Of a stretch of DNA of 64,000 nucleotides, positions 1 through 64,000 are shown piece by piece. The notes below the pieces were generated by a model. The model searched no databases. It had not been told where the DNA came from and saw only the letters and a program-made list of their open reading frames with translations. The position numbers and the translations under genes were made by a program. Every line of letters starts with the position of its first letter. The stretch's first letter is position 1. The stretch is from Methylobacter luteus IMV-B-3098 (GTDB lineage Bacteria; Pseudomonadota; Gammaproteobacteria; Methylococcales; Methylomonadaceae): positions 311,376 through 375,375 of the forward strand of contig NZ_KE386569.1 in the NCBI RefSeq assembly GCF_000427625.1, read 5' to 3'.

Positions 1-504
1 GCTAATTTTTTAAAAAAATGGGGTGGTTTTTATAGTATAGGTAATGATTGCCATATTTGGCCTTATACCAATATTACAGATCCTGCATACACTCGACTGG
101 GTAATAACGTTATGCTCAGCGCATGTACTATTTTAGGGCACGATGGTTCAATAGATGTGTTGAATAGAGCATATGGAAAAAAATTAGATAGAGTCGGCAA
201 GGTTGATATTAAAGATAATGTATTTATTGGTCATGGCTCCATTATCTTACCCGGTGTAACAATCGGTCCGAATGTTATTGTTGGCGCAGGTTCTGTCGTA
301 ACCAAAGACATTCCTGAGGGTGTGATAGCTGTTGGAAATCCAGCCAAGCCAATTGGTAAAGCGTATGATCTTGTGGAAAAGCTTGAAAAACAGACAAATG
401 AATTGCCGTGGGCGGAATTGATACAGAAAAGGGAAGGAAGTTTTGATCCGGTTCTTGAGCCTGAATTAAAAAGATTAAGAGTTGAATATTTTTTTAATGA
501 CTAA
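1..504 (+). CDS. Left-handed beta-helix (hexapeptide) acyl/acetyltransferase, 5' end outside window
   Basis: The reading frame is open from base 1, so the gene begins before the window; 167 residues are visible. It carries hexapeptide-repeat sequence typical of trimeric left-handed beta-helix transferases: 'LSACTILGHDGS' near residue 37, then 'VFIGHGSIILPGVTIGPNV' and 'IVGAGSVVTKDIPEGVIAVG', and the family-typical closing 'GNPAKPIG'. Such enzymes move an acetyl group from acetyl-CoA to a sugar in the cytoplasm. It lies upstream of glycosyltransferases in the same orientation, so O-acetylation of an exopolysaccharide building block is the likely role. A Met at 112 is internal to the fold and is not the start. 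The acceptor sugar cannot be read from the sequence. Confidence 0.8.
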   Translation, partial: ANFLKKWGGFYSIGNDCHIWPYTNITDPAYTRLGNNVMLSACTILGHDGSIDVLNRAYGKKLDRVGKVDIKDNVFIGHGSIILPGVTIGPNVIVGAGSVVTKDIPEGVIAVGNPAKPIGKAYDLVEKLEKQTNELPWAELIQKREGSFDPVLEPELKRLRVEYFFND

Positions 505-654
505 TGCTTTTTAATTCTGGATCTAATAATAAATAATTATGTACTTTATCCGCTATCCCGGCCATTGAATTCTGGCATTTTATGTCAAATTTATGATCTC
601 AACATGCGCAGATTTTTGTTATGCACCTAGCAAGGACGTCAAAAGGCTTCATTA

Positions 655-1602
655 ATGGCTAATAAAATTAGTTACAACATAATTATAGTTATCGTAAATT
701 ACAGGACAAGTGAATTGGTTGTCAATTGTCTTGAATCATTAAAAACAATTTTGAATCAATCTGTTAAAGTCGTTGTTGTCGATAATTCTTCCGGAGATAA
801 TTCAGCTGATTTAATTGGAAACTGGATTTCAAATAATGAAAATGCCTATTTAATTTGCTCAGAAAACAATTCTGGTTTTTCGGGTGGTAATAATCTGGCA
901 ATTGAATCAGTAGAAAAAATGGGTTTTAGTGCTGATTTTATCTGGTTATTAAATCCTGATACCGTAGTTCGTGAAAATGCATTACAACATTTGCTGACAT
1001 TCATGCGGCAAAATCCCCCGGTGGGTATAGCAGGATCAAGGCTCGAATATATTGATGGCAAGGCACAATGCTCGGCATTCCGGTTTCATTCCATTTTAAG
1101 CGAGCTGGATAATGGATTAAGGTTGGGCATTATTTCCAGATTGTTGCAAAAATGGCAGGTTCCGTTGCCGATTTCGGATGTGCCTGTCAGCGTGGATTGG
1201 GTTGCCGGCGCCAGTATGCTGATTCGAAAACAGGTTTTTGATGACATCGGATTGTTTGATGACAAGTATTTTTTGTATTTTGAAGAAACGGACTTTTGTT
1301 TACAAGCGAAAAGGTCGGGCTGGTCTTGCTGGTATGTGCCAGCAAGCCGGGTTGTACATTTCGTTGGCAGCTCAACCGGCGTGACCGATGGCAGCAAAAA
1401 AAGACGTCCCCGTTACTGGTTCGAGTCTAGACAGCGGTACTTTTTAAAAAATCATGGTTGGTTTTATTTGATGTTGGCTAACTTAGCTTGGGGTATGGCT
1501 TTTTTGTTGTTCCGTATTCGTCAGAAAATACAAGATAAGCCAGATGATGAGCCAGTATTTTTATTAAGAGACTTTGTTAATTTTAATTTTTTCAATAAAT
1601 GA
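655..1602 (+). CDS. Glycosyltransferase family 2 (rhamnosyltransferase-like)
   Basis: A 315-residue GT-A fold transferase. Nucleotide-sugar motifs are visible: 'VVDNSSGDNS' (residues 41-50), 'NNSGFSGGNN' (71-80) and 'LNPDT' (99-103, the DXD-like metal site). Further on come 'GASMLIRKQVFDDIGLFDD' and 'YFLYFEETDFCLQ', the acidic pair typical of WbbL-type rhamnosyltransferases. A hydrophobic segment near the C-terminus ('LMLANLAWGMAFLLF') suggests membrane association. The ATG follows a purine-rich AAAAGG. Its stop overlaps the start of the next gene by 4 bp (ATGA), so the two are translationally coupled. Probable role: adding one sugar to a lipid-linked exopolysaccharide repeat on the cytoplasmic side. 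Donor and acceptor are unknown. Confidence 0.85.
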   Translation: MANKISYNIIIVIVNYRTSELVVNCLESLKTILNQSVKVVVVDNSSGDNSADLIGNWISNNENAYLICSENNSGFSGGNNLAIESVEKMGFSADFIWLLNPDTVVRENALQHLLTFMRQNPPVGIAGSRLEYIDGKAQCSAFRFHSILSELDNGLRLGIISRLLQKWQVPLPISDVPVSVDWVAGASMLIRKQVFDDIGLFDDKYFLYFEETDFCLQAKRSGWSCWYVPASRVVHFVGSSTGVTDGSKKRRPRYWFESRQRYFLKNHGWFYLMLANLAWGMAFLLFRIRQKIQDKPDDEPVFLLRDFVNFNFFNK

Positions 1603-2168
1603 ATGCCTTAATGAAAAAACGTGGCTCAACCAATGAAAATCCGAAAGATATTGGATTCTTTTCTCTGATCAAAGAAGATTTTCTGACGCATGATAAAGAT
1701 TTTTTTGAACAGGGGTTGTGGGCTATTGCCGTGCACCGGTTCGGCAATTGGCGCATGGGCATAAAATATAAATTGTTACGCGCGCCTTGTACGATTTTAT
1801 ACAAAGTTCTCTATAAAGTCGTGGAATGGACATGCGGTATTACATTGCCTTATACCGTTAAGCTGGGGCGCAGAGTTAGGATCTGGCATCATAGCGGAAT
1901 GGTTTTGCATGCCGAATCCATTGGTGATGATGTGCACATCCGGCACAATACGACGATGGGCATCGTCAGAACATTTCATAATCATGAGCTTCCAATCATT
2001 GAAGACCGGGTGGATATCGGGGCGGGCGTCTGCTTGCTTGGCAGCATCAGAATAGGTCATGACAGCGTCATAGGCGCCAATGCGGTAGTTCTTGATAATA
2101 TTCCCCCTTATTCTGTTGCAGTAGGTAGTCCAGCTCGGGTTGTAAAGGTATTAAATGGACAAAAATAA
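1599..2168 (+). CDS. Serine acetyltransferase-like hexapeptide O-acetyltransferase
   Basis: A 189-residue protein of the SAT/WcaB type. The N-terminal half is a helical region ('LWAIAVHRFGNWRMG'); the C-terminal half is a left-handed beta-helix ('VKLGRRVRIWHHSGMVLHA', 'IGDDVHIRHNTTMG', 'DIGAGVCLLGSIRIGHDSVI'), ending 'YSVAVGSPARVVKVL'. The His residues in 'RIWHHSG' and 'FHNHELP' fit the CoA-dependent acetyl transfer site. Within a polysaccharide cluster, the WcaB-like role of acetylating a sugar is more likely than cysteine biosynthesis. It overlaps the upstream gene by 4 bp and the downstream glycosyltransferase by 14 bp, so the three genes form a tight operon. Confidence 0.8.
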   Translation: MNALMKKRGSTNENPKDIGFFSLIKEDFLTHDKDFFEQGLWAIAVHRFGNWRMGIKYKLLRAPCTILYKVLYKVVEWTCGITLPYTVKLGRRVRIWHHSGMVLHAESIGDDVHIRHNTTMGIVRTFHNHELPIIEDRVDIGAGVCLLGSIRIGHDSVIGANAVVLDNIPPYSVAVGSPARVVKVLNGQK

Positions 2169-3138
2169 CCTGGGTATTGTAATTATTGGCAGGAACGAAG
2201 GAGAAAGGCTGCCGCGGTGTATTAAATCAGCTATTCGTGAAACCGATGTGGTTGTTTATGTGGATTCTGGCTCGACTGATAGTAGTATTGAATTAGCCAG
2301 ACAGTTAGGTGCGGAAGTTATTAGTCTGGATTTGTCTGTCCCTTTTACAGCCGCTAGAGCAAGGAATGCCGGATTTGAGTTTTTAAACGCTCAATATCCG
2401 TCTCTAAATTATGTTCAATTTATTGATGGTGATTGTGAACTTGTTGAAGGGTGGATCCAGCAGAGCTTAGATTTTCTAAGCGCAAATCCTCAATTCGCGG
2501 TTGCCTGTGGTCGCCGTAGAGAACGCTTTCCAAATGCTTCAATTTACAATTTACTGTGTGATCTCGAATGGGATACGCCGGTAGGTGAAACCAAGTCGTG
2601 CGGTGGAGATGCTTTGATGCGAGTTGATGCACTGCAAGCAGTCAATGGATTTAACGGAAGCTTGATTGCAGGAGAAGAGCCGGAGTTATGCATCCGATTG
2701 CGACAGGCTGGCTGGAAAATTTATCGCCTGGATGTAGAAATGACGCTGCATGATGTGGCAATGACTCGGTTATGGCAATGGTGGAAGCGTAGTCAAAGGG
2801 CAGGATATGCATTTGCTGAAGGTGCCTATTTGCATGGTATGTCACCTGAAAAATATAGGCTAAAAGAAACTATTAGTATATTTATTTGGGGCGGTATAGT
2901 TCCAATTTTATTATTTATTTTATCTATTATTAATCAATGGTTTTTGCTGGGATGGCTTGTCTATTTATTGCAAATTATTAAGGTCGCGATAAAAAAGCAT
3001 AAATTAATTTCAAAACGATTGTCATTATTTTATGCAAGTTTTGTTATGTTGGCTAAGTTCCCCCAATTTAATGGGATCATAGACTTTATATTGAGTAGAA
3101 AAACAAATAAAGTTCATGAAATTATTGAATATAAATAA
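2155..3138 (+). CDS. Glycosyltransferase family 2, membrane-anchored
   Basis: A 327-residue GT2 enzyme: 'GIVIIGRNEGERLPRC' at the N-terminus, 'VVYVDSGSTDSSIELA' for nucleotide binding and 'FIDGDCEL' as the DXD metal site. 'GEEPELCIRLRQAGW' is the acceptor-side acidic motif. Two hydrophobic helices near the C-terminus ('IFIWGGIVPILLFILSI' and the segment after it) would anchor it to the inner membrane. It starts inside the end of the preceding acetyltransferase gene, which indicates coupling. Base composition falls in the last 300 bp, which are distinctly AT-rich. The sugar specificity is not deducible. Confidence 0.84.
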   Translation: MDKNNLGIVIIGRNEGERLPRCIKSAIRETDVVVYVDSGSTDSSIELARQLGAEVISLDLSVPFTAARARNAGFEFLNAQYPSLNYVQFIDGDCELVEGWIQQSLDFLSANPQFAVACGRRRERFPNASIYNLLCDLEWDTPVGETKSCGGDALMRVDALQAVNGFNGSLIAGEEPELCIRLRQAGWKIYRLDVEMTLHDVAMTRLWQWWKRSQRAGYAFAEGAYLHGMSPEKYRLKETISIFIWGGIVPILLFILSIINQWFLLGWLVYLLQIIKVAIKKHKLISKRLSLFYASFVMLAKFPQFNGIIDFILSRKTNKVHEIIEYK

Positions 3139-3196
3139 GATTATTAATAATAGCCAATCTTTTGTTTTTAAGCTGTAATACTAAAGTAAAAACTAC

Positions 3197-4222
3197 ATGG
3201 CAAGCGTAGCAATAGCGCAAACAGAAGCAGATCGCTATCAAGTTCTGGATGGATGGCGAGGCATGAGTATATTAATTGTATTGGCTGCCCATTTGTTACC
3301 TCTTGGACCAAAATCCTGGCAATTAAATGAAGCAGCGGGCCCATTGGGAATGAGCCTGTTCTTTACCTTGTCCGGATTTTTAATAACAAATTTTTTGTTG
3401 AAAAAACAAAATGTTTTGGATTTCCTGATCAGAAGGCTATTCCGTATTGTTCCATTAGCCTGGTTATATATCGTTATCGTATTATTCTTCGCTCAATCTA
3501 ATATTGACCAATATATGGCGCATCTTTTCTTTTATGCCAATTGGCCGCCTATGCAGTTAACAGCGATGACGAGTCATCTCTGGAGTTTATGCGTTGAAAT
3601 GCAGTTTTATATGGGAATTGCTTTTCTTGTGCTTCTTCTGAAAGGGCGCGGATTATTGCTAATCCCTGTGCTTTGCTTAATCGCGACGCTATATCGAGTT
3701 CACGATGGTGTATATGTGGCTATTAATACTTGGTATAGAGTAGATGAAATTCTTGCTGGTGGAATTTTAGCGCTTTCTTTTAATGACAAGTTGGGAATAT
3801 ATTCAAAAAAGTTCTTAGGATGGATAAGTCAGTGGATATTAATTGTCCTTTTTTTATTATCTTGCCATCCTGAAAGCGGATTTATGAACTACTTCAGGCC
3901 ATATCTGGCGGCTATGCTAATTGGTTCAACATTAGCCAGACATTCATCCAATCACATATCCAGATTGATGAATAGCAAGATTCTTTTTTATGTGGCATCA
4001 ATTTCATATGCGCTTTATGTTATCCATGGAGGGTTACGCTACACATGGCTTGGTGAAGGTGAAACATTAGAAAAATATATAAAGCGCCCAATATTATTGG
4101 CTGTTCTTTTTGTTCTTGCTCATTTGTCAACCTTTTATTATGAGAAGAAATTTATTTCGTTTGGAAAGGCGCTTTCTTTAAGAGTTCAAAAGAAATCTCA
4201 GAGTAATATAGTGGTCAATTGA
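3197..4222 (+). CDS. Acyltransferase 3 family (OafA/YrhL-like) integral membrane protein
   Basis: A 341-residue polytopic membrane protein of the acyltransferase-3 family, which acylates (usually acetylates) surface polysaccharides using cytoplasmic acyl-CoA. The hallmark N-terminal motif 'YQVLDGWRGMSILIVLAAH' is present with the conserved His at residue 32, followed by 'GMSLFFTLSGFLI' and 'RRLFRIVPLAWLYI'; about ten hydrophobic segments follow. Length matches the stand-alone form without a periplasmic SGNH domain. It sits between glycosyltransferases and gives the cluster three acyl-modification genes. The start follows an AT-rich leader without a strong ribosome binding site. Confidence 0.85.
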   Translation: MASVAIAQTEADRYQVLDGWRGMSILIVLAAHLLPLGPKSWQLNEAAGPLGMSLFFTLSGFLITNFLLKKQNVLDFLIRRLFRIVPLAWLYIVIVLFFAQSNIDQYMAHLFFYANWPPMQLTAMTSHLWSLCVEMQFYMGIAFLVLLLKGRGLLLIPVLCLIATLYRVHDGVYVAINTWYRVDEILAGGILALSFNDKLGIYSKKFLGWISQWILIVLFLLSCHPESGFMNYFRPYLAAMLIGSTLARHSSNHISRLMNSKILFYVASISYALYVIHGGLRYTWLGEGETLEKYIKRPILLAVLFVLAHLSTFYYEKKFISFGKALSLRVQKKSQSNIVVN

Positions 4223-4283
4223 TATTAGCTATAAGATAGCTAAATCAAAGTTTTTTGCGATACAAGTTCTGATTAGGGTATCT

Positions 4284-5213
4284 ATGAGTAATAATGTTTC
4301 TAACTATCTAATAATATCACCATGTCGCAATGAAGCCGACTATATGAAGCAAACACTGGATAGTGTCGTCGCGCAGTCGATTCAGCCAAAGTTATGGGTA
4401 ATAGTCGATGATGGATCTACAGATGAAACGCCGGCTATTTTGGCCGATTATGCGAGCCGTTATCCATTTGTTAAAATTGTAACGCGCACAGATCGTGGTC
4501 ATCGCAGCGTGGGGCCGGGAGTGATAGAGGCTTTTTACGCCGGTTATGATTCGGTTGATTTGAGTGAATTCGATTTTATCTGCAAGCTGGATTTGGATTT
4601 GATCATGCCGTCCCGTTATTTTGAGATTTTGATTCAGCGCATGAATGAGAATCCTAGATTGGGTAACTGCAGTGGCAAGCCTTATTTCATAGATAAGAAC
4701 AGCGGCAAACTGGTTAGCGAGGGTTGCGGCGATGAGAATGCAATCGGGGCTTCAAAGTTTTATCGGCGACAATGTTTCGAGCAGATTGGCGGCTTTGTCC
4801 GGCAGGTGATGTGGGATGGCATCGATGGCCATCGTTGCAGGCAGTTGGGTTGGATTGCCGTAAGTTGGGATGAGCCCGATTTAAGATTTACTCATTTACG
4901 CCCTATGGGATCAAGTCAGCAGAATATTTTTACAGGACGGATGCGGCATGGGTTTGGCCAATATTTCATGGGCACCGGAATGATCTATATGTTGGCTTCT
5001 GCAGTTTATCGTATGGCGCATCCTCCTTACGTGACGGGTGGATTGGCCATGTTTTGGGGCTATTTAAACAGTTTAATAAAGGGCTTGCCCAGATTTGAGG
5101 ATGAAGAATTGGTCAAGTTTGTAAGGAAATATCAGTGGGCTTGTTTGTTAAAAGGCAAGGAGCGGGCTACTGCCGAACTAAATGAGCAGCAGGCTGCGAT
5201 CTGGAAAGGCTGA
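4284..5213 (+). CDS. Glycosyltransferase family 2
   Basis: A 309-residue GT2 enzyme with 'YLIISPCRNEADYMKQTL' at the start, 'VDDGSTDETP' (residues 41-50) for UDP-sugar binding, and 'CKLDLDLIMP' as the metal-binding site. 'GGFVRQVMWDGIDGHRCRQ' corresponds to the acceptor loop. The C-terminal part ('MIYMLASAVYRM' and 'GLAMFWGYLNSLIKG') contains short hydrophobic stretches. This form occurs in exosortase-associated polysaccharide clusters, which fits the exosortase gene 3 kb downstream. The substrate is unknown. Confidence 0.83.
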   Translation: MSNNVSNYLIISPCRNEADYMKQTLDSVVAQSIQPKLWVIVDDGSTDETPAILADYASRYPFVKIVTRTDRGHRSVGPGVIEAFYAGYDSVDLSEFDFICKLDLDLIMPSRYFEILIQRMNENPRLGNCSGKPYFIDKNSGKLVSEGCGDENAIGASKFYRRQCFEQIGGFVRQVMWDGIDGHRCRQLGWIAVSWDEPDLRFTHLRPMGSSQQNIFTGRMRHGFGQYFMGTGMIYMLASAVYRMAHPPYVTGGLAMFWGYLNSLIKGLPRFEDEELVKFVRKYQWACLLKGKERATAELNEQQAAIWKG

Positions 5214-5234
5214 TTTAAAGATTCGGTTAAAATT

Positions 5235-6473
5235 ATGAGAAAAATCAAGCTAGCCTACCTTGCACCTGAGATTCCGGCGTTATCGGCAACCTTTGTTTAT
5301 AATGAAATTTTTCAGTTGGAGCAATTGGGCTACTCCGTCGTACCTTTTTCAGTTCATAGGCCCGGCGTTTCCGTGACCGACAAAAAACTGGCTGACTTGG
5401 AAGCGGGCGTTTTTTATTTATACACACAGAAGAAACACGCTGTACTAAAAGAGAATGTCCTGTTTTTGTTGAAGCATCCGCTTCGGTATTTGATTACGCT
5501 GAAGACGCTTTTATCGGACATGTTCAAGGTAGGGGTTTTGTCTCGGACGGCAATGGGCCTGGCTTTTCGCTTTTTTTATTCGGTTATCCTTGCCAGACAG
5601 CTTTTAAAAACTGGCGTTCAGCATATTCATGTGCATTTTGCCCATGTGCCTGCCGATATTGCTATGTATGCGGCTTCTTTATCAGGGATCTCTTTCAGTG
5701 TGACGGCTCATGCCAATGATCTGTTTGAAAGGGCATGGTTACTCGCTGAGAAAGTGAATAGGGCAAAGTTTTTTGTCACGATTTCCGAATTCAATCGGGA
5801 ATTTCTACGCCAGCAGGGATGTAATGTTGATCAGGTTATTGTTGTACGTTGTGGCGTCGATGTTGAACACTTTAACTGCCAGAAAAAATCAGGCTTGTCC
5901 GATCTGCCCAAAATCGGATTTATCGGCAGATTGGTCGAAAAGAAAGGGGCGGACGATCTGTTGCTTGCTGTCAATGAACTGAAAAAGCTGGGCATGGATT
6001 TTAAACTGGTAATTGCCGGATCGGGTCCGTTGGAAGGTCATCTGACAGAATTAGCCAGGGAGCTGGGTCTGTCTGATGAGTGTGTTTCTTTTGCAGGGGC
6101 GATTGCCCACTCTGCTATCCCTAAGTTTCTCAGTGAACTGGATGTTTTTGTATTACCTTGTAAACAAGATCGTGCCGGGGATATGGATGGTATCCCGGTC
6201 GTGTTGATGGAAGCTATGCTGAGCGGTGTTTCTGTTATATCGACGCGCTTGTCGGGAATTCCGGAACTGGTGGTTGACCGAGAAACTGGTTTATTGGTTG
6301 AACCTGGAAATAAAATACAGCTTGCAAATGCCATACAGGCTTTAATTGAAGATAAAACTTTAACCAAACAGTTAAATAATAATGCTATTTCGAAAGTTAA
6401 AAAGGAATTTAATTTAAAGGATAATGCTACGCAGCTTACAAAGCTCTTTGAGAAATATGTGACTTCAGCTTGA
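5235..6473 (+). CDS. Glycosyltransferase family 4 (GT-B), WcaL-like
   Basis: A 412-residue GT-B retaining transferase. The N-terminal Rossmann domain begins 'KIKLAYLAPEIPALSATFV' and contains 'HVHFAHVPADIAMYAA' and 'SVTAHANDLFE'. The C-terminal donor domain has 'IGFIGRLVEKKGADDLL' and the EX7E region 'DGIPVVLMEAMLSGVSVIS' followed by 'SGIPELV'. This matches colanic-acid type WcaL/AmsK enzymes. It starts 21 bp after the preceding GT2 gene in the same operon. It should add a hexose to the growing lipid-linked repeat in the cytoplasm; donor specificity cannot be told from sequence. Confidence 0.87.
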   Translation: MRKIKLAYLAPEIPALSATFVYNEIFQLEQLGYSVVPFSVHRPGVSVTDKKLADLEAGVFYLYTQKKHAVLKENVLFLLKHPLRYLITLKTLLSDMFKVGVLSRTAMGLAFRFFYSVILARQLLKTGVQHIHVHFAHVPADIAMYAASLSGISFSVTAHANDLFERAWLLAEKVNRAKFFVTISEFNREFLRQQGCNVDQVIVVRCGVDVEHFNCQKKSGLSDLPKIGFIGRLVEKKGADDLLLAVNELKKLGMDFKLVIAGSGPLEGHLTELARELGLSDECVSFAGAIAHSAIPKFLSELDVFVLPCKQDRAGDMDGIPVVLMEAMLSGVSVISTRLSGIPELVVDRETGLLVEPGNKIQLANAIQALIEDKTLTKQLNNNAISKVKKEFNLKDNATQLTKLFEKYVTSA

Positions 6474-6544
6474 GCTTTTAATTTTCCCTCAGCTAAGGAA
6501 TGTGCATAATATAACCGCCTCAAGTGCGCAGATGATTTTCCGAT

Positions 6545-6610
6545 GTAGGTGCGAATTCATTCGCACTGTGCAGGTGCCAGCAGTAGGGGCTTTAGGCGAT
6601 CCGCACCTAC
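6545..6610. repeat. Palindromic intergenic element, GTGCGAAT/ATTCGCAC core
   Basis: An inner hairpin GTGCGAAT-TC-ATTCGCAC (6549-6566) lies inside a wider inverted repeat, GTAGGTGCG (6545-6553) with CGCACCTAC (6602-6610). Related cores occur at 10258-10294, 12945-12960 and, as GGTCGAAT-GA-ATTCGACC, at 27146-27163. It overlaps the extended N-terminal reading frame of the next gene, which argues for a start downstream of it. Confidence 0.7.
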
Positions 6611-6657
6611 AATTCCCGGATTTATCCATACTCATTACTAACTATAAAGACTATTCA

Positions 6658-7539
6658 ATGGAAGCCTTCTGTCGTCAATCATGGTGTCTTTGCGGTTTAC
6701 CCTTCGATGCAGTGGACACGTCGTCTGCAATTTCAGCTTTAAAACGGGCAATCAAAGAAGATGTGCCGTTTTTCTTATCGACCCCTAATCTTAATTTTCT
6801 GATGGCGGCGCAAACGGATAGCGCTTTTCGGGAATCCGTAATTAACAGTGATTTATCGATTGCCGATGGCATGCCGCTGATCTGGATGTCCAGATTGTTA
6901 AACATTCCATTGCCTGAACGAGTGGCGGGTTCGAGTTTGATGGAAGCGTTATTTGCTGACAAAAACACGTCTCCCATGCGTGTGTATTTTTTTGGCGGAG
7001 AACCGGGCGTCGGCGAGAGGGCTTGTCAGGTCATTAATCAGGCTGGTGCGGGGTTACAAGCCGTAGGGCATTATTGCCCCGGGTTTGGCTCAATTGAAGA
7101 AATGAGTACCCGTGAAGTTATTGATGAAATCAACCGGCATGAAATTGATTTTCTGATTGTTTCTTTAGGCGCCAAGAAAGGGCAGGCCTGGATCGAGAAA
7201 AACAGGCATCAATTAAAGGCGCCGGCTATCAGTCATTTGGGAGCGGTCATTAACTTTTTTGCCGGAACGGTGAAACGTGCGCCAGTCTGGATGCAGCGTG
7301 TCGGGCTGGAATGGCTGTGGCGCATTTTAGAAGAACCTTCGTTATGGAAACGCTATTTCTTCGATGGCTTAGAGCTTGTTCAATATCTCCGTAGCAACAG
7401 CGCCAGGAAGGCCAGATTAACGAACTGTAAGCTGGTATTGAGCAAGCGCTCAGTGTTCTTCCATAATCTTCGGCACTTCTCCAGCCAGGCAAACGAACGC
7501 TCTACTACCCAGCGTTGCGGAATGACAGCGAAGGTATGA
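6658..7539 (+). CDS. WecB/TagA/CpsF (GT26) glycosyltransferase, 3' end replaced by an IS
   Basis: GT26 enzymes transfer N-acetylmannosaminuronic acid, ManNAc or similar sugars to a lipid-linked acceptor. The conserved active region is intact: 'FFLSTPNLNFLM' and 'SDLSIADGMPLIWMSRLL' (catalytic-type Asp at about residue 70), then 'VYFFGGEPGVGERA', 'VSLGAKKGQAWIEKN' and 'GAVINFFAGTVKRAP'. The frame is open back to an ATG at 6502, but that stretch holds a palindromic repeat and lacks family similarity, so I prefer the ATG at 6658 (MEAFCRQ). Native sequence ends at 7371; from 7372 the frame runs into an IS and adds 56 foreign residues. The catalytic domain is complete, so a truncated active enzyme is possible. 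The missing C-terminus lies at 8215-8595. Confidence 0.8.
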   Translation: MEAFCRQSWCLCGLPFDAVDTSSAISALKRAIKEDVPFFLSTPNLNFLMAAQTDSAFRESVINSDLSIADGMPLIWMSRLLNIPLPERVAGSSLMEALFADKNTSPMRVYFFGGEPGVGERACQVINQAGAGLQAVGHYCPGFGSIEEMSTREVIDEINRHEIDFLIVSLGAKKGQAWIEKNRHQLKAPAISHLGAVINFFAGTVKRAPVWMQRVGLEWLWRILEEPSLWKRYFFDGLELVQYLRSNSARKARLTNCKLVLSKRSVFFHNLRHFSSQANERSTTQRCGMTAKV

Positions 7540-7907
7540 AGCTCATGGCGTTTGGCCACCTGCACCGAAGCGCCAAGCAGACTCTGAACAGCTTCGGCGA
7601 AGGGTTGGCCACTATAGCCGCCATCGACCAGCAGCGAAGTGACCTCAGTTAAGTCTTTCCAGTTCTGTTCAATGGTTTTTAGCGCCCCTTGGCGATCACT
7701 GACGTCCGCCGTGGTGATGGCAATTGCATGGGGTAACCCTTGCGTGTCGACAAAAATATGTCGCTTGATACCTGAAACCTTTTTGCCGGCATCATAACCT
7801 TTGCTGCGTGCGCAGTCGGTGTTTTTGACACTCTGTGCATCAACGATGCAGAAACTCGTCCTGGCGTTGCGCCCCTGTCTGGTACGGGCCTCGCCAACCT
7901 GATTTTT
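7380..7907 (-). CDS. IS5-family transposase, OrfB (DDE catalytic part)
   Basis: Open without interruption for 176 codons. It reads 'VGEARTRQGRNARTSFCIV' at its beginning, then 'VDAQSVKNTDCARSKGYDAG' (first Asp), 'SLLVDGGYSGQPFAEAV' (second Asp) and 'PQRWVVERSFAWLEKCRRL' (catalytic Glu), ending 'LALLLRRY'. This is the RNase H-like DDE domain of the IS427-type transposases. It has no convincing start of its own and should be made by frameshifting from OrfA. Relative to OrfA it is in the +1 frame (equivalently -2), entered just after a run of seven A on the coding strand (7903-7909). The -1 frame there does not lead into the transposase, so expression may be impaired. Confidence 0.85.
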   Translation of the reverse strand, partial: KNQVGEARTRQGRNARTSFCIVDAQSVKNTDCARSKGYDAGKKVSGIKRHIFVDTQGLPHAIAITTADVSDRQGALKTIEQNWKDLTEVTSLLVDGGYSGQPFAEAVQSLLGASVQVAKRHELHTFAVIPQRWVVERSFAWLEKCRRLWKNTERLLNTSLQFVNLAFLALLLRRY

Positions 7908-8187
7908 TTAATGCCTGCTCCAGCAGGCTGGTTCCACCTTCAGGTTTCTCGCTCCATAACGAAAAATAATGATGGACCGTGCGCCATTTCGGAAAGTCGC
8001 TCGGCAGCATGCGCCACTGGCAGCCGCTCTTCAGCAAGTACAGAATGGCACAGAACACTTCATACAAGTCCACTGTACGAGGTCGGGTTTTCTTGCGAGC
8101 ATTTTCTAGCAGAGCTCTGATCGGTTCAAATTGTTCGCGACTGATGTCGCTGGGGTACACTTTTCTCATGCCCTCATTATCTATCAT
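7840..8187 (-). CDS. IS5-family transposase, OrfA (N-terminal DUF4096-type)
   Basis: A 115-residue N-terminal transposase segment with 'MRKVYPSDISREQFEPIRAL', 'VDLYEVFCAILYLLKSGCQW' and 'MLPSDFPKWRTVHHYF', the helix-turn-helix-like region of IS427/IS1031 transposases. The frame begins at the ATG at 8187; the usual family start MRKVYPSD corresponds to the ATG at 8169, which has GAGGGC directly upstream. The native part ends near 'ALKKSGW' where the OrfB frame takes over; the residues beyond it are out-of-frame read-through of OrfB. Confidence 0.8.
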   Translation of the reverse strand: MIDNEGMRKVYPSDISREQFEPIRALLENARKKTRPRTVDLYEVFCAILYLLKSGCQWRMLPSDFPKWRTVHHYFSLWSEKPEGGTSLLEQALKKSGWRGPYQTGAQRQDEFLHR

Positions 8188-8214
8188 ACTCAGCAGATAT
8201 TGAACAGGCTCTTA

Positions 8215-8595
8215 GGGTTTGCGAAATTGCTGTCGGGTAATGTGATTCCTTATGCCTTTTGGATACGTTTTAATCAGAAAAAGTTAAATGAAATCAAGCC
8301 GGTCGTTATTCATACTGAAGAAGACGATCATATGATTAAAATTTATTTGATTGGCGCGTGCATAGATAAGACAATCTATGCCCTACGGCCGGTTTTTAAA
8401 GAGTGTGTTTCAAAAAAGAAAAATATACTGATTGATTTGCAGGCTGTGCCGGTAATTGATGGGGCTTTTTTAGGACTTTGTCTGTTGCTTTACAAGCATT
8501 TGAATTGGAATGGATGCCAGTTAAATTTCCAAAATATTAATCGGCAAAATATCAGGATTTTTAAGTGGAACTCGGCCCAGTTTCTAATTCCATAA
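8215..8595 (+). pseudogene. Detached C-terminal part of the WecB/TagA-STAS gene
   Basis: A frame of 127 codons including the stop, continuing the host gene on the far side of the IS. Joined at TTA it reads 'RYFFDGLGFAKLLSGNVIPY' in frame with the upstream glycosyltransferase. The residues after that, 'IKIYLIGACIDKTIYALRP', 'KKKNILIDLQAVPVIDGAFL' and 'GLCLLLYKHLNWNGCQLNF', look like a STAS (anti-sigma-antagonist type) fold. The position normally carrying a phosphorylatable Ser in such domains reads 'VIDGAFLG', without Ser. An ATG-initiated frame from 8131 that begins inside the IS would include this part, but its first 28 residues are IS-derived. Nothing shows that this remnant is translated on its own. 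Confidence 0.7.
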
Positions 8596-8617
8596 CTTTT
8601 AACGCTATAAAAATATA

Positions 8618-10168
8618 ATGAATAAAGCGCTTGCCATTTGGAAATTTGACTACCGGTATCTGGCACTAATCGGATCCGGTCTATTATTATTGTTAATCGC
8701 ATTTGCCGGTGGGTTGGAAGAACTGGTTTCCCGGTGGGAAAAACAGGAAGAGTATAGCCATAGTTATATTCTTCCTTTTATTACGCTGTATTTTATCTGG
8801 CAGCGGAAGAACCTCATTCAACAATCTGCTTTTTCGCCTTCCTGGATGGGATTCGGTATTGTTCTGTTAGCGTTGGTCGTATTTTTGGTGGGCGAGATCA
8901 GCGCTCTTTATATCCTGATTCAGTATGCCTTTATAGCCGTATTGATGGGCATTGCCTTGGCCATTATGGGATGGCCGGCGCTCAAGCCGGTCATTGTGCC
9001 TATATTGCTGCTGATTTTTGCTATTCCGCTGCCGTATTTTCTTGAAGCCAGCCTTTCCGCCAACTTGCAGTTACTATCTTCAAAATTCGGCGTGTCTTTC
9101 ATTCGCTGGTGTCAGATTCCGGTTTATCTGGAAGGCAACATTATTGATCTAGGCAGTTATAAATTGCAGGTAGTCGAGGCTTGCAGCGGATTGCGCTATC
9201 TTTTTCCGCTGATGAGTTTGGGCTTTATTTGCGCCTATATGTATAACACGGTGTTTTGGAAGCGCGCTTTGGTGTTTTTGTCGACCATTCCGATCACCTT
9301 GTTCATGAATAGCTTTCGCATAGCCATGATCGGTGTTTTGGTCGATAACTGGGGCTCAAGCATGGCGGAAGGCTTTCTGCATGATTTTGAAGGTTGGGTC
9401 GTTTTTATGGCCTGCCTGGGTGTTTTAGTGGCAGAAATGCTTTTGCTGTCCAGGCTTGGTACGGATCGTCGGCCTTTTGCCGAAGTTTTTGGTTTGACAG
9501 TTGATCAATCTGTTGACGATAGTGCAGGTGCTAAAGTCAGGCCGTTATCACGCCCTTTTATTGCGATTATTGCCAGCCTGGCCGTGGTTACTGTTACGGT
9601 ATTTTCAATCGATAAGCGGGCAGAGGTTTTCCCCGAGCGCAAAAACTTCCCGATATTTCCGATGCAATTGGCGGACTGGCAAGGGCAGCACAGCAGTATG
9701 GAAGATACTGTTATCAACAAACTGGGGTTATCGGATTATATTTTGGCCGATTTCAGACAGGTACAGGGAGCGCCGGTAAATCTATATGCGGCTTATTACG
9801 CTTCCCAGCGGAAAGGAATTTCTCCGCATTCGCCGCGCGTTTGTATTCCGGGCGGCGGCTGGCAGATCACTGATATTGAACGAAAAGATCTGGGGCTTCT
9901 GGCCGTCAATCGGATTGTGATTAAAAAAGGCGATATGACGCAGTTGGTTTACTACTGGTTTCAACAGAGAGGCCGGAAGTTGGCAAATGAGTATTTAATG
10001 AAATGGTACTTGTTTAAAGATGCACTGTTGTTAAACAGAACCGATGGGGCGCTGGTGCGCCTGACTACAATGGTTAATCCCGGTGAAAGCCTTGATCTTG
10101 CTGATCAACGTTTACAGGTTTTTGCTCAAGAAGTTTTACCGGTTTTGCCACAATATATTCCTGATTAG
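8618..10168 (+). CDS. xrtD: Exosortase fused to EpsI domain (XrtD/VPLPA-CTERM type architecture)
   Basis: A 516-residue fusion. Residues 1-290 form the eight-helix exosortase transpeptidase with the catalytic triad visible: Cys189 in 'VVEACSGLRYL', Arg234 in 'MNSFRIAMIGV' and His255 in 'EGFLHDFEGW'. Exosortases cut the C-terminal sorting tripartite tail of PEP-CTERM-class exoproteins at the inner membrane. Residues from about 310 form the EpsI (DUF3485) domain: 'FPMQLADWQGQ', 'NLYAAYYASQ', 'HSPRVCIPGGGWQI'. A fused exosortase-EpsI of this length is the architecture of the VPLPA-CTERM-specific class, so the symbol is given with moderate confidence; XrtA is the alternative. It sits between polysaccharide genes and a PrsT-like gene, as usual for such loci. 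No sorting substrate is encoded in the window. Confidence 0.85.
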   Translation: MNKALAIWKFDYRYLALIGSGLLLLLIAFAGGLEELVSRWEKQEEYSHSYILPFITLYFIWQRKNLIQQSAFSPSWMGFGIVLLALVVFLVGEISALYILIQYAFIAVLMGIALAIMGWPALKPVIVPILLLIFAIPLPYFLEASLSANLQLLSSKFGVSFIRWCQIPVYLEGNIIDLGSYKLQVVEACSGLRYLFPLMSLGFICAYMYNTVFWKRALVFLSTIPITLFMNSFRIAMIGVLVDNWGSSMAEGFLHDFEGWVVFMACLGVLVAEMLLLSRLGTDRRPFAEVFGLTVDQSVDDSAGAKVRPLSRPFIAIIASLAVVTVTVFSIDKRAEVFPERKNFPIFPMQLADWQGQHSSMEDTVINKLGLSDYILADFRQVQGAPVNLYAAYYASQRKGISPHSPRVCIPGGGWQITDIERKDLGLLAVNRIVIKKGDMTQLVYYWFQQRGRKLANEYLMKWYLFKDALLLNRTDGALVRLTTMVNPGESLDLADQRLQVFAQEVLPVLPQYIPD

Positions 10169-10185
10169 CTGATGCTACGCAACTG

Positions 10186-10340
10186 TAGGGTCGAATTCGC
10201 CCGGAGTGCCTGCTGTCGGCATTCGGCCCGAGGCAATTCGGGAATCGGCATGAAAAGGTGCGAATATCCCTCTGGGACATAAATAAATTCGCACTTACGC
10301 GCCTATCCGTACAGCCCATGCGTAACATCAGTGAGTAAAT
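10186..10340. repeat. Compound palindromic repeat upstream of prsT
   Basis: Contains GTGCGAAT (10258-10265) paired with ATTCGCAC (10287-10294). It then has ATTCGCACTTACG, which recurs at 12954-12966, and CGTAACATCAGTGA (10321-10334), which recurs at 23191-23204. The segment fills most of the 198-bp gap between the exosortase and PrsT genes. It may act as a transcript-end or mRNA-stability element, but it has no T-run. Confidence 0.6.
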
Positions 10341-10366
10341 TGTAAATTTTTTAAAGAGAAGGATAA

Positions 10367-12769
10367 GTGATGCAATTAGTTAGAACTCTGTTATTGACAG
10401 GAATGGCCTTGAGTTTTCAGGCTTGTGGCGACGCGACCGAAAAAGCGCAGCATTATTTGGACAGCGGCAAGGAATTTTATGGCCAGGGAAATTATGACAA
10501 GGCCAAAGTTGAGTTTAAAAATGCCTTGCAAATTAACAATAATCTCTCGGATGCCTACTTTCATCTGGCGTTAATGGATGAAAAAAAACAGAACTGGAAA
10601 GGGATGTTTGAGAATTTATCGCAAGTGGTCAAGTTGACGCCCGATCATGTCGAAGGCCATAGAAAGTTGGGGCAGTTGTTATTATTGTCCGGTCAAACCG
10701 ATAAGGCAGCGGCTGAAGCTGAAGCAATTCTTAAGTTAAATCCTGACAATGCCGACGCTCATGTTTTGAAAGGAACTATTTTATTGCGGCAAGGCAACCA
10801 AAAGGCGGCTTTGGACGAAGCGGACAAAGCACTGGCTCTGGCATCGGGCCATATCGATGCCGTCAATTTAAAAGCTGTCATATACTTGGAAAGCCAGGAT
10901 TTTACTCAGGCGCTGGCTATTGTGGAGAACGCGCTTAAAGCAAATGCCAATGATTTGACGCTCAATTTGCTGAAGTTGCAGATTGATATGAAAACCAATA
11001 AGCCGGAGGCGGTGGTAGCGGATTATCAGGCCCTGATTAAGAGTTATCCCGATAATCTGGATTTCCAGTATGCCCTGGCAAAATATCATGACGAGACTGG
11101 AAAAGATGCCGATGCAAAGTCGGTTTTGCAAAAAGTGATTGATGAACATCCCGATGATTTGAAATCAAAACTGGTTTTTGTGGATTTCTTGAGCACTAAA
11201 TCGCCTGCTGAAGCGGTAACAGTATTACAGGGCTATATCGCACAACGGCCCGACACTGCCGGGTATTATCTGCCGCTTGCGAAATTGCTGATCAGCCAGA
11301 ATAAATGGGGGGAAGCAAAGGAATCGCTTAACTGGCTGGTCAATAACAAGCCTGAAGATAAGGAAGGTTTGGCGGCTAAGGTGTTGCTGGCAAAAATAGC
11401 CGTTAATGACAAGGACAATGATGCGGCGCTGAAGTTGGTTGATGAGGTGCTTTCGCTCAATGCAGGGAATTATGATGCCTTGGTGCTGCGGGCTAAAATC
11501 AGGCTGCTTAATGGTCTGACCGACCAGGCCGTTTCCGATTTGCGCGGCGTATTGCGCGATTATCCGAAATCCGATGAAGCCATGGTCCTACTGGCTCATG
11601 CTTATGCCAAGCAAGACGCTCATGCGCTTGCTGATGAGCACTTCCGTAAAGCACTCGACTTGAATCCCGGCAATTTTGATGCGGTCATGCCTGTGGTATC
11701 GCAAATGATCAAAAGCAAAGACATTGCGAGGGCTGATGAAGTTTTGCAGAAAGCACTGGCAGTAAAGCCGGATCATGCGGGCGCTTTACAAGCCTTGGCT
11801 CAAGTCAGATTGTTAAAGAAGGATTGGTCGGGAACCCAGGAAGTTGCTGATACGATTTCAACGAAGCCAAAGGGCGATGGTTTTTCCAAGTATCTGAGCG
11901 GCAAGGTTTCGGAAGGGCAAGGGCTATATAAAGATGCGGTTGCCAAGTATAAAGATGCGCTGGCTGTTTCTCCAGGATTGTCCGATGCTTTGGTGGGGTT
12001 GATGCGCAGTTATGAGGCATTAAAACAGCGGAAAGACATGTTTGCGTATCTGGACGAGTTTATCAAGGCAAATCCGGAAAATACTTATCCATTGATTTTA
12101 AAAAGTCAATTGTATGTGCTTGATAAGCGCCCGGATGAGGCAATTAAAGTGTTGTCGGGATCGATTGAGAAATGGCCCAAGGTAGCTTCATTCTATGAAG
12201 CCATGGCGAATATTCATGCTGCAAATCAAGAGCGTGAGAAAGCTATTTTAGTAAGCCAAAAAGGACTGGAAAATGATCCTGACAATATCAGCTTAAGAAT
12301 GATGCTGGCTGCTATTTATGAAAAAAGCAAGGACTATGATAAGGCCCTGGAAAATTACGAAGCGTTGATTTCCAAGCATCCGAATGTTGATGTTGCCGTG
12401 AACAATCTGGTTTCATTGCTGCTTGATCATTATAAAACCAAGGAAAATATTGATCGTGCCGTAAAACTGGCTGCGCGTTTTGAAAAGTCCGAACAACCTT
12501 ATTTTTATGATACTTATGGATGGGCGCTCTTAAATAGTGACCGCAATGACGAGGCGCTAAAGGTGTTTAAGGATGTGGTTGCCAAAATGCCTGAGGTTGC
12601 TGTTTTCAAATATCACTTAGGTCTTGCTTATCACAAGAAAAACAACAATTCTGCCGCTATTGCCGAACTGGAACAAGCGCTGGCAATAGGCGATAAAAAA
12701 GGGAATTTTATTGAGAAAGAGGCTGTAGAGAATTTGTTGAAAGAAATTAAAGCCGAAAAGCCGGTATGA
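10367..12769 (+). CDS. prsT: PrsT-like TPR-repeat lipoprotein (PEP-CTERM system)
   Basis: An 800-residue protein with a lipoprotein signal (hydrophobic 'LLLTGMALSFQAC', lipobox Cys at residue 20). It consists of some twenty tetratricopeptide repeats from 'AQHYLDSGKEFYGQGNYDKA' to the C-terminus; recurring 'LNPDNADAHVLKG' and 'NPGNFDAV' motifs mark repeat ends. This matches the PEP-CTERM system TPR lipoprotein PrsT found beside exosortase genes. Its family role is thought to be a scaffold at the membrane or periplasm for the exopolysaccharide/exosortase system, though the biochemistry is unproven. The ATG follows a good GAGAAGGA ribosome binding site. It is a little shorter than the roughly 900-residue family members I know. 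Confidence 0.85.
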   Translation: MMQLVRTLLLTGMALSFQACGDATEKAQHYLDSGKEFYGQGNYDKAKVEFKNALQINNNLSDAYFHLALMDEKKQNWKGMFENLSQVVKLTPDHVEGHRKLGQLLLLSGQTDKAAAEAEAILKLNPDNADAHVLKGTILLRQGNQKAALDEADKALALASGHIDAVNLKAVIYLESQDFTQALAIVENALKANANDLTLNLLKLQIDMKTNKPEAVVADYQALIKSYPDNLDFQYALAKYHDETGKDADAKSVLQKVIDEHPDDLKSKLVFVDFLSTKSPAEAVTVLQGYIAQRPDTAGYYLPLAKLLISQNKWGEAKESLNWLVNNKPEDKEGLAAKVLLAKIAVNDKDNDAALKLVDEVLSLNAGNYDALVLRAKIRLLNGLTDQAVSDLRGVLRDYPKSDEAMVLLAHAYAKQDAHALADEHFRKALDLNPGNFDAVMPVVSQMIKSKDIARADEVLQKALAVKPDHAGALQALAQVRLLKKDWSGTQEVADTISTKPKGDGFSKYLSGKVSEGQGLYKDAVAKYKDALAVSPGLSDALVGLMRSYEALKQRKDMFAYLDEFIKANPENTYPLILKSQLYVLDKRPDEAIKVLSGSIEKWPKVASFYEAMANIHAANQEREKAILVSQKGLENDPDNISLRMMLAAIYEKSKDYDKALENYEALISKHPNVDVAVNNLVSLLLDHYKTKENIDRAVKLAARFEKSEQPYFYDTYGWALLNSDRNDEALKVFKDVVAKMPEVAVFKYHLGLAYHKKNNNSAAIAELEQALAIGDKKGNFIEKEAVENLLKEIKAEKPV

Positions 12770-12880
12770 TGTAGCTGAAAATACGCTATTGTTGTTTATT
12801 AACAGTTGTTTACGCATCAGTTGAATTGAAGCGGATTTCAAAACCCTCCGCTAGCATGATGTATCTGAATCGGGTTCCAA

Positions 12881-12914
12881 GTGCCCCGGGTCGAATGAAT
12901 TCGACCCGGGGCAC
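12881..12914. repeat. 34-bp perfect palindrome, 16-bp arms
   Basis: Arms GTGCCCCGGGTCGAAT and ATTCGACCCGGGGCAC flank a 2-bp GA centre, with no mismatch. The core GTCGAAT-GA-ATTCGAC is shared with 27146-27163. The stem is very GC-rich and could stop transcription or protect the prsT mRNA end, but no T-tract follows. Confidence 0.85.
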
Positions 12915-12944
12915 TTGTATAGCGGCGGTATGGCTCTTGGTGAA

Positions 12945-12966
12945 TGCGAATTCATTCGCACTTACG
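12945..12966. repeat. Palindrome TGCGAAT-TC-ATTCGCA plus shared tail
   Basis: TGCGAAT (12945-12951) and ATTCGCA (12954-12960) are separated by TC, followed by CTTACG. The 13-mer ATTCGCACTTACG is also found at 10287-10299. It belongs to the same repeat family as 6545-6610. Confidence 0.6.
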
Positions 12967-13215
12967 TGAACTTTGCTGGCTTTCGGCAGGGGCAGCTCAA
13001 AAGGTGTACCGCCGCCATTTTGATGTTCCTGCCGACAGCCTTTACTTTTCATGGATCAATGGAACCAGGTGGTAAAATCTTCGCTCATAAAGAGAAAGCA
13101 GTTAGATTGTTCATGAATGATTCCCATTGGGTTTGCTAGAAGAAAAACAAAATATGCGAAAAGATGGGCGCTCGCATGAGTCTTTTTTATACAAACTCAA
13201 TATTTTTAAAGTTTT

Positions 13216-14454
13216 ATGTCCAAATTCACCAACTGGAAATCCTGGTCGGGAAAAATCAGCAATCCATTTTCAAATACCTCCGCCTATATTGACAAGATCA
13301 TCAAACCTCAAGTCGATAAGGCTGCGGAAGATAAAATAAAAGCCATCCACGAACGTTTGCCGGTGCCTGTATTCTGGCTATTGGGTAAGACGCAGAGCGG
13401 CAAAAGCTCAATCATCAGGACATTGACCGGCTCATCCGCTGCGGAGATCGGCAATGGCTTCAAACCGTGCACGCGCACGGCCATGCTGTTCGACTTCCCC
13501 GATGCCGAAACGGCGTTTCTGCGTTTTCTCGATACCCGAGGACTGTCCGAGAAGGGCTATGATGCCAGCGAAGATATGAAATGGTGCGAACAGCAGGCAC
13601 ATCTTGTGATCGTCGTGATCAAGGCCATGGATCACCAGCAGGAATCGGTTCTTTCGGCACTAAAGCAAGTTCATGAAGCGCATCCGAAATGGCCGATCAT
13701 CGTAGCTCAGACGGCTTTGCATGAGGGCTATCCCGGCCGAGCCATGGCGCATATCCAGCCTTATCCGTTTGCCGATGGCCGAATAAGTGAATCGGTGCCC
13801 GCAGATTTGCGTTGTTCGCTGTTAAAGCAGCGCGAGTATTTTGCCGGCATTGCCGCCACATTTGTGCCGCTTGACTTCACTTTGCCGGAAGATGACTATG
13901 CGCCGGCGGATTATGGCCTGGATGCCTTATGGGATGCCATAGAGCTGGTTTTGCCATTGGGTCTTCGGGCCATGTTGGAAGGCCATATCGGTGCTATCAA
14001 TGATGTTTACTGGCAGGCCGCGCACCCGCATATCATCGGCTATGCGATTTCAGCCGGGCTGGCCGCCGCGATTCCGGTGCCGGCAGCCAGTCTGGGCACC
14101 GTGGTTGCGATTCAGAGTAAATTATTTCATAGCATTGCCCATGTATATGGCTTGCCATTGACCAAACAGAGTATCAGGGAAATCATCAGCGCCGTCGGCA
14201 TGGGCGTGTTGGCAGGCATGGGAGGCCGCGAACTGCTCAAACTGATTCCGGCTTATGGACAGACAGTTGCGTTGAGTGTCGCCGGTGTTTATACGGCAGC
14301 TGTCACCTATGCCTTAGGTAAAACGCTGTGCTTCTATTTCAGTAAAACCCAGCAAGGGAAGGCATTGCAGGCGGATAAGTTGCGTGAAGTGTTCAATGCG
14401 GAATTCGCCCGCGGCGGGGAACTGCTACGTAATTCCATAAAGAAACAGGTTTAA
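13216..14454 (+). CDS. P-loop GTPase with C-terminal DUF697 membrane domain (YcjF-like)
   Basis: A 412-residue protein. The GTPase domain shows the P-loop 'GKTQSGKSS' (residues 57-65) and the G3 switch 'DTRG' (106-109); the G4 position reads 'VAQTALHE' rather than the canonical NKxD, so base specificity may differ. The C-terminal half ('IGYAISAGLAAAIPVPAAS' and the following glycine-rich hydrophobic stretch) resembles DUF697, found in YcjF-type membrane-associated GTPases. The stop codon overlaps the next GTPase gene (TAATGATG), so the two are coupled and may work as a pair at the inner membrane. The cellular role of the family is not established. Confidence 0.8.
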   Translation: MSKFTNWKSWSGKISNPFSNTSAYIDKIIKPQVDKAAEDKIKAIHERLPVPVFWLLGKTQSGKSSIIRTLTGSSAAEIGNGFKPCTRTAMLFDFPDAETAFLRFLDTRGLSEKGYDASEDMKWCEQQAHLVIVVIKAMDHQQESVLSALKQVHEAHPKWPIIVAQTALHEGYPGRAMAHIQPYPFADGRISESVPADLRCSLLKQREYFAGIAATFVPLDFTLPEDDYAPADYGLDALWDAIELVLPLGLRAMLEGHIGAINDVYWQAAHPHIIGYAISAGLAAAIPVPAASLGTVVAIQSKLFHSIAHVYGLPLTKQSIREIISAVGMGVLAGMGGRELLKLIPAYGQTVALSVAGVYTAAVTYALGKTLCFYFSKTQQGKALQADKLREVFNAEFARGGELLRNSIKKQV

Positions 14455-15923
14455 TGATGCGCCTTCCTTCAAGCTGGCCTTGGGCTATTGTATTCCTGCT
14501 GCTGGTTCTGCCATGGCTTGCCCTGGTCGCATTGGGCGTTTTCTGGCTGTGGCAAAACCATTATCTGGTCACGGGGCTCGTAATACTGGCTTCGTTCTAC
14601 GGCGCGGCCACGCTTTTGAATCACTGGTTGAAACATCGGCAAATAGAACCCTTCCAGTTGCCGGACGTGCAGGCCGATGAGCGCTGGTCGCCTGCCGCCC
14701 AAGATATTTGGGGCGAACTGGATAAGCTGATAGAAGAGCTCAATCCGGCCGATTACCCGCTGACCGACAGCGCGCGTTTGCTGCAGCTGGTGCAGCAGGT
14801 TAATCGCAAAGTGGCGCGTCATTTTCGGCCCAGAGCGGGTAAAGCCGAACTCGATATCCCGTTGCGCAATATCCTGTTCATTACCGAGCAAGTCAGTCGC
14901 GATATGCGGCAATTACTGGATGAGAAAGTCCCTTTCAGTCATTTGCTGACCATCGATGAAGGTCTGAAACTTTGGAAATGGAAGCAAAGACTGGAAAAAG
15001 GGCACTTCATCTACCGCATGGGCAGGATGCTGCTCAGTCCAACCACTGCGATACCGGCCGAACTCTCCGGTTTCTTTCAGGGCAAAGTGGCGCAATATCC
15101 GCGCGGGCTGCTGGAGCAGTGGCTACTGCGAACGCTAGTCAAGAAAACCGGCTACTACGCCATTGCCCTGTACAGCGGGCAATTAGCGCCGCCGGTGTTG
15201 GCCGAGCCGGAGCCGCAACCCGGATTGGCGCCGGAAATGAAACAGCCTTTGCGTATTCTGGTGGTCGGGCAGTTGAAAGCGGGGAAATCCAGCCTGATCA
15301 ATGCGATGCTCGGCGAACTGCGCGCCGCGGCACATGTCTTGCCGCTCACTGATGAATTGACCGTCTATAAGCTGAAGCAGGATGACAGCGGCGTAGTGCT
15401 AATCTTCGACAGCCCCGGTTATGGCGATGAAAGCCATTGGTTCGAAAAAGAGCCAGAGCGCGCCCTGGGCGGCTTTGATCTGGTGCTGCTGGTCTGTTCG
15501 GCGACACAGGCGGGGCGCGAGGCTGATGCCCAATTTCTGGCCGACTTGCGCAACTGGTTCGATCAACGCTTGCACCGAAGCATGCCGCCCGTTTTAGCCA
15601 TAGTCACGCACATCGATCAACTGCGCCCCCTGCGAGAATGGCAACCGCCCTATGACCTACAAACGCCGCAAAACGACAAAGCGCGCAATATTCGAGAGGC
15701 GCAGGAAACGGTTGCCGAAGCCTTGCGCATCCCTGTGTCTGATTGCATACCGGTCAGCCTGCAGACAGGCACCAACTATAACATTGACGCTATTTGGGCG
15801 GCTCTTGCCGATAAATGGCCTGAAAGCAAACGCGCTCAGTATTTGCGTTGTCTGCCCGAAGGCAGGAGCAAAGAAAAATTACGCTTGATATGGACGCAGA
15901 TGGCTAATTTAATAAGAATATAA
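14454..15923 (+). CDS. Membrane-anchored dynamin/YfjP-like GTPase
   Basis: A 489-residue protein with two N-terminal hydrophobic helices (residues about 8-33 and 38-56), a long helical linker and a C-terminal GTPase domain. GTPase motifs are P-loop 'VGQLKAGKSSLINAML' (Walker A 272-280), G3 'DSPGYGD' and G4 'THID'. The 'KAGKSSLINA' form is typical of YfjP/YeeP and dynamin-like bacterial GTPases. It starts at the ATG overlapping the stop of the preceding GTPase gene. Pairing of a DUF697 GTPase with a membrane GTPase recalls E. coli YcjX/YcjF-like stress systems, but that link is only by analogy. G+C is higher here than in the polysaccharide cluster. Confidence 0.8.
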   Translation: MMRLPSSWPWAIVFLLLVLPWLALVALGVFWLWQNHYLVTGLVILASFYGAATLLNHWLKHRQIEPFQLPDVQADERWSPAAQDIWGELDKLIEELNPADYPLTDSARLLQLVQQVNRKVARHFRPRAGKAELDIPLRNILFITEQVSRDMRQLLDEKVPFSHLLTIDEGLKLWKWKQRLEKGHFIYRMGRMLLSPTTAIPAELSGFFQGKVAQYPRGLLEQWLLRTLVKKTGYYAIALYSGQLAPPVLAEPEPQPGLAPEMKQPLRILVVGQLKAGKSSLINAMLGELRAAAHVLPLTDELTVYKLKQDDSGVVLIFDSPGYGDESHWFEKEPERALGGFDLVLLVCSATQAGREADAQFLADLRNWFDQRLHRSMPPVLAIVTHIDQLRPLREWQPPYDLQTPQNDKARNIREAQETVAEALRIPVSDCIPVSLQTGTNYNIDAIWAALADKWPESKRAQYLRCLPEGRSKEKLRLIWTQMANLIRI

Positions 15924-16059
15924 TAAGTTGAGTTTTGGCATAATAGAGATCCGCCGCTTTAATCCGGCAGTCGTGCGCTGCCCAGGCAGGGCGTAAGCGA
16001 GACATTGATCGCAACAGCAGAATGAGGCGGCTGATAAGGCTTCACAAGATTTAGCAGTA

Positions 16060-16995
16060 TTGAAAATAACAATAATGATAGAAAAATACGAAACACTGGT
16101 CATTTATCATGCCGATTGTCTTGATGGGTTAGGCGCCGCCTGGAGCGCCTTTTGCAAACTGGGCGAGCATGCCCGCTACATTCCCGCACGCCATGGCGAT
16201 GAGTTCCCTGCGTTTGAGCCGGGAACAACAATTTATATACTGGATTTCTCCTATTCGCCTGAACAATTACTTATGGCCGCGGAGCAGGCAGGCCAGATCA
16301 TCCTGATTGATCACCATATTACCGCCATGGAGCAATGCGAGGCTTTTTTTTACAAAAATTGCTCCGGAGAACTTTTCGCCTCGAAGCCCAGTGCAGTATT
16401 GTCCGCATCGGAAGCCAAGCCTCAGCCCTTGCCGGAAAACCTGTCCCTGCATTTTGATATGAAACGAAGCGGGTGCGTACTGGCCTGGCAATATTTTTTC
16501 CCGGAGCTTCAGCCGCCCACAATCCTGTTGCACATCGAAGACCGCGACCTCTGGCTGTTTAAGTTGGCTGGCACGCGCGAAATAACCAGCGCGCTTTATG
16601 AACGAATGCCGATGACGTTGCCTGAAATGGGCGCGATCGATCTGGGTGAACTTCTGGAAATAGGCAGAATATACATCGATTTCCAACAAAAAATAGTCAA
16701 AAGGCTCGCCAAGATTGCCCATCCGATCTCACTGAAGGGACAAAAAGGGCTGGCCGTTAACGCACCATCTTCTTTCTCTAGCGAGCTCGGGCACGTTTTG
16801 GCCGAGAAATCGGGGACATTCGGCCTGACTTACCAGTATGACGGCAGAAAGCAAAAGTGGCAGTTTTCACTGCGTTCTATCGGCGATTACGATGTCGGAC
16901 ATTTGGCGCAGGCTTTTGGCGGAGGCGGACATAAGAATGCCGCCGGTTTTGTATTGGACGATAATCCGTTTATCGCGGGAAAGGTTGTCGAATAG
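16060..16995 (+). CDS. DHH-family phosphoesterase
   Basis: A 311-residue protein of the DHH/DHHA1 superfamily (RecJ, nano-RNase, polyphosphatase and cyclic-dinucleotide hydrolases). Metal-binding motifs are 'YHADCLDGLGAA' (residues 16-27), 'ILDFS' (Asp62) and the DHH signature 'LIDHH' (Asp84-His85-His86). The DHHA1 substrate loop 'GGGGHKNAAGF' is at residues 287-297. Length and the 'CLDGLGAAW' form fit stand-alone oligonucleotide or phosphodiester hydrolases rather than RecJ. A second Met at 16075 is an alternative start. The substrate cannot be fixed from sequence. Confidence 0.85.
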   Translation: MKITIMIEKYETLVIYHADCLDGLGAAWSAFCKLGEHARYIPARHGDEFPAFEPGTTIYILDFSYSPEQLLMAAEQAGQIILIDHHITAMEQCEAFFYKNCSGELFASKPSAVLSASEAKPQPLPENLSLHFDMKRSGCVLAWQYFFPELQPPTILLHIEDRDLWLFKLAGTREITSALYERMPMTLPEMGAIDLGELLEIGRIYIDFQQKIVKRLAKIAHPISLKGQKGLAVNAPSSFSSELGHVLAEKSGTFGLTYQYDGRKQKWQFSLRSIGDYDVGHLAQAFGGGGHKNAAGFVLDDNPFIAGKVVE

Positions 16996-17192
16996 CGCTT
17001 ATGCATTTACTGCATTCATCACGTCCTGGTAATTCAGCAGCCTAAAGCACGAATTTGTCAGGGTACGCGATGCATACCCTACAGAGCTGTCTAATTAGCG
17101 TTCGGTGAACTTAAATCTGAACTATTTTTTCGCTGAAAATCAAGAACAGGAGGCTTTGCCATCCTAATTTATAAATTCGTTGGAGATTAAAA

Positions 17193-17381
17193 ATGAGCAT
17201 AAAGAATATCGTATTATTGCTGGCCATGGCTGGTGTCATGCAAGGCTGTGTTTTGACCAAAGTGGCTACGGTACCGATGCGTTTAGGCGCCGCCGTGATT
17301 TCGATCGTACCCGGTGTGGGCAATACTGCGCATGATGCGATCGATGAAGCGGCAGAATCCGTTGATGATGTTCCAATTTGA
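17193..17381 (+). CDS. Small lipoprotein, DUF6726-like
   Basis: A 62-residue protein: N-terminal hydrophobic signal 'IVLLLAMAGVMQGCV' with a lipobox Cys at residue 19, then 'VATVPMRLGAAVISIVPGVG' and 'NTAHDAIDEAAESVDDVPI'. The pattern 'C..TK..TVPMR...VPGVGN' matches a family of tiny proteobacterial lipoproteins of unknown function (DUF6726). A good GGAG ribosome binding site precedes the ATG. It faces the following minus-strand gene across a shared terminator-like hairpin. Confidence 0.75.
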   Translation: MSIKNIVLLLAMAGVMQGCVLTKVATVPMRLGAAVISIVPGVGNTAHDAIDEAAESVDDVPI

Positions 17382-17430
17382 TTTATTGCCGGAATAATAG
17401 TTAGCAGAACTATTCTCGCACATGCTGTAG

Positions 17431-17476
17431 CAGGAGTATTAGCCTCATTAATCGGGGTTAATACTCCTGGCTGGGT
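17431..17476. terminator. Bidirectional hairpin between convergent genes
   Basis: CAGGAGTATTA (17431-17441) pairs with TAATACTCCTG (17459-17469), an 11-bp stem, with a T-rich tail to the right. It lies between the lipoprotein gene ending at 17381 and the minus-strand gene ending at 17481. Confidence 0.65.
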
Positions 17477-17480
17477 TTCT

Positions 17481-18695
17481 TTATGATTTCTTTTCCAGCG
17501 CCTGCGGAAGATTGCGGGCGATCGCCTTAACAAAGCTGTGAATATCCTCGGCCGAATGATGTCTCGTCAACGTGAAGCGGATACCCGATTTGCGCCGCGA
17601 GACGGCCGGGTAAACAGCATGGTTCGTGTAAAAACCTTCGTCCTGCAGGCGTTTGACCATGTGGGCGGCGACATGAGGATGTCCCAGTTTGATGTAAAAA
17701 ATAGGTGATTTTGACGGAGTCGCTAAAGGTAGTTCATATTCCTTAAACAGAAGGTTGCACAGCGAGATGCGATCTTTCAGTTCCTTTTGCAGGCGCTCGA
17801 TTTCGGGCGACAGATGAATGCGGGTTGAAGCAAGCGCGGCGCCCAGCATGGGCGGCTGGATAGGGCCTGAGAAAATCATGGGGCCGCCGCAGTTTTTAAC
17901 CAGGCGATGCATTTGTGCCGATGGGAAGATCAGCACACCGCCTCCGGCCGAGAATGCCTTGCACAAAGACGTGGCAACCACCATGCGTTCCTGAATGGGC
18001 ATCTTGTCGAGGACGTAACCCCGGCCATGTTTGCCGGTCCAGCTCATGCCATGCGCGTCATCAAAGTACAGATGCAGCTGTTCGTAGCGCTGTAACAGTG
18101 CGCCTAAAGCGCCCACGGGAGCTAAATCGCCAAACATGCTGTAGACCCCATCTGTCAGATACCAGATATGGTTATATTCAGGGCTCAGTGCGTTAATGCG
18201 CTCTTCCAGTAGCTCCAGGTTGCCGTGGGGCAGGACTTCGACCGGAACGCCTTCTACCTTCACGAGTTTTGCAGCCGTTTGAACACTGTTGTGCACCATC
18301 TGGTCGATAAGGATTACATCGCCTTTCTGGATGAGGACGGGGAGGGCAGCCATATGACCCAATGTTGTCGTGGGCGTGACCAGCGCATAGCCCCCGAATA
18401 GTTCCTCCAGCAGTGCCTCCAGCTCCTTGTAGGGTGTGGCGGAGAGATAGGTTCTTGAGACAGCAAACTGTGTACCATAGCGCATGACGGCATCAATAGT
18501 GCCTTGTCTAAGCCGCTTATCCAGTTCCAGGCCCAAATAACTGCAGAGCGCGAAATTGACCATATGTCTGCCGTTCAGGCAGATCGTCCTCCCATTGTAA
18601 AACTCGTCTTCAGTCGTATGCTGAGCTAGGCCATGATTAACCCCGGCGGTTATTATTTCGTCAAAAGCGGTTACCCAGCTTGATTTAATAGCCAT
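17481..18695 (-). CDS. Alpha-oxoamine synthase family PLP-dependent enzyme
   Basis: A 404-residue fold-type I PLP enzyme of the KBL/AONS/serine palmitoyltransferase group, which condenses an amino acid with an acyl thioester. Visible motifs are 'VNFALCSYLGLELDKRLR' (substrate entrance), 'GTQFAVSRTYLSATPYKELE', 'FDDAHGMSWTGKHGRG' (PLP-stacking and Asp region, residues 211-226) and the Schiff-base Lys246 in 'ATSLCKAFSAGGG'. It is not close to CqsA or BioF by eye; the neighbourhood holds no biotin genes. The product could be an amino-ketone, lipid precursor or signal. The ATG at 18695 has AGGA eight bases upstream. It is transcribed alone, divergent from the helicase gene. Confidence 0.8.
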   Translation of the reverse strand: MAIKSSWVTAFDEIITAGVNHGLAQHTTEDEFYNGRTICLNGRHMVNFALCSYLGLELDKRLRQGTIDAVMRYGTQFAVSRTYLSATPYKELEALLEELFGGYALVTPTTTLGHMAALPVLIQKGDVILIDQMVHNSVQTAAKLVKVEGVPVEVLPHGNLELLEERINALSPEYNHIWYLTDGVYSMFGDLAPVGALGALLQRYEQLHLYFDDAHGMSWTGKHGRGYVLDKMPIQERMVVATSLCKAFSAGGGVLIFPSAQMHRLVKNCGGPMIFSGPIQPPMLGAALASTRIHLSPEIERLQKELKDRISLCNLLFKEYELPLATPSKSPIFYIKLGHPHVAAHMVKRLQDEGFYTNHAVYPAVSRRKSGIRFTLTRHHSAEDIHSFVKAIARNLPQALEKKS

Positions 18696-19108
18696 TAAAT
18701 ATTCCTAACTGAAAGGGAGTTATTTTTACTGATCCTGCGATTTGAGGTGTATAGTAAATTCGCTTTTTTGTGACCTGCGTCAAACATTGACCGGGCCATG
18801 AGGATATTTTGCCGATCTGCAGTTTCTGATCTTTCCTGAAATCGATGGAATTGTTCAATTTGCGCCACAGTCGCCTTCGGCTAAACTATATATTAGGAGT
18901 GTGATAGACAGCCAAGAAGGGGACTGTGACGGGAGAAAGGTTAAATCATAAAGCTTAACTAAGACTTAACAATTACCCTATGATTTAAGAAATAACCGTG
19001 TTTTTAATGAATCCGCTTAATAAAATAAAGATAACCTATTACTATTAATAAGGATTATCTGATGAAATAATAGTGATTTATTAAATTTTATTAATATTTA
19101 AATCAAGC
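18696..19108. other. AT-rich intergenic region between divergent genes
   Basis: 413 bp separating the minus-strand PLP enzyme from the helicase. It should contain two divergent promoters. TTTACT..TATACA on the minus strand around 18740-18765 is a possible one for the PLP enzyme. The right part has short repeated CTTAACTAAGACTTAAC sequence (about 18954-18970). I see no gene or RNA structure I can name. Confidence 0.4.
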
Positions 19109-22075
19109 TTGGATAACCAACTCATACCTTATCAAACCAGCTTTTTAGCCAAGACATTCGCCGCGCACGCCTTGACTTATCGTTTATTGACGGTCGCCAG
19201 GCAGGGCATCGTGGTATCGGGCAATGAAACCCGCACAATCCCATTCTTGCGGATTGCTCCGGGCATAGCGATTGAACGAGGCTATTTCTGGGATGCCTTG
19301 GCAATTTATCTGGAAGACGGCCGGACTATTCGCTTTGGCGGTATCTCAAAGAAAAAGGCGGGCAGTCTTCAAGCCGAATTAAACCGGCAAACCCGAAACT
19401 ATATTAAAAGTTTTTATCAGGCCATTATTCCCGATCTGAGGCAGGCCTGTCAGCAAGCCCAGGCTTTATTCCATGGCCAGCGTTACATCCGTCATGCTGT
19501 CGCCCTGCAATGGCTGAAAAACCATGAACATTTGCGCGACGGCGTTTCCCGTCCAGATATTTCGCACTATCTGTCTAGGGAAGAGAATCAGCTGATTGAG
19601 CTGATCCGGCCTTTCCTGGAAAAGGGCTACGACCATATCGCTAAGATCAATGACGCTTACGTCCAATTCCAGCTCAAGAAATACCGCGACTATTTCGACC
19701 GGATTGAGAGCAATCCTTTAACCGGCAGGCAACGCAAAGCCTGCGTGATCGATGAACAGCATAACCTGGTGCTGGCGGGGGCCGGAACCGGCAAGACCAG
19801 CACCATGATAGGCCGGGCCGGTTATCTTCTAAAGTCAGGGCTCGCGGCACCCGATCAAATTCTGATGCTGGCCTATGCCAATAAGGCCGCCAAGGAAATG
19901 GAGGAGCGCATTCACGCCAGGCTGGGCATTAGCACGCTGACGGTCAAGACTTTCCACAGCCTCGGCAAACAGATCATTACCGATGTCGAAGGCGCGGTGC
20001 CGGCCATTGACAAAATGGCCGAAGACGAAGCATTGAGAGCCAGGTTTGTCGATGACCGGATCAAACAGTTTTTACTCGATCATCACTATAAATCCCGGTT
20101 GGTCACTTACTTTACGCGCTTTATTTATCCCTATAAAAGCCAGTTCGCCTTTAAAACGGAAGGAGCCTATCACGCCTACATTCTGGAAAACGAAATCCGC
20201 ACGCTACAGGGCGAACTGGTCAAGAGCTATGAGGAATGCGAAATCGCCAATTACCTGTACCGGCAGGGCATCGTTTACGAGTATGAAGCCAATTACCAGG
20301 TCAATACGGCCGGGCCGGATTTCAAAGCCTATCAGCCCGATTTTTACCTGCCCGGGTACGGGCTTTATATCGAGCATTTCGCCATCAATGAAAACGGCGA
20401 AACCCCGCCGTTCATCGACCGGCAAAAATACCTTGAAGGCATGGCTTGGAAGCGCGCGCTGCATGAAACGCATAAAACGCGGCTGATCGAGACTTTCAGC
20501 TATCAAAAACACCAGGGCGTACTGATCGATGCGCTCAGGACGCAATTAGTGGCGACCGGCGTTCAATTCAGACCCGTGCCGGATGATCAGCTGCTAAGCC
20601 GGTTGCGCGAATTCGGTGAAATATCCAGATTCAGCGAATTGATCGCGAAAGTCCTGGCCTTGTTCAAGGCGGCTTACCTGTCCGTAAAAGACCTGAGCAG
20701 CCTGGCGCACCAGCATGAAGACAAGGAGCGCATGCTGGCAGCGGTACTGCTGTTTGAGCCGGTTTACCAGGCTTACCAACAGCACCTGCACGACAACGGT
20801 ACGATCGATTTTGATGACATGATCGGTAAGGCCATAAGTTATGTAGAATCCGGCCGGTATCGTTCGCCTTACCGGTATGTACTGGTGGATGAGTTTCAGG
20901 ATATCTCGGCGAGCCGGGCCCGGCTGGTCAAAGCGCTGCTCGCGCAGCATGCCGATAACAGCCTGTTTTGTGTGGGCGACGACTGGCAGGCCATTTACTG
21001 TTTTACCGGCAGCGATGTATCGATCACGAGGGATTTTGAAAAACACTTCGGCTTTACGGCCACGAGCGTGCTCGACAAGACCTTTCGCTTCAACAATAAA
21101 ATAGGCGAGGTCGCGTCCCGGTTTGTCAGCCGGAATCCGGCCCAGATCAAAAAGCGGATCCAGAGCCACAGTCAGGTAGATAAACCGGCTGTCTCGCTGA
21201 TCAAGACCGCTGCCGAATCGATCGGCCTCGATGCCGCGCTGTTCAGCATCTCTCGAAAACAGCCTGCTGGCGCCAGCGTGCTGATTCTGGCCCGATTTCA
21301 TTTCAGGCAACCCGAGCTTTCCAGTCTGAAACGCCAGTATCCAAACTTAAAGTTGCAGTTCATGACGGTGCATGCGTCCAAAGGCAAGGAGGCTGATTAC
21401 GTGATTGTCCTGGGACTGGAACACGGCAAGCAGGGTTTTCCTTCGGAAAAAGCCACGCATGCGCTGCTGGAATTGTTATTGCCTGAAGCGGAAGACTATC
21501 AATACGCGGAGGAAAGGCGGCTGTTTTATGTCGCGCTGACGCGGGCAAGGCATCATGTGTATCTGATCACCGACGGCAACAAGGCGTCGAGTTTCGTCCG
21601 CGAACTGGTCGACGACCGATACGCCATTCTGGCCGATGAGTTTCAGGGGCACGGTTTCCAGAAGCAATTGGCCGATACGCCCTGCGAGCGCTGTCAAACC
21701 GGTTATATGATTGCCAGAAAAAGCCAGTACGGCATTTTTTACGGCTGCAATCAATATCCGCTCTGCAGCCATACGCAAAAAGGCTGCCCGAAGTGCGGCA
21801 GTGCCTTGATTACGAAGGGACGCTCCAGGGTTTGTAAAAACGGGGACTGTGAGGTTGAAGAACCGGTCTGCCCGAAATGCGGCGGAAGCATGATCCTGCG
21901 CAAAGGCAAGCACGGCCAATTCTGGGGATGCGCCAATTACCGGCCGCATGCCGGCTTTTCCTGCAATCATACCGAGCAGCCCCTGGACATTAAGACTCAA
22001 GCCGGACCGGCGAATCGAACTGTCGTTCCGGCCGGAAAAACATCCGTTGATAACAGGAAGGATAAACAAACATGA
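19109..22075 (+). CDS. helD: DNA helicase IV (HelD)-like UvrD-superfamily helicase with nuclease-like insertion and zinc ribbons
   Basis: A 988-residue SF1 helicase, about 300 residues longer than E. coli HelD (684). The N-terminus ('IVVSGNETRTIPF' and 'FRFGG'-like region) matches the HelD-specific domain. Helicase motifs follow: Walker A 'LAGAGTGKTS' (224-230), 'VDEFQDIS' (DE at 594-595), 'VGDDWQAIYCFTGSD', 'LDKTFRFN', 'FMTVHASKGKEADYVIVLG' and 'RRLFYVALTRARH'. Residues about 385-470 form an insertion with 'YEYEANYQ', 'AYQPDFYLPGYGLYIEHF' and a Lys/Arg-rich tail, resembling a PD-(D/E)XK nuclease core. The C-terminus (from about 858) has topoisomerase-type Cys4 ribbons: 'CERCQTGY', 'CPKCGSAL', 'CPKCGGSM'. 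The start is a TTG with no clear ribosome site, so the N-terminus is uncertain. The next gene overlaps by 4 bp. Confidence 0.88.
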   Translation: MDNQLIPYQTSFLAKTFAAHALTYRLLTVARQGIVVSGNETRTIPFLRIAPGIAIERGYFWDALAIYLEDGRTIRFGGISKKKAGSLQAELNRQTRNYIKSFYQAIIPDLRQACQQAQALFHGQRYIRHAVALQWLKNHEHLRDGVSRPDISHYLSREENQLIELIRPFLEKGYDHIAKINDAYVQFQLKKYRDYFDRIESNPLTGRQRKACVIDEQHNLVLAGAGTGKTSTMIGRAGYLLKSGLAAPDQILMLAYANKAAKEMEERIHARLGISTLTVKTFHSLGKQIITDVEGAVPAIDKMAEDEALRARFVDDRIKQFLLDHHYKSRLVTYFTRFIYPYKSQFAFKTEGAYHAYILENEIRTLQGELVKSYEECEIANYLYRQGIVYEYEANYQVNTAGPDFKAYQPDFYLPGYGLYIEHFAINENGETPPFIDRQKYLEGMAWKRALHETHKTRLIETFSYQKHQGVLIDALRTQLVATGVQFRPVPDDQLLSRLREFGEISRFSELIAKVLALFKAAYLSVKDLSSLAHQHEDKERMLAAVLLFEPVYQAYQQHLHDNGTIDFDDMIGKAISYVESGRYRSPYRYVLVDEFQDISASRARLVKALLAQHADNSLFCVGDDWQAIYCFTGSDVSITRDFEKHFGFTATSVLDKTFRFNNKIGEVASRFVSRNPAQIKKRIQSHSQVDKPAVSLIKTAAESIGLDAALFSISRKQPAGASVLILARFHFRQPELSSLKRQYPNLKLQFMTVHASKGKEADYVIVLGLEHGKQGFPSEKATHALLELLLPEAEDYQYAEERRLFYVALTRARHHVYLITDGNKASSFVRELVDDRYAILADEFQGHGFQKQLADTPCERCQTGYMIARKSQYGIFYGCNQYPLCSHTQKGCPKCGSALITKGRSRVCKNGDCEVEEPVCPKCGGSMILRKGKHGQFWGCANYRPHAGFSCNHTEQPLDIKTQAGPANRTVVPAGKTSVDNRKDKQT

Positions 22076-23001
22076 TATTTGAACTGTACCCGCTACGGGC
22101 GGGAAGCGAGCGCCCGGCCGGCGTGCTGAATATCGCCCATCGCGGCGCGCGCGCGTTTGCGCCCGAAAACACATTGGCCGCTTTCGAGAAGGCGAAGCGC
22201 TTTGGTTGCCAGATGGTCGAGCTGGATGTGCATCTGTCCAAAGACGGCGAATTGATCGTGCATCACGATGAACAGTTGACGCGCTGCACCGATGCCAGAG
22301 TGAAATTTCCGGGCCTCAGCAGCTATATGATTTCCGATTTCACCTATGATGAGTTGCATCGGCTGGATGCCGGCAGCTGGTACGTCGAACAACTCTCATT
22401 GCCCGCTTATCAACGGCAGTGGTTTCTGCAAGGCTTGACCGGCGAAGAGATTGAGCAGTTTGTCAGCGTGCAGGAGCTCGCCTTCTACGCTTCCGGCGAG
22501 ATCGGGCTGCCTACGTTACGCCAGGCGCTGGAACTGGCGTTAAGTGCAGAGCTAATGGTCAACATAGAGCTTAAAGCGCTGCCGCGCATGTACCCGGGCA
22601 TGGCCGAGGCGGTCGTGGAACTCGTTGAGTCGCTGGGCATGGAAAACCGTGTCCTGGTTTCGTCGTTCGATCATGAACAGCTGGTCAGCGTGCGCCAGCG
22701 CTCAGACAGCATAGCGACAGGCGTGCTGACCGGTGACCGGCTCGCGAAACCGGGCGCCTATCTGGCGTTGCTCGATGCCGATGCCTACCATCCGGGCACC
22801 GATTCGATGGGATTTTACTCGTTGACGCGAAAGCTCGATCCGTGCGGAATTATCGATGTTCTGGCGTCAGGCCGCGCCGTCAATGTCTGGACCTGCAACG
22901 ATAAGGATGAGATGCGGCAGTTGATCGCCGCCGGTGTGACCGGTGTGATTTCGGACTTCCCCAACCGGGTCCGCGATGTGTTGCTGGCATGCCAAGACTG
23001 A
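22072..23001 (+). CDS. Glycerophosphodiester phosphodiesterase
   Basis: A 309-residue GDPD TIM-barrel enzyme hydrolysing glycerophosphodiesters to glycerol-3-phosphate and an alcohol. Catalytic residues are visible: His23-Arg24 in 'NIAHRGARAF', Glu32 in 'APENTLAAFE', Glu50/Asp52 in 'MVELDVHLSKDG' and His65 in 'LIVHHDEQL'. Later strands 'VNIELKALPRMYPG' and 'VSSFDHEQLV' and the C-terminal 'GVTGVISDFPNRV' complete the barrel. No signal peptide, so it is cytoplasmic and of UgpQ type. It overlaps helD by 4 bp (ATGA) and is probably co-transcribed, although no functional link is evident. Confidence 0.9.
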   Translation: MIFELYPLRAGSERPAGVLNIAHRGARAFAPENTLAAFEKAKRFGCQMVELDVHLSKDGELIVHHDEQLTRCTDARVKFPGLSSYMISDFTYDELHRLDAGSWYVEQLSLPAYQRQWFLQGLTGEEIEQFVSVQELAFYASGEIGLPTLRQALELALSAELMVNIELKALPRMYPGMAEAVVELVESLGMENRVLVSSFDHEQLVSVRQRSDSIATGVLTGDRLAKPGAYLALLDADAYHPGTDSMGFYSLTRKLDPCGIIDVLASGRAVNVWTCNDKDEMRQLIAAGVTGVISDFPNRVRDVLLACQD

Positions 23002-23346
23002 TTAACTGATGTGACGCATCAGTTGAATTGAGACGGGTTTAAAAAGTACCGCCAGCGCGACGGTTGTTTGAATTCAACCCTACACACGCGCATCGCATCC
23101 TATTCAGGCGACGAGGTCCTGTGAGTTGAATGAAGATCGGTTTAACAACCTATCGCCAGCGCGGCAAGCAGGATAAAAAACGGCCCATGCCGTAACATCA
23201 GTGATTAATTATCCGCGAAGAACGCGAACGACTTGTAGGATACAGGAGGTAGAGCAATGCAAGAGCGGTTGCCGAGGACACGAAGAAAAAACATAACTTC
23301 GTGGTTTGCTGATTGATTAAACCACAGCCGGTTTTATTACCAACAA
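23002..23346. repeat. Repeat-rich intergenic region
   Basis: 345 bp between convergent genes, with no gene. It contains ACGCATCAGTTGAATTGA (23014-23031, identical at 12812) followed by a segment ending CCGCCAGCGCG. A second degenerate copy (about 23122-23165, with CGCCAGCGCGGCAAG) follows, then CGTAACATCAGTGA (23191-23204, identical at 10321). The stretch 23240-23290 (GGAGGTAGAG, TTGCCGAGGACACGAAGAA) resembles 61752-61792. It looks like a pile-up of several members of a dispersed intergenic repeat family. Confidence 0.65.
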
Positions 23347-24468
23347 TCAGGCAAAGCGATCAGGCAGCCAGCCGCGATTCACGCATTCCCGAAAGCTCCA
23401 GCCCTGCATGGTTTCTGTCTTGTAGCTCCAGAAAAACCAGCCCAGGTATTTCTCGAAAGTCGCCAGCTGAGCCGCGGCATAGCCGCGATAGGCGACAGAC
23501 AGCTGGAACTCGTCCATGTCTGTCAATGTATGGTCGAAAGGTCCGTTCGCCCAGAGCGAAACCATTTTCAAATCCAGCCCCAGGCTCCATTCGCCGACAT
23601 AAGTCGGCAGGCCTAAATGGCTTATGATGTCGTCGGCTTCATTTTTCCAGTCCACGGCGGCCTTTTTTATATGGCCGTAAATATCCGTATTAATGTCGGC
23701 AGGGTCAAAACACTGGTAGCGGTGGATATCGAACACGACATTGCTGAACCCGGGTTCCTGAAGAAAGCCTGTATATTCCGTGTAGGACCGAAAGCCGTCA
23801 TGGAAGACCACGGCAACGTCGCGGGCCTGGCAGTATCTCCGTATCCGGTGGTAGCCTTCCGCCGTGTACCGCTTTAACAGAGCCGTATCGATGTCCCAGC
23901 GCGGCTCGTTCAAGACCTCGATGGCATGCAGGGCGGGCCGGCCGTGGTAGCGCTCGGCCAGGCGCTCCAGCACCCGCAGCGAGTAATCGATATAGTCCTG
24001 ATGGGTATGCCACTCGCAGACGCTCTGGATGCCGCCGTTGTCAAAGCCGTTCTGGCAGCCGGGCGCGGCGTGCAGATCCAGCACGATCAGCAGCCCGTAC
24101 TCCTCGGCCCAGTCGAAAGCGCGGTCGAGAATCTCCAGTCCGCCCTTAACATAGGGATGTAAGACCGGGCCATAGGCGCGATGGTAAGGGTAGTCCGGCT
24201 CGGTTATCCAGTGGCCGACCGGAATCCGGACCGCATTGATGCCGATCCGGGCCAGCCAGGCAAAATCCTCGCGCGTGATAAACGTATCCCAGTGCTTTTT
24301 CAGCAAGGGTTCGGCGCGCGGCCCCAGTTCCACGCAATAAGAAGTCTCGTCAACGGCTTTCAGGCCCTCGAAGAGACTGGGCGTCATCCATTTTTCCAGC
24401 AGCAGCCAGCCGCCGAGATTGACGCCGCGCAGCTTCTTGCCGCTTTTATTGTTAAATACCGGTTTCAT
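23347..24468 (-). CDS. GH5 family glycosidase (exo-beta-1,3-glucanase-like)
   Basis: A 373-residue GH5 TIM-barrel hydrolase. It opens with 'LRGVNLGGWLLLEKWMTPSL', the signature also seen in fungal exo-1,3-glucanases. Catalytic residues: acid/base Glu188 in 'IEVLNEPRWD' and nucleophile Glu293 in 'YVGEWSLGLD'; the conserved 'LDLHAAPGCQNGFDNGG' (His133) and 'FDIHRYQCFD' (His249) line the active site. No signal peptide, which is unusual for a secreted glucanase and points to a cytoplasmic or non-classically placed enzyme. It precedes, on the same strand, no polysaccharide gene; its upstream neighbour is an ABC exporter 29 bp away, so they may be co-transcribed. Substrate inferred: a beta-glucan or glucoside. 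Confidence 0.87.
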   Translation of the reverse strand: MKPVFNNKSGKKLRGVNLGGWLLLEKWMTPSLFEGLKAVDETSYCVELGPRAEPLLKKHWDTFITREDFAWLARIGINAVRIPVGHWITEPDYPYHRAYGPVLHPYVKGGLEILDRAFDWAEEYGLLIVLDLHAAPGCQNGFDNGGIQSVCEWHTHQDYIDYSLRVLERLAERYHGRPALHAIEVLNEPRWDIDTALLKRYTAEGYHRIRRYCQARDVAVVFHDGFRSYTEYTGFLQEPGFSNVVFDIHRYQCFDPADINTDIYGHIKKAAVDWKNEADDIISHLGLPTYVGEWSLGLDLKMVSLWANGPFDHTLTDMDEFQLSVAYRGYAAAQLATFEKYLGWFFWSYKTETMQGWSFRECVNRGWLPDRFA

Positions 24469-24497
24469 TATACTGTCTAAAAGTGGCCTGGCTGTGG

Positions 24498-26189
24498 TTA
24501 CAGCACAATCCGGCGCTGATGAAACGTCTCGGCCTTGGGCTCATTGCTGATCGTCAGCATGGAAGCCTCGGGCAGCATCTGGCAGATCAATTTCATCATC
24601 GCGATTTCGCCCTCTGAATCCAGCGAGTCGAATGCTATTTCCGCCAGAATCCACTTGGGGCGCTGCAACAGCAGCCGGACCACGCCCAGGCGCTGTTGCT
24701 GCTCGCGCGGCAACGCTTTTTCCCAGTTATCGACCTGATCAAGCTGCTCGATTAATTCCTGCAAACCTACAAGTTCGAGCATATCCTTAATCATGTCGGG
24801 GCTGAAGTCATCACTGGGAGAAGGATAACAGATGGCCTCGCGCAACGTGCCGGTCGGCAAATACGGGCGCGGCGGCATAAAAAAAATGTAGTCATCGTCG
24901 GGCAATTCGATGCGGCCTTCGCCCCATGGCCACAGTCCCGCTATGGCCTTGAACAGCTTGGAGCCGGTAAAGGCATTGCCGGCAATCAGAACCCGTTCTC
25001 CGGCCCTGATCTCGTCGTTGACTTCCGATGCGCAGACGATGCCGTCAAGCCGGCTGATGCACAGATTTTCGAAACGCAGGATAGGCTCATCCGTTTTTTT
25101 CAGCACAATCCGGTGCGGATCGGGACGCACGATTTCATCTTCCAGATCGTCCAATGCCTGGATCAGGCTCAATACGCGCTCAACCGAAGCCCGCCATTGG
25201 GCGACTGTAGCCATGTTATCGACCGGCCAGGACAGGGCGGAAGCCACATGCTGAAATGACTGGGCCGACTGCATCAGGGCACCCAATGTGATAGTTCCCA
25301 AAATAAAGCGCGGCGCCGAGACCAGAACGGGGACGGCCATCGATAAGACCGAATAGCCGGAAGTAAAAAGCAAAATATGCGCCCAGGCACGGGTTTGCCG
25401 GTCATAAGCGTCGATAATACCCTGGAAAAGCGTCTGAAAATGCTTTTTTTCATGGGGTTCGCCATGAATCAGGGCGATGGCCAGGGAGCTCTCACGGGCT
25501 TTCACAAGGCCGAAGCGGAAATTGGCCTCCACGGTTTGCCTGATATTAGTCGTCTTGCTTAAAGGCTGGCCTATCAACCAGCCCAAAGCCGAAGCACCAG
25601 CCGCATAAATCAGCGCTATCCAGACCAGATGCCCATAGATGGGCATTTCAATAAAGCCCAGATCAAGCGTAACGACGCCCGAAAGTGTCCAGAGAATTTC
25701 AATGAAACTGATCAGCACCAGCAAGCTGTAGAATAACGAGTGAAACAGGGCAATGCCGTCTTCAGTGGCAATACGGATATCTTCCGCGATACGGCTATCC
25801 GGATTATCGTGCTCGGCAGTCTGTATGTGGGTTACCTGATAATGACGGCCTTTGTTCATCCATCGACTGGTCACATGATCGGTCAGCCAGGCCCGCCAGC
25901 CGATCTGCAGACGCCGCTTGACTGTTAAATGTATGGCCGTGGCAGTCATGCTCGCCGCAAAAATCAGCACGAGAAGCCCGATCTGTTTGAATAAACCGGA
26001 CATCGAGCGCTGCTCCAGCGCATCGAATAACGCAGCGCTCCATTCCGTGATGATGACGGCAATAAACATCTGCACGATGGTCAGTGCAATCAGGGCCAAG
26101 GTCTGTTTGCGAATGGTGGCCTTGTTTTCGGAATGCCAGTAAGGACCGGCAATACGTATGAATTGGATAAAAAAACCGCTGGATCCCAT
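24498..26189 (-). CDS. SbmA/BacA-YddA type ABC transporter, permease-ATPase fusion with degenerate ATP site
   Basis: About 563 residues. The N-terminal half is the SbmA/BacA-like membrane domain (six hydrophobic helices; 'LTDHVTSRWMNKGRHYQ' and 'HDNPDSRIAEDIRIATE', the family 'NPDQRI' motif). The C-terminal half is an ABC ATPase ending. Family members export peptides, fatty acids or cobalamin-like substrates. The ATP site is abnormal: the P-loop reads 'GNAFTGSKLFKA' where GxxxxGK[ST] is expected; the Walker B region reads 'WILAEIAFDSLD', with Ala in place of the metal-binding Asp; and the signature is 'LPREQQQRLG'. The frame opens at an ATG at 26219 (MFYPN), but the ATG at 26189 (MGSSGFF) has GGAG at a 9-base spacing and is the better start. 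Confidence 0.85.
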   Translation of the reverse strand: MGSSGFFIQFIRIAGPYWHSENKATIRKQTLALIALTIVQMFIAVIITEWSAALFDALEQRSMSGLFKQIGLLVLIFAASMTATAIHLTVKRRLQIGWRAWLTDHVTSRWMNKGRHYQVTHIQTAEHDNPDSRIAEDIRIATEDGIALFHSLFYSLLVLISFIEILWTLSGVVTLDLGFIEMPIYGHLVWIALIYAAGASALGWLIGQPLSKTTNIRQTVEANFRFGLVKARESSLAIALIHGEPHEKKHFQTLFQGIIDAYDRQTRAWAHILLFTSGYSVLSMAVPVLVSAPRFILGTITLGALMQSAQSFQHVASALSWPVDNMATVAQWRASVERVLSLIQALDDLEDEIVRPDPHRIVLKKTDEPILRFENLCISRLDGIVCASEVNDEIRAGERVLIAGNAFTGSKLFKAIAGLWPWGEGRIELPDDDYIFFMPPRPYLPTGTLREAICYPSPSDDFSPDMIKDMLELVGLQELIEQLDQVDNWEKALPREQQQRLGVVRLLLQRPKWILAEIAFDSLDSEGEIAMMKLICQMLPEASMLTISNEPKAETFHQRRIVL

Positions 26190-26305
26190 GAGGTGATTCT
26201 CCGCGTTGGGGTAAAACATTAAATAAAGCTCAGGCGTGATTTTGTAAGTTTTATGCCTGAGCCATGCGAATTCGATCAGTTAACGAAATCGACGCAACGC
26301 GGATT

Positions 26306-26479
26306 CTAGTCAGCCTGTCTTTCAACAGCCACAGAGGATGCCTCGGGGGCGGATTCCAGTTTGGCTTTTTCCTTTTCCTGTTGAGAAAGATAAGTTCCGC
26401 CGAGGATAAACGCCATGATCGCCATATAAACCACCGAAGCGATATAGCGGGCTTTTTTGGACTGTTCGTAACTATTCAT
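26306..26479 (-). CDS. Small single-pass membrane protein, 57 aa
   Basis: A short frame translating to 57 residues: 'MNSYEQSKKARYIASVV', one hydrophobic helix 'VVYMAIMAFILGGTYLS' (about residues 16-32), then a charged segment 'QQEKEKAKLESAPEASSV'. The basic flank before the helix and acidic/coiled segment after it form a credible type II or tail-like topology. No family is recognised. It lies just upstream of the SbmA/YddA-like gene on the same strand (117 bp gap), so it could be an accessory subunit. No strong ribosome site is seen, which keeps confidence moderate. Confidence 0.45.
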   Translation of the reverse strand: MNSYEQSKKARYIASVVYMAIMAFILGGTYLSQQEKEKAKLESAPEASSVAVERQAD

Positions 26480-26643
26480 CAGTATCTTAAAATTGTAAAT
26501 TTGAAGGAATTCCCCATTAAATCAATCCTCATAGAGATGGTCAAGCCAATAAACAACGCCGGGAATCCGGATTGCTTCATGCTTGATTTGTATTTTGGGA
26601 TTTGGCCAGGTGCTGCTCTGGCGCAGGCTCTGCAGAGGTGGTT

Positions 26644-27009
26644 ATGGGTAAAGACAAGATTACGGTTTATTACGACGGCGCGTGCCCGAAATGCATCCGC
26701 GACAGGCAGAATTATGAAAAACTCGCGGGCAAGGGCGGCGATCAGGTCTGCTGGTTCGACATCACGGGGCAGGAGGGCCGGCTGCGCGAGTTGGGCATCG
26801 ATCCCGGGAAGGCTTTGACGGAGCTGCATGTCAGCGATGAGCACGGGCGGATTGTGTCGGAACTGGACGCCTATATTTTGTTGATGAGCCGAGTGCCGAT
26901 ACTGAAACCCGTCGCCTGGCTGATCGGCCTGCCGCTGATCCGGCCATTGCTGGCCAGGATTTATCATCGGCAGGTGAACCGGCGGTTGAGGAAAAGAGGG
27001 TTGATTTGA
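26644..27009 (+). CDS. Thiol-disulfide oxidoreductase, DCC family (DUF393)
   Basis: A 121-residue DCC-family protein: the naming motif 'YYDGACPKC' (Asp11, Cys14, Cys17) at the N-terminus, 'ITGQEGRLRELGID' and 'LHVSDEHGRIVSELDAYIL' following. Family members are small thioredoxin-like proteins with a CxxC motif and unknown partners. The ATG at 26644 has AGAGG upstream; an in-frame Met at 26602 lacks family similarity. The C-terminus is hydrophobic then Arg-rich ('PLLARIYHRQVNRRLRKR'), so membrane association is possible. It stands alone, divergent from the ABC exporter. Confidence 0.85.
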   Translation: MGKDKITVYYDGACPKCIRDRQNYEKLAGKGGDQVCWFDITGQEGRLRELGIDPGKALTELHVSDEHGRIVSELDAYILLMSRVPILKPVAWLIGLPLIRPLLARIYHRQVNRRLRKRGLI

Positions 27010-27044
27010 GAGGCTTGTAAATTCTACAAGCACGTGCAGCACAA

Positions 27045-27163
27045 GGCTGGGTTGGAGCTTTAGCGTAAACCCGGCATGGGGAAGCTCGAAAGGCCGGGTT
27101 TAACAATCCAGCCTACCTCTGCTTGTCATATCTTGGACGTCCCACGGTCGAATGAATTCGACC
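27045..27163. repeat. Intergenic palindromes near the DCC gene
   Basis: Two elements. First, GGCTGGGTT with AAACCCGGC and GCCGGGTTT with AATCCAGCC (about 27045-27110) form a nested imperfect palindrome. Second, GGTCGAAT-GA-ATTCGACC (27146-27163) has the same core as the 34-bp palindrome at 12881-12914. They lie between the convergent DCC and metallopeptidase genes and may serve as transcript ends. Confidence 0.6.
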
Positions 27164-27205
27164 CTACAAGAGGCAAACAGGAAAGGGTGTCAGCAATAGG
27201 ACTGG

Positions 27206-27709
27206 TCAATAAATCTTCCCAAACAAATCCACATGCGTCAGATACAGCCTCATATCAAACTCAAATTGATGATAGGCGGGCTCCATGTACTCGCATAATT
27301 TATAAAATGCCTTGTTATGTTCTTTTTCCTTCAAATGCGCCAGCTCGTGCACGACGATCATGCGCAGGAATTCGATCGGCACCTGCTTGAACATGGAGCC
27401 TATGCGGATTTCGTTTTTCGCTTTCAGTTTACCGCCCTGCACGCGGGAGACATAGGTATGAAGCCCCAGGGCATGGTGCAGGACATTGATTTTATCGTCA
27501 TAAATGACTTTGCTGAGCGGTTGGGACTGGCGAAGCCTGTCGTTTTTGATATCCACGACATAGGCGTAAAGCGCCTTGTCCGTTCTGATGTCATGGGCTG
27601 CGGGATATTTTTTCAGCAGCAGCTCGCCTAGCCGGTTAGTATGGATCAGGTGGCGTATCTGATCGGTTATTTTTTCGGAATAGCCGGCCAGATATTTTAA
27701 TTCTTGCAT
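27206..27709 (-). CDS. YgjP/SprT-like zinc metallopeptidase (DUF45)
   Basis: A 167-residue protein of the YgjP (DUF45) family of gluzincin-like proteases. The zinc motif is 'VVHELAHLKEKEHNKAFY': His121, Glu122, His125, with a further His131 in the family-typical 'HNxxFY'. The N-terminal half ('LSKVIYDDKINVLHHALGLH') matches shorter members of the family, and the C-terminus is 'HQFEFDMRLYLTHVDLFGKI'. It has no signal peptide, so it is cytosolic. The in vivo substrate is unknown. It is convergent with the DCC gene and divergent from the next gene. Confidence 0.83.
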   Translation of the reverse strand: MQELKYLAGYSEKITDQIRHLIHTNRLGELLLKKYPAAHDIRTDKALYAYVVDIKNDRLRQSQPLSKVIYDDKINVLHHALGLHTYVSRVQGGKLKAKNEIRIGSMFKQVPIEFLRMIVVHELAHLKEKEHNKAFYKLCEYMEPAYHQFEFDMRLYLTHVDLFGKIY

Positions 27710-27838
27710 GGTTTACCTTTACTACGAGATATTGCCGATCTGCATGACGGCCTGCTTACGTTATGATAATGACGATAGCAATGTCAATAAGTCCCGTCAG
27801 GGAGCAATCTTGGACAATCAGTCGAAAACGAGGGTGCG

Positions 27839-29068
27839 ATGGCGAAAAAACGGGTGAAAACGATACGTTGGGATTTTGCCTTGACGATGCTGCTGTGGAT
27901 ATCGGTCCTGGGCTTCATGGGGTCTGTCAATGCACAGGAAGCCACGCATGGCGAGCGACCCCTGCGGGCCGCCGATATTGAAGTTTTCGTGCGCGAGGGA
28001 TGCCCGCATTGCGAGAAGGCTGAAGAATTCCTGAAAATATTGGCATTTGAGCAACCACAGCTGCGTATTGTCGTGCGCGACATCCACCGCGATCCGGGCG
28101 CGCTCGAACGTCTGAAGCACATAGCCGAAACAACAGGCGCCAATCTGAGCGTGCCGACTTTTTACGTGCACGGCCAGACCATCGTCGGCTATGCCGATCA
28201 GGCCACGACAGGCAAACTGATCCGCAACGCACTGACCCAACCCACGCCGGAGCATCAACCATCGGTCGGTGCGGTGGAAAGCTGCGAGCCGGAAGCGCCG
28301 CTATCCTGTGAACCGGAAAATGCCGCACCATCGCCTGAACCGGAGTTAACGTTTCTGGGTCGACGGATTACCCTGGAACAGGCCGGTTTGCCGCTTTTCA
28401 CCCTCACGATGGGGCTTCTTGACGGATTCAATCCCTGTTCCATGTGGGTTCTGGTCCTGATGATCTCGCTGCTGGCCCCCATGCAGGATCGGGTGCGCAT
28501 GTTCGCGGTCGCCGGCGCCTTCATTACCGTGGAAGGCATCGCCTATTTCGCCTTCATGGCGGCCTGGCTCAACCTTTTTCTGATCATAGGCCTCTCGCGC
28601 GCGTCGCAAATCATCATCGCCGGCATCGCTATACTGGCCGGTGCGATCAACCTGAAGGATTTCTGGGTCTACGGCTGGGGCGTTTCGCTGTCGATCCCCG
28701 AGTCGGCCAAGCCCGGCATCTACGCCAGAATCCGCGCTATCCTGCAAGCCGAGAGTCTGCGCGGCGCCATGATCGGCGCCGTGGTGCTGGCCATTCTGGT
28801 GCAGATCGTCGAATTCCTCTGTACCTCGGGCTTTCCGGCGCTCTACACGCGCATACTGACGATGCAGCAATTGAGCGGACCGAGCTATTACGGCTATCTG
28901 CTGCTTTACAATCTCGCTTATATGCTCGATGACGCGATCGTGCTGGCCATCGGCATCATCACGCTCAGCCAGCGTCGGCTGCAGGAAAAGGAAGGCCGCT
29001 GGCTGAAGCTGATCAGTGGCTTGGTCATGGTAGGGTTGGGCTTGTATTTGCTGATTTCGCCGTTTTGA
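27839..29068 (+). CDS. Glutaredoxin-like domain fused to CcdA/DsbD-like membrane domain
   Basis: A 409-residue protein. A signal sequence or N-terminal helix ('FALTMLLWISVLGFMGSVNA') is followed by a glutaredoxin-type thioredoxin fold, 'VFVREGCPHCEKAEEFL', with active-site Cys55-Pro-His-Cys58 and 'VPTFYVHGQTIVGY'. From about residue 180 it becomes a polytopic membrane domain with 'LDGFNPCSMWVLVLMISLL' and 'VEFLCTSGFPALYTR', a pair of membrane cysteines as in CcdA/DsbD electron carriers. The likely role is moving reducing equivalents across the inner membrane to the periplasmic domain. It lies alone, followed by a strong hairpin at 29124-29180. Confidence 0.82.
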   Translation: MAKKRVKTIRWDFALTMLLWISVLGFMGSVNAQEATHGERPLRAADIEVFVREGCPHCEKAEEFLKILAFEQPQLRIVVRDIHRDPGALERLKHIAETTGANLSVPTFYVHGQTIVGYADQATTGKLIRNALTQPTPEHQPSVGAVESCEPEAPLSCEPENAAPSPEPELTFLGRRITLEQAGLPLFTLTMGLLDGFNPCSMWVLVLMISLLAPMQDRVRMFAVAGAFITVEGIAYFAFMAAWLNLFLIIGLSRASQIIIAGIAILAGAINLKDFWVYGWGVSLSIPESAKPGIYARIRAILQAESLRGAMIGAVVLAILVQIVEFLCTSGFPALYTRILTMQQLSGPSYYGYLLLYNLAYMLDDAIVLAIGIITLSQRRLQEKEGRWLKLISGLVMVGLGLYLLISPF

Positions 29069-29123
29069 TAGTCTTGAATTCCGTTTGCCGCGCCCGAGAA
29101 ATGGACCAGAATAAAAAATTATT

Positions 29124-29180
29124 AATATCAGTTAGGGCTATAGTTTATAGTCGGAGAATACTAACTGATATTATTTTTAT
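29124..29180 (+). terminator. Hairpin with T-rich tail after the glutaredoxin-CcdA-like gene
   Basis: AATATCAGTTAG (29124-29135) pairs perfectly with CTAACTGATATT (29161-29172); the 25-nt loop has a smaller stem. It is followed by ATTTTTAT. Placed 56 bp after the stop codon. Confidence 0.6.
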
Positions 29181-29681
29181 ATATTTATTGAATTCGATAA
29201 GTAAAGTAACTTAGATAGTTATGCCAGCTTTTAGAACTATTTATTATTCAGGCAGAACTTAGGACAGTTTTTAAAAAGTAATTAAACAAAGTAACTGATA
29301 GATTCCGCTTGAGTTAGGCGCAAGCATGTACCGGCAACAATCAAGGTCAACAGTTTTTTTATGTTTGACTAGCCAGGTTGAGCCGAATCTGCCGATTCAT
29401 CCTGATTTATCTGTGCAGCTTGTATGTATAAGCGATTGCTTTCCACAGAGGATTATTGAACTTTTGGTAGCCTCAAGTGACGTATTAATGATTGTCAATG
29501 GCAAAAGGAAGCAAGAAAAATAGGGATCACATTAAATCATCCAAGATCAATCCGTCATGATTTTATCTTTATCGTCGAGCATTAGTTTTAGTGGATCGTC
29601 GTTTCTTACAAATTGGGTAATGCTATAATTTCGCGGTGCAAAAGATATCAGCGGCATCAATAAAATAAGGAGTTGTGAGTA
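29181..29681. other. Intergenic region upstream of the hybrid kinase
   Basis: About 500 AT-rich bases. A 65-codon frame (29326-29523) has no family resemblance, no ribosome site and no membrane or signal feature, so I do not call it. A -10-like TATAAT sits at 29624-29629. I see no riboswitch structure. Confidence 0.4.
29624..29629 (+). promoter_or_regulatory. Possible -10 box of the hybrid kinase gene
   Basis: A perfect TATAAT 53 bp upstream of the GTG start; the -35 partner (TTTCTT near 29602) is weak. This is a pattern match only. Confidence 0.35.
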
Positions 29682-31763
29682 GTGCAAGCGTTAATACAAT
29701 TTTTATTTGGTGCAGAAGAGTTTATGCCGCATGGCTTCTGTTTTCTCTGGAAACCTCAATTGTTGTGGCTGTTCGTTGTTTCCGACCTGCTTATTGCGTT
29801 AGCGTATTTTTCCATTCCTCTCGCCATGGGGTATTTTGTCTACAAGCGGCAAGACATCGAATACAAATGGGTTTTCGTGCTATTCAGCCTCTTTATTCTG
29901 GCCTGTGGAACTACTCATTTAATATCCGTTATCACTATCTGGAAGCCGGTCTATGGATTGGAAGCAGGGGCCAAGGCCATCACTGCGATCATCTCTCTGG
30001 CTGCCTCGATAGTGTTATGGCCGCTCATGCCGAAAGCTATCCTTATTCCGAGCCGAAATCAGTTAATTAAAGCGAACCGGGAACTGGAAGAAGAAGTTCT
30101 TATTCATAAAAATACTAGAGAAGCATTGAGGCAATTAAACGAGAACCTGGACCATCAAGTTGAGTTAAGAACCAAAGAACTGCTAAGTGTTAACCAGGCG
30201 CTCAAAGACAGCGAACAACGTTTTAAACGGGTCGTGAACATTATTCCGGCGGCGATTTTTACGATCAAACAAACCGATGATCCCCAAAGCCCCTATAAGG
30301 TTTCTTTTATCGGCGATTCAATTACCTCCATTTCAGGATTTGAGCCATCCAGATGGTACACGGATGAAACCTTATGGTTGGATTGCACTTCTCCTAACGA
30401 GCAAAACACTCTGTTTGGCTTTATTGATACGCTTGTTTTCGGCAAATGTGACATGACGTCTGGATCGGTACGTGGTCTACCACCCTGGCATAAGCAATGG
30501 CGGTTATGCCATCCAACCAAGGGTGAAATCTGGCTGGAAGGCTCTTCGATTCCGGAGGTCGAAGCCGATGGCAGTATCTTATGGTATGGCTTTATTCATG
30601 ACATTACCGAGCGCAAGCGCCCAGAGGAAGCGCTACGCGAGGCCGACCGCCGCAAGGACGAGTTTCTGGCGATGCTTGCGCACGAATTGCGCAATCCGTT
30701 AGCACCAATCCGTAATGCTGTGCAATTGTTGAAAGAACAGGATGCGGCAACCAGTCCGATGCTGGAATGGTGTCGTAATATCATCGACCGCCAATCCAGC
30801 CATATGGCGCGCCTGCTGGATGATCTGCTCGATGTGGCACGCACCATGCAGGGCAAAATCTCGCTGAAAACCGAATATTTCAATCTGGCCGAGATCGTGG
30901 ACAGTGCCATAGAAACCTGCGGCCCTTTGATTAAAGTCCGCGGACAGAAACTGGTCATTTTGCACTCGGCAACGCCGCAATGGCTTAGAGGAGATCGATT
31001 TCGTCTGGCGCAAGTGATTTCGAACCTGCTCAATAATGCCGCCAAATATACCGATGAAGGCGGCCGGATCACGCTGAGCGTGAGCCAGGAGGAATCAATG
31101 TCCGTGATCAAAGTCCGGGATACGGGGATTGGCATTGCGCCCGATATGCTGCCGTATGTCTTCGATCTTTTCACTCAGGCCGACCGCTCACTATCTCACT
31201 CTCAGGGCGGCTTAGGGATCGGGCTTACCCTGGTGCGCAGACTGGTCGAGATGCATGGAGGGACTGTGGCCGCATCAAGCGCGGGCATCGGGCAGGGTAG
31301 TGAATTTACGGTGCGTTTGCCGCTGTTATCGAATGAGCATAATGAGATTGCTGAATCTACGCTGCCAGGAGGAGCCATGCCTTTATGTCCCAAATTGCGT
31401 ATTCTTGTGGTGGATGACTATCCTGATGCACTGGATAGTTTGTCCATGTTGCTCCAGGCGGAAGGGCATGAGGTCGACACGGCCAACTGCGGTGCGAAAG
31501 CCATCGAGCGAGCGCAAGCCTTCCAGCCGCAGGTGGTATTGCTGGATATCGGTCTACCCGATATGGACGGTTATGAAGTGGCGCAGCGATTGCGCGAGTT
31601 GTCGGAAACGCAGTTGGCTGTCTTGATCGCCTTAACCGGCTATGGGCAGCCAGAAGACCGCGCACGCTCTAAGCGCGCCGGGTTTGATCATCATCTGCTG
31701 AAACCGGTAGACCCCGATATTCTGGCCGCCTTACTGGCATCCGTGGCGAACGAAGCCGGCTGA
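29682..31763 (+). CDS. Hybrid histidine kinase with ethylene-receptor-type (copper) sensor domain
   Basis: A 693-residue membrane kinase. Three N-terminal helices (about residues 25-120) match the ethylene-binding domain of plant ETR1: Asp35, Tyr42, Pro46, Cys75 and His79 ('LIALAYFSIPL', 'LACGTTHL') sit at the ETR1 positions plus ten (Asp25, Tyr32, Pro36, Cys65, His69); Cys65/His69 hold copper(I) there. A coiled coil follows (about 120-180), then a PAS-like domain ('SFIGDSITSISGFEPSRWY'), HisKA with 'FLAMLAHELRNPLAP' (phospho-His334), HATPase_c ('ISNLLNNAAKYTDE') and a receiver domain ('RILVVDDYPDALD', Asp622 in 'LLDIGLPDMDG'). The start is GTG with AAGGAG at a 9-base spacing. The output partner is not in the window. 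Confidence 0.87.
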   Translation: MQALIQFLFGAEEFMPHGFCFLWKPQLLWLFVVSDLLIALAYFSIPLAMGYFVYKRQDIEYKWVFVLFSLFILACGTTHLISVITIWKPVYGLEAGAKAITAIISLAASIVLWPLMPKAILIPSRNQLIKANRELEEEVLIHKNTREALRQLNENLDHQVELRTKELLSVNQALKDSEQRFKRVVNIIPAAIFTIKQTDDPQSPYKVSFIGDSITSISGFEPSRWYTDETLWLDCTSPNEQNTLFGFIDTLVFGKCDMTSGSVRGLPPWHKQWRLCHPTKGEIWLEGSSIPEVEADGSILWYGFIHDITERKRPEEALREADRRKDEFLAMLAHELRNPLAPIRNAVQLLKEQDAATSPMLEWCRNIIDRQSSHMARLLDDLLDVARTMQGKISLKTEYFNLAEIVDSAIETCGPLIKVRGQKLVILHSATPQWLRGDRFRLAQVISNLLNNAAKYTDEGGRITLSVSQEESMSVIKVRDTGIGIAPDMLPYVFDLFTQADRSLSHSQGGLGIGLTLVRRLVEMHGGTVAASSAGIGQGSEFTVRLPLLSNEHNEIAESTLPGGAMPLCPKLRILVVDDYPDALDSLSMLLQAEGHEVDTANCGAKAIERAQAFQPQVVLLDIGLPDMDGYEVAQRLRELSETQLAVLIALTGYGQPEDRARSKRAGFDHHLLKPVDPDILAALLASVANEAG

Positions 31764-31793
31764 TAAACGCTCTTGTTTTGGATGTTCGCTTTT

Positions 31794-32933
<1,140 letters not shown>

Positions 32934-32936
32934 TTA

Positions 32937-33290
32937 TTAAGGTTTAGCGTCGAGGATGGCGGCATAAGTATCTGTCTTAAACCCAATAATGATCTGATGG
33001 CCGGTATCCAGAACCGGGCGCTTGATCAGCGTGGGCATTTCCAGCATCAATTGCAGGGCCTTATTTTGCGTCAGATCGGCTTGTTGTCCGGCACTGAGCT
33101 GGCGCCAGCTGGTACTGTTGCGGTTCAGCAGCTTGTTCCAGTCTGCATGCGCTGCAAAATGCGCAAGTTGTTCGGAAGTGAGCCCGTCGGTCCTGAAATC
33201 GTGAAACCGGTAGGCTATGTTGTTTTCGTCCAGCCATTTGCGGGTTTTTTTGACGGTATCGCAATTTTTTATGCCGTAGAGTATATACAT
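32937..33290 (-). CDS. ArsC/Spx-family protein (YffB-like)
   Basis: A 117-residue thioredoxin-fold protein of the ArsC/Spx/YffB class. 'ILYGIKNCDTVKKTRKWLDE' places a single active Cys at residue 10, with 'YRFHDFRTDGL' after it and 'LIKRPVL' near the C-terminus, the substrate loop of this family. The reaction is unproven for YffB-type members; they are often located next to dapE, as here (15 bp away). The small protein gene 33298-33540 precedes it in the same direction. Confidence 0.85.
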   Translation of the reverse strand: MYILYGIKNCDTVKKTRKWLDENNIAYRFHDFRTDGLTSEQLAHFAAHADWNKLLNRNSTSWRQLSAGQQADLTQNKALQLMLEMPTLIKRPVLDTGHQIIIGFKTDTYAAILDAKP

Positions 33291-33297
33291 GGCAGGC

Positions 33298-33540
33298 TTA
33301 CAGTTGGCTATTCAGTAATTCGTCGATGCTGGGCAGTTCTTTGTCGGCCTTGCAGCGGGATTTATACAGGTCAACGAATTCCATAAACGCCTGCTCGAGG
33401 TCCGACAGGATGTCTTCTTCGTTGGCACGCTCATCAGCGGGCACATCGGGCGATGCCAAATACTCTTTCTGCAGTGCTATTTCACTGTTGAGCGCAAGCG
33501 TGGCATAAATGAGGGCATTACTGGATAGATTTTTGCTCAT
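33298..33540 (-). CDS. Small conserved-looking cytosolic protein
   Basis: 80 residues from the ATG at 33540 (MSKNLSSN), which has AGGA about ten bases upstream. The frame can be extended to a TTG at 33579, but that would run into the dapD terminator. It is helical and acidic ('DERANEEDILSDLEQAFMEF' in the middle, 'KELPSIDELLNS' at the end), with no signal peptide. It lies 8 bp before the ArsC-like gene, so it is in the same operon. I recognise no family or function. Confidence 0.65.
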   Translation of the reverse strand: MSKNLSSNALIYATLALNSEIALQKEYLASPDVPADERANEEDILSDLEQAFMEFVDLYKSRCKADKELPSIDELLNSQL

Positions 33541-33576
33541 GGCTGTATGTCCTGCGGTAAGGGAAGCATAGTCTGT

Positions 33577-33610
33577 CAAAAAAATAGGGGCGATACAGGT
33601 ATCGCCCCTA
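33577..33610 (-). terminator. Rho-independent terminator after dapD
   Basis: On the minus strand, TAGGGGCGATAC (stem) pairs perfectly with GTATCGCCCCTA (33585-33596 with 33599-33610), and a run of seven T follows (33578-33584). It is 41 bp past the dapD stop and separates dapD from the small-protein/dapE operon. Confidence 0.9.
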
Positions 33611-33650
33611 GGTTTGTTGTTATTGTTTGGTTCGTTGTTATTGGTGCTTA

Positions 33651-34469
33651 TTAATCGCGTAGCAACTCATTGATGCCTGTTTTGCTGCGTGTTTTTTCAT
33701 CAACCTGCTTGATGATGACCGCGCAGTACAGGCTATAGCTGCCATCCGCGGAAGGCAGGTTGCCTGAAACGACAACAGAACCGGCCGGGATACGGCCATA
33801 AGTGATTTCGCCGGTCATGCGGTTGAAAATTTTTGTGCTCTGGCCAATATACACGCCCATCGAAATTACGCAACCGTCTTCGACAATAACGCCTTCAACG
33901 ATTTCAGAGCGTGCGCCGATAAAGCAGTTGTCGCCAATAATGGTCGGGTTGGCCTGCAAGGGTTCCAGAACGCCGCCGATGCCGACACCGCCGGACAGGT
34001 GCACGTTTTTGCCGATTTGCGCGCAGGAGCCGACAGTGACCCAGGTATCGACCATGGTGCCGCTGTCAACATAAGCGCCGATGTTGACGTAAGACGGCAT
34101 CAATATGGCGCCCGGCGCGATATAGGAGCCGTGACGGGCTACGGCATTCGGCACGACGCGTATGCCGGCTTTGGCGAAATCATCAGGCGTGTAGGATGCG
34201 AATTTGCTTTCCACTTTATCGTAGTAACGTGTGTTGCCGCCTTCCATGATGCGGTTTTCGTTGATGCGGAAAGACAGCAATACAGCCTTTTTCAACCATT
34301 GGTTGACAACCCAGTCGCCGTCGATTTTTTCCGCTACTCTGAGCGTGCCGCTGTCGAGCAGGTTGATGGTTTCTTCAACAGCATCGCGGATTTCAGCTGA
34401 GACACTGGCTGGCGTGATTTCGGCACGTTGTTCAAAGGCGTCGTTAATGATCTTTTCAAGTTGTGACAT
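33651..34469 (-). CDS. dapD: Tetrahydrodipicolinate N-succinyltransferase
   Basis: 272 residues, matching the usual DapD length. The enzyme succinylates tetrahydrodipicolinate in the lysine/DAP pathway. It is a hexapeptide-repeat trimer: '[20 protein letters not shown]', '[20 protein letters not shown]' and '[19 protein letters not shown]' are clear family signatures, and it ends '[13 protein letters not shown]'. It lies 9 bp from dapC on the same strand and is followed by a strong terminator. Confidence 0.96.
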
Positions 34470-34478
34470 GTTTTTTCT

Positions 34479-35684
34479 TTACTTTTTTAAGGTGTTAATA
34501 AAACTTTTAATGCGACGGGCTGCGTCTATGCATTCGTCCAATGGCGCCACCAAGGCGATACGGACATGGTTTTGGCCGGGATTGATGCCATTGAACTCCC
34601 GCGACAGGAAGCTGCCAGGCAGCACGGTGACGTTTTCCTGAGCGAAAAGCTGTTGCGTGAATTCGGTGTCGGCAATCGGCACCTTTAGCCAGATATAAAA
34701 ACCCGCCGGTGGTTTGCTGATTGTGCAAATATCCGCAAGGATGTCTATAACGGCGGCGAATTTTTCGCGATACAACTGCCGGTTTTCTATCACGTGAGCT
34801 TCATCCTGCCAGGCTTTAATGCTGGCATGTTGTGTCGGTAGCGACATGGCGCTGCCGTGATAGGTCCGGTATTGAAAATACTGCTGCAAAATATCGGCAT
34901 CGCCTGCGACAAAGCCTGATCTCAAGCCCGGCGCATTGGAACGCTTGGACAAACTGTGGAAAACCACACAGCGTTTGAAAGTATTATTGCCTATGGCATA
35001 GGCCGTTTCAAGCAGGCCCTGCGGCGGATTGTTTTCGTCATCATAGAGTTCGCTATAGCACTCGTCGGAGGCAATGACGAAATCGTGTTTTTCGGCCAGC
35101 CCGAGCAGTTTTTCATGGCTGGCCCGTTCCATGACCGAGCCGGTCGGATTGCCGGGCGAGCAGATATAAATCAGTTGGCAGCGTTGCCATATCTCTTCCG
35201 GAACCGCGTCAAAATCCGGTAAATAGCCGGAGTCCTCCAGCGTGTTCAGATAATAAGGCTCGGCGCCGGCCAGCAAGGCTGCGCCTTCATAAATCTGATA
35301 AAACGGGTTCGGCATGATCACGACTGGTGCGGCGCTGGCCGGATCAACCACGCACTGGGCAAACGAAAATAACGCCTCGCGCGTGCCGTTGACAGGCAGT
35401 ACCTGTGTTTCAGGATCAATCAATTCGGACGGAACGTCAAAACGCCGGCTTAACCAGTCGGCTATGGCCGCCCTTAGTTCAGGCATGCCCTTCGTGGTCG
35501 GGTATTTGGACAGGCCATGCAGATGTGTCAGCAGAGCTTCCTGGATCAGATGTGGCGTGGCATGCGCGGGTTCGCCAATGGACAGGGCAATGTGCTCCTT
35601 GTTATCGGGCGGGACTATGCCACGCTTGAGTTGCGCCAGCTTCTCAAACGGGTACGGATGCAGGGATTTTAAATAAGGTGTCAT
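34479..35684 (-). CDS. dapC: Succinyldiaminopimelate transaminase
   Basis: A 401-residue fold-type I aminotransferase. 'LSIGEPAHATPHLIQEALL', 'LPVNGTREALFSFAQC', 'PNPFYQIYEGAALLAG' and the PLP-lysine region 'SLSKRSNAPGLRSGF' identify DapC of the proteobacterial type, which uses N-succinyl-2-amino-6-ketopimelate. It precedes dapD in the same transcript and starts 3 bp after the M48 gene ends. Cytoplasmic. Confidence 0.93.
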   Translation of the reverse strand: MTPYLKSLHPYPFEKLAQLKRGIVPPDNKEHIALSIGEPAHATPHLIQEALLTHLHGLSKYPTTKGMPELRAAIADWLSRRFDVPSELIDPETQVLPVNGTREALFSFAQCVVDPASAAPVVIMPNPFYQIYEGAALLAGAEPYYLNTLEDSGYLPDFDAVPEEIWQRCQLIYICSPGNPTGSVMERASHEKLLGLAEKHDFVIASDECYSELYDDENNPPQGLLETAYAIGNNTFKRCVVFHSLSKRSNAPGLRSGFVAGDADILQQYFQYRTYHGSAMSLPTQHASIKAWQDEAHVIENRQLYREKFAAVIDILADICTISKPPAGFYIWLKVPIADTEFTQQLFAQENVTVLPGSFLSREFNGINPGQNHVRIALVAPLDECIDAARRIKSFINTLKK

Positions 35685-35687
35685 CGA

Positions 35688-36473
35688 TTAGTTGCAACGA
35701 GGTTGTTTGCCCATTGATTGCGCTTGCTGGAATAGTCCCATCGCAGCGGGCATGTGCTGATTCAAATCCTGAATACGGGTGCTGTGCGAAGGGTGAGTCG
35801 ACATGAATTCGATAGGTTGTTGACCTTGCGCGGCCCGATCCATTTTTTGCCAGAGATTGATACTTTGTCTCGGGTCGAAGCCGGCTTTAGCCATTAAATC
35901 AACGCCGATAATATCGGCTTCGCTCTCATGCGTGCGGCTATAAGGCATTAATACGCCGTATTGCGCTCCAATGCCCAGCAGGCCGATCGCGGTCTGGCCT
36001 AAAGCGGTCTGCGGCGCGCTGACGGCCTGAATGAGCGCCATGCCCTGACTGACAGCCATCTCTTGCGATACACGTTCATTGCTGTGCCTGGCCTGTACGT
36101 GGCCGATTTCATGGCCGATTACGGCAGCAAGCTGATCCTGATTTTCAACTAATTGGATCATGCCGGTATGCACGCCGATTTTATTGCCAGGCAGGGCAAA
36201 AGCGTTGGGCGATTGGTCTTCAAAAACTACAACTTCCCAGTTGCCGCCTCCTGCCTCTCGGGTGAGTGCTTGGGCAATACATCGGGCGACTTGGGTATAG
36301 CGAGCGTTATTGCTGACAGGTTTTTCTTGCTTCAATGTATCAAAAGCCTGCAAACCCATTTGGTTGATCTGCGCATCAGGCATGAAAACCAGTTGATTTC
36401 TGCCGGTAGGACTGACAGCACAGGCTGCCAATAAGGAGGCAATTACCAGAACAGATAATTTTTTTTTAAACAT
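35688..36473 (-). CDS. M48-family metallopeptidase lipoprotein
   Basis: A 261-residue protein with a lipoprotein signal ('LSVLVIASLLAAC', Cys18) and a zinc-protease domain with 'HEIGHVQARHS' (His121, Glu122, His125) and downstream Glu in 'RTHESEADIIGVDLM'. This is the LoiP/YcaL-type outer-membrane-linked M48 protease of envelope quality control. It is transcribed with dapC (3-bp gap), probably by accident of layout. Upstream, the hairpin 36478-36509 separates it from the pseudogene. Confidence 0.88.
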   Translation of the reverse strand: MFKKKLSVLVIASLLAACAVSPTGRNQLVFMPDAQINQMGLQAFDTLKQEKPVSNNARYTQVARCIAQALTREAGGGNWEVVVFEDQSPNAFALPGNKIGVHTGMIQLVENQDQLAAVIGHEIGHVQARHSNERVSQEMAVSQGMALIQAVSAPQTALGQTAIGLLGIGAQYGVLMPYSRTHESEADIIGVDLMAKAGFDPRQSINLWQKMDRAAQGQQPIEFMSTHPSHSTRIQDLNQHMPAAMGLFQQAQSMGKQPRCN

Positions 36474-36509
36474 AAATAAATGGCCGGTAGTTTGAATTGC
36501 CGGCCATTT
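36470..36509 (-). terminator. Hairpin between pseudogene and M48 gene
   Basis: AAATGGCCGG (36478-36487) pairs perfectly with CCGGCCATTT (36500-36509). On the minus strand it is followed by TTATTTATG, a weak T-rich tail, so it would end transcription coming from the pseudogene. Confidence 0.55.
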
Positions 36510-36566
36510 TAACTTAACTTTTTATCCGAAGTTTAAAAATGTAAGCCGTAATAATGTGGATCAAAT

Positions 36567-37011
36567 CTAATTCAGGATTTTTGCCCACATGGCTTCCTGG
36601 TCATCCCTGGACAGACGCCGCTGATGTTCGTGTGCTGTGCGATGCATTAAAGAAACAGGTTCTGGGCAGTTCGTCGTATCATTTTGGGGCTATTTCAAAG
36701 CGCAGTCTTTGAGTGTTCTCATCGGCGAATACCCAATAGTCGATGCTGGTCAGTTGATGTTTTGCCAATACCCGCTGAATTTGATCGGTTTCGGATAAAT
36801 CGTCAGTTGCCGGCATGGTCATTTTCAGCTTGGGCCTTTCCTTATGAAGGGTACTTAATAATGCCATGTCTTTCAGGCAGGAAGAGCAGGTGGTTGACCA
36901 GATGGGGACGTTTGGTGTCGCCCGCCAGTATCTGTTCATAGCTGCCTGAGACGTAATGAGTGCAGTTATGGCTGTTCGGCGCATGCCGATAGGCTTAAGC
37001 GTGGTTGCCAT
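36567..37011 (-). pseudogene. Decayed TlpA/ResA-like thioredoxin-family gene
   Basis: The minus strand reads 'STTCSSCLKDMALLSTLHKE' (a CxxC thioredoxin-like active site), then 'LSETDQIQRVLAKHQ' and 'YWVFADENTQRLRFE', typical of TlpA-like periplasmic proteins. The frame stops at TGA (36679-36681). Read through, it continues 'YDELPRTCFFNASH', where family members have W-Y-x-E-L-P-R. A TGG-to-TGA nonsense mutation is likely. A further shift is needed to reach 'HQRRLSRDDQEAMWAKILN', ending TAG at 36567. Upstream of the CxxC, a second frame reads 'GSYEQILAG', which fits the family better than the open frame, so another indel is likely. At least three disabling changes. Confidence 0.65.
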
Positions 37012-37378
37012 GATAAATAGTAAGCGGGTAAAGCGTTTTTTATTGGCGGTGCAAATAATCATACTGGGGAATGACGGATAAATTCCAGGCATTAACGTTA
37101 CGGAATTTTCGTCCGAAGACCATTCCCGCTGTTGTATGTCCAAGGGGCGGCTCTCAAAATATAACGCATGAAATCCATCATGTGTGAAAAATCAAAATGA
37201 CTATTTATATATGCTAAAAGGGCATGTATATTGAGACAGTAATAGCAATTGAGAGTAAAATGCTCAATATTTACCCAGTGGTACAGGCAGTCGAATTTAA
37301 AAGCCAGAGTAGTGGTTAGATTGTTGAGGAATACCGGGTAACAACGATTTATATGTAGAGACAACAAGAGGATAGCGC
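37012..37378. other. Upstream region of the fhc operon
   Basis: About 370 AT-rich bases holding the presumed promoter and leader of fhcB. The frames crossing it on the minus strand end inside fhcB and are not genes. AAGAGGA 5-12 bases before the GTG at 37379 is a good ribosome binding site. No clear operator is recognised. Confidence 0.45.
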
Positions 37379-38638
37379 GTGAGTGAAGTAACTGAAGTAC
37401 CGAGTCCTTTTTGCGGTATTGGAACCGACGACCTGACAATCAGGGTCGACGGATTATCGTTAAAAGTGATCGAAAATGGCTGCTCGGTTAATACGCCTGC
37501 TTTTGAACAGGCCATTACCGATACCAGTCCCCGAGTTGACGGCAAAGCAGTGAATATGGATGCGGCCGTGGCAAAAGCGGCGGCCTTGTTAAAAGGCACC
37601 AATCAACCTGTTATCGGCGGTTGCGCGACCGATGTCAACGGCATGCGGGCCTTGCTGGCATTAGCCGATCGTAGCGGCGCTGTTGTCGATAACATGAATT
37701 TCAATGCGGCAAGGCGCAACTTTCTGGCCCTTCAGGATTCCGGCTGGATGAACACCACGCTGGCGGAAGTTAAAAACCGCTGCGATCTGTTTCTGGTTGT
37801 CGGCGCCGATCCTGAAAGTTTTGCGCCGCGCTTTTTCGAGCACTATCTCTGGAATCAGGAATCCATGTTCCTGGAAGATACCGGCAATCGTGAAGTGATC
37901 TATTTAGGCAAGGCGCCTTCCGGTGATGCGTCCACTTCGCCTAAAGGAAAAAAAGCCCTGATCTTTGAATGCAGCATGGACGATCTGCCGGAAGTCGTGG
38001 CCGTATTAAGAGCCCTGGTTAAAGGTCAGCCGATCCGGATTGAATCCGTGGGCGGCATCGCTGTCGCTGATTTGCAGGGCATCGCCGATAAACTGAAGGC
38101 GGCGAGCTACAGTGTAGTGACATGGGCTGCCGGGGCTTTGGCTTACAGCCAGGCCGAGCTGACTGTGCAGACGCTGTCGGAAATGATCAAGGACGTTAAC
38201 GATCTGAATACGCGTTGTTCGGGCTTGCCGCTAGGCGGCAAGGAAGGCGATCAGACGGCCAATCAGGTTTGCGGCTGGACCACGGGTTTCCCGGCGCGTA
38301 CGCGTTTTTCCAGGGGTTTTCCGGAATATGATCCTTATTTAAATGATATTGAATTGATGATGGCCAATGGTGAAGCCGATGCGTTGGTATGGGTGCAGGC
38401 CTTTAACGTCAATGCCGCGCCGCCGGTAACGAATCTGCCGACGATAGTCATCGGCCGTTCGGGCATGACGTTCACTAAAGAGCCGGACGTGTTTATTCCG
38501 GTCGGCACGCCAGGCATTGATCATGCCGGTCATGCATACCGTATGGATAACGTGGTCGCGATTCGCCTGAAGAAATGTCGCGATTCTGGCCTGCCCAGTA
38601 CGTTTGACGTGCTGAATGCCATTGAACAAGCTTTGTAG
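37379..38638 (+). CDS. fhcB: Formyltransferase/hydrolase complex subunit B (FwdB-like)
   Basis: 419 residues; the GTG start has AAGAGGA upstream. This is the FwdB homologue of the methylotrophic Fhc complex, which converts formyl-tetrahydromethanopterin to formate via methanofuran. Known work on methylotroph Fhc shows that FhcB lacks the metal-pterin activity of archaeal FwdB and is structural. Here the N-terminal 'PSPFCGIGTDDLTIRVDG' keeps one Cys of the archaeal cluster site. 'GCATDVNGMRALLALADRSG', 'DSGWMNTTLAEVKNRCDLF' and 'GCPTGFP'-like 'WTTGFPARTRFSRGFPEYDP' are typical. It is first in an operon with fhcA, fhcD and fhcC. Confidence 0.94.
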   Translation: MSEVTEVPSPFCGIGTDDLTIRVDGLSLKVIENGCSVNTPAFEQAITDTSPRVDGKAVNMDAAVAKAAALLKGTNQPVIGGCATDVNGMRALLALADRSGAVVDNMNFNAARRNFLALQDSGWMNTTLAEVKNRCDLFLVVGADPESFAPRFFEHYLWNQESMFLEDTGNREVIYLGKAPSGDASTSPKGKKALIFECSMDDLPEVVAVLRALVKGQPIRIESVGGIAVADLQGIADKLKAASYSVVTWAAGALAYSQAELTVQTLSEMIKDVNDLNTRCSGLPLGGKEGDQTANQVCGWTTGFPARTRFSRGFPEYDPYLNDIELMMANGEADALVWVQAFNVNAAPPVTNLPTIVIGRSGMTFTKEPDVFIPVGTPGIDHAGHAYRMDNVVAIRLKKCRDSGLPSTFDVLNAIEQAL

Positions 38639-38646
38639 GTAAATAT

Positions 38647-40314
38647 ATGTTGATAAAGTTAACAGGTGGAACTGTCTATGATCCTGCCAGCGGCATTGAT
38701 GGCAAGAAACAGGACATTTACATCAAAGACGGGCGCATCGTTAATCAACCGGGCCCGGACGTTCAAGTTGATAAAGAATATGATCTGACCGGCAAAGTGG
38801 TCATGTCTGGCGCGATCGATATGCACACGCATATCGGTGGCGGCAAGGGTAATATCGCCCGAACTCTGTTGCCCGAAGATCATCGCATGGATCCTGTACA
38901 TCGTACCGATGTGACGCGCTCCGGCTGCGGCCATGCCATGCCCAGCACATTCGTAACCGGCTACCGCTATGCCGAAATGGGTTATACCGCCGGCTTCGAA
39001 CCCGCCGTGTTGCCGGTCAATGCGCGCCAGGCGCACATGGAAATGGGCGATATTCCTATTCTGGATAAAGGCGGCTATGTCATGCTGGGCAGCGATGATT
39101 ACCTGCTGCGCATGCTGACGGCCAAGAAAGACCAGAAAGCGATCAATGATTACGTGGCCTGGACCCTGAATGCGGCCAAGGGTATCGGCATTAAAGTCGT
39201 CAACCCGGGCGGCATCAGCGCCTTCAAGTTCAACCAGCGCAAACTGGACCTGGACGAGAAAAACAGCCACTACGGCGTTAGTCCGCGCGAAATTCTGCAG
39301 GCACTGGCTACGGCGGTCAAGCAATTGGGCATCACGCATCCATTGCATGTGCACGGTTGTAACCTGGGCGTGCCCGGCAATATGAATACCACGCTCGATA
39401 CAATTCAAGGTATCGGCGGCCTGCCAATGCATTTGACTCATATTCAGTTCCACAGCTATGGCACGGAAGGAGATTTCAAGTTTTCCTCCGGTGCCGCGCA
39501 GATTGCCGAGGCGGTCAACAGAAACAAGAATATCACGATCGATGTGGGGCAGGTTCTGTTCGGGCAGACCGTTACCGCATCAGGCGACAACATGCGCCAG
39601 CACGCCAACCATAGACATGCCAGCCCGAACAAATGGGTCTGCATGGATATCGAGTGCGATGCGGGTTGTGGCGTCGTGCCGTTCAAATACAAGGATCAGA
39701 ATTTCGTCAATGCGTTGCAGTGGGCCATCGGTCTGGAAACCTTCCTGCTGGTCGACGACCCGTGGCGTATTTTCCTGACGACCGACCATCCTAACGGCGC
39801 GCCGTTTACCAGCTACCCGCATCTGATCCGGTTACTGATGGACAAGAGTTTCCGTAACGACATGCTGGCGACGATTCATCCGGAAGCGCAAAAAATGACC
39901 ACGTTGGCGTCGATAGACCGCGAATACAGCCTGCAGGAAATCGCGATCATGACGCGCGCCGGCGCGGCCAGACTGATCGGTTTGCAAGACCGCGGCGGCC
40001 TGAGTGCCGGCAACTGGGCCGATATTACCGTCTATACCGACAATGCCGACCGCGAAAAAATGTTCACCAAGCCGGATTACGTCTTCAAGGACGGCAAACT
40101 GGTCGTCAAAGACGGCGCAGTGGTTCACACCAAATGGGGCACCACCCATATCGTTCAGCCGGATTGGGACCCATCGGTAGAAAAAGATTTGCAGAAATAT
40201 TTTGATCGATTCCTTACTATGAAAGTCGGTAACTTTAAAATCAGCGATGATGAATTCACGGAGAACGGTCGCGGCAGCTTGACGGTGCATCCGCTTAAAG
40301 GAGAGGTGGCATGA
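38647..40314 (+). CDS. fhcA: Formyltransferase/hydrolase complex subunit A (FwdA-like formylmethanofuran hydrolase)
   Basis: A 555-residue amidohydrolase-superfamily subunit that hydrolyses formylmethanofuran to formate. The metal-site motif is 'GAIDMHTHIGGGKGNIART' (His60, His62), with 'HPLHVHGCNLGVPGN' and 'LTHIQFHSYGTEG' supplying further ligands and 'VDDPWRIFLTTDHPNGAPF' carrying the catalytic Asp. The C-terminal 'GNWADITVYTD' is the urease-like beta-sandwich. It begins 8 bp after fhcB and overlaps fhcD by 4 bp. Confidence 0.96.
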   Translation: MLIKLTGGTVYDPASGIDGKKQDIYIKDGRIVNQPGPDVQVDKEYDLTGKVVMSGAIDMHTHIGGGKGNIARTLLPEDHRMDPVHRTDVTRSGCGHAMPSTFVTGYRYAEMGYTAGFEPAVLPVNARQAHMEMGDIPILDKGGYVMLGSDDYLLRMLTAKKDQKAINDYVAWTLNAAKGIGIKVVNPGGISAFKFNQRKLDLDEKNSHYGVSPREILQALATAVKQLGITHPLHVHGCNLGVPGNMNTTLDTIQGIGGLPMHLTHIQFHSYGTEGDFKFSSGAAQIAEAVNRNKNITIDVGQVLFGQTVTASGDNMRQHANHRHASPNKWVCMDIECDAGCGVVPFKYKDQNFVNALQWAIGLETFLLVDDPWRIFLTTDHPNGAPFTSYPHLIRLLMDKSFRNDMLATIHPEAQKMTTLASIDREYSLQEIAIMTRAGAARLIGLQDRGGLSAGNWADITVYTDNADREKMFTKPDYVFKDGKLVVKDGAVVHTKWGTTHIVQPDWDPSVEKDLQKYFDRFLTMKVGNFKISDDEFTENGRGSLTVHPLKGEVA

Positions 40315-41207
40315 TAATCAATGGTGTAAAGATAGATGCAACCTTTGCCGAAGCTTTCCCGATGAAAGCGACACGCGCCATCATTACCGCGCAAAATGAA
40401 AAATGGGCCATGATCTCAGCTCAAGCCATGACCGGTTTTGCCACTTCGGTGATTGCCTGCGGTTGTGAGGCCGGTATCGAGCGGGTATTGGATCCTTCCG
40501 AAACGCCGGACGGTCGTCCGGGCGTTTCTGTCATGATCTTTGCCATGGGCGGTAAGGGACTGGCCAAGCAACTGGAAACGCGCGCCGGGCAGTGCGTACT
40601 GACGTCGCCCACGTCGGCCTTGTTTGCCGGTATCGACAGCGACAAAAAAATTCCGTTGGGTAAAAACCTGCGTTATTTCGGCGACGGCTTTCAAGTAGCC
40701 AAGCTGATAGACGGCAAACGTTACTGGCGTATACCGGTCATGGATGGCGAGTTTCTGGCCGAAGCGACGACCGGACAGGTGGATGCGGTAGGCGGCGGCA
40801 ACTTTCTTGTCTTGGCCAAATCACAACCCCAGGCATTGGCGGCTTGCGAGGCGGCGATTGAAGCGATGCGCAAAATTCCCAATGTCATCATGCCGTTTCC
40901 GGGCGGTGTCGTACGTTCCGGATCTAAAGTCGGATCGAAATACAAAGCATTGGGCGCGTCCACCAATGACGCTTTCTGTCCGACCTTGAAAGGCATGACG
41001 CGGACCGATCTGTCTCCTGAGGTTGAATCGGTCATGGAGATCGTTATCGACGGTCTGACTAAAGAAGATATTGATAAGGCCATGCGTGTAGGCATCCAGG
41101 CTATCTGCGATTTAGGCGCCGAAAACGGCATCACGCGCATCAGTGCCGGTAATTACGGTGGCAAACTCGGACCGTTCCACTTTCACTTACAGGAGATTAT
41201 GGCGTGA
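40311..41207 (+). CDS. fhcD: Formylmethanofuran:tetrahydromethanopterin formyltransferase
   Basis: 298 residues, as expected for the archaeal-type Ftr/FhcD. It transfers the formyl group from formyl-H4MPT to methanofuran. Visible family sequence includes 'INGVKIDATFAEAFPMKATR', 'GFATSVIACGCEAGIERVLD', 'DGRPGVSVMIFAMGGKGLAK' and 'CPTLKGMTRTDLSP'; it ends 'YGGKLGPFHFHLQEIMA'. It overlaps fhcA and fhcC by 4 bp each, so the subunits are made in fixed ratio. Confidence 0.96.
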   Translation: MIINGVKIDATFAEAFPMKATRAIITAQNEKWAMISAQAMTGFATSVIACGCEAGIERVLDPSETPDGRPGVSVMIFAMGGKGLAKQLETRAGQCVLTSPTSALFAGIDSDKKIPLGKNLRYFGDGFQVAKLIDGKRYWRIPVMDGEFLAEATTGQVDAVGGGNFLVLAKSQPQALAACEAAIEAMRKIPNVIMPFPGGVVRSGSKVGSKYKALGASTNDAFCPTLKGMTRTDLSPEVESVMEIVIDGLTKEDIDKAMRVGIQAICDLGAENGITRISAGNYGGKLGPFHFHLQEIMA

Positions 41208-42019
41208 GCGCTTTAACATTTTCACTGAAACAACGGCCGGATCAGCGTGTGGATATGTCGCCCCTGGTTTGCAATCTGCTGAAGGACATGGAACCTAGCG
41301 AAATTGCCGCCATTGAACTTCAAAGCGGTAAACGTAAAATTCGTGTTGATGAATTGTTTAATATTGCCGGTTCCGATACGCAACAGATTGTCATCCGGAA
41401 CAGTTTCGGCAAGCTCGATTTTATCGGTAAGGAACTCGATGGCGGCAGCATTAAAGTCGAAGGCGATGCCGGCGCTTATCTTGGGCTGGGCATGAAGTCC
41501 GGTGAGATCGGTGTAACAGGCAATGTCGGCATTTATGCGGCTTGTGAAATGAAAAAAGGTTTCATCGTCATTGGCGGCGATGCCGGTGATTTTCTCGGGG
41601 CTGCCTTGCCGGGCAACAAGATGGGCATGAAAGGCGGTACGGTTCTGGTCAAAGGCAGTGCCGGCGAGCGGGCAGGGGATCACATGCGTCGCGGCAATAT
41701 CCTCATTGAAGGCAATGCCGGTGATTATTGCGGGTCCAGAATGACAGCCGGCACTATCGCCGTCATGGGCAAAACCGGCCGGTATTTGGGTTATGCCATG
41801 CGTCGCGGCACCTTGCTGTTATGGAACCAGCCCACATTATCAGCAAGTTTTAATGATTGCGGCGCGCATACCTTGGCTTTTTTGCCTATACTGTTTGCAT
41901 CGTTTAAAAAGCTCAATTCCAGATTTGCCGATGCTTCCGTAGCATTTAACCGGGTACAGCGTTACGCCGGCGATATGTCGGAAATTGGCAGAGGTGAAGT
42001 GTTAGTTAAAATAGGCTAA
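41204..42019 (+). CDS. fhcC: Formyltransferase/hydrolase complex subunit C (FwdC-like)
   Basis: A 271-residue subunit made of glycine-rich beta-helix repeats ('GDAGAYLGLGMKSGEIGVTG', 'GGDAGDFLGAALPGNKMGMK', 'GNAGDYCGSRMTAGTIAVMG'), the fold shared with the C-terminal domain of glutamate synthase. It is the scaffold that binds the furan cofactor's chain region in Fhc. It is last in the operon and is followed by a strong terminator at 42065-42090. Confidence 0.95.
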   Translation: MSALTFSLKQRPDQRVDMSPLVCNLLKDMEPSEIAAIELQSGKRKIRVDELFNIAGSDTQQIVIRNSFGKLDFIGKELDGGSIKVEGDAGAYLGLGMKSGEIGVTGNVGIYAACEMKKGFIVIGGDAGDFLGAALPGNKMGMKGGTVLVKGSAGERAGDHMRRGNILIEGNAGDYCGSRMTAGTIAVMGKTGRYLGYAMRRGTLLLWNQPTLSASFNDCGAHTLAFLPILFASFKKLNSRFADASVAFNRVQRYAGDMSEIGRGEVLVKIG

Positions 42020-42064
42020 AGTCAACCGATTTTAGCCGGAATTCTATTCCAGCAATGAATGCAG

Positions 42065-42090
42065 AAAGCCCCGGATAATCGGGGCTTTTT
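42065..42090 (+). terminator. Rho-independent terminator of fhcBADC
   Basis: AAAGCCCCG (42065-42073) pairs with CGGGGCTTT (42080-42088), followed by TT. It is 46 bp after fhcC. Confidence 0.85.
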
Positions 42091-42149
42091 GTTGACCTAG
42101 ATCGTACTCTAACAAACGGTAAAGTTATATTCAAAATACCCAAGGCGTT

Positions 42150-43805
42150 ATGCTGATAAATCTTATCTATGGCTGCATTAATTATGTTATTGCGACAGCG
42201 GCAACCTTCATGGTTTCCATCATTAGGGTGAAGGTTGCGTTTTATGTCTTATTGATAGGGTCTTTTTCCAGCATATCCGCTGAACCAGTGCATATACAAT
42301 TGCGCTGGCATCATCAATTTCAATTTGCCGGTTACTACGCGGCTCTGGAAAAAGGTTTTTATCGGAAAGCCGGTCTTGATGTAATACTTGACGCCGGTTC
42401 GCCGGAGAAAAAACCGGTTCAACAGGTGCTTCAAGGTCATGCCCAATATGGTGTAGCCAATAGCGAACTGTTGCTAGAACGCTTGCGTGGCGCGCGTCTG
42501 GTTGCTCTGGCGGCGATATATCAGCATTCTCCGTCTGTATTGTTGGCACGCAAAGATGCCGGCGTTTTTTCACCGCATGATTTGATCGGCAAGCATGTAA
42601 TGCTGATGGACAAAGCCGTCGATGCCGATTTTTTTGCCATGATGTACAACGAAGGCATCGACATGGCTGACATTCATGTCATTCCAAGCAGTTTTAATAT
42701 TCAGGATCTGGTTGACGGGAAAGTTGTCGCTTTTAACTCTTATCTGAGCAACGAACCTTACTATCTGAATCAGCATGGCGTCGATTATGCGGTGCTCAAT
42801 CCGCGTAACTACGGCGTGGATTTTTACAGTGATATTCTTTTTACTACCGAGGATGAAATAAAAAAACACCCCGATCAGGTAAAAGCATTGCGGAACGCCA
42901 GTCTAGAAGGCTGGCGATATGCCATGGATCATCCTCAGGAAATCATTGATTTGTTAGTGAATAAGTACAAGGTTAATAAATCCATCGCACACCTGGAATT
43001 TGAAGCAAACGCAATAAGGCCATTGATTGCGCCGGATTTGGTTGAGTTGGGGCATATGAATCCCTGGCGCTGGCGGCATATGGCCAGCACTTTTGTACAA
43101 GCTAATATGGTCGAAAATGATCATGCCTTGGAAGGGTTTATTTATGAATCGGATTTTAAGGTAGACAAGGAACAATTATGGCTGTATTCAGAGATTTTTT
43201 TAGCGCTGGCGATAGTGGTGGTATTCGTCATTGTTGTGTTGTTTGTTTCTTACAGAACCGCAAGGCGAGAAATTCGTTTGCGTCTCACAGCTGAACAGGA
43301 AATCAAGAAAATCGCCTATCGGGATACCCTAACAGGACTCGATAATCGTCATCATCTGTTTGTGCTGGCGGATCAATTCTTAAAAATGGCTCAGAGGGAT
43401 TGTTATAAAGTCGCTGTTTGCTTTATCGATCTGAATCAGTTCAAAAATATAAACGATACATTAGGGCATAAAGCAGGCGATAAAGTGTTAATGCATGTAG
43501 GCCATACGCTGCGAAATTTTATACGTCAATCGGATGTGGCGGCCCGCTTCGGCGGTGATGAATTTGTACTGCTTCTTAATCATGTTAAAAATAAAGAAGA
43601 TATCACGCCGATGCTGCTGGAAGTACAGCAGGCCATCCGTCAGCCGGTAAACTACCAGAATAAGCAACTGTATGTATCGGCGAGTATGGGTGTGGCCTAT
43701 TATCCCGATGATGGCACTGATATCGATGCGTTAATAGATTTAGCGGATTCAAAAATGTACCATGTGAAATTGGAAGACAAGGAGCCTTTGGTGTCTTTAA
43801 GTTAA
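42150..43805 (+). CDS. Diguanylate cyclase with NMT1/THI5-like periplasmic sensor
   Basis: A 551-residue receptor. An N-terminal hydrophobic leader (residues about 10-45, 'VKVAFYVLLIGSFSSISA') is followed by an ABC-type substrate-binding domain of the NMT1/THI5 class ('IQLRWHHQFQFAGYYAALEK', 'ARLVALAAIYQHSPSVLLAR', 'NPRNYGVDFYSDILFTTEDE'). One transmembrane helix (about 350-370, 'FLALAIVVVFVIVVLFVSY') links it to a GGDEF domain with 'RDTLTGLDNRHHLF' and the intact signature 'RFGGDEFVLLL'. It should make c-di-GMP in response to a periplasmic pyrimidine- or sulfonate-like ligand. An alternative start at 42210 gives a cleaner signal peptide; the ATG at 42150 has AAGG. Confidence 0.86.
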   Translation: MLINLIYGCINYVIATAATFMVSIIRVKVAFYVLLIGSFSSISAEPVHIQLRWHHQFQFAGYYAALEKGFYRKAGLDVILDAGSPEKKPVQQVLQGHAQYGVANSELLLERLRGARLVALAAIYQHSPSVLLARKDAGVFSPHDLIGKHVMLMDKAVDADFFAMMYNEGIDMADIHVIPSSFNIQDLVDGKVVAFNSYLSNEPYYLNQHGVDYAVLNPRNYGVDFYSDILFTTEDEIKKHPDQVKALRNASLEGWRYAMDHPQEIIDLLVNKYKVNKSIAHLEFEANAIRPLIAPDLVELGHMNPWRWRHMASTFVQANMVENDHALEGFIYESDFKVDKEQLWLYSEIFLALAIVVVFVIVVLFVSYRTARREIRLRLTAEQEIKKIAYRDTLTGLDNRHHLFVLADQFLKMAQRDCYKVAVCFIDLNQFKNINDTLGHKAGDKVLMHVGHTLRNFIRQSDVAARFGGDEFVLLLNHVKNKEDITPMLLEVQQAIRQPVNYQNKQLYVSASMGVAYYPDDGTDIDALIDLADSKMYHVKLEDKEPLVSLS

Positions 43806-44456
43806 AAATACCGCATAAAAAAGTTCCTTTGTGGCTGCGGGATTTTTAATAAGGTGATGGCTTTAAATTTTGCCATCTAAATCTACCTGAAAATACTTAT
43901 GCGTGATTTTTGCTGATTCTCCAGCGGTCAGCTTATATTCGGGATATTGGTTATTGCTTTTTGAATAGCTTGCGCCACAGACTTGCGCTGAATATCAAAC
44001 AGAATGTGATAATTCAAATCCTCATCGAAAGGCGACGTCAGGGGGGGGCAGCCGGATTGGTCGGATGATGTTTAAATTATTGGCTTTTCTTGTCGGCACG
44101 AACCGCGTCAAGAACGCCGTTAGCAATCACCGTCTGAACCGGGCCTATCAGATGTTGGTGTAGCCGTTCTTGTTAACTGTAACTTCGCTGAACATTAATG
44201 TAACAGAGTGAACTTGAACTTTTGAGTGGCTTTTAGCCTGATTGTCGATCAGCATGGCTAGGGCGATTCCGACAGGTGCGTCCAGTAGCCTATGATGATT
44301 TCAGGCTCTGCCGCCTTATTGGGCGGACCGTTTGCAATCAAGGCTTCACTATGCGGAATATTATCTTTTCGTTCATGCATTGATTTCCAAAAACTTAAAC
44401 GAAAATTACGGTTCGACGTAGAATAATACGATTTAAAGTTGCTTCTGAACAGAATT
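43806..44456. other. Long intergenic region with possible gene remnants
   Basis: About 650 bp without a called gene. On the minus strand, short frames read 'MHERKDNIPHSEALIANGPP' from the ATG at 44380 and, in another frame, 'DAPVGIALAMLIDNQAKSHS' then 'KVQVHSVTLMFSEVTVNKNG'. A third frame reads 'GPVQTVIANGVLDAVRADKK' and ends TAA near 44081. The protein-like texture in three frames suggests a decayed gene, but I cannot assign a family. Confidence 0.3.
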
Positions 44457-45308
44457 ATGGCGTCAACATTAACAACAACTAATCACAGTCGGGATGTGGC
44501 AGGATTGAAATATGTCTATCCGGTGCTTTCCAGGCGAGCGGGTGGTTTGTCTATAGGGATTAATTTCAATACCAATAATGCCTGTAATTGGCGTTGTATT
44601 TATTGCCAGGTTCCCGATTTGAAAATCGGAGCGGCGCCTGAAATGGATTTTCAGCTACTGGAAGACGAGTTAAGGTTTTTTCTCGATGATGTGCTGAATG
44701 GTGATTTTTATGAACGTTTCCAGATACCGGCCGGAAATCGCGTTATCAAGGATATCGCCATTTCCGGCAACGGCGAGCCAACCAGTTTAAACGAATTTGA
44801 CAGGGCGGTGGTATTGATTGGCGAAATAGCGACAGAAGTCGGTGTTTTGCCACAGAGCAATTTCGTATTGATCACTAACGGCAGTCTGGTGCATCAGCCA
44901 AAAGTTCAGTATGGGTTGAAGAAATTGAGGGAATATGGCGGAGAGGTCTGGTTTAAGTTTGACAGCGCTACCGAAGCGGGCAGGCGGCTGATCAATAATG
45001 CGAGGCAGAGTTATCAAGCCAGTCTGGAAAATTTAATGCTTTCTGCACAGTTGTGTCCTACAAAATTACAGACCTGTCTGCTGGATTATGATAAACGCGG
45101 TTTGCCGAAAGAGGAAAGGCAGGCTTATTTGGATATGCTGAAGACAGTTAGAGAGCATGTAAGCCTGAGAGGCGTTATGCTGTATACAATAGCGCGGCCT
45201 TCCATGCAGCCGGAGTCGGGGTGGCTAGAGAAATTGCCGGCGGAAACATTAAATGCCTTTGCCGATGAAATCAGGCAGCTGGGTTTTGATGTATCAGTCA
45301 GCGTTTGA
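44457..45308 (+). CDS. Radical SAM protein
   Basis: A 283-residue radical SAM enzyme with the [4Fe-4S] motif C-x3-C-x2-C at Cys43, Cys47 and Cys50 ('NNACNWRCIYCQVPDL'), then 'IKDIAISGNGEPTSLNEF' (the GGE-like SAM-binding strand) and 'KFDSATEAGRRLINNARQSY'. It is of the short form without an extra Fe-S domain, found as a conserved stand-alone protein in gammaproteobacteria; the reaction is unknown. I use the ATG at 44457 (MASTLTT); a TTG at 44439 in frame is weaker. The hairpin 45423-45452 follows it. Confidence 0.85.
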   Translation: MASTLTTTNHSRDVAGLKYVYPVLSRRAGGLSIGINFNTNNACNWRCIYCQVPDLKIGAAPEMDFQLLEDELRFFLDDVLNGDFYERFQIPAGNRVIKDIAISGNGEPTSLNEFDRAVVLIGEIATEVGVLPQSNFVLITNGSLVHQPKVQYGLKKLREYGGEVWFKFDSATEAGRRLINNARQSYQASLENLMLSAQLCPTKLQTCLLDYDKRGLPKEERQAYLDMLKTVREHVSLRGVMLYTIARPSMQPESGWLEKLPAETLNAFADEIRQLGFDVSVSV

Positions 45309-45681
45309 TTCAAGCTTGAATATCCAGCAAGGTCCCAAGCATTGCATGGCCTGTCTCGAGCAGCCTGATCACTGATGATGTTTTCAGTTTCGCAGTTTTT
45401 TAAGTAGTATGGATTTGGGAATGCCGATAGGGTTGAATTACATGCTATCGGCTTTATTGTTTGTGCAGGCTGCTTGACGGGTTCTCTGGTCGCATAGGTT
45501 GATTTATGCTGAGCGCTATTAATTGAATTGTGTTTACGGTAGACTGACATCCATTTCAGGCGTCCTTATTTTTGTATGACCATAGCCATCATAACGCCTT
45601 GGTATAGGTAGCGCGATTTTACGCCGGAAGGGAACGAAACTGTGTATTAGTATTGATGTGGAAATATTTTCAATTTATAAC
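45309..45681. other. Intergenic region between the radical SAM gene and tRNA-Leu
   Basis: About 370 bp. GCCGATAG (45423-45430) pairs with CTATCGGC (45445-45452), followed by TTTATTGTTT, a plausible terminator of the radical SAM gene. The minus-strand frame across it is a shadow. No other feature. Confidence 0.5.
45423..45462 (+). terminator. Probable terminator of the radical SAM gene
   Basis: An 8-bp perfect stem (GCCGATAG/CTATCGGC) with a 14-nt loop and a T-rich tail, 115 bp after the stop. Confidence 0.55.
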
Positions 45682-45711
45682 TTGTTGCGATGACGGAATT
45701 GGGGCTATAAT
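45682..45711 (+). promoter_or_regulatory. Sigma-70-type promoter of tRNA-Leu
   Basis: TTGTTG (45682-45687), 18-bp spacer, TATAAT (45706-45711). The tRNA begins 19 bp further on. GCCGCG follows the -10, as in GC-rich discriminators of stringently controlled promoters. Confidence 0.65.
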
Positions 45712-45729
45712 GCCGCGTTCATTCAAAGT

Positions 45730-45813
45730 GCGAATGTGGCGGAACTGGTAGACGCGCTGGATTTAGGTTCCAGTAGGTTTCCTGTGAGAGTTCGAGTCTC
45801 TCCATTCGCACCA
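45730..45813 (+). tRNA. tRNA-Leu (anticodon TAG)
   Basis: Acceptor stem GCGAATG/CATTCGC, an anticodon stem CTGGA/TCCAG with loop TTTAGGT giving TAG, and a short variable arm. The T arm GAGTTCGAGTCTC is followed by the discriminator A and an encoded CCA end (45811-45813). Long-form tRNA as expected for Leu. It is transcribed just upstream of tig. Confidence 0.95.
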
Positions 45814-45932
45814 CTAAATTCAAAATATTTACATATTAAGATTAGCGATATCAGTCGTTAATTTTTCAAATCCTTGAGCCGTTTCCGGTATCCTATATAA
45901 AAATCTATCCATAAATTATTTGAGGTAAAGAA

Positions 45933-47234
45933 ATGCAAGTTTCTGTCGAAAAGACATCAGAATTAAGCAGAAAAATGACTGTTAGCGTGCCTGAAGAAGT
46001 TGTCCAGGAAAAAATGGCGGCGCGTTTGAAGTCGTTGGCGCGCGAAGTTAAAATCGATGGCTTTCGTCCGGGCAAAGTGCCTCAGCATGTAGTTAAAAAG
46101 ATGTTTGGCGATAGGATTCGTGGCGAAGTTGCCGGCGACCTGATTCAATCCACTTATTTTGAGGCATTGCAGGATCAAAATTTAAAACCTGCCGGCCATC
46201 CGCATATTCATCCTTCCAATGAAACGGAAGGATTTAAATACACTGCCGAATTTGAAGTCTATCCTGAAATATCACTGGAGGGCGTGAGTCAAATTGAAGT
46301 AAAACGCCCCGTTGCTACTGTCAGTGAGGCCGATGTTGACGGCATGATTGACAAACTGAGAGCACAAAGAAAAACTTGGCAGAAAGTAGAGCGCGCATCA
46401 CAGGAACATGACCGCATAACGATCAGTTTTTCAGGCGTTGCTGACGGCGAAAATTTTACTGATGGCAAAGTGGAAAACTATCAGGTTGAAATTGGCGCGA
46501 AACAGATGATTCCAGGCTTTGAAGACAACCTGATCGGTCTTGAAGCGGGCGCTAATAAAACATTTGAAGTGTCTTTTCCGGAGCAATATGGCAACGAAAA
46601 ATTAGCAGGTAAAGCGGCTGAGTTTGAAGTTGAGGTCATTGCTGTTGAAGAACCCGTATTGCCTGAAATTGATGACATTTTCGTTAAGGCCTATGGTATT
46701 GAAGATGGTTCCGTAGAGTCTTTTCGTGAAGATGTCAGAAACAATATGGAAAGAGAACTTGAGCAGGCATTGCGGGGTAAGTTGAAAAACGCTGTCATGG
46801 ATGCCTTGTATGAGAAGATTCAGATTGCTGTTCCGAATACGCTGGTCGACCAGGAAGTCGAAAATATGATGAAGCCTTATATAGAGACTGCTAAAAGGCA
46901 GAAAATGAAGCTGGACGATCTGAAATTGCCAAGGGATGCATTTGAAGAACAGGCTAAACGTCGTGTAGCTTTAGGATTGATTTTGGGCGAAATCATTCAG
47001 AAAAATGATATCAAAATAGATGCGGATAAAGTACGATCTGCTATTGAAGATATGGCGAGAAGTTATGAACGCCCTGAAGATGTGGTTAAATGGTATTATT
47101 CGGATGAAAGTCGACTGGACGATGTCAGACAAATGGTGCTGGAAGACCAGACCGTTGAGTGGTTGGCGGCCCAGGCAAAAGTATCTGATGAGCCTATGAA
47201 ATTCGACGATGTAATGAATCAACAGCAAAGGTAA
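45933..47234 (+). CDS. tig: Trigger factor, ribosome-associated chaperone
   Basis: A 433-residue trigger factor. The N-terminal ribosome-binding domain ('[20 protein letters not shown]', with the family signature '[17 protein letters not shown]' at about residues 44-60) is followed by the FKBP-type PPIase domain ('[20 protein letters not shown]', '[15 protein letters not shown]') and the helical C-terminal chaperone domain. It holds nascent chains at the ribosome exit. Standard gammaproteobacterial order tig-clpP-clpX-lon follows. A GAGG ribosome site precedes the ATG. Confidence 0.97.
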
Positions 47235-47242
47235 GGTTTCGA

Positions 47243-47881
47243 ATGTATAAAATGAATCAAGCAATGGCTCCTGAGGCCGCGGGTGGGTTAGTTCCTATAG
47301 TGGTTGAGCAAACCGCTAGAGGCGAGCGTTCTTTTGATATCTACTCAAGACTATTAAAGGAACGTGTTATATTTCTGGTTGGCCAAGTGGAAGATTACAT
47401 GGCTAATCTTGTTGTCGCTCAGTTGCTTTTTCTGGAATCAGAAAATCCTGACAAGGATATTCATTTATACATCAATTCGCCCGGCGGATCAGTGACGGCC
47501 GGCATGTCAATTTATGATACCATGCAATTTATCAAGCCCGATGTAAGCACTATGTGTATCGGGCAGGCTGCCAGTATGGGGGCTTTGCTTCTGACTGGCG
47601 GAGCTAAAGGCAAACGGTATTGTCTGCCTCATTCGAGAATGATGATTCACCAGCCGCTAGGCGGCTTTCAGGGACAGGCCTCCGATATTGATATTCATGC
47701 CAGGGAGATTCTGGCAATCAGAGAGAAGCTGAATAAAATCTTATCAGGCCACACTGGGCAGCCGATAGAAAAAATCAGGCTGGATACAGATAGGGATAAT
47801 TTTTTGAGCGCTAATGATGCGGTCAGTTATGGGCTCATTGATAAAGTATTATCAAGCCGAACAATTGATTCTGATAAATAA
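47243..47881 (+). CDS. clpP: ATP-dependent Clp protease proteolytic subunit
   Basis: 212 residues, the normal ClpP length. The catalytic triad is recognisable: Ser111 in '[15 protein letters not shown]', His136 in '[10 protein letters not shown]' and Asp in 'LDTDRDNF'. It forms the tetradecameric barrel that pairs with ClpX. The start at 47243 (MYKMNQ) has AAGG at a 6-base spacing; Met4 (47252) is an alternative. It lies 8 bp after tig, so the two are in one transcript. Confidence 0.97.
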
Positions 47882-47969
47882 CGGTTGGTATTTTTTTTGT
47901 ATTTAGATATTCTTTGCTTCATCGAAAGTAAAAAAACATCAGTTTCTGGATGTTTGCAGGAGTCAATTT

Positions 47970-49241
47970 ATGAGTAATGACAAAAACAGCAAAGACGACG
48001 ATAAACTGCTTTATTGTTCTTTTTGCGGTAAAAGTCAGCATGAAGTCAGGAAGCTTATTGCAGGGCCATCGGTTTATGTATGCGACGAGTGCGTAGAGCT
48101 TTGTAATGACATCATAAGAGACGAATTGCAAGACGACTCTTCTTCCTTTGGCGGCGAATTGCCTAAGCCGAAAGAGATCAAGGCAGAACTCGATGAATAT
48201 GTCATTGGGCAGGAAAGCGCGAAAAAGATTTTGGCTGTCGCCGTCTATAATCATTACAAGCGCTTACGCAGCAAGTCAAAAAAAGATGGTGTCGAATTAG
48301 CCAAAAGTAATATCTTATTGATAGGCCCAACCGGTTCAGGAAAAACGCTGCTGGCTGAAACACTGGCGCGTCTGCTGGATGTGCCTTTTACTATTGCTGA
48401 TGCCACTACACTGACAGAGGCCGGTTATGTGGGAGAAGATGTAGAAAATATCATTCAAAAGATCCTGCAGAAATGTGATTATGATGTAGAAAAGGCTGAA
48501 ACTGGCATTGTTTATATCGACGAAATCGATAAAATTTCCAGAAAGTCTGATAATCCATCGATAACTCGCGATGTCTCCGGCGAAGGCGTACAACAGGCAT
48601 TGCTGAAATTGATTGAAGGCACTATTGCTTCGGTTCCTCCTCAAGGTGGTCGCAAACATCCGCAACAGGAATTTCTGCAAGTCAATACCGCCAATATCCT
48701 GTTTATAGTTGGTGGTGCGTTTGCCGGACTGGACCGTATCATTAAAGATCGTTCGGAAAAAGGCGGCATAGGCTTCTCGGCTGAAGTAAAAGCCAAGGAC
48801 GAGACTAAAAATGTCGGGCAGCTTTTTGCTGAAGTTGAGTCTGAAGACTTGATCAAATACGGATTGATCCCGGAGTTTGTCGGTCGTCTCCCGGTTATTG
48901 CCACTTTAGAAGAACTTGATGAGCAGGCTTTGGTCCAAATATTGACTGAGCCTAAAAATGCACTGATTAAGCAATATAAGCATTTATTTGAAATGGAAGG
49001 TGCTGAGTTGGAGTTCAGAGAAGATTCCTTAATCGCCATCGCCCGCAAATCCATGGAAAGAAAAACCGGCGCCCGTGGCTTAAGAACTATCGTTGAAAAT
49101 ATTCTGCTGGATACTATGTATGAATTGCCATCATCGGAAAATATCCGCAAGGTGGTTATTGATGAAAGTGTTATTCTAGGTGAGTCTGAACCTTTTCTGG
49201 TTTATGAAACGGAAAAGAAGAAGGCCTCGGCCGAATCTTGA
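47970..49241 (+). CDS. clpX: Clp protease ATP-binding subunit ClpX
   Basis: 423 residues. The N-terminal zinc-binding domain has Cys16, Cys19, Cys38 and Cys41 ('YCSFCGKS', 'VCDECVELC'); the AAA+ module has Walker A '[18 protein letters not shown]', Walker B '[11 protein letters not shown]' and the pore loop 'GYVGEDVE'. The '[16 protein letters not shown]' and '[10 protein letters not shown]' sensor regions are intact. It unfolds substrates and feeds them to ClpP. It is followed by a strong terminator. Confidence 0.97.
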
Positions 49242-49260
49242 AATTTATTCGGGATAGCAT

Positions 49261-49296
49261 AAAAGGGAGCTTTATTTTTTAAGCTCCCTTTTTTTT
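49261..49296 (+). terminator. Rho-independent terminator after clpX
   Basis: AAAAGGGAGCTT (49261-49272) pairs with AAGCTCCCTTTT (49281-49292), followed by T. Located 19 bp after the clpX stop. Confidence 0.9.
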
Positions 49297-49398
49297 GCGC
49301 TATAGCTAGGCAAATGACTGTGTTTTAAGTCCTTAACTCTTGCTATTTTATTTATTGGCCCCATATCTTTTTTTCAAAAATTGCTAAAGGCTCCGGTT

Positions 49399-51822
49399 AT
49401 GGAAACGCACAAAATGACAGAGATACAACAGACAGATATTTTGATTCCGGTTTTGCCGCTCAGAGACGTCGTGGTTTATCCGCACATGGTGATCACTTTA
49501 TTTGTTGGCAGGGAAAAATCTATTGATGCTTTGGATGCCGCCATGAAGGATAACAAGCAGATATTACTGGTTGCCCAGAAAGAAGCTGAAATTGATGAGC
49601 CGGATTTTACCGATCTTTATCAGGTCGGTACCTTGGCCAATATTCTGCAATTGCTAAAATTACCTGACGGCACTGTTAAGGTTTTGGTAGAAGGGAGTCA
49701 GCGCAGTAAAGTTCTCTACTATAAAGAAACGGAGAGTTTTTTTTCCGCGGCTGTCATAAAAATTGATGACATCCTAAATATATCTGAACGGGAGCAAGAG
49801 GTACTGCAACGTACAGTAATCAGTTCGTTTGACCAATATGTCAAGCTGAATAATAAAATCCCACCGGAAGTCCTCAATTCTCTTGCCGGTATTGATGACT
49901 CAAGCCGTCTTGCCGATACCATGGCTGCGCATATGACGCTAAAGGTTAATGAAAAACAGGCAATTCTGGAAACCGCTGATATTGCAACACGGCTGGAAAA
50001 TTTGATGACTCAGATGGAAGGTGAGGTCGATCTTCTGGAAATGGAAAAAAGAATCCGTGGGCGCGTTAAGCAGCAAATGGAGAAGAATCAAAAGGAATAT
50101 TATCTGAATGAGCAAATGAAGGCGATTCAGAAAGAACTTGGTGAGATGGATGATGTTGCCAATGAAATTGAAGAGCTGGAAAAGAAAATTGAAAACGCCG
50201 GCATGACCAAGGAAGCCAGAACAAAGGCCGAGGCAGAGCTTAACAAGCTTAAACTGATGTCGCCGATGTCTGCCGAGGCAACTGTTGTGCGCAATTATAT
50301 TGATTGGATGGTCAGTGTGCCCTGGAAGAAAAAAACCAAGGTACGGCATGATTTGAAGCTGGCCGAACAGGTTCTGGAAACAGAACACTATGGTTTGGAG
50401 AAAGTCAAGGAGCGTATTCTCGAGTATCTGGCTGTGCAGCAGCGGGTGCAGCAGCTCAAAGGGCCTATTTTATGTCTAGTCGGTCCTCCGGGCGTAGGCA
50501 AGACCTCATTAGGCGAGTCCATTGCTCGCGCCACTAATCGCAAATATGTGCGAATGGCCTTGGGTGGCGTGCGAGACGAGGCGGAAATTCGTGGGCATCG
50601 TCGAACCTACATAGGCTCTATGCCAGGCAAGATTTTGCAGAATCTGGCTAAGGTGAAAACACGGAACCCGATGTTTTTGTTGGATGAGATTGACAAAATG
50701 GCAGCCGATTTCCGGGGCGATCCGGCCTCGGCATTGTTGGAAGTGCTGGATCCCGCGCAGAATCATACTTTCTCGGATCACTATCTGGAAGTGGATTTTG
50801 ATTTGTCCGATGTGATGTTTGTCGCGACGGCCAATACAATGAATATCCCTCCCGCATTGCTGGATCGGATGGAAGTTATACGCCTCGCCGGTTACACGGA
50901 AGATGAAAAAATTAATATTGCCATCCGATATTTGATTCCGAAGCAGATTAAAAATAATGGGCTGAAAGAACATGAAATCGAAATTACAGAGGCGGCTGTC
51001 AGGGACATTATCCGTTATTACTCGCGAGAAGCCGGGGTGCGCAGTCTTGAACGGGAAATTTCGAAAATCTGCCGTAAAGTAGTCAAAGACCTGTTGCTGA
51101 AGCCGAGCAAAGACAAAGTTGAAATTAATCCTGACAACCTTGATAAATATCTGGGCGTTAAACGGTTTCACTACGGCCTCGCAGAAGAAAAGGATCAGGT
51201 TGGGCAAGTGACTGGTTTGGCTTGGACAGAAGTAGGCGGCGAATTGCTAATGATTGAAACAGCCGTTATTCCGGGAAAAGGTAAACATTCTTCTACGGGC
51301 AAACTTGGCGATGTCATGAAAGAATCGATCGAGGCTGCGATGACCGTGGTAAGAAGTCGCTCTGAAATTCTGGGAATAGATCATGAGGTGTTTCAGAAAA
51401 ATGATATCCATATTCATGTGCCCGAAGGAGCTACGCCAAAAGATGGGCCTAGCGCTGGTATAGGTATGTGTACGGCCATCATTTCGGCATTGACTAAAAT
51501 ACCCGTAAAGGCAAGTGTGGCCATGACCGGTGAGATTACCCTGCGAGGTGAGGTATTGCCGATAGGCGGGTTGAAGGAAAAACTGCTGGCTGCTCATCGT
51601 GGCGGCATAACAACAGTTCTTATTCCTGCGGAAAATGAAAAAGACTTGGTTGAAATTCCTGAAAATATAAAGCAGAACTTGGACATCAAGCCTGTCCATT
51701 GGATAGATGAGGTGCTTGAAGTGGCTCTACAGTACATGCCGAAGCCGAGCGACAAGAAAGAAGTCGAAGAAAAGGCTAAAAGTGATAAGCTAAAAAAACA
51801 AGGTCTTGTTACCGCTCATTAA
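49399..51822 (+). CDS. lon: ATP-dependent protease Lon
   Basis: 807 residues from the ATG at 49399 (METHKM), which has AAAGG upstream; a TTG at 49381 is in frame but less likely. The N-terminal LON domain ('[20 protein letters not shown]'), the AAA+ domain with Walker A 'GPPGVGKT' (362-369) and 'FLLDEIDKM', and the Ser/Lys protease domain with Ser685 in '[11 protein letters not shown]' are all complete. It degrades misfolded and regulatory proteins. It lies between clpX and HU, the usual order. Confidence 0.97.
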
Positions 51823-51830
51823 AAAACAGC

Positions 51831-51863
51831 TTGCGGTTTTGCTTGAATCCGGCAAAACCGCAA
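51831..51863. terminator. Inverted repeat after lon
   Basis: TTGCGGTTTTGC (51831-51842) pairs perfectly with GCAAAACCGCAA (51852-51863). No T-run follows on the + strand, so terminator function is uncertain. Confidence 0.5.
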
Positions 51864-51890
51864 AAATCATGGGCTCGAGGGCTTTAATGC

Positions 51891-51920
51891 TTGACACTGC
51901 CTAAGAGCTATTGATATAAA
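51891..51920 (+). promoter_or_regulatory. Sigma-70 promoter of the HU gene
   Basis: Consensus TTGACA (51891-51896), an 18-bp spacer and TATAAA (51915-51920), about 92 bp before the HU start codon. Confidence 0.7.
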
Positions 51921-52014
51921 TATCGAGCTTTCTTGTGTGGCTAGGAATCGCGCATAAGGATCATACACTGGTTGTGCAGAATACAATTTAAAAAATACTT
52001 CCTAAGGGGGAATG

Positions 52015-52287
52015 ATGAATAAATCAGAACTAATCGATGCTATTGCAGAGTCTTCTGAATTGACAAAAGCGGACGCTGGACGTGCTTTAGATGGTTTCAT
52101 TAGTGCAGTTACGACTGCTTTAAGTAAAGGTGATTCTGTTGCTTTAGTTGGTTTTGGTACATACTCTGTAAAGGAAAGGGCAGAGCGCAAAGGCCGTAAT
52201 CCGCAAACAGGTGAGGAGATTACAATTAAGTCTGCAAAAATTCCTTCATTTAAAGCTGGTAAATCTTTAAAAGATGCTGTAAACTAG
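52015..52287 (+). CDS. hupB: DNA-binding protein HU (beta)
   Basis: 90 residues from the ATG at 52015 (MNKSELIDA); the ATG three bases earlier is also possible. AAGGGGG precedes it. The dimerisation helices are '[20 protein letters not shown]', the DNA-gripping arm carries '[14 protein letters not shown]', and the C-terminus is '[16 protein letters not shown]'. It is a nucleoid protein that bends DNA. The usual place after lon is kept, with its own promoter. Confidence 0.96.
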
Positions 52288-52300
52288 TGCTTCTTTAGTC

Positions 52301-52376
52301 GGGTGCTTAGCTCAGCTGGGAGAGCATCGCCCTTACAAGGCGAGGGTCGGGGGTTCGAACCCCTCAGCACCCACCA
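52301..52376 (+). tRNA. tRNA-Val (anticodon TAC)
   Basis: 76 nt with acceptor stem GGGTGCT/AGCACCC, D arm GCTCAGCTGGGAGAGC, anticodon arm CGCCCTTACAAGGCG giving TAC, and T arm GGGGGTTCGAACCCC. CCA is encoded. It follows HU by 13 bp. Confidence 0.96.
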
Positions 52377-52382
52377 GACTTT

Positions 52383-52459
52383 GGAGTGGTAGTTCAGTTG
52401 GTTAGAATACCGGCCTGTCACGCCGGGGGTCGCGGGTTCGAGCCCCGTCCACTCCGCCA
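52383..52459 (+). tRNA. tRNA-Asp (anticodon GTC)
   Basis: 77 nt: acceptor GGAGTGG/CCACTCC, D arm GTTCAGTTGGTTAGAAT, anticodon arm CCGGCCTGTCACGCCGG giving GTC, T arm GCGGGTTCGAGCCCCGT, and CCA encoded. Only 6 bp separate it from tRNA-Val, so both come from one transcript, ended by the hairpin at 52466-52499. Confidence 0.96.
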
Positions 52460-52465
52460 AATTAA

Positions 52466-52499
52466 AGCCCCGTACCGGTCTGGTTCGGGGTTTTTTTTT
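52466..52499 (+). terminator. Rho-independent terminator of the tRNA operon
   Basis: CCCCG-T-ACC pairs with GGT-T-CGGGG around GGTCT, followed by nine T. Confidence 0.85.
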
Positions 52500-52535
52500 G
52501 CTTAAATTTAAGCCGTTTTCTTTAGGATAGAGCAT

Positions 52536-54410
52536 ATGCTGACAAAAATTAGAGAAAAAGCGCAAGGTGCTTTTGCATGGGGCATCTTAATAATAATTTG
52601 CGTGCCTTTTGCTTTATGGGGTATTCAAAATTATTTGGATACAGGGAAAGAACCGCCAGTCGCTTCCGTAGGCGATAGGGATTTTTATCAGCAGGATGTC
52701 AATAGGGCTTATGAACAATACAGCCAGAATCTCCAGGGGCTCAACATTGATGAACAGACTTTGAAAGCACAGGCCTTGGAAAAACTGATAAAGGATGAGG
52801 TTTTATTGCAGTATGTGCGTGCGGAAGGTCTCGTTACCAGCGATAATAAGGCTCGTGACTTCATTAAATCTCTGGAATATTTTCAGGTAGACGGTAAGTT
52901 CGATGAGAAACAATATAAAGCTTTGTTGAACTCACAAAGAATGACATCCGGCGAATTTGTAAACAGAATCAAGAATGCGTTGGTAATGGAACAGTTTCAG
53001 CGCAGTATTATCGATAGCAGTTTTGCTACTCAGCATGATGTAGAAAGCTTTTTTAAAATCCAGAATCAGCAGCGTGATGTAGCTTATTTGACTGTTCCGG
53101 CACAGAAACCGGCTGATCAGCCTTCAGAGGAAGAGGTAGCAGCTTATTATCAGCAGCATCAAGACTTATACAAGGTGCCCGAGCAGGTCTCTGTAGAATA
53201 CGTAGAACTGCTACTTGAGGATATCGCTAAAAAAGTCGCTGTAACGGATGAAAAGCTGAGAGCGTTCTACGAAGAGCAAAAGGACCAGTATTCGACTCCG
53301 GAACGGAGAAAGATCAGTCATATCCTGTTTGCCATCAATGACAAACAGGATGAAAAAGCGGCGCTGGAAAAAGCATTGCAAGCAAAAAAAGAGTCGGCGA
53401 ATAAAGACTTCGCCACGTTAGCCGCTGAAGTTTCAGACGATAAATTAACCGCTAATAAAGGTGGCGATTTAGGCCTGTTTGCTGCCGGCACCATGGAGGA
53501 AGCGTTTGAAGACGCGGCGAGTTCATTGAAACTCGGCGAAGTGTCAGAGCCAGTTAAGTCGGCGTTCGGCTATCATCTGATTAAAGTAACTGAATTAGTG
53601 CCAGGCGAGGTCAAGCCTTTTGATGCTGTTAAAGCAGAATTAACAAAGGCCTATCAAAAAGCTCAAGCTGAAAATACCTTTTATGAATCCGGTGAAACAT
53701 TAACCGAAATGAGCTATGAAAATCCTGACAACCTGCAAACGGTAGCGGATGCGTTAGGCTTAACCATTAAAAGATCGGCATTATTCACCAAAGATAATGG
53801 TGAAGGCATAGCCAGTGATCCTAAAATACGCAGTGCCGCATTTTCCGAAGAAGTTCAGCAGGGCAATAACAGCACGCCTGTAGAATTGGGTCCTGAGCGT
53901 TTGGTTGTGTTGCGCATGCTGGAACACAAGGCTGCAACCACGCGTGACTTGAATGATGTCAAACAGGAGGTCATAGAGACCTTATTAAAAGATAAAGCCA
54001 AACAACAGGCTGCTGAAAAAGCACAGCAGATAAAAACGCGTTTGCAAGCCGGTGAATCCATTGATACGGTTGCTGCCGAAAATAAGTTAACCGTCAAGAA
54101 AATGACCGGCTTAACTCGCAGCAATGGCGAATTGCCATGGCAGTTGAATCAGGCAATCTTTAAGGCAGCCAAACCCGTTGGCGATAAGCCGACAGTCTTT
54201 ACAGCAGTATTGCCGTCCGATGAACAAGCGGTAGTGAGTTTGTCCAAAGTTAAAGAAGGCATCATGAGTGAAGACGATAAGAAGCAGCTCGAACTGGCGA
54301 CCAAGAATATTGCCAGAGCTTTTGGTCAGAATGATTTCAATGCGGTCCTGAACAGTTTGCAGGCAGAAGCTGATATTTCGGTGAAGACCCAGGCCCAGGC
54401 TCAAAACTAG
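52536..54410 (+). CDS. ppiD: PpiD-type periplasmic peptidyl-prolyl isomerase
   Basis: A 624-residue inner-membrane-anchored folding factor. One N-terminal transmembrane helix ('AFAWGILIIICVPFALWGI', about residues 13-31) anchors a large periplasmic part with an N-terminal SurA-like chaperone domain ('VNRAYEQYSQNLQG', 'LEKLIKDEVLLQYV'), a parvulin PpiC domain at about 255-360 ('RRKISHILFAINDKQDEKAA', 'FGYHLIKVTEL') and a helical C-terminus. It assists export of outer-membrane proteins near the Sec translocon. Its place just after HU and the tRNAs is common in gammaproteobacteria. Confidence 0.92.
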   Translation: MLTKIREKAQGAFAWGILIIICVPFALWGIQNYLDTGKEPPVASVGDRDFYQQDVNRAYEQYSQNLQGLNIDEQTLKAQALEKLIKDEVLLQYVRAEGLVTSDNKARDFIKSLEYFQVDGKFDEKQYKALLNSQRMTSGEFVNRIKNALVMEQFQRSIIDSSFATQHDVESFFKIQNQQRDVAYLTVPAQKPADQPSEEEVAAYYQQHQDLYKVPEQVSVEYVELLLEDIAKKVAVTDEKLRAFYEEQKDQYSTPERRKISHILFAINDKQDEKAALEKALQAKKESANKDFATLAAEVSDDKLTANKGGDLGLFAAGTMEEAFEDAASSLKLGEVSEPVKSAFGYHLIKVTELVPGEVKPFDAVKAELTKAYQKAQAENTFYESGETLTEMSYENPDNLQTVADALGLTIKRSALFTKDNGEGIASDPKIRSAAFSEEVQQGNNSTPVELGPERLVVLRMLEHKAATTRDLNDVKQEVIETLLKDKAKQQAAEKAQQIKTRLQAGESIDTVAAENKLTVKKMTGLTRSNGELPWQLNQAIFKAAKPVGDKPTVFTAVLPSDEQAVVSLSKVKEGIMSEDDKKQLELATKNIARAFGQNDFNAVLNSLQAEADISVKTQAQAQN

Positions 54411-54426
54411 ATTTGACCAGGAAATA

Positions 54427-54457
54427 AAAAAAGGGAGCGTACGCTCCCTTTTTTTAT
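54427..54457. terminator. Bidirectional terminator between ppiD and fabI
   Basis: AAAAAAGGGAGCGT (54427-54440) pairs with ACGCTCCCTTTTTT (54441-54454), a perfect palindrome, with T on both outgoing strands. It serves the convergent ppiD and fabI genes. Confidence 0.9.
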
Positions 54458-54475
54458 GTCGCAAAAAATAAACGC

Positions 54476-55258
54476 TTAAGAAGCTACATATCCAGTAATA
54501 TTATAGCCGGCGTCTACATAAGTAATTTCACCGGTGATGCCGGAAGCCAGGTCCGAGCACAGGAATGCCGCGGCGTTACCAACTTCCTCGATCGTGACGT
54601 TTTTCTTCAAAGGCGAAGCATCGGCCGCTTTGCTGAGCATGGTTTTGAAATCGTTGATACCCGATGCGGCCAGTGTTCTGATCGGACCTGCGGAAATCGC
54701 ATTCACACGTGTGCCTTCGGTGCCCAGGGCGACGGCCATGTAGCGGACGTTTGCTTCCAGACTGGCTTTGGCTACGCCCATGACGTTGTAGTTGGGCATG
54801 ACGCGTTCCGCACCTAAATAGCTCAAGGTTAACAGAGAACCGTTACGGCCCGCCATCATTGCTCGGCCAGCCTTTGCTAAGGCGGTAAAACTGTACGAAC
54901 TGATGTCATGAGCGATTCTGAAGTTTTCTCTGGTTGTGGCATTGACGAAATCGCCTTCCAGCGCATCACGCGGCGCGAAAGCGACTGAATGCACGATACA
55001 ATCCAGTCCGTCCCAGTGTTCGCCAAGCTTTTTGAAAACGTTCTCTATATGCTCATCACTACTGACATCGCATTCAATAATAATGTTGGAATCACATTCA
55101 GCCGCCATGGTTTCGACCCGGCTCTGAAGTTTGTCATTTTGAAAAGTAAAGGCCAACTCTGCGCCTTCACGGTGCATGGCCTGGGCAATGCCCCATGCAA
55201 TTGAACGGTTACTGGCTAAACCAACAATCAAGACACGCTTGCCTTGCATAAAACCCAT
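54476..55258 (-). CDS. fabI: Enoyl-ACP reductase (NADH) FabI
   Basis: 260 residues from the ATG at 55258 (MGFMQGKR), chosen because GGGGAG lies six bases upstream; the ATG at 55264 would have no spacing. It is the last reductase of each fatty-acid elongation cycle. The short-chain dehydrogenase fold has '[20 protein letters not shown]' (NADH loop), '[20 protein letters not shown]' and the catalytic Tyr-x6-Lys in '[18 protein letters not shown]'. The FabI-specific triclosan-site Tyr region '[10 protein letters not shown]' is present. Confidence 0.95.
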
Positions 55259-55487
55259 TATCATCTCCCCATGTTTTTGTTGCTACAATAGAGCTTCAAT
55301 TATCTATGTTTGTTCAATCCGCACCAACCTGTAACCGGTCGATGATAACATTCGCCATAATAGCAGACGGCGGATCTACCCCATCGTGACGAAGGGGGAT
55401 CAGAAAGGATAGCCCTGCTGACGCAGGACTGTCAAATTTTAACCATATCCTTAAAAAAGGGATTTTTTCAGGCTGTAAGGTATTTTG

Positions 55488-57653
55488 ATGTTCAGTCTTT
55501 TTTCTATGAAGATGCATATCGACCAATCTCGCACGCTAGTGCTGATATTGCTGACAGTATTGTTGAGCGCCTGCGTCGGCTCGGAGCTCAATAATCCCTA
55601 TGCGCAAGAAGAGGGTGGTCAGTCGGTTTTATATGAGTCCTTTTCAGAACGCCCCAAGCATCTGGACCCGGCTGTGGCTTACAGCTCTAATGAATATGCG
55701 TTTATTGCCCAGATTTATGAACCGCCGTATCAATATCATTACCTGAAAAGACCTTATGAACTAACGCCGTTAACGGCAACCGGCATGCCTGAAATCGAGT
55801 ATCTGAATTCCAAAGGCGAAAAACTGGCTTCAACCGCAAATGACAGCGACATTGCCTATACCGATTATTTGCTCGAAATCCAACCCGGTATCCGCTATCA
55901 GCCGCATCCGATTCTGGCAAAAGATGCACAAGGTGAATATATTTACCATCATTTGACCGGCGAGCAGATCGACAGGCTCGGCTCCTTGCAGGATTTGCCC
56001 GAGACCGGTTCGCGCGAACTGACCGCCGAGGATTATGTATACCAGATCAAGCGACTGGCGCATCCGAAAATTCAATCACCCATCGCTGAACTGATGAAAA
56101 ACTATATCATCGGCTTCGACGATTTTTCAAAGCAGGTCGCGAACAAGCAGAAATTTGAGATAAAAGACATTTCCATGACGGGCGTTACCGCGCTGAGTCC
56201 GTACAAATACCGCATACGCATCAAAGGCAAATATCCTCAGTTCATTTTCTGGCTGGCCATGCCGTTTTTCTCGCCTATGCCGTGGGAAGCCGATGTGTTT
56301 TACGAACAGCCCGGCCTGAACGATAAAAATATCACGCTAGACTGGTTTCCGATAGGCACAGGGCCTTATCTTCTGGCCGAGAACAATCCGAACCGGCGCA
56401 TGATCCTGCAGAGAAACCCGTTGTTTCATCCTGAAACGTATCCTTCCGAAGGCGAGCCCGGCGATAAGGAAAAAGGTTTGCTGGCCGATGCCGGCAAACA
56501 GTTGCCATTCATTGATAAGGTCGTGTACATGCTGGAGAAGGAAACGATTCCTTACTGGAACAAATTCCTGCAAGGCTATTACGATGCGTCCGGTATTGCC
56601 TCCGACAATTTCGACCAGGCCATACAGTTTACCGGCAGCGGCGCCGCCACTTTGACCGAGGCCATGAAAGAAAAAGGCATCCAGCTGGAAACAGCGGTAA
56701 CGACATCTATTTTCTATCTAGGCTTTAATATGCTCGATGCCACGGTCGGCGGCGATAGTGAAAAAGCGCGCAAGTTGCGTCAGGCTATTGCCATAGCCGT
56801 CGATTATGAGGAATACATCGCTATTTTTGCGAACGGGCGCGGCGTCGCCGCCCAGGGCCTGATACCGCCCGGCATATACGGCCATGCGGAAGGCAAGGAC
56901 GGCATCAATCCTTATGTCTATGACTGGGTAAACGGCAAAGCGCAGCGTAAAAACATAGAGGTTGCCAAGCGGCTAATGGCCGAAGCCGGCTATCAGGGCG
57001 GTGTCGATCCTAAAACCAGACAAGCCCTGATCCTGTATTTTGATACGACTTCGGTCAGCATTGACGATCGTCCAAGAATGAACTGGTATCGCAAACAATT
57101 TGAAAAGCTGGGCATCAAACTGGTCATTCGCGGCACCGATTACAATCGTTTCCAGCAGAAAATGCGCGACGGCAATGCGCAGATTTTTTTCTGGGGCTGG
57201 AATGCAGATTACCCCGATCCTGAAAATTTCTTTTTCCTGCTCTATGGGCCCAATGCGAAAGTCGCCCACGGCGGGGAGAATGCGGGCAATTACCAAAATC
57301 CCGAATTCGATCGTTTATTCGAACAAATGCGCAATATGGGCAATGGCGAGCAACGCTACCGTATCATTCAGAACCTGCAGGAGCTGGTGCGCCGCGATGC
57401 GCCATGGGTATTCGGTTTCCACCCCAAGAGTTTTTCGCTATATCATGGCTGGTATAAAAACCTGAAGCCTAATTTAATGGCCAATAACCAGCTTAAATAT
57501 ACACGCATCGATACGGCGGAAAGAGCCGAAAAGAGAGCAGAGTGGAACAAGCCTGTGTACTGGCCTTTGCTGATAGCTTTTGTCGTGTTTGTGTTACTGT
57601 TGATTCCAGCGATTCTGGCTTATCGCCGCCGCATTAGGGAAACAATTCAATGA
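55488..57653 (+). CDS. Peptide ABC transporter substrate-binding lipoprotein with C-terminal helix
   Basis: About 721 residues from the ATG at 55488 (AAGG eight bases upstream). The N-terminus has a lipoprotein signal ('LVLILLTVLLSAC'); the body is a DppA/OppA-type SBP domain (extracytoplasmic family 5) with 'FSERPKHLDPAVAYSSNEY', 'LRQAIAIAVDYEEYIAIFAN' and 'FFWGWNADYPDPENFFFLLY'. It is larger than E. coli YejA (about 600). A C-terminal transmembrane helix ('YWPLLIAFVVFVLLLIPAIL') with a basic tail is unusual in a lipoprotein SBP. It is the first gene of a four-gene importer and overlaps the permease gene by 4 bp. Confidence 0.9.
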   Translation: MFSLFSMKMHIDQSRTLVLILLTVLLSACVGSELNNPYAQEEGGQSVLYESFSERPKHLDPAVAYSSNEYAFIAQIYEPPYQYHYLKRPYELTPLTATGMPEIEYLNSKGEKLASTANDSDIAYTDYLLEIQPGIRYQPHPILAKDAQGEYIYHHLTGEQIDRLGSLQDLPETGSRELTAEDYVYQIKRLAHPKIQSPIAELMKNYIIGFDDFSKQVANKQKFEIKDISMTGVTALSPYKYRIRIKGKYPQFIFWLAMPFFSPMPWEADVFYEQPGLNDKNITLDWFPIGTGPYLLAENNPNRRMILQRNPLFHPETYPSEGEPGDKEKGLLADAGKQLPFIDKVVYMLEKETIPYWNKFLQGYYDASGIASDNFDQAIQFTGSGAATLTEAMKEKGIQLETAVTTSIFYLGFNMLDATVGGDSEKARKLRQAIAIAVDYEEYIAIFANGRGVAAQGLIPPGIYGHAEGKDGINPYVYDWVNGKAQRKNIEVAKRLMAEAGYQGGVDPKTRQALILYFDTTSVSIDDRPRMNWYRKQFEKLGIKLVIRGTDYNRFQQKMRDGNAQIFFWGWNADYPDPENFFFLLYGPNAKVAHGGENAGNYQNPEFDRLFEQMRNMGNGEQRYRIIQNLQELVRRDAPWVFGFHPKSFSLYHGWYKNLKPNLMANNQLKYTRIDTAERAEKRAEWNKPVYWPLLIAFVVFVLLLIPAILAYRRRIRETIQ

Positions 57654-58627
57654 CTCAATATATTATCCGCCGAATTTTATACGCCTTCCCGTTGCTGATG
57701 GGCGTCAATATCCTGACGTTTGTGCTGTTTTTTGTCGTCAACAGTCCTGATGATATGGCTCGCATGCAGTTGGGGCAGAAACATGTGACCGAAAAGGCCG
57801 TGGAAAACTGGAAGCAGCAGCGCGGCTATGACCTGCCGTTGCTATGGAACGGCAAGGCCGAAGGCGAAGAAAAACTGACCCGAACGATCTTTTATCAAAA
57901 ATCGGTCGGCCTGTTCCTGTTTCGCTTCGGCGTATCCGATAGCGGCAGAAACATCTCGGCCGATATTCAGCAACGCATGTGGCCCAGTCTGGCCGTCGCT
58001 TTGCCGACGCTGATTGTGGGTTTATTGGTCAATATCAGCTTCGCTTTGATGATGGTGCTGTTTCGCAACAGTTATCTGGAACATGCCGGGGTCGTGCTGT
58101 GCGTGATCCTGATGTCGGTTTCCTCACTGTTCTATATTATCGGCGGCCAGTTTTTGATCGGTAAATTACTGAGGCTGGTGCCTATCTCCGGTTATGACGG
58201 CGGTTTGTCGGCGCTGAAGTTTCTGATCCTGCCGGTATTGATCGGCGTTTTTTCCGGCATCGGTTCCGGCGTGCGCTGGTACAGAACCCTGTTTCTGGAA
58301 GAAGTCGAAAAAGATTACGTACGCACGGCGCGCGCAAAAGGCCTGACCGAAACCCGGACCCTGTTCCGGCATGTGCTGAAAAACGCCATGATTCCGATTT
58401 TGACCGGTGTCGTGGTCGTGTTGCCGTTACTGTTCATGGGCAGTTTGATCATGGAATCGTTTTTCAGTATTCCGGGCCTGGGCAGCTACACGATAGATGC
58501 GATTAACAGTCAGGATTTCGCCATCGTGCGGGCCATGGTGTTTCTGGGTTCGGTCCTGTATGTAATCGGCCTGCTGCTGACCGATATTTCCTACACTCTC
58601 GTCGACCCTCGGGTAAGGTTGTCCTGA
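57650..58627 (+). CDS. ABC transporter permease (YejB/DppB-like)
   Basis: A 325-residue inner-membrane permease. Five to six helices, starting 'YIIRRILYAFPLLMGVNILT', and the EAA-type coupling loop 'VRTARAKGLTETRTLFRHVL' (facing the ATPase) identify a peptide-type permease; 'MESFFSIPGLGSYTIDAI' is characteristic. It overlaps the SBP gene and the next permease gene, consistent with coupling. The large periplasmic loop after helix 1 is as in YejB. Confidence 0.92.
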   Translation: MTQYIIRRILYAFPLLMGVNILTFVLFFVVNSPDDMARMQLGQKHVTEKAVENWKQQRGYDLPLLWNGKAEGEEKLTRTIFYQKSVGLFLFRFGVSDSGRNISADIQQRMWPSLAVALPTLIVGLLVNISFALMMVLFRNSYLEHAGVVLCVILMSVSSLFYIIGGQFLIGKLLRLVPISGYDGGLSALKFLILPVLIGVFSGIGSGVRWYRTLFLEEVEKDYVRTARAKGLTETRTLFRHVLKNAMIPILTGVVVVLPLLFMGSLIMESFFSIPGLGSYTIDAINSQDFAIVRAMVFLGSVLYVIGLLLTDISYTLVDPRVRLS

Positions 58628-59973
58628 TGATCATATTATGGACCGATGCGCTGATATTCCTGCTGATCGCCGTGATACTCATGCTCGGCTTTTATCTGCG
58701 CGGCAAGGAATACATTAAACGTCCCCTGCAACAGATAGCCCGCAGCAAAGTCGGCATGGTTTCTCTGACCGTGCTGATTTTCTTTGTGCTGATCGGCCTG
58801 CTGGACTCGATACATTTTAAGCCGTCGGAGGACGGTCGCAGTAATGAAATTATCAGTGCGCTGGATTATTGGGCCACGCCGCTGCGCGAACATGGCGAGA
58901 AAACTTACTCGGCGCCTTTCGCCTCCTATCTGTACAGCAAGGAAATGATGATGCTGGCGGACGGCACCGAGCAATGGGGCTATCCGCGCCTGCAATTTGG
59001 CGGCGCGCATCTGGCCGATCCCGAAACCGAACAGGTGCCGGATATATTAAAGAAAGCGCTTTACGGCTGGATTCAGGGCGCAAGTCTGGTCGTATTTTTC
59101 ATGATTCTGTTAGGGAGTCTTTTAAGAGAGCCGCATAAGCGCCTCATCGTGAGTCCGACGGCCAAGGCGGTCTGGACTGTGGTGTTTTTGATCGTTTCGA
59201 TCAATTACATGCTGGTCTATCTGTCTACTTACTATCATGTCTTCGGCACCGATAAAGTCGGCGAGGACGTGTTTTATCAGGCTATAAAAAGCATACGCAC
59301 GGGCCTCGTGATAGGCACGTTGACGACCCTGGTCATGCTGCCTATGGCTCTCCTGTTCGGCATCCTGGCCGGCTTTTTTCGCGGCTGGGTCGATGATGTC
59401 ATTCAATATGTTTACACGACGCTGAATTCGATTCCCAGCGTACTGTTGATAGCCGCGTCCATCCTGATGGTGCAGGTGTATATGGCCGCTCACGAGGAAG
59501 CCTTTACCAGCGTGATCGTGCGGGCGGACATGCGGCTGCTGTTTCTTTGCCTGATCCTGGGCGTGACCAGCTGGACCGGATTATGCCGGTTGCTGCGGGC
59601 CGAAACGCTGAAGCTGCGCGAGATGGAATACGTGCAGGCGGCGCAGGCGCTGGGCGTCCGGCGCCGCGTGATTCTGCTGCGCCATATCCTGCCCAATGTC
59701 ATGCACATCGTACTGATCTCCGTCGTGCTGGATTTCAGTTCGCTGGTACTGGCCGAGGCGGTGCTGTCTTATATCAATATCGGTGTCGACCCGACGACCT
59801 ACAGCTGGGGCAACATGATTAACGGCGCGCGGCTGGAAATGGCGCGCGAGCCCGTGGTCTGGTGGTCTTTGGCGGCATCTTTCGTATTTATGTTCGCGCT
59901 GGTGCTGGCCGCAAACCTGTTTGCCGATACGGTGCGCGATGCGTTTGATCCAAGACGAGGTGCCTATGAATAA
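58627..59973 (+). CDS. ABC transporter permease (YejE/DppC-like)
   Basis: A 448-residue second permease, longer than usual YejE (about 340). The N-terminal half holds two or three helices and a long loop ('DGTEQWGYPRLQFGGAH'); the C-terminal half is the transporter core with the coupling loop 'YVQAAQALGVRRRVILLRHI' and 'AVLSYINIGVDPTTYSWGNM'. Overlap with its neighbours (1 bp before, 8 bp after) shows an operon. The long N-terminal half is a family extension. Confidence 0.9.
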   Translation: MIILWTDALIFLLIAVILMLGFYLRGKEYIKRPLQQIARSKVGMVSLTVLIFFVLIGLLDSIHFKPSEDGRSNEIISALDYWATPLREHGEKTYSAPFASYLYSKEMMMLADGTEQWGYPRLQFGGAHLADPETEQVPDILKKALYGWIQGASLVVFFMILLGSLLREPHKRLIVSPTAKAVWTVVFLIVSINYMLVYLSTYYHVFGTDKVGEDVFYQAIKSIRTGLVIGTLTTLVMLPMALLFGILAGFFRGWVDDVIQYVYTTLNSIPSVLLIAASILMVQVYMAAHEEAFTSVIVRADMRLLFLCLILGVTSWTGLCRLLRAETLKLREMEYVQAAQALGVRRRVILLRHILPNVMHIVLISVVLDFSSLVLAEAVLSYINIGVDPTTYSWGNMINGARLEMAREPVVWWSLAASFVFMFALVLAANLFADTVRDAFDPRRGAYE

Positions 59974-61609
59974 GCCGATACTGTCCGTAGCGCATCTCAG
60001 CGTCAGCTTCAACCACGGCCCCAAGGTCGTCGATGATATCGGTTTTGACATCTATCCGGGCGAGACGTTTGCGCTGGTCGGCGAATCGGGTTCCGGCAAG
60101 TCGATCACGGCCTTGTCCGTGCTGAGGCTGCTGCCCGGTAATGCCCGCATTCAGGCCAGTGAAATCAGCCTGCAGGGTGATAATCTGCTGCGCCGGTCCG
60201 AATACGAGCTTTGCCGGATTCGCGGCCGGCGCATCGGCCTGATATTTCAGGACCCCATGTCGTCGCTGAATCCGGTCATGACTATCGGCGACCAGATTGA
60301 GGAGGTCATCGAGCTGCATTTTGCCTTGCCGCAACAGGCACTCAAGCAGCGCGTGCTGGAATTGCTGCGGCAGGTGGAGATACCGCAGCCGGAGCAGCGC
60401 ATTAATGATTATCCGCATCAACTGTCCGGCGGCCAGCGCCAGCGCGTCATGATCGCGATTGCGCTGGCCGGCGAGCCCGATCTGCTGATTGCCGATGAGC
60501 CGACCACGTCGCTGGATGTGACCATTCAGGCGCAAATTCTGAACTTGCTGAAAACCATACAAGGGCAGACCGGCATGGCGCTGTGGCTGATCAGCCATGA
60601 TCTGGCGCTGGTGTCCAATATGGCCGATCGCGTGGCGGTCATGCAGCAGGGCAAAATCGTCGAAACCGGACGCTGCGATGAATTTTTCCGCCATCCCAAA
60701 CACCCGTATACGCAAAAGCTGCTGAGTGCCTTGCCCTCCATGCAGAGCTGTTTAAAGCACGGCAGGCAGGAAAAGCCGCCGCTATTGCAGGTGGACGATT
60801 TCAAAGTCCATCACCCGATCAGGAAGGGCATTTTTAAACGCGTGGTCGATCATGTACGCGCCGTCGACGGCGTCAGTTTTACTATCCAGCAGGGCAAGAC
60901 GCTGGCGCTAGTCGGCGAATCCGGCTGCGGCAAGACCACGCTGGGCAAAGGACTGCTGAACCTGATACCGGGCAGTGCAGGCCAAGTCAAAATAGACGGC
61001 GTGGCGCTCGATACACTACAGGACGAGGCGTTACGGCTAAAACGCGCGGACATGCAGATCGTGTTTCAGGACCCTTTTTCCTCGATGAACCCGAGAATGC
61101 TGGTCGGCGAAATTGTCGCCGAAGGCATCCGGGCCCTACATCCCGGCGTCAGCGCGGTCAACAGGCAAGAAAGAGTCAGGCAATTGCTCAGGCAGGTCGG
61201 CCTGCCTGAAGATGCCGCGCAACGGTATCCGCATGAATTCTCGGGCGGCCAGCGTCAGCGCATCTGCATCGCCAGGGCACTGGCGGTCGATCCGAAGCTG
61301 ATCATCTGCGATGAACCGACCAGCGCGCTGGATGTATCGGTGCAGGCGCAGATTATCGAGCTGTTGAAATCGCTGCAGCAGGAAAAGGGCGTCAGTTATC
61401 TGTTTATCACGCATGACCTGGCCGTCGTGGCCGAAATAGCCGATGAAGTCGCGGTCATGTATAAAGGTAAAATCGTCGAGTACGGCAGTGTCGCGCAGGT
61501 GCTGACCCAACCGCAGCAGGCTTACACGAAAAAGCTGCTAGGCGCGGTACCGGTGTTGAGGACAGAGACTAAACCTTCTGAGCAACAGGATAAGCAAGCC
61601 GTTTTGTAG
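59966..61609 (+). CDS. Peptide ABC transporter, duplicated ATP-binding protein (YejF-like)
   Basis: About 547 residues from the ATG at 59966 (MNKPILSV), which has GAGG upstream. Two full ABC domains in tandem: first with Walker A '[19 protein letters not shown]', signature '[17 protein letters not shown]' and Walker B '[12 protein letters not shown]'; second with '[14 protein letters not shown]', '[15 protein letters not shown]' and '[12 protein letters not shown]'. Both keep the catalytic Glu after the Walker B Asp. Two domains on one chain match YejF, which powers import of peptides such as microcin C in E. coli; the substrate here is unknown. Confidence 0.92.
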
Positions 61610-61938
61610 CATCGCCGTTTGATAGCGAAGCTCCTTGTTGAGACTGTCGGATAGCGCAACTGAGGGGCTTCAAGCGCAAGTAGTTCTGCGAATACAGCAA
61701 AAAAGCATTTCACCACGAAGATCATGAACGGCCGCATGAACAGATATTACAGGAGCAGCGTAGCGGTGTGCCGAGGACGAGAAGGAAATCATTAACTGTA
61801 AAAAGTCTGGATTTGATCTGACCTATGAAATCGAATTCAGACTTATATCGATATTATTTAAAGATTAAAAAAATGAATAGCTGCTAAGAGACGATCAAGA
61901 ATTTCAACCAAATGACGGCTGCAATACAGAAAGCTGTC
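61610..61938. other. Intergenic region left of the cassette array
   Basis: About 330 bp. The segment 61752-61792 (GGAGCAGCGTAGCGG, TGCCGAGGACGAGAAGGAAA) resembles 23240-23290. No gene is recognisable. The short frames are not supported. It is the likely flank of the integron array. Confidence 0.4.
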
Positions 61939-62026
61939 ATTCAACGTTGGAAGTAACCGGCACCGGAGCGCAGCGGCGGGAACCAAAAAGCGTAGCTTTT
62001 TGGCGTCCGTGACTGACTTGTTAGGT
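61939..62026 (-). repeat. attC-like site 1 (end of array)
   Basis: Read on the minus strand: R'' core ACCTAAC (62026-62020), inner arms AAGT..CACGGACGCC and GGTGCC..ACTT, and R' core GTTGAAT (61945-61939); 88 bp. CCAAAAAGC-TAC-GCTTTTTGG forms a hairpin in the loop. R'' overlaps the stop codon of the adjacent gene (62021-62023), as usual for integron cassettes. Confidence 0.7.
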
Positions 62027-62668
62027 GTTTTTGGATGTATTAACGTATTCATTTGCCAATTGATAGAAGGAGTTGCCTTCGTAGTTGAAACCACCTGAAT
62101 CACCTGCTGCTATTCTGGCACTAGCAATTTCCTTGGCTTCATTTGGTTTGGATTCAAGCAGACAGGTGAGAAGTTTCTCGATCCATATGGTTCGAACTGC
62201 ATTTGGGTATTTTTTCATTAGCTGCGAATAGTAATTTTCTAGAGCTCCAAGATTGCTTTGATAGGAGGTAATACTAGACGCCACGTCAAGACTTATCGGG
62301 TCAAGCAATTCAAATACGCTGCAAATTTCTTTTGATATGAATTCTTCTTCCCACTTATCGAGCGTAGTGTTTCCACTTTGGACTTCCATACTCGGCGCTA
62401 CCCAGGCACCGCAAGCCCTAAAACTAAGCGGTTGTTTTTTGTTCTCTGGAAGCTTAACAACATCCCAAAAAACATCGTCAAAGTCATAATGCTTGAAGTG
62501 CATAGACCAAGATAGCCTTTTTATCTTCGGATGACCCGTAATCAAAATCGTGAAAAATGCATCCTTCTCTTTTTTGAAAACAAAGCCGCGACTACATTTC
62601 CAACCAAAACGATTTGATTCTTCTTTTAATAATATATTTAGAATCTTGTCAGACTCGGATTGGCTCAT
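62021..62668 (-). CDS. Cassette gene, unrecognised 215-aa protein
   Basis: 215 residues, no signal peptide or membrane helix. The N-terminus has 'LLKEESNRFGWKCSRGFVFK' and 'FTILITGHPKIKRLSWSMHF', a DUF4304-like style of beta-strand pattern, but I cannot assign the family with confidence. The C-terminal half is helical ('LGALENYYSQLMKKYPNAVR', 'IASARIAAGDSGGFNYEG'). The start codon lies 6 bp after the R' core of the next attC, with no ribosome site, as in many cassettes. Its stop lies inside attC site 1. G+C (about 40%) is lower than in the ABC operon beside it. Confidence 0.7.
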   Translation of the reverse strand: MSQSESDKILNILLKEESNRFGWKCSRGFVFKKEKDAFFTILITGHPKIKRLSWSMHFKHYDFDDVFWDVVKLPENKKQPLSFRACGAWVAPSMEVQSGNTTLDKWEEEFISKEICSVFELLDPISLDVASSITSYQSNLGALENYYSQLMKKYPNAVRTIWIEKLLTCLLESKPNEAKEIASARIAAGDSGGFNYEGNSFYQLANEYVNTSKNT

Positions 62669-62674
62669 TAAAAC

Positions 62675-62734
62675 ACCTAACGTGGGGCTAAAGGGCGCGC
62701 TGTAGGCGCATCCCGCTTGAGCGTAAGGTTAGAG
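62675..62734 (-). repeat. attC-like site 2
   Basis: 60 bp on the minus strand: R'' CTCTAAC (62734-62728), GCTCAAGCGGG pairing with CCCTTTAGC across a bulge, GCGC/GCGC at the loop, and R' GTTAGGT (62681-62675). R'' overlaps the stop codon of the 62729 gene. Length and the extrahelical bases fit classic attC sites. Confidence 0.8.
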
Positions 62735-63241
62735 TACATATACACCAGCCTTTTCCGCTTCGGCCTTCAGAGCACCAATTGAAGCTTGATTTTTTAAGTA
62801 CACATGATGTGTAAAGTCCCAGCCTTCTATATATATGAGTTTCAAAGACGGGATAACGAACATGAAACAGTGAGAACCGCTTGCCAAATAAGGTAAAGGG
62901 CTTAATGCCATATTTTTTGCAGACGGAGATGTAAACGCCCTGAAGGTTATATGCTGCTTATACCTGCCAACCCGTTTAACAAGGTATGACTCAAAATTTG
63001 ATGTAAGGCTGCAAACAAATAAGTGCAACTTAGCATCGTTTATTTTCTGTTTTTCGATTGGAACATCGTTTAACTCTTTATACGCCTCTTCTTCAGATAG
63101 CCAATGATCGTAAACAGTTATAGCTACTTGTTGGTAGTTGCCCGTGCTTTCATTAGAGGTGATAGCTGCTAAGTCAGGAAAACAATTGATCAGGTTTGCC
63201 TGAGTTTTCCTATCTAGGCTTTGAAATCGACGATTAGCCAT
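62729..63241 (-). CDS. Cassette gene, unrecognised 170-aa protein
   Basis: 170 residues: 'DRKTQANLINCFPDLAAITS' at the N-terminus, a middle helical acidic part ('WLSEEEAYKELNDVPIEKQK'), and hydrophobic strands 'HCFMFVIPSLKLIYIEGW' near the C-terminus. No motif I recognise. It lies between attC sites 2 and 3 and so forms one cassette, 16 bp from the upstream R' core. Low G+C relative to the neighbouring ABC operon. Confidence 0.7.
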   Translation of the reverse strand: MANRRFQSLDRKTQANLINCFPDLAAITSNESTGNYQQVAITVYDHWLSEEEAYKELNDVPIEKQKINDAKLHLFVCSLTSNFESYLVKRVGRYKQHITFRAFTSPSAKNMALSPLPYLASGSHCFMFVIPSLKLIYIEGWDFTHHVYLKNQASIGALKAEAEKAGVYVL

Positions 63242-63256
63242 GGGAGATCTCTTGTG

Positions 63257-63379
63257 TTCTAACTTAAAGGTAAAGGGCGTGCCGCAGAAGGTCGTTAAGC
63301 GAAGTCAACGAAACCGATTCAAAAGCGAACCTTCAAAATCGCCGATAGGCGGCACGTCCATTTGATCGCTGTGTTAGGC
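63257..63379 (-). repeat. attC-like site 3, long form
   Basis: 123 bp on the minus strand: R'' GCCTAAC (63379-63373), GGACGTGCCGC pairing with GCGGCACGCC, a loop with further short stems, and R' GTTAGAA (63263-63257). The stem CGTGCCGC/GCGGCACG is perfect. The R' core ends in A where Y is expected, a small departure. Confidence 0.75.
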
Positions 63380-63395
63380 AAAATATGTAAATCCA

Positions 63396-63463
63396 ATAGG
63401 ATGTGCCGACGAAGGAGGCGCATCACTCGCGAATGATGCGCTTCGTGCCTCAGCGCATCCTAT
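63396..63463. repeat. Nested palindrome inside a cassette
   Basis: Outer arms ATAGGATG.GC (63396-) and GCGCATCCTAT (-63463), inner perfect stem GCGCATCA/TGATGCGC. It lies between the stop of the YCII gene and attC site 3, where a cassette would normally have few bases. I recognise the sequence as the style of a widespread 60-70 bp intergenic repeat. Confidence 0.65.
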
Positions 63464-63466
63464 GGA

Positions 63467-63754
63467 CTACATCGACCTCAACTCATAAACCCGAATGCTT
63501 GCAATAAATGGATTGCTTTGGGCAAGTTTCTCGGCAGCATCAAGACTTTCAGCCTCAATGATATTGTAACCAGTGATAGATTCCATATTCCATGGGAGGT
63601 CCCGGATTCCATTCTTCGAGATTTCTCGGCCACCACTGAACCCACTCTGGTCCAATTGCTTGGCGGAGATTGACTCAAGCCAAGTCTCCCAAGCTCTCAT
63701 GATCTCCGGAGTAGGTTTTTCAAATCCGTAATGCAGAAACATAAACTTTTTCAT
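63467..63754 (-). CDS. YCII-domain protein (cassette gene)
   Basis: 95 residues of the YCII-related (DGPF) family: 'KKFMFLHYGFEKPTPEIM' at the start, 'FSGGREISKNGIRDLPW' in the middle and 'TGYNIIEAESLDAAEKLAQS' followed by 'NPFIASIRVYEL' at the end, the classic ferredoxin-like fold ending. Family enzymes or binding proteins act on small metabolites; none is proven here. It overlaps the following TfoX-like gene by 4 bp (ATGA) and shares its cassette. Confidence 0.82.
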   Translation of the reverse strand: MKKFMFLHYGFEKPTPEIMRAWETWLESISAKQLDQSGFSGGREISKNGIRDLPWNMESITGYNIIEAESLDAAEKLAQSNPFIASIRVYELRSM

Positions 63755-64000
63755 TTATTTCTCCTTGCAGAGTGTAGTGGTTTGATTTTGAATTTTTCTG
63801 TTTTTGGTGGAAGAGCGTCAACGTAAGTCAGCGCCATTTGCAGCCAATCCGCAAGAGCATTGTCTTGGGTTATTCCATCAAGCTCAATCGAAATGAAACC
63901 AGGCATAGTATGACCGGCACCGTCGCAGCGCTTCGTCATAGGATTGGCAAGCGCTTTTGGTTCGGCATCTTTGCCAACGCGGACCATCAGGCCTTTTTTT
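63751..64000 (-). CDS. TfoX/Sxy N-terminal-domain protein, 5' end outside window
   Basis: The frame is open to the window edge, so the start is missing; the visible part is about 82 residues. 'GLMVRVGKDAEPKALANPMT', 'HTMPGFISIELDGI' and 'ADWLQMALTYVDALPPKTEK' match the C-terminal half of the TfoX N-terminal domain. Members with only this domain are small proteins of unknown role; full TfoX activates competence in Vibrio and Haemophilus. It is probably the first gene of the cassette that also holds the YCII gene. Confidence 0.75.
   Translation of the reverse strand, partial: KKGLMVRVGKDAEPKALANPMTKRCDGAGHTMPGFISIELDGITQDNALADWLQMALTYVDALPPKTEKFKIKPLHSARRNK

Follow-up and report, generated by a model that had tools for sequence, protein, structure and literature searches.

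The window analysed here is a 64,000-nucleotide stretch of Methylobacter luteus IMV-B-3098 (C1:311376-375375, in a genome of 5.03 Mb on four contigs), and at its right edge a row of small genes is interspersed with attC-like sites (Table 1). Three ORFs, coding for proteins of 215, 170 and 95 aa, all lie on the minus strand together with the three sites, whose R″ and R′ cores read exactly where a first-pass annotation of this DNA had placed them. That annotation described an integron gene-cassette array in which all genes point the same way, two attC sites overlap a stop codon and the third lies 88 bp past one. Direct reading agrees, with 87 bases between the end of attC3, which is long at 123 bp, and the stop of the 95-aa YCII-like ORF.

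The three sites cluster inside 1.5 kb. An ORF followed by an attC with R″ at the stop codon is seen in two of the three units and only loosely in the YCII-like unit, whose gene is possibly that of a third cassette; to the right of this gene no attC was found. The 215-aa and 170-aa proteins matched no family in Pfam, NCBIfam, PADLOC or PHROGs at the limits used, NCBIfam giving only a match far below threshold, and a PDB sequence search with the cassette proteins returned nothing convincing. The palindromic repeat beside attC3 has other copies in G000, G001 and G003 among the matches listed, several of them matching on both strands.

Table 1. Features of the array and its outer flank, in window positions
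Feature	Position	Strand	Remarks
Outward continuation of tail	61801..61886	−	Also dispersed; among the matches listed, copies in G000, G001, G002 and G003
Tail repeat, ~65 bp	61883..61946	−	R2 70.9 bits; starts at attC1 R′ core, runs outward
attC1, distal attC	61939..62026	−	ACCTAAC...GTTGAAT; R1 25.6 bits, E 4.9e-5
Cassette gene, 215 aa	62021..62668	−	ORF; stop codon overlaps R″ of attC1
attC2	62675..62734	−	CTCTAAC...GTTAGGT; R1 42.7 bits, E 2.2e-9
Cassette gene, 170 aa	62729..63241	−	ORF; stop codon overlaps R″ of attC2
attC3	63257..63379	−	GCCTAAC...GTTAGAA; R1 24.2 bits, E 1.1e-4
Dispersed palindromic repeat	63396..63465		Between attC3 and YCII-like gene
YCII-like gene, 95 aa	63467..63754	−	Pfam YCII 20.6 bits, under cut-off 24

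A cassette array without a neighbouring integrase

The check by covariance model that the first-pass annotation had proposed was made with a model, R1, whose 19 training attC sites come from the two arrays of this genome that carry intI and include none from the window. Run with filters off over positions 56001-64000, R1 recovered precisely the sites that had been claimed, all three on the minus strand, the next-best matches being the reverse strand of attC2 at 10.2 bits and then one of 5.3 bits. Among the training sites 85.1% of the stem cells are paired, against 73.6% in shuffles, and their covariation score was matched by none of 500 shuffles, a control that ignores relatedness among the sites. 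A search of the whole genome, with scoring limited to the best 150 among 1701 first-look candidates, gave at least 32 matches at E ≤0.001, comprising attC2, a site at C1:891181 and a remainder inside the two integron arrays; attC1 and attC3 are missing from this list because both score under the limit of that search. Plasmid-borne attC regions resemble attC1 as well: of 72,556 plasmid records, 1,788 carry one with 80-90% identity to it, and the eight matches listed lie at dfrA12, dfrA22/dfrA47 and fosI/fosX cassettes. With E values of up to 1 allowed, Rfam found nothing over positions 55000-64000. When the three sites were folded as DNA without constraints, the result was no better than for shuffles (z -0.57, -0.88 and -1.34) and was set aside as proof of attC, being uninformative. 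The three attC sites are real and represent more than chance, and with the two ORF-attC units they form a gene-cassette array, as had been claimed.

Clusters of attC sites that lack an integrase are known as CALINs. The first-pass annotation expected attI and intI to the right of base 64000, and this part of its reading fails. With both IntI proteins of the genome as queries, tblastn at E 1e-3 gave no match in the window or in C1:370000-429999, which takes the rightward extension about 54.6 kb past the window end. The cut-off of TIGR02249 was exceeded at only two places in the genome, C1:127310-128248 and C1:1865187-1866128 (494 and 470 bits). These two IntI proteins are 81% identical to each other, and each gene stands at the end of an attC array, forming the intact integrons 1 (C1:114918-128248) and 2 (C1:1846671-1866128) about 245 kb and 1.5 Mb from the window array. 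An integron in G001 (L060, G001:C1:2928000-2943000) has an IntI 92% identical to that of integron 1, and the far end of its array carries pieces of another, diverged IntI.

To the right of attC3 the YCII-like gene is followed by TfoX-N-like and GFA-like genes, tightly spaced on the same strand, and then by a divergent MarR/RrpB-type regulator on the opposite strand; to the left, the array faces a convergent ABC-transporter gene. A complete integron with intI directly to the right is ruled out by the absence of IntI matches as far as C1:429999, and no intI adjoins the array, the nearest being that of integron 1. Given these right-hand genes and the lack of IntI matches over that stretch, the array is not the tail of an integron starting next door but a CALIN, with two complete cassettes and three attC sites and no integron integrase nearby. 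Of the earlier interpretation, the attC sites, the array, the gene direction and the distal end at 61939 hold, and an adjoining attI and intI are not supported. Integrons in methanotrophs have already been published, as passages of PMC8527097 record.

Among 201 genomes of the order, the 215-aa protein occurs in one, its own, and the 170-aa protein in two, so that identical gene content in all relatives, which the first-pass annotation had named as grounds for rejecting its claim, is not the situation here. Window positions 61930-63274 are copied with 96% identity at C2:82714-84057, on a second replicon (1329/1388 identical in the longer alignment of the block), the copies of the 215-aa and 170-aa genes being 95% and 92-93% identical. 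On the inner side this homology stops on C2 inside attC3, and on the outer side it runs on beyond the R′ core of attC1 for 59 bases, ending within the repeat that we call the tail. A large transposase-like ORF (L039 11330-13081, C2) adjoins the break point of the C2 copy of attC3.

Other traces of the cassettes are more fragmentary. A partial copy of the 170-aa gene is found at C1:1845783-1846025, just past the point where the strongly modelled attC of integron 2 end, and a solo site of the attC3 type stands between genes at C1:1150227-1150349 (L040 8228-8350), the 90% identity to attC3 covering C1:1150229-1150402. This solo site adjoins part of the palindromic repeat, and BLAST comparison detected no tail beside it. 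The YCII-TfoX DNA of window positions 63467-63996 recurs with 95% identity in G003, next to a different tail. A homologue of the 170-aa protein in G029 has no attC nearby (best match 5.9 bits), and a Vibrio plasmid homologue (28.7% identity) is one of several small genes lined up on one strand and is flanked on both sides by a 104-nt repeat (82% identical), a layout that looks like a cassette array.

The tail repeat at the distal end

The motif GTTGAAT, which is the R′ core of attC1, also provides the first bases of the tail. Within the window tail there is a 10-bp hairpin (z -2.04), equalled by 11 of 200 shuffles. The first BLAST query for tails contained some attC1 bases; the tail model, R2, was made from 17 copies and detected at least 39 tails in four genomes of the genus, fetched with their flanks as 37 loci, and at least 21 outside the genus, in 14 of 77 genomes of the family. 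Both counts are minima: in each genome, scoring was confined to the top 150 first-look candidates within the genus and to the top 63 in the family, and tails that are diverged or empty may have escaped. A pattern scan of named genomes returned two tails: that of a Methylococcaceae MAG has an abutting attC (20 bits), and that of Methylomonas sp. WSC-6 has none.

R1 gave 34 matches over the 37 genus loci, and in 13 of the 39 genus tails the modelled attC stops between +7 and +9 of the first tail base, which puts the tail start at R′, where 0.0099 such cases would be expected; two further partial matches end at +1 and +3. These rows are not all independent, since L135 and L144 have a common attC, L147 and L148 are near duplicates and the window itself is among the 39. 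Genus tails with an abutting attC have additional same-strand attC upstream, and within 2 kb downstream of the genus tails the fetched sequence contains no attC on either strand. The other 26 are without an abutting R1 match. In held-out genera an attC abuts 7 of the 19 tails examined, with ends at +3 to +7 and an expectation of 0.021; five of these score 15-32 bits and two are weak, at 12.3 and 10.1, leaving 12 of the 19 without such a match. Among the unmatched tails, of the genus and of the other genera together, many are attC-like by eye. A further 11 R1 matches in the held-out genera include eight weak ones downstream (8.5-11.3 bits), and for this reason the asymmetry between upstream and downstream attC holds for the genus only.

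When attC-like pairing was tested separately, the medians were -9.0 for the 39 genus tails and -11.3 for the 19 others, against -4.9 for 117 GTTGAAY controls (p 1.2e-4 and 3.7e-5, respectively), with 7 of the 39 and 7 of the 19 lying past the 5th percentile of the controls. Tails without a modelled attC also occur, at least at L150 (G003) and L191. Neither BLAST, in the fetched arrays, nor R2, in the parts searched, found a tail in the two intact integrons. The array itself is thus an ordinary CALIN of a known kind, and the notable part is its common distal repeat: what is new here is a distal attC that ends on a dispersed repeat at which orphan cassettes of related bacteria end as well. A literature search of titles and abstract openings returned no description of such a tail repeat.

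Comparison of tail loci separates what is kept from what is exchanged. L137 (G003) and L142 (G002) align at 88% identity from the start of the tail (base 0) as far as +5066 and are unmatched upstream, L151 and L154 likewise match from tail base 0, with an interruption, and both L138/L163 and L143/L145 have the outer flank in common; among these paired loci an abutting attC is backed by R1 only in L142, L151 and L138, whereas L137, L154 and L163 were judged by eye. The window and C2, conversely, have cassettes in common and different sequence beyond +59. Homologous tail flanks with differing upstream DNA, together with the same cassettes at different tails, indicate that the core side changes while the tail and outer flank stay. 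The same comparison of flanks showed nothing conserved that could be the left half of a landing site. L147 (G002, contig C144) and L148 (G003, contig C2) are 99.6% identical over 5.7 kb, an identity that suggests recent transfer.

The C2 tail is one base from two other tails and five from the window tail, which itself differs by five from each of the C2, L137 and L138 tails. We say only that the C1 and C2 arrays may be one insertion that was copied, because the window tail is no nearer to that of C2 than to those of L137 and L138. No tail, and hence no empty one, is seen in G001, G002 or G003 at the locus of the window; G002 and G003 have ~350 bp between the ABC-transporter gene (52% identical) and the next conserved gene, compared with 5.25 kb in G000, and G001 has other genes.

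Origin of the array

We consider it probable, at about two chances in three, that this CALIN arose through insertion of cassettes mediated by IntI in trans, with the tail as a recurrent landing site. The attC sites, the lack of a nearby integrase, the shared blocks and the register between tail and attC are direct observations, and it is from these that we infer an IntI acting in trans. An IntI of this genome, or a related one, would take as its target a copy of the tail lying downstream of the ABC-transporter gene, and would link the folded attC of a cassette to the G^TT core with which that copy begins. Integron integrases also have secondary sites, termed attG, which are reportedly treated in Loot et al. 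2024. The tails would be recurrent landing sites of this attG-like, secondary type, at which cassettes would be gained or lost at the tail start while the tail and outer flank remain. In keeping with an attG-type junction, the R′ core of attC1 coincides with the tail start, placing a G^TT core against a non-cassette flank, and the tail core GTTGAAY fits GTTRRRY, the motif that passages of PMC10127599 give along with the position of IntI cleavage.

It could instead be argued that each tail locus was once a whole integron that has since lost its intI, the tail being the outer half of attI, which would in every case have stayed behind at the distal end. The tail does sit at the distal end wherever an attC is modelled, and an origin of CALINs by integron degradation is proposed in a part of PMC9024848. 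L138 (G002) also carries, at 7882-8451, the C-terminal half of a truncated IntI, 48% identical to residues 161-345 of an IntI of the window genome, on the array side of the tail and in the orientation expected of an integron. We nonetheless regard decay as unlikely, since a proximal intI remnant occurs at only this one of the 37 genus loci (with ~5 kb covered on each side at most) and not at the window, while a 43-residue IntI scrap at L158 lies on the distal side. Decay would also call for many separate integron insertions per genome, and the searched parts of both intact integron arrays are without a tail.

Two other explanations are weaker. Ordinary recombination, or a plasmid, could have carried the two-cassette block and its tail between C1 and C2, with no integrase acting here, as the 96% identity of the block and the similarity of the tails up to +59 might suggest; yet the homology ends within a repeat on one side, the C2 tail is closer to two other tails than to that of the window, and the coupling of tail and attC elsewhere is left unexplained, so that segmental transfer alone has perhaps a slightly poorer prospect than decay. 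We find it very improbable that the attC-like hairpin and the tail are halves of a single palindromic element unrelated to integrons. Their close coupling and the hairpin within the tail are what such an element would show, but the attC halves are diverse where the tail is conserved, homologous flanks retain the tail and not the upstream half, L150 and L191 have tails without a modelled attC, and attC1 both matches the attC of known cassettes and overlaps a stop codon.

Several known systems lie close to the array. It has at least two attC, cassette-type genes and no integrase nearby, as do CALINs in general, and differs from them, as far as the literature search went, in that its distal end lies on a dispersed repeat common to other orphan cassettes. 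It is like attG sites, which PMC12444791 cites in passing as secondary sites of IntI, in that a cassette is joined to a G^TT core that is neither attI nor attC (sections of PMC12444791 and PMC10127599), although the de novo insertions reported in those sections of PMC12444791 fall over numerous loci, whereas here one conserved repeat family is found at the junction. Orphan arrays at repeated genomic positions are likewise a feature of Xanthomonas CALINs, whose positions are given by neighbouring genes rather than by a common repeat in the passages of PMC12444791 that concern them. The sedentary chromosomal integrons of the same genome have the same attC type by R1, and integron 2 has the partial 170-aa gene beside it, but they possess intI and long arrays and, where searched, no tail.

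CALINs are common, and it is unsettled whether they arise by decay of integrons or by insertion elsewhere than in the integron. With a repeat at many distal CALIN ends in several genera, this question becomes testable, and it can now be asked whether natural tails take up cassettes, whether one and the same tail carries different cassettes from strain to strain and whether tails follow the type of integrase. More tentatively, the conserved repeat in chromosomes and plasmids of this methanotroph family may be a dedicated docking site for IntI away from the integron, at its terminal G^TT, so that the genome would hold two integrons together with satellite sockets whose cassettes turn over between species and replicons. 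If so, the reach of a chromosomal integron would extend to many scattered sockets, including those on plasmids.
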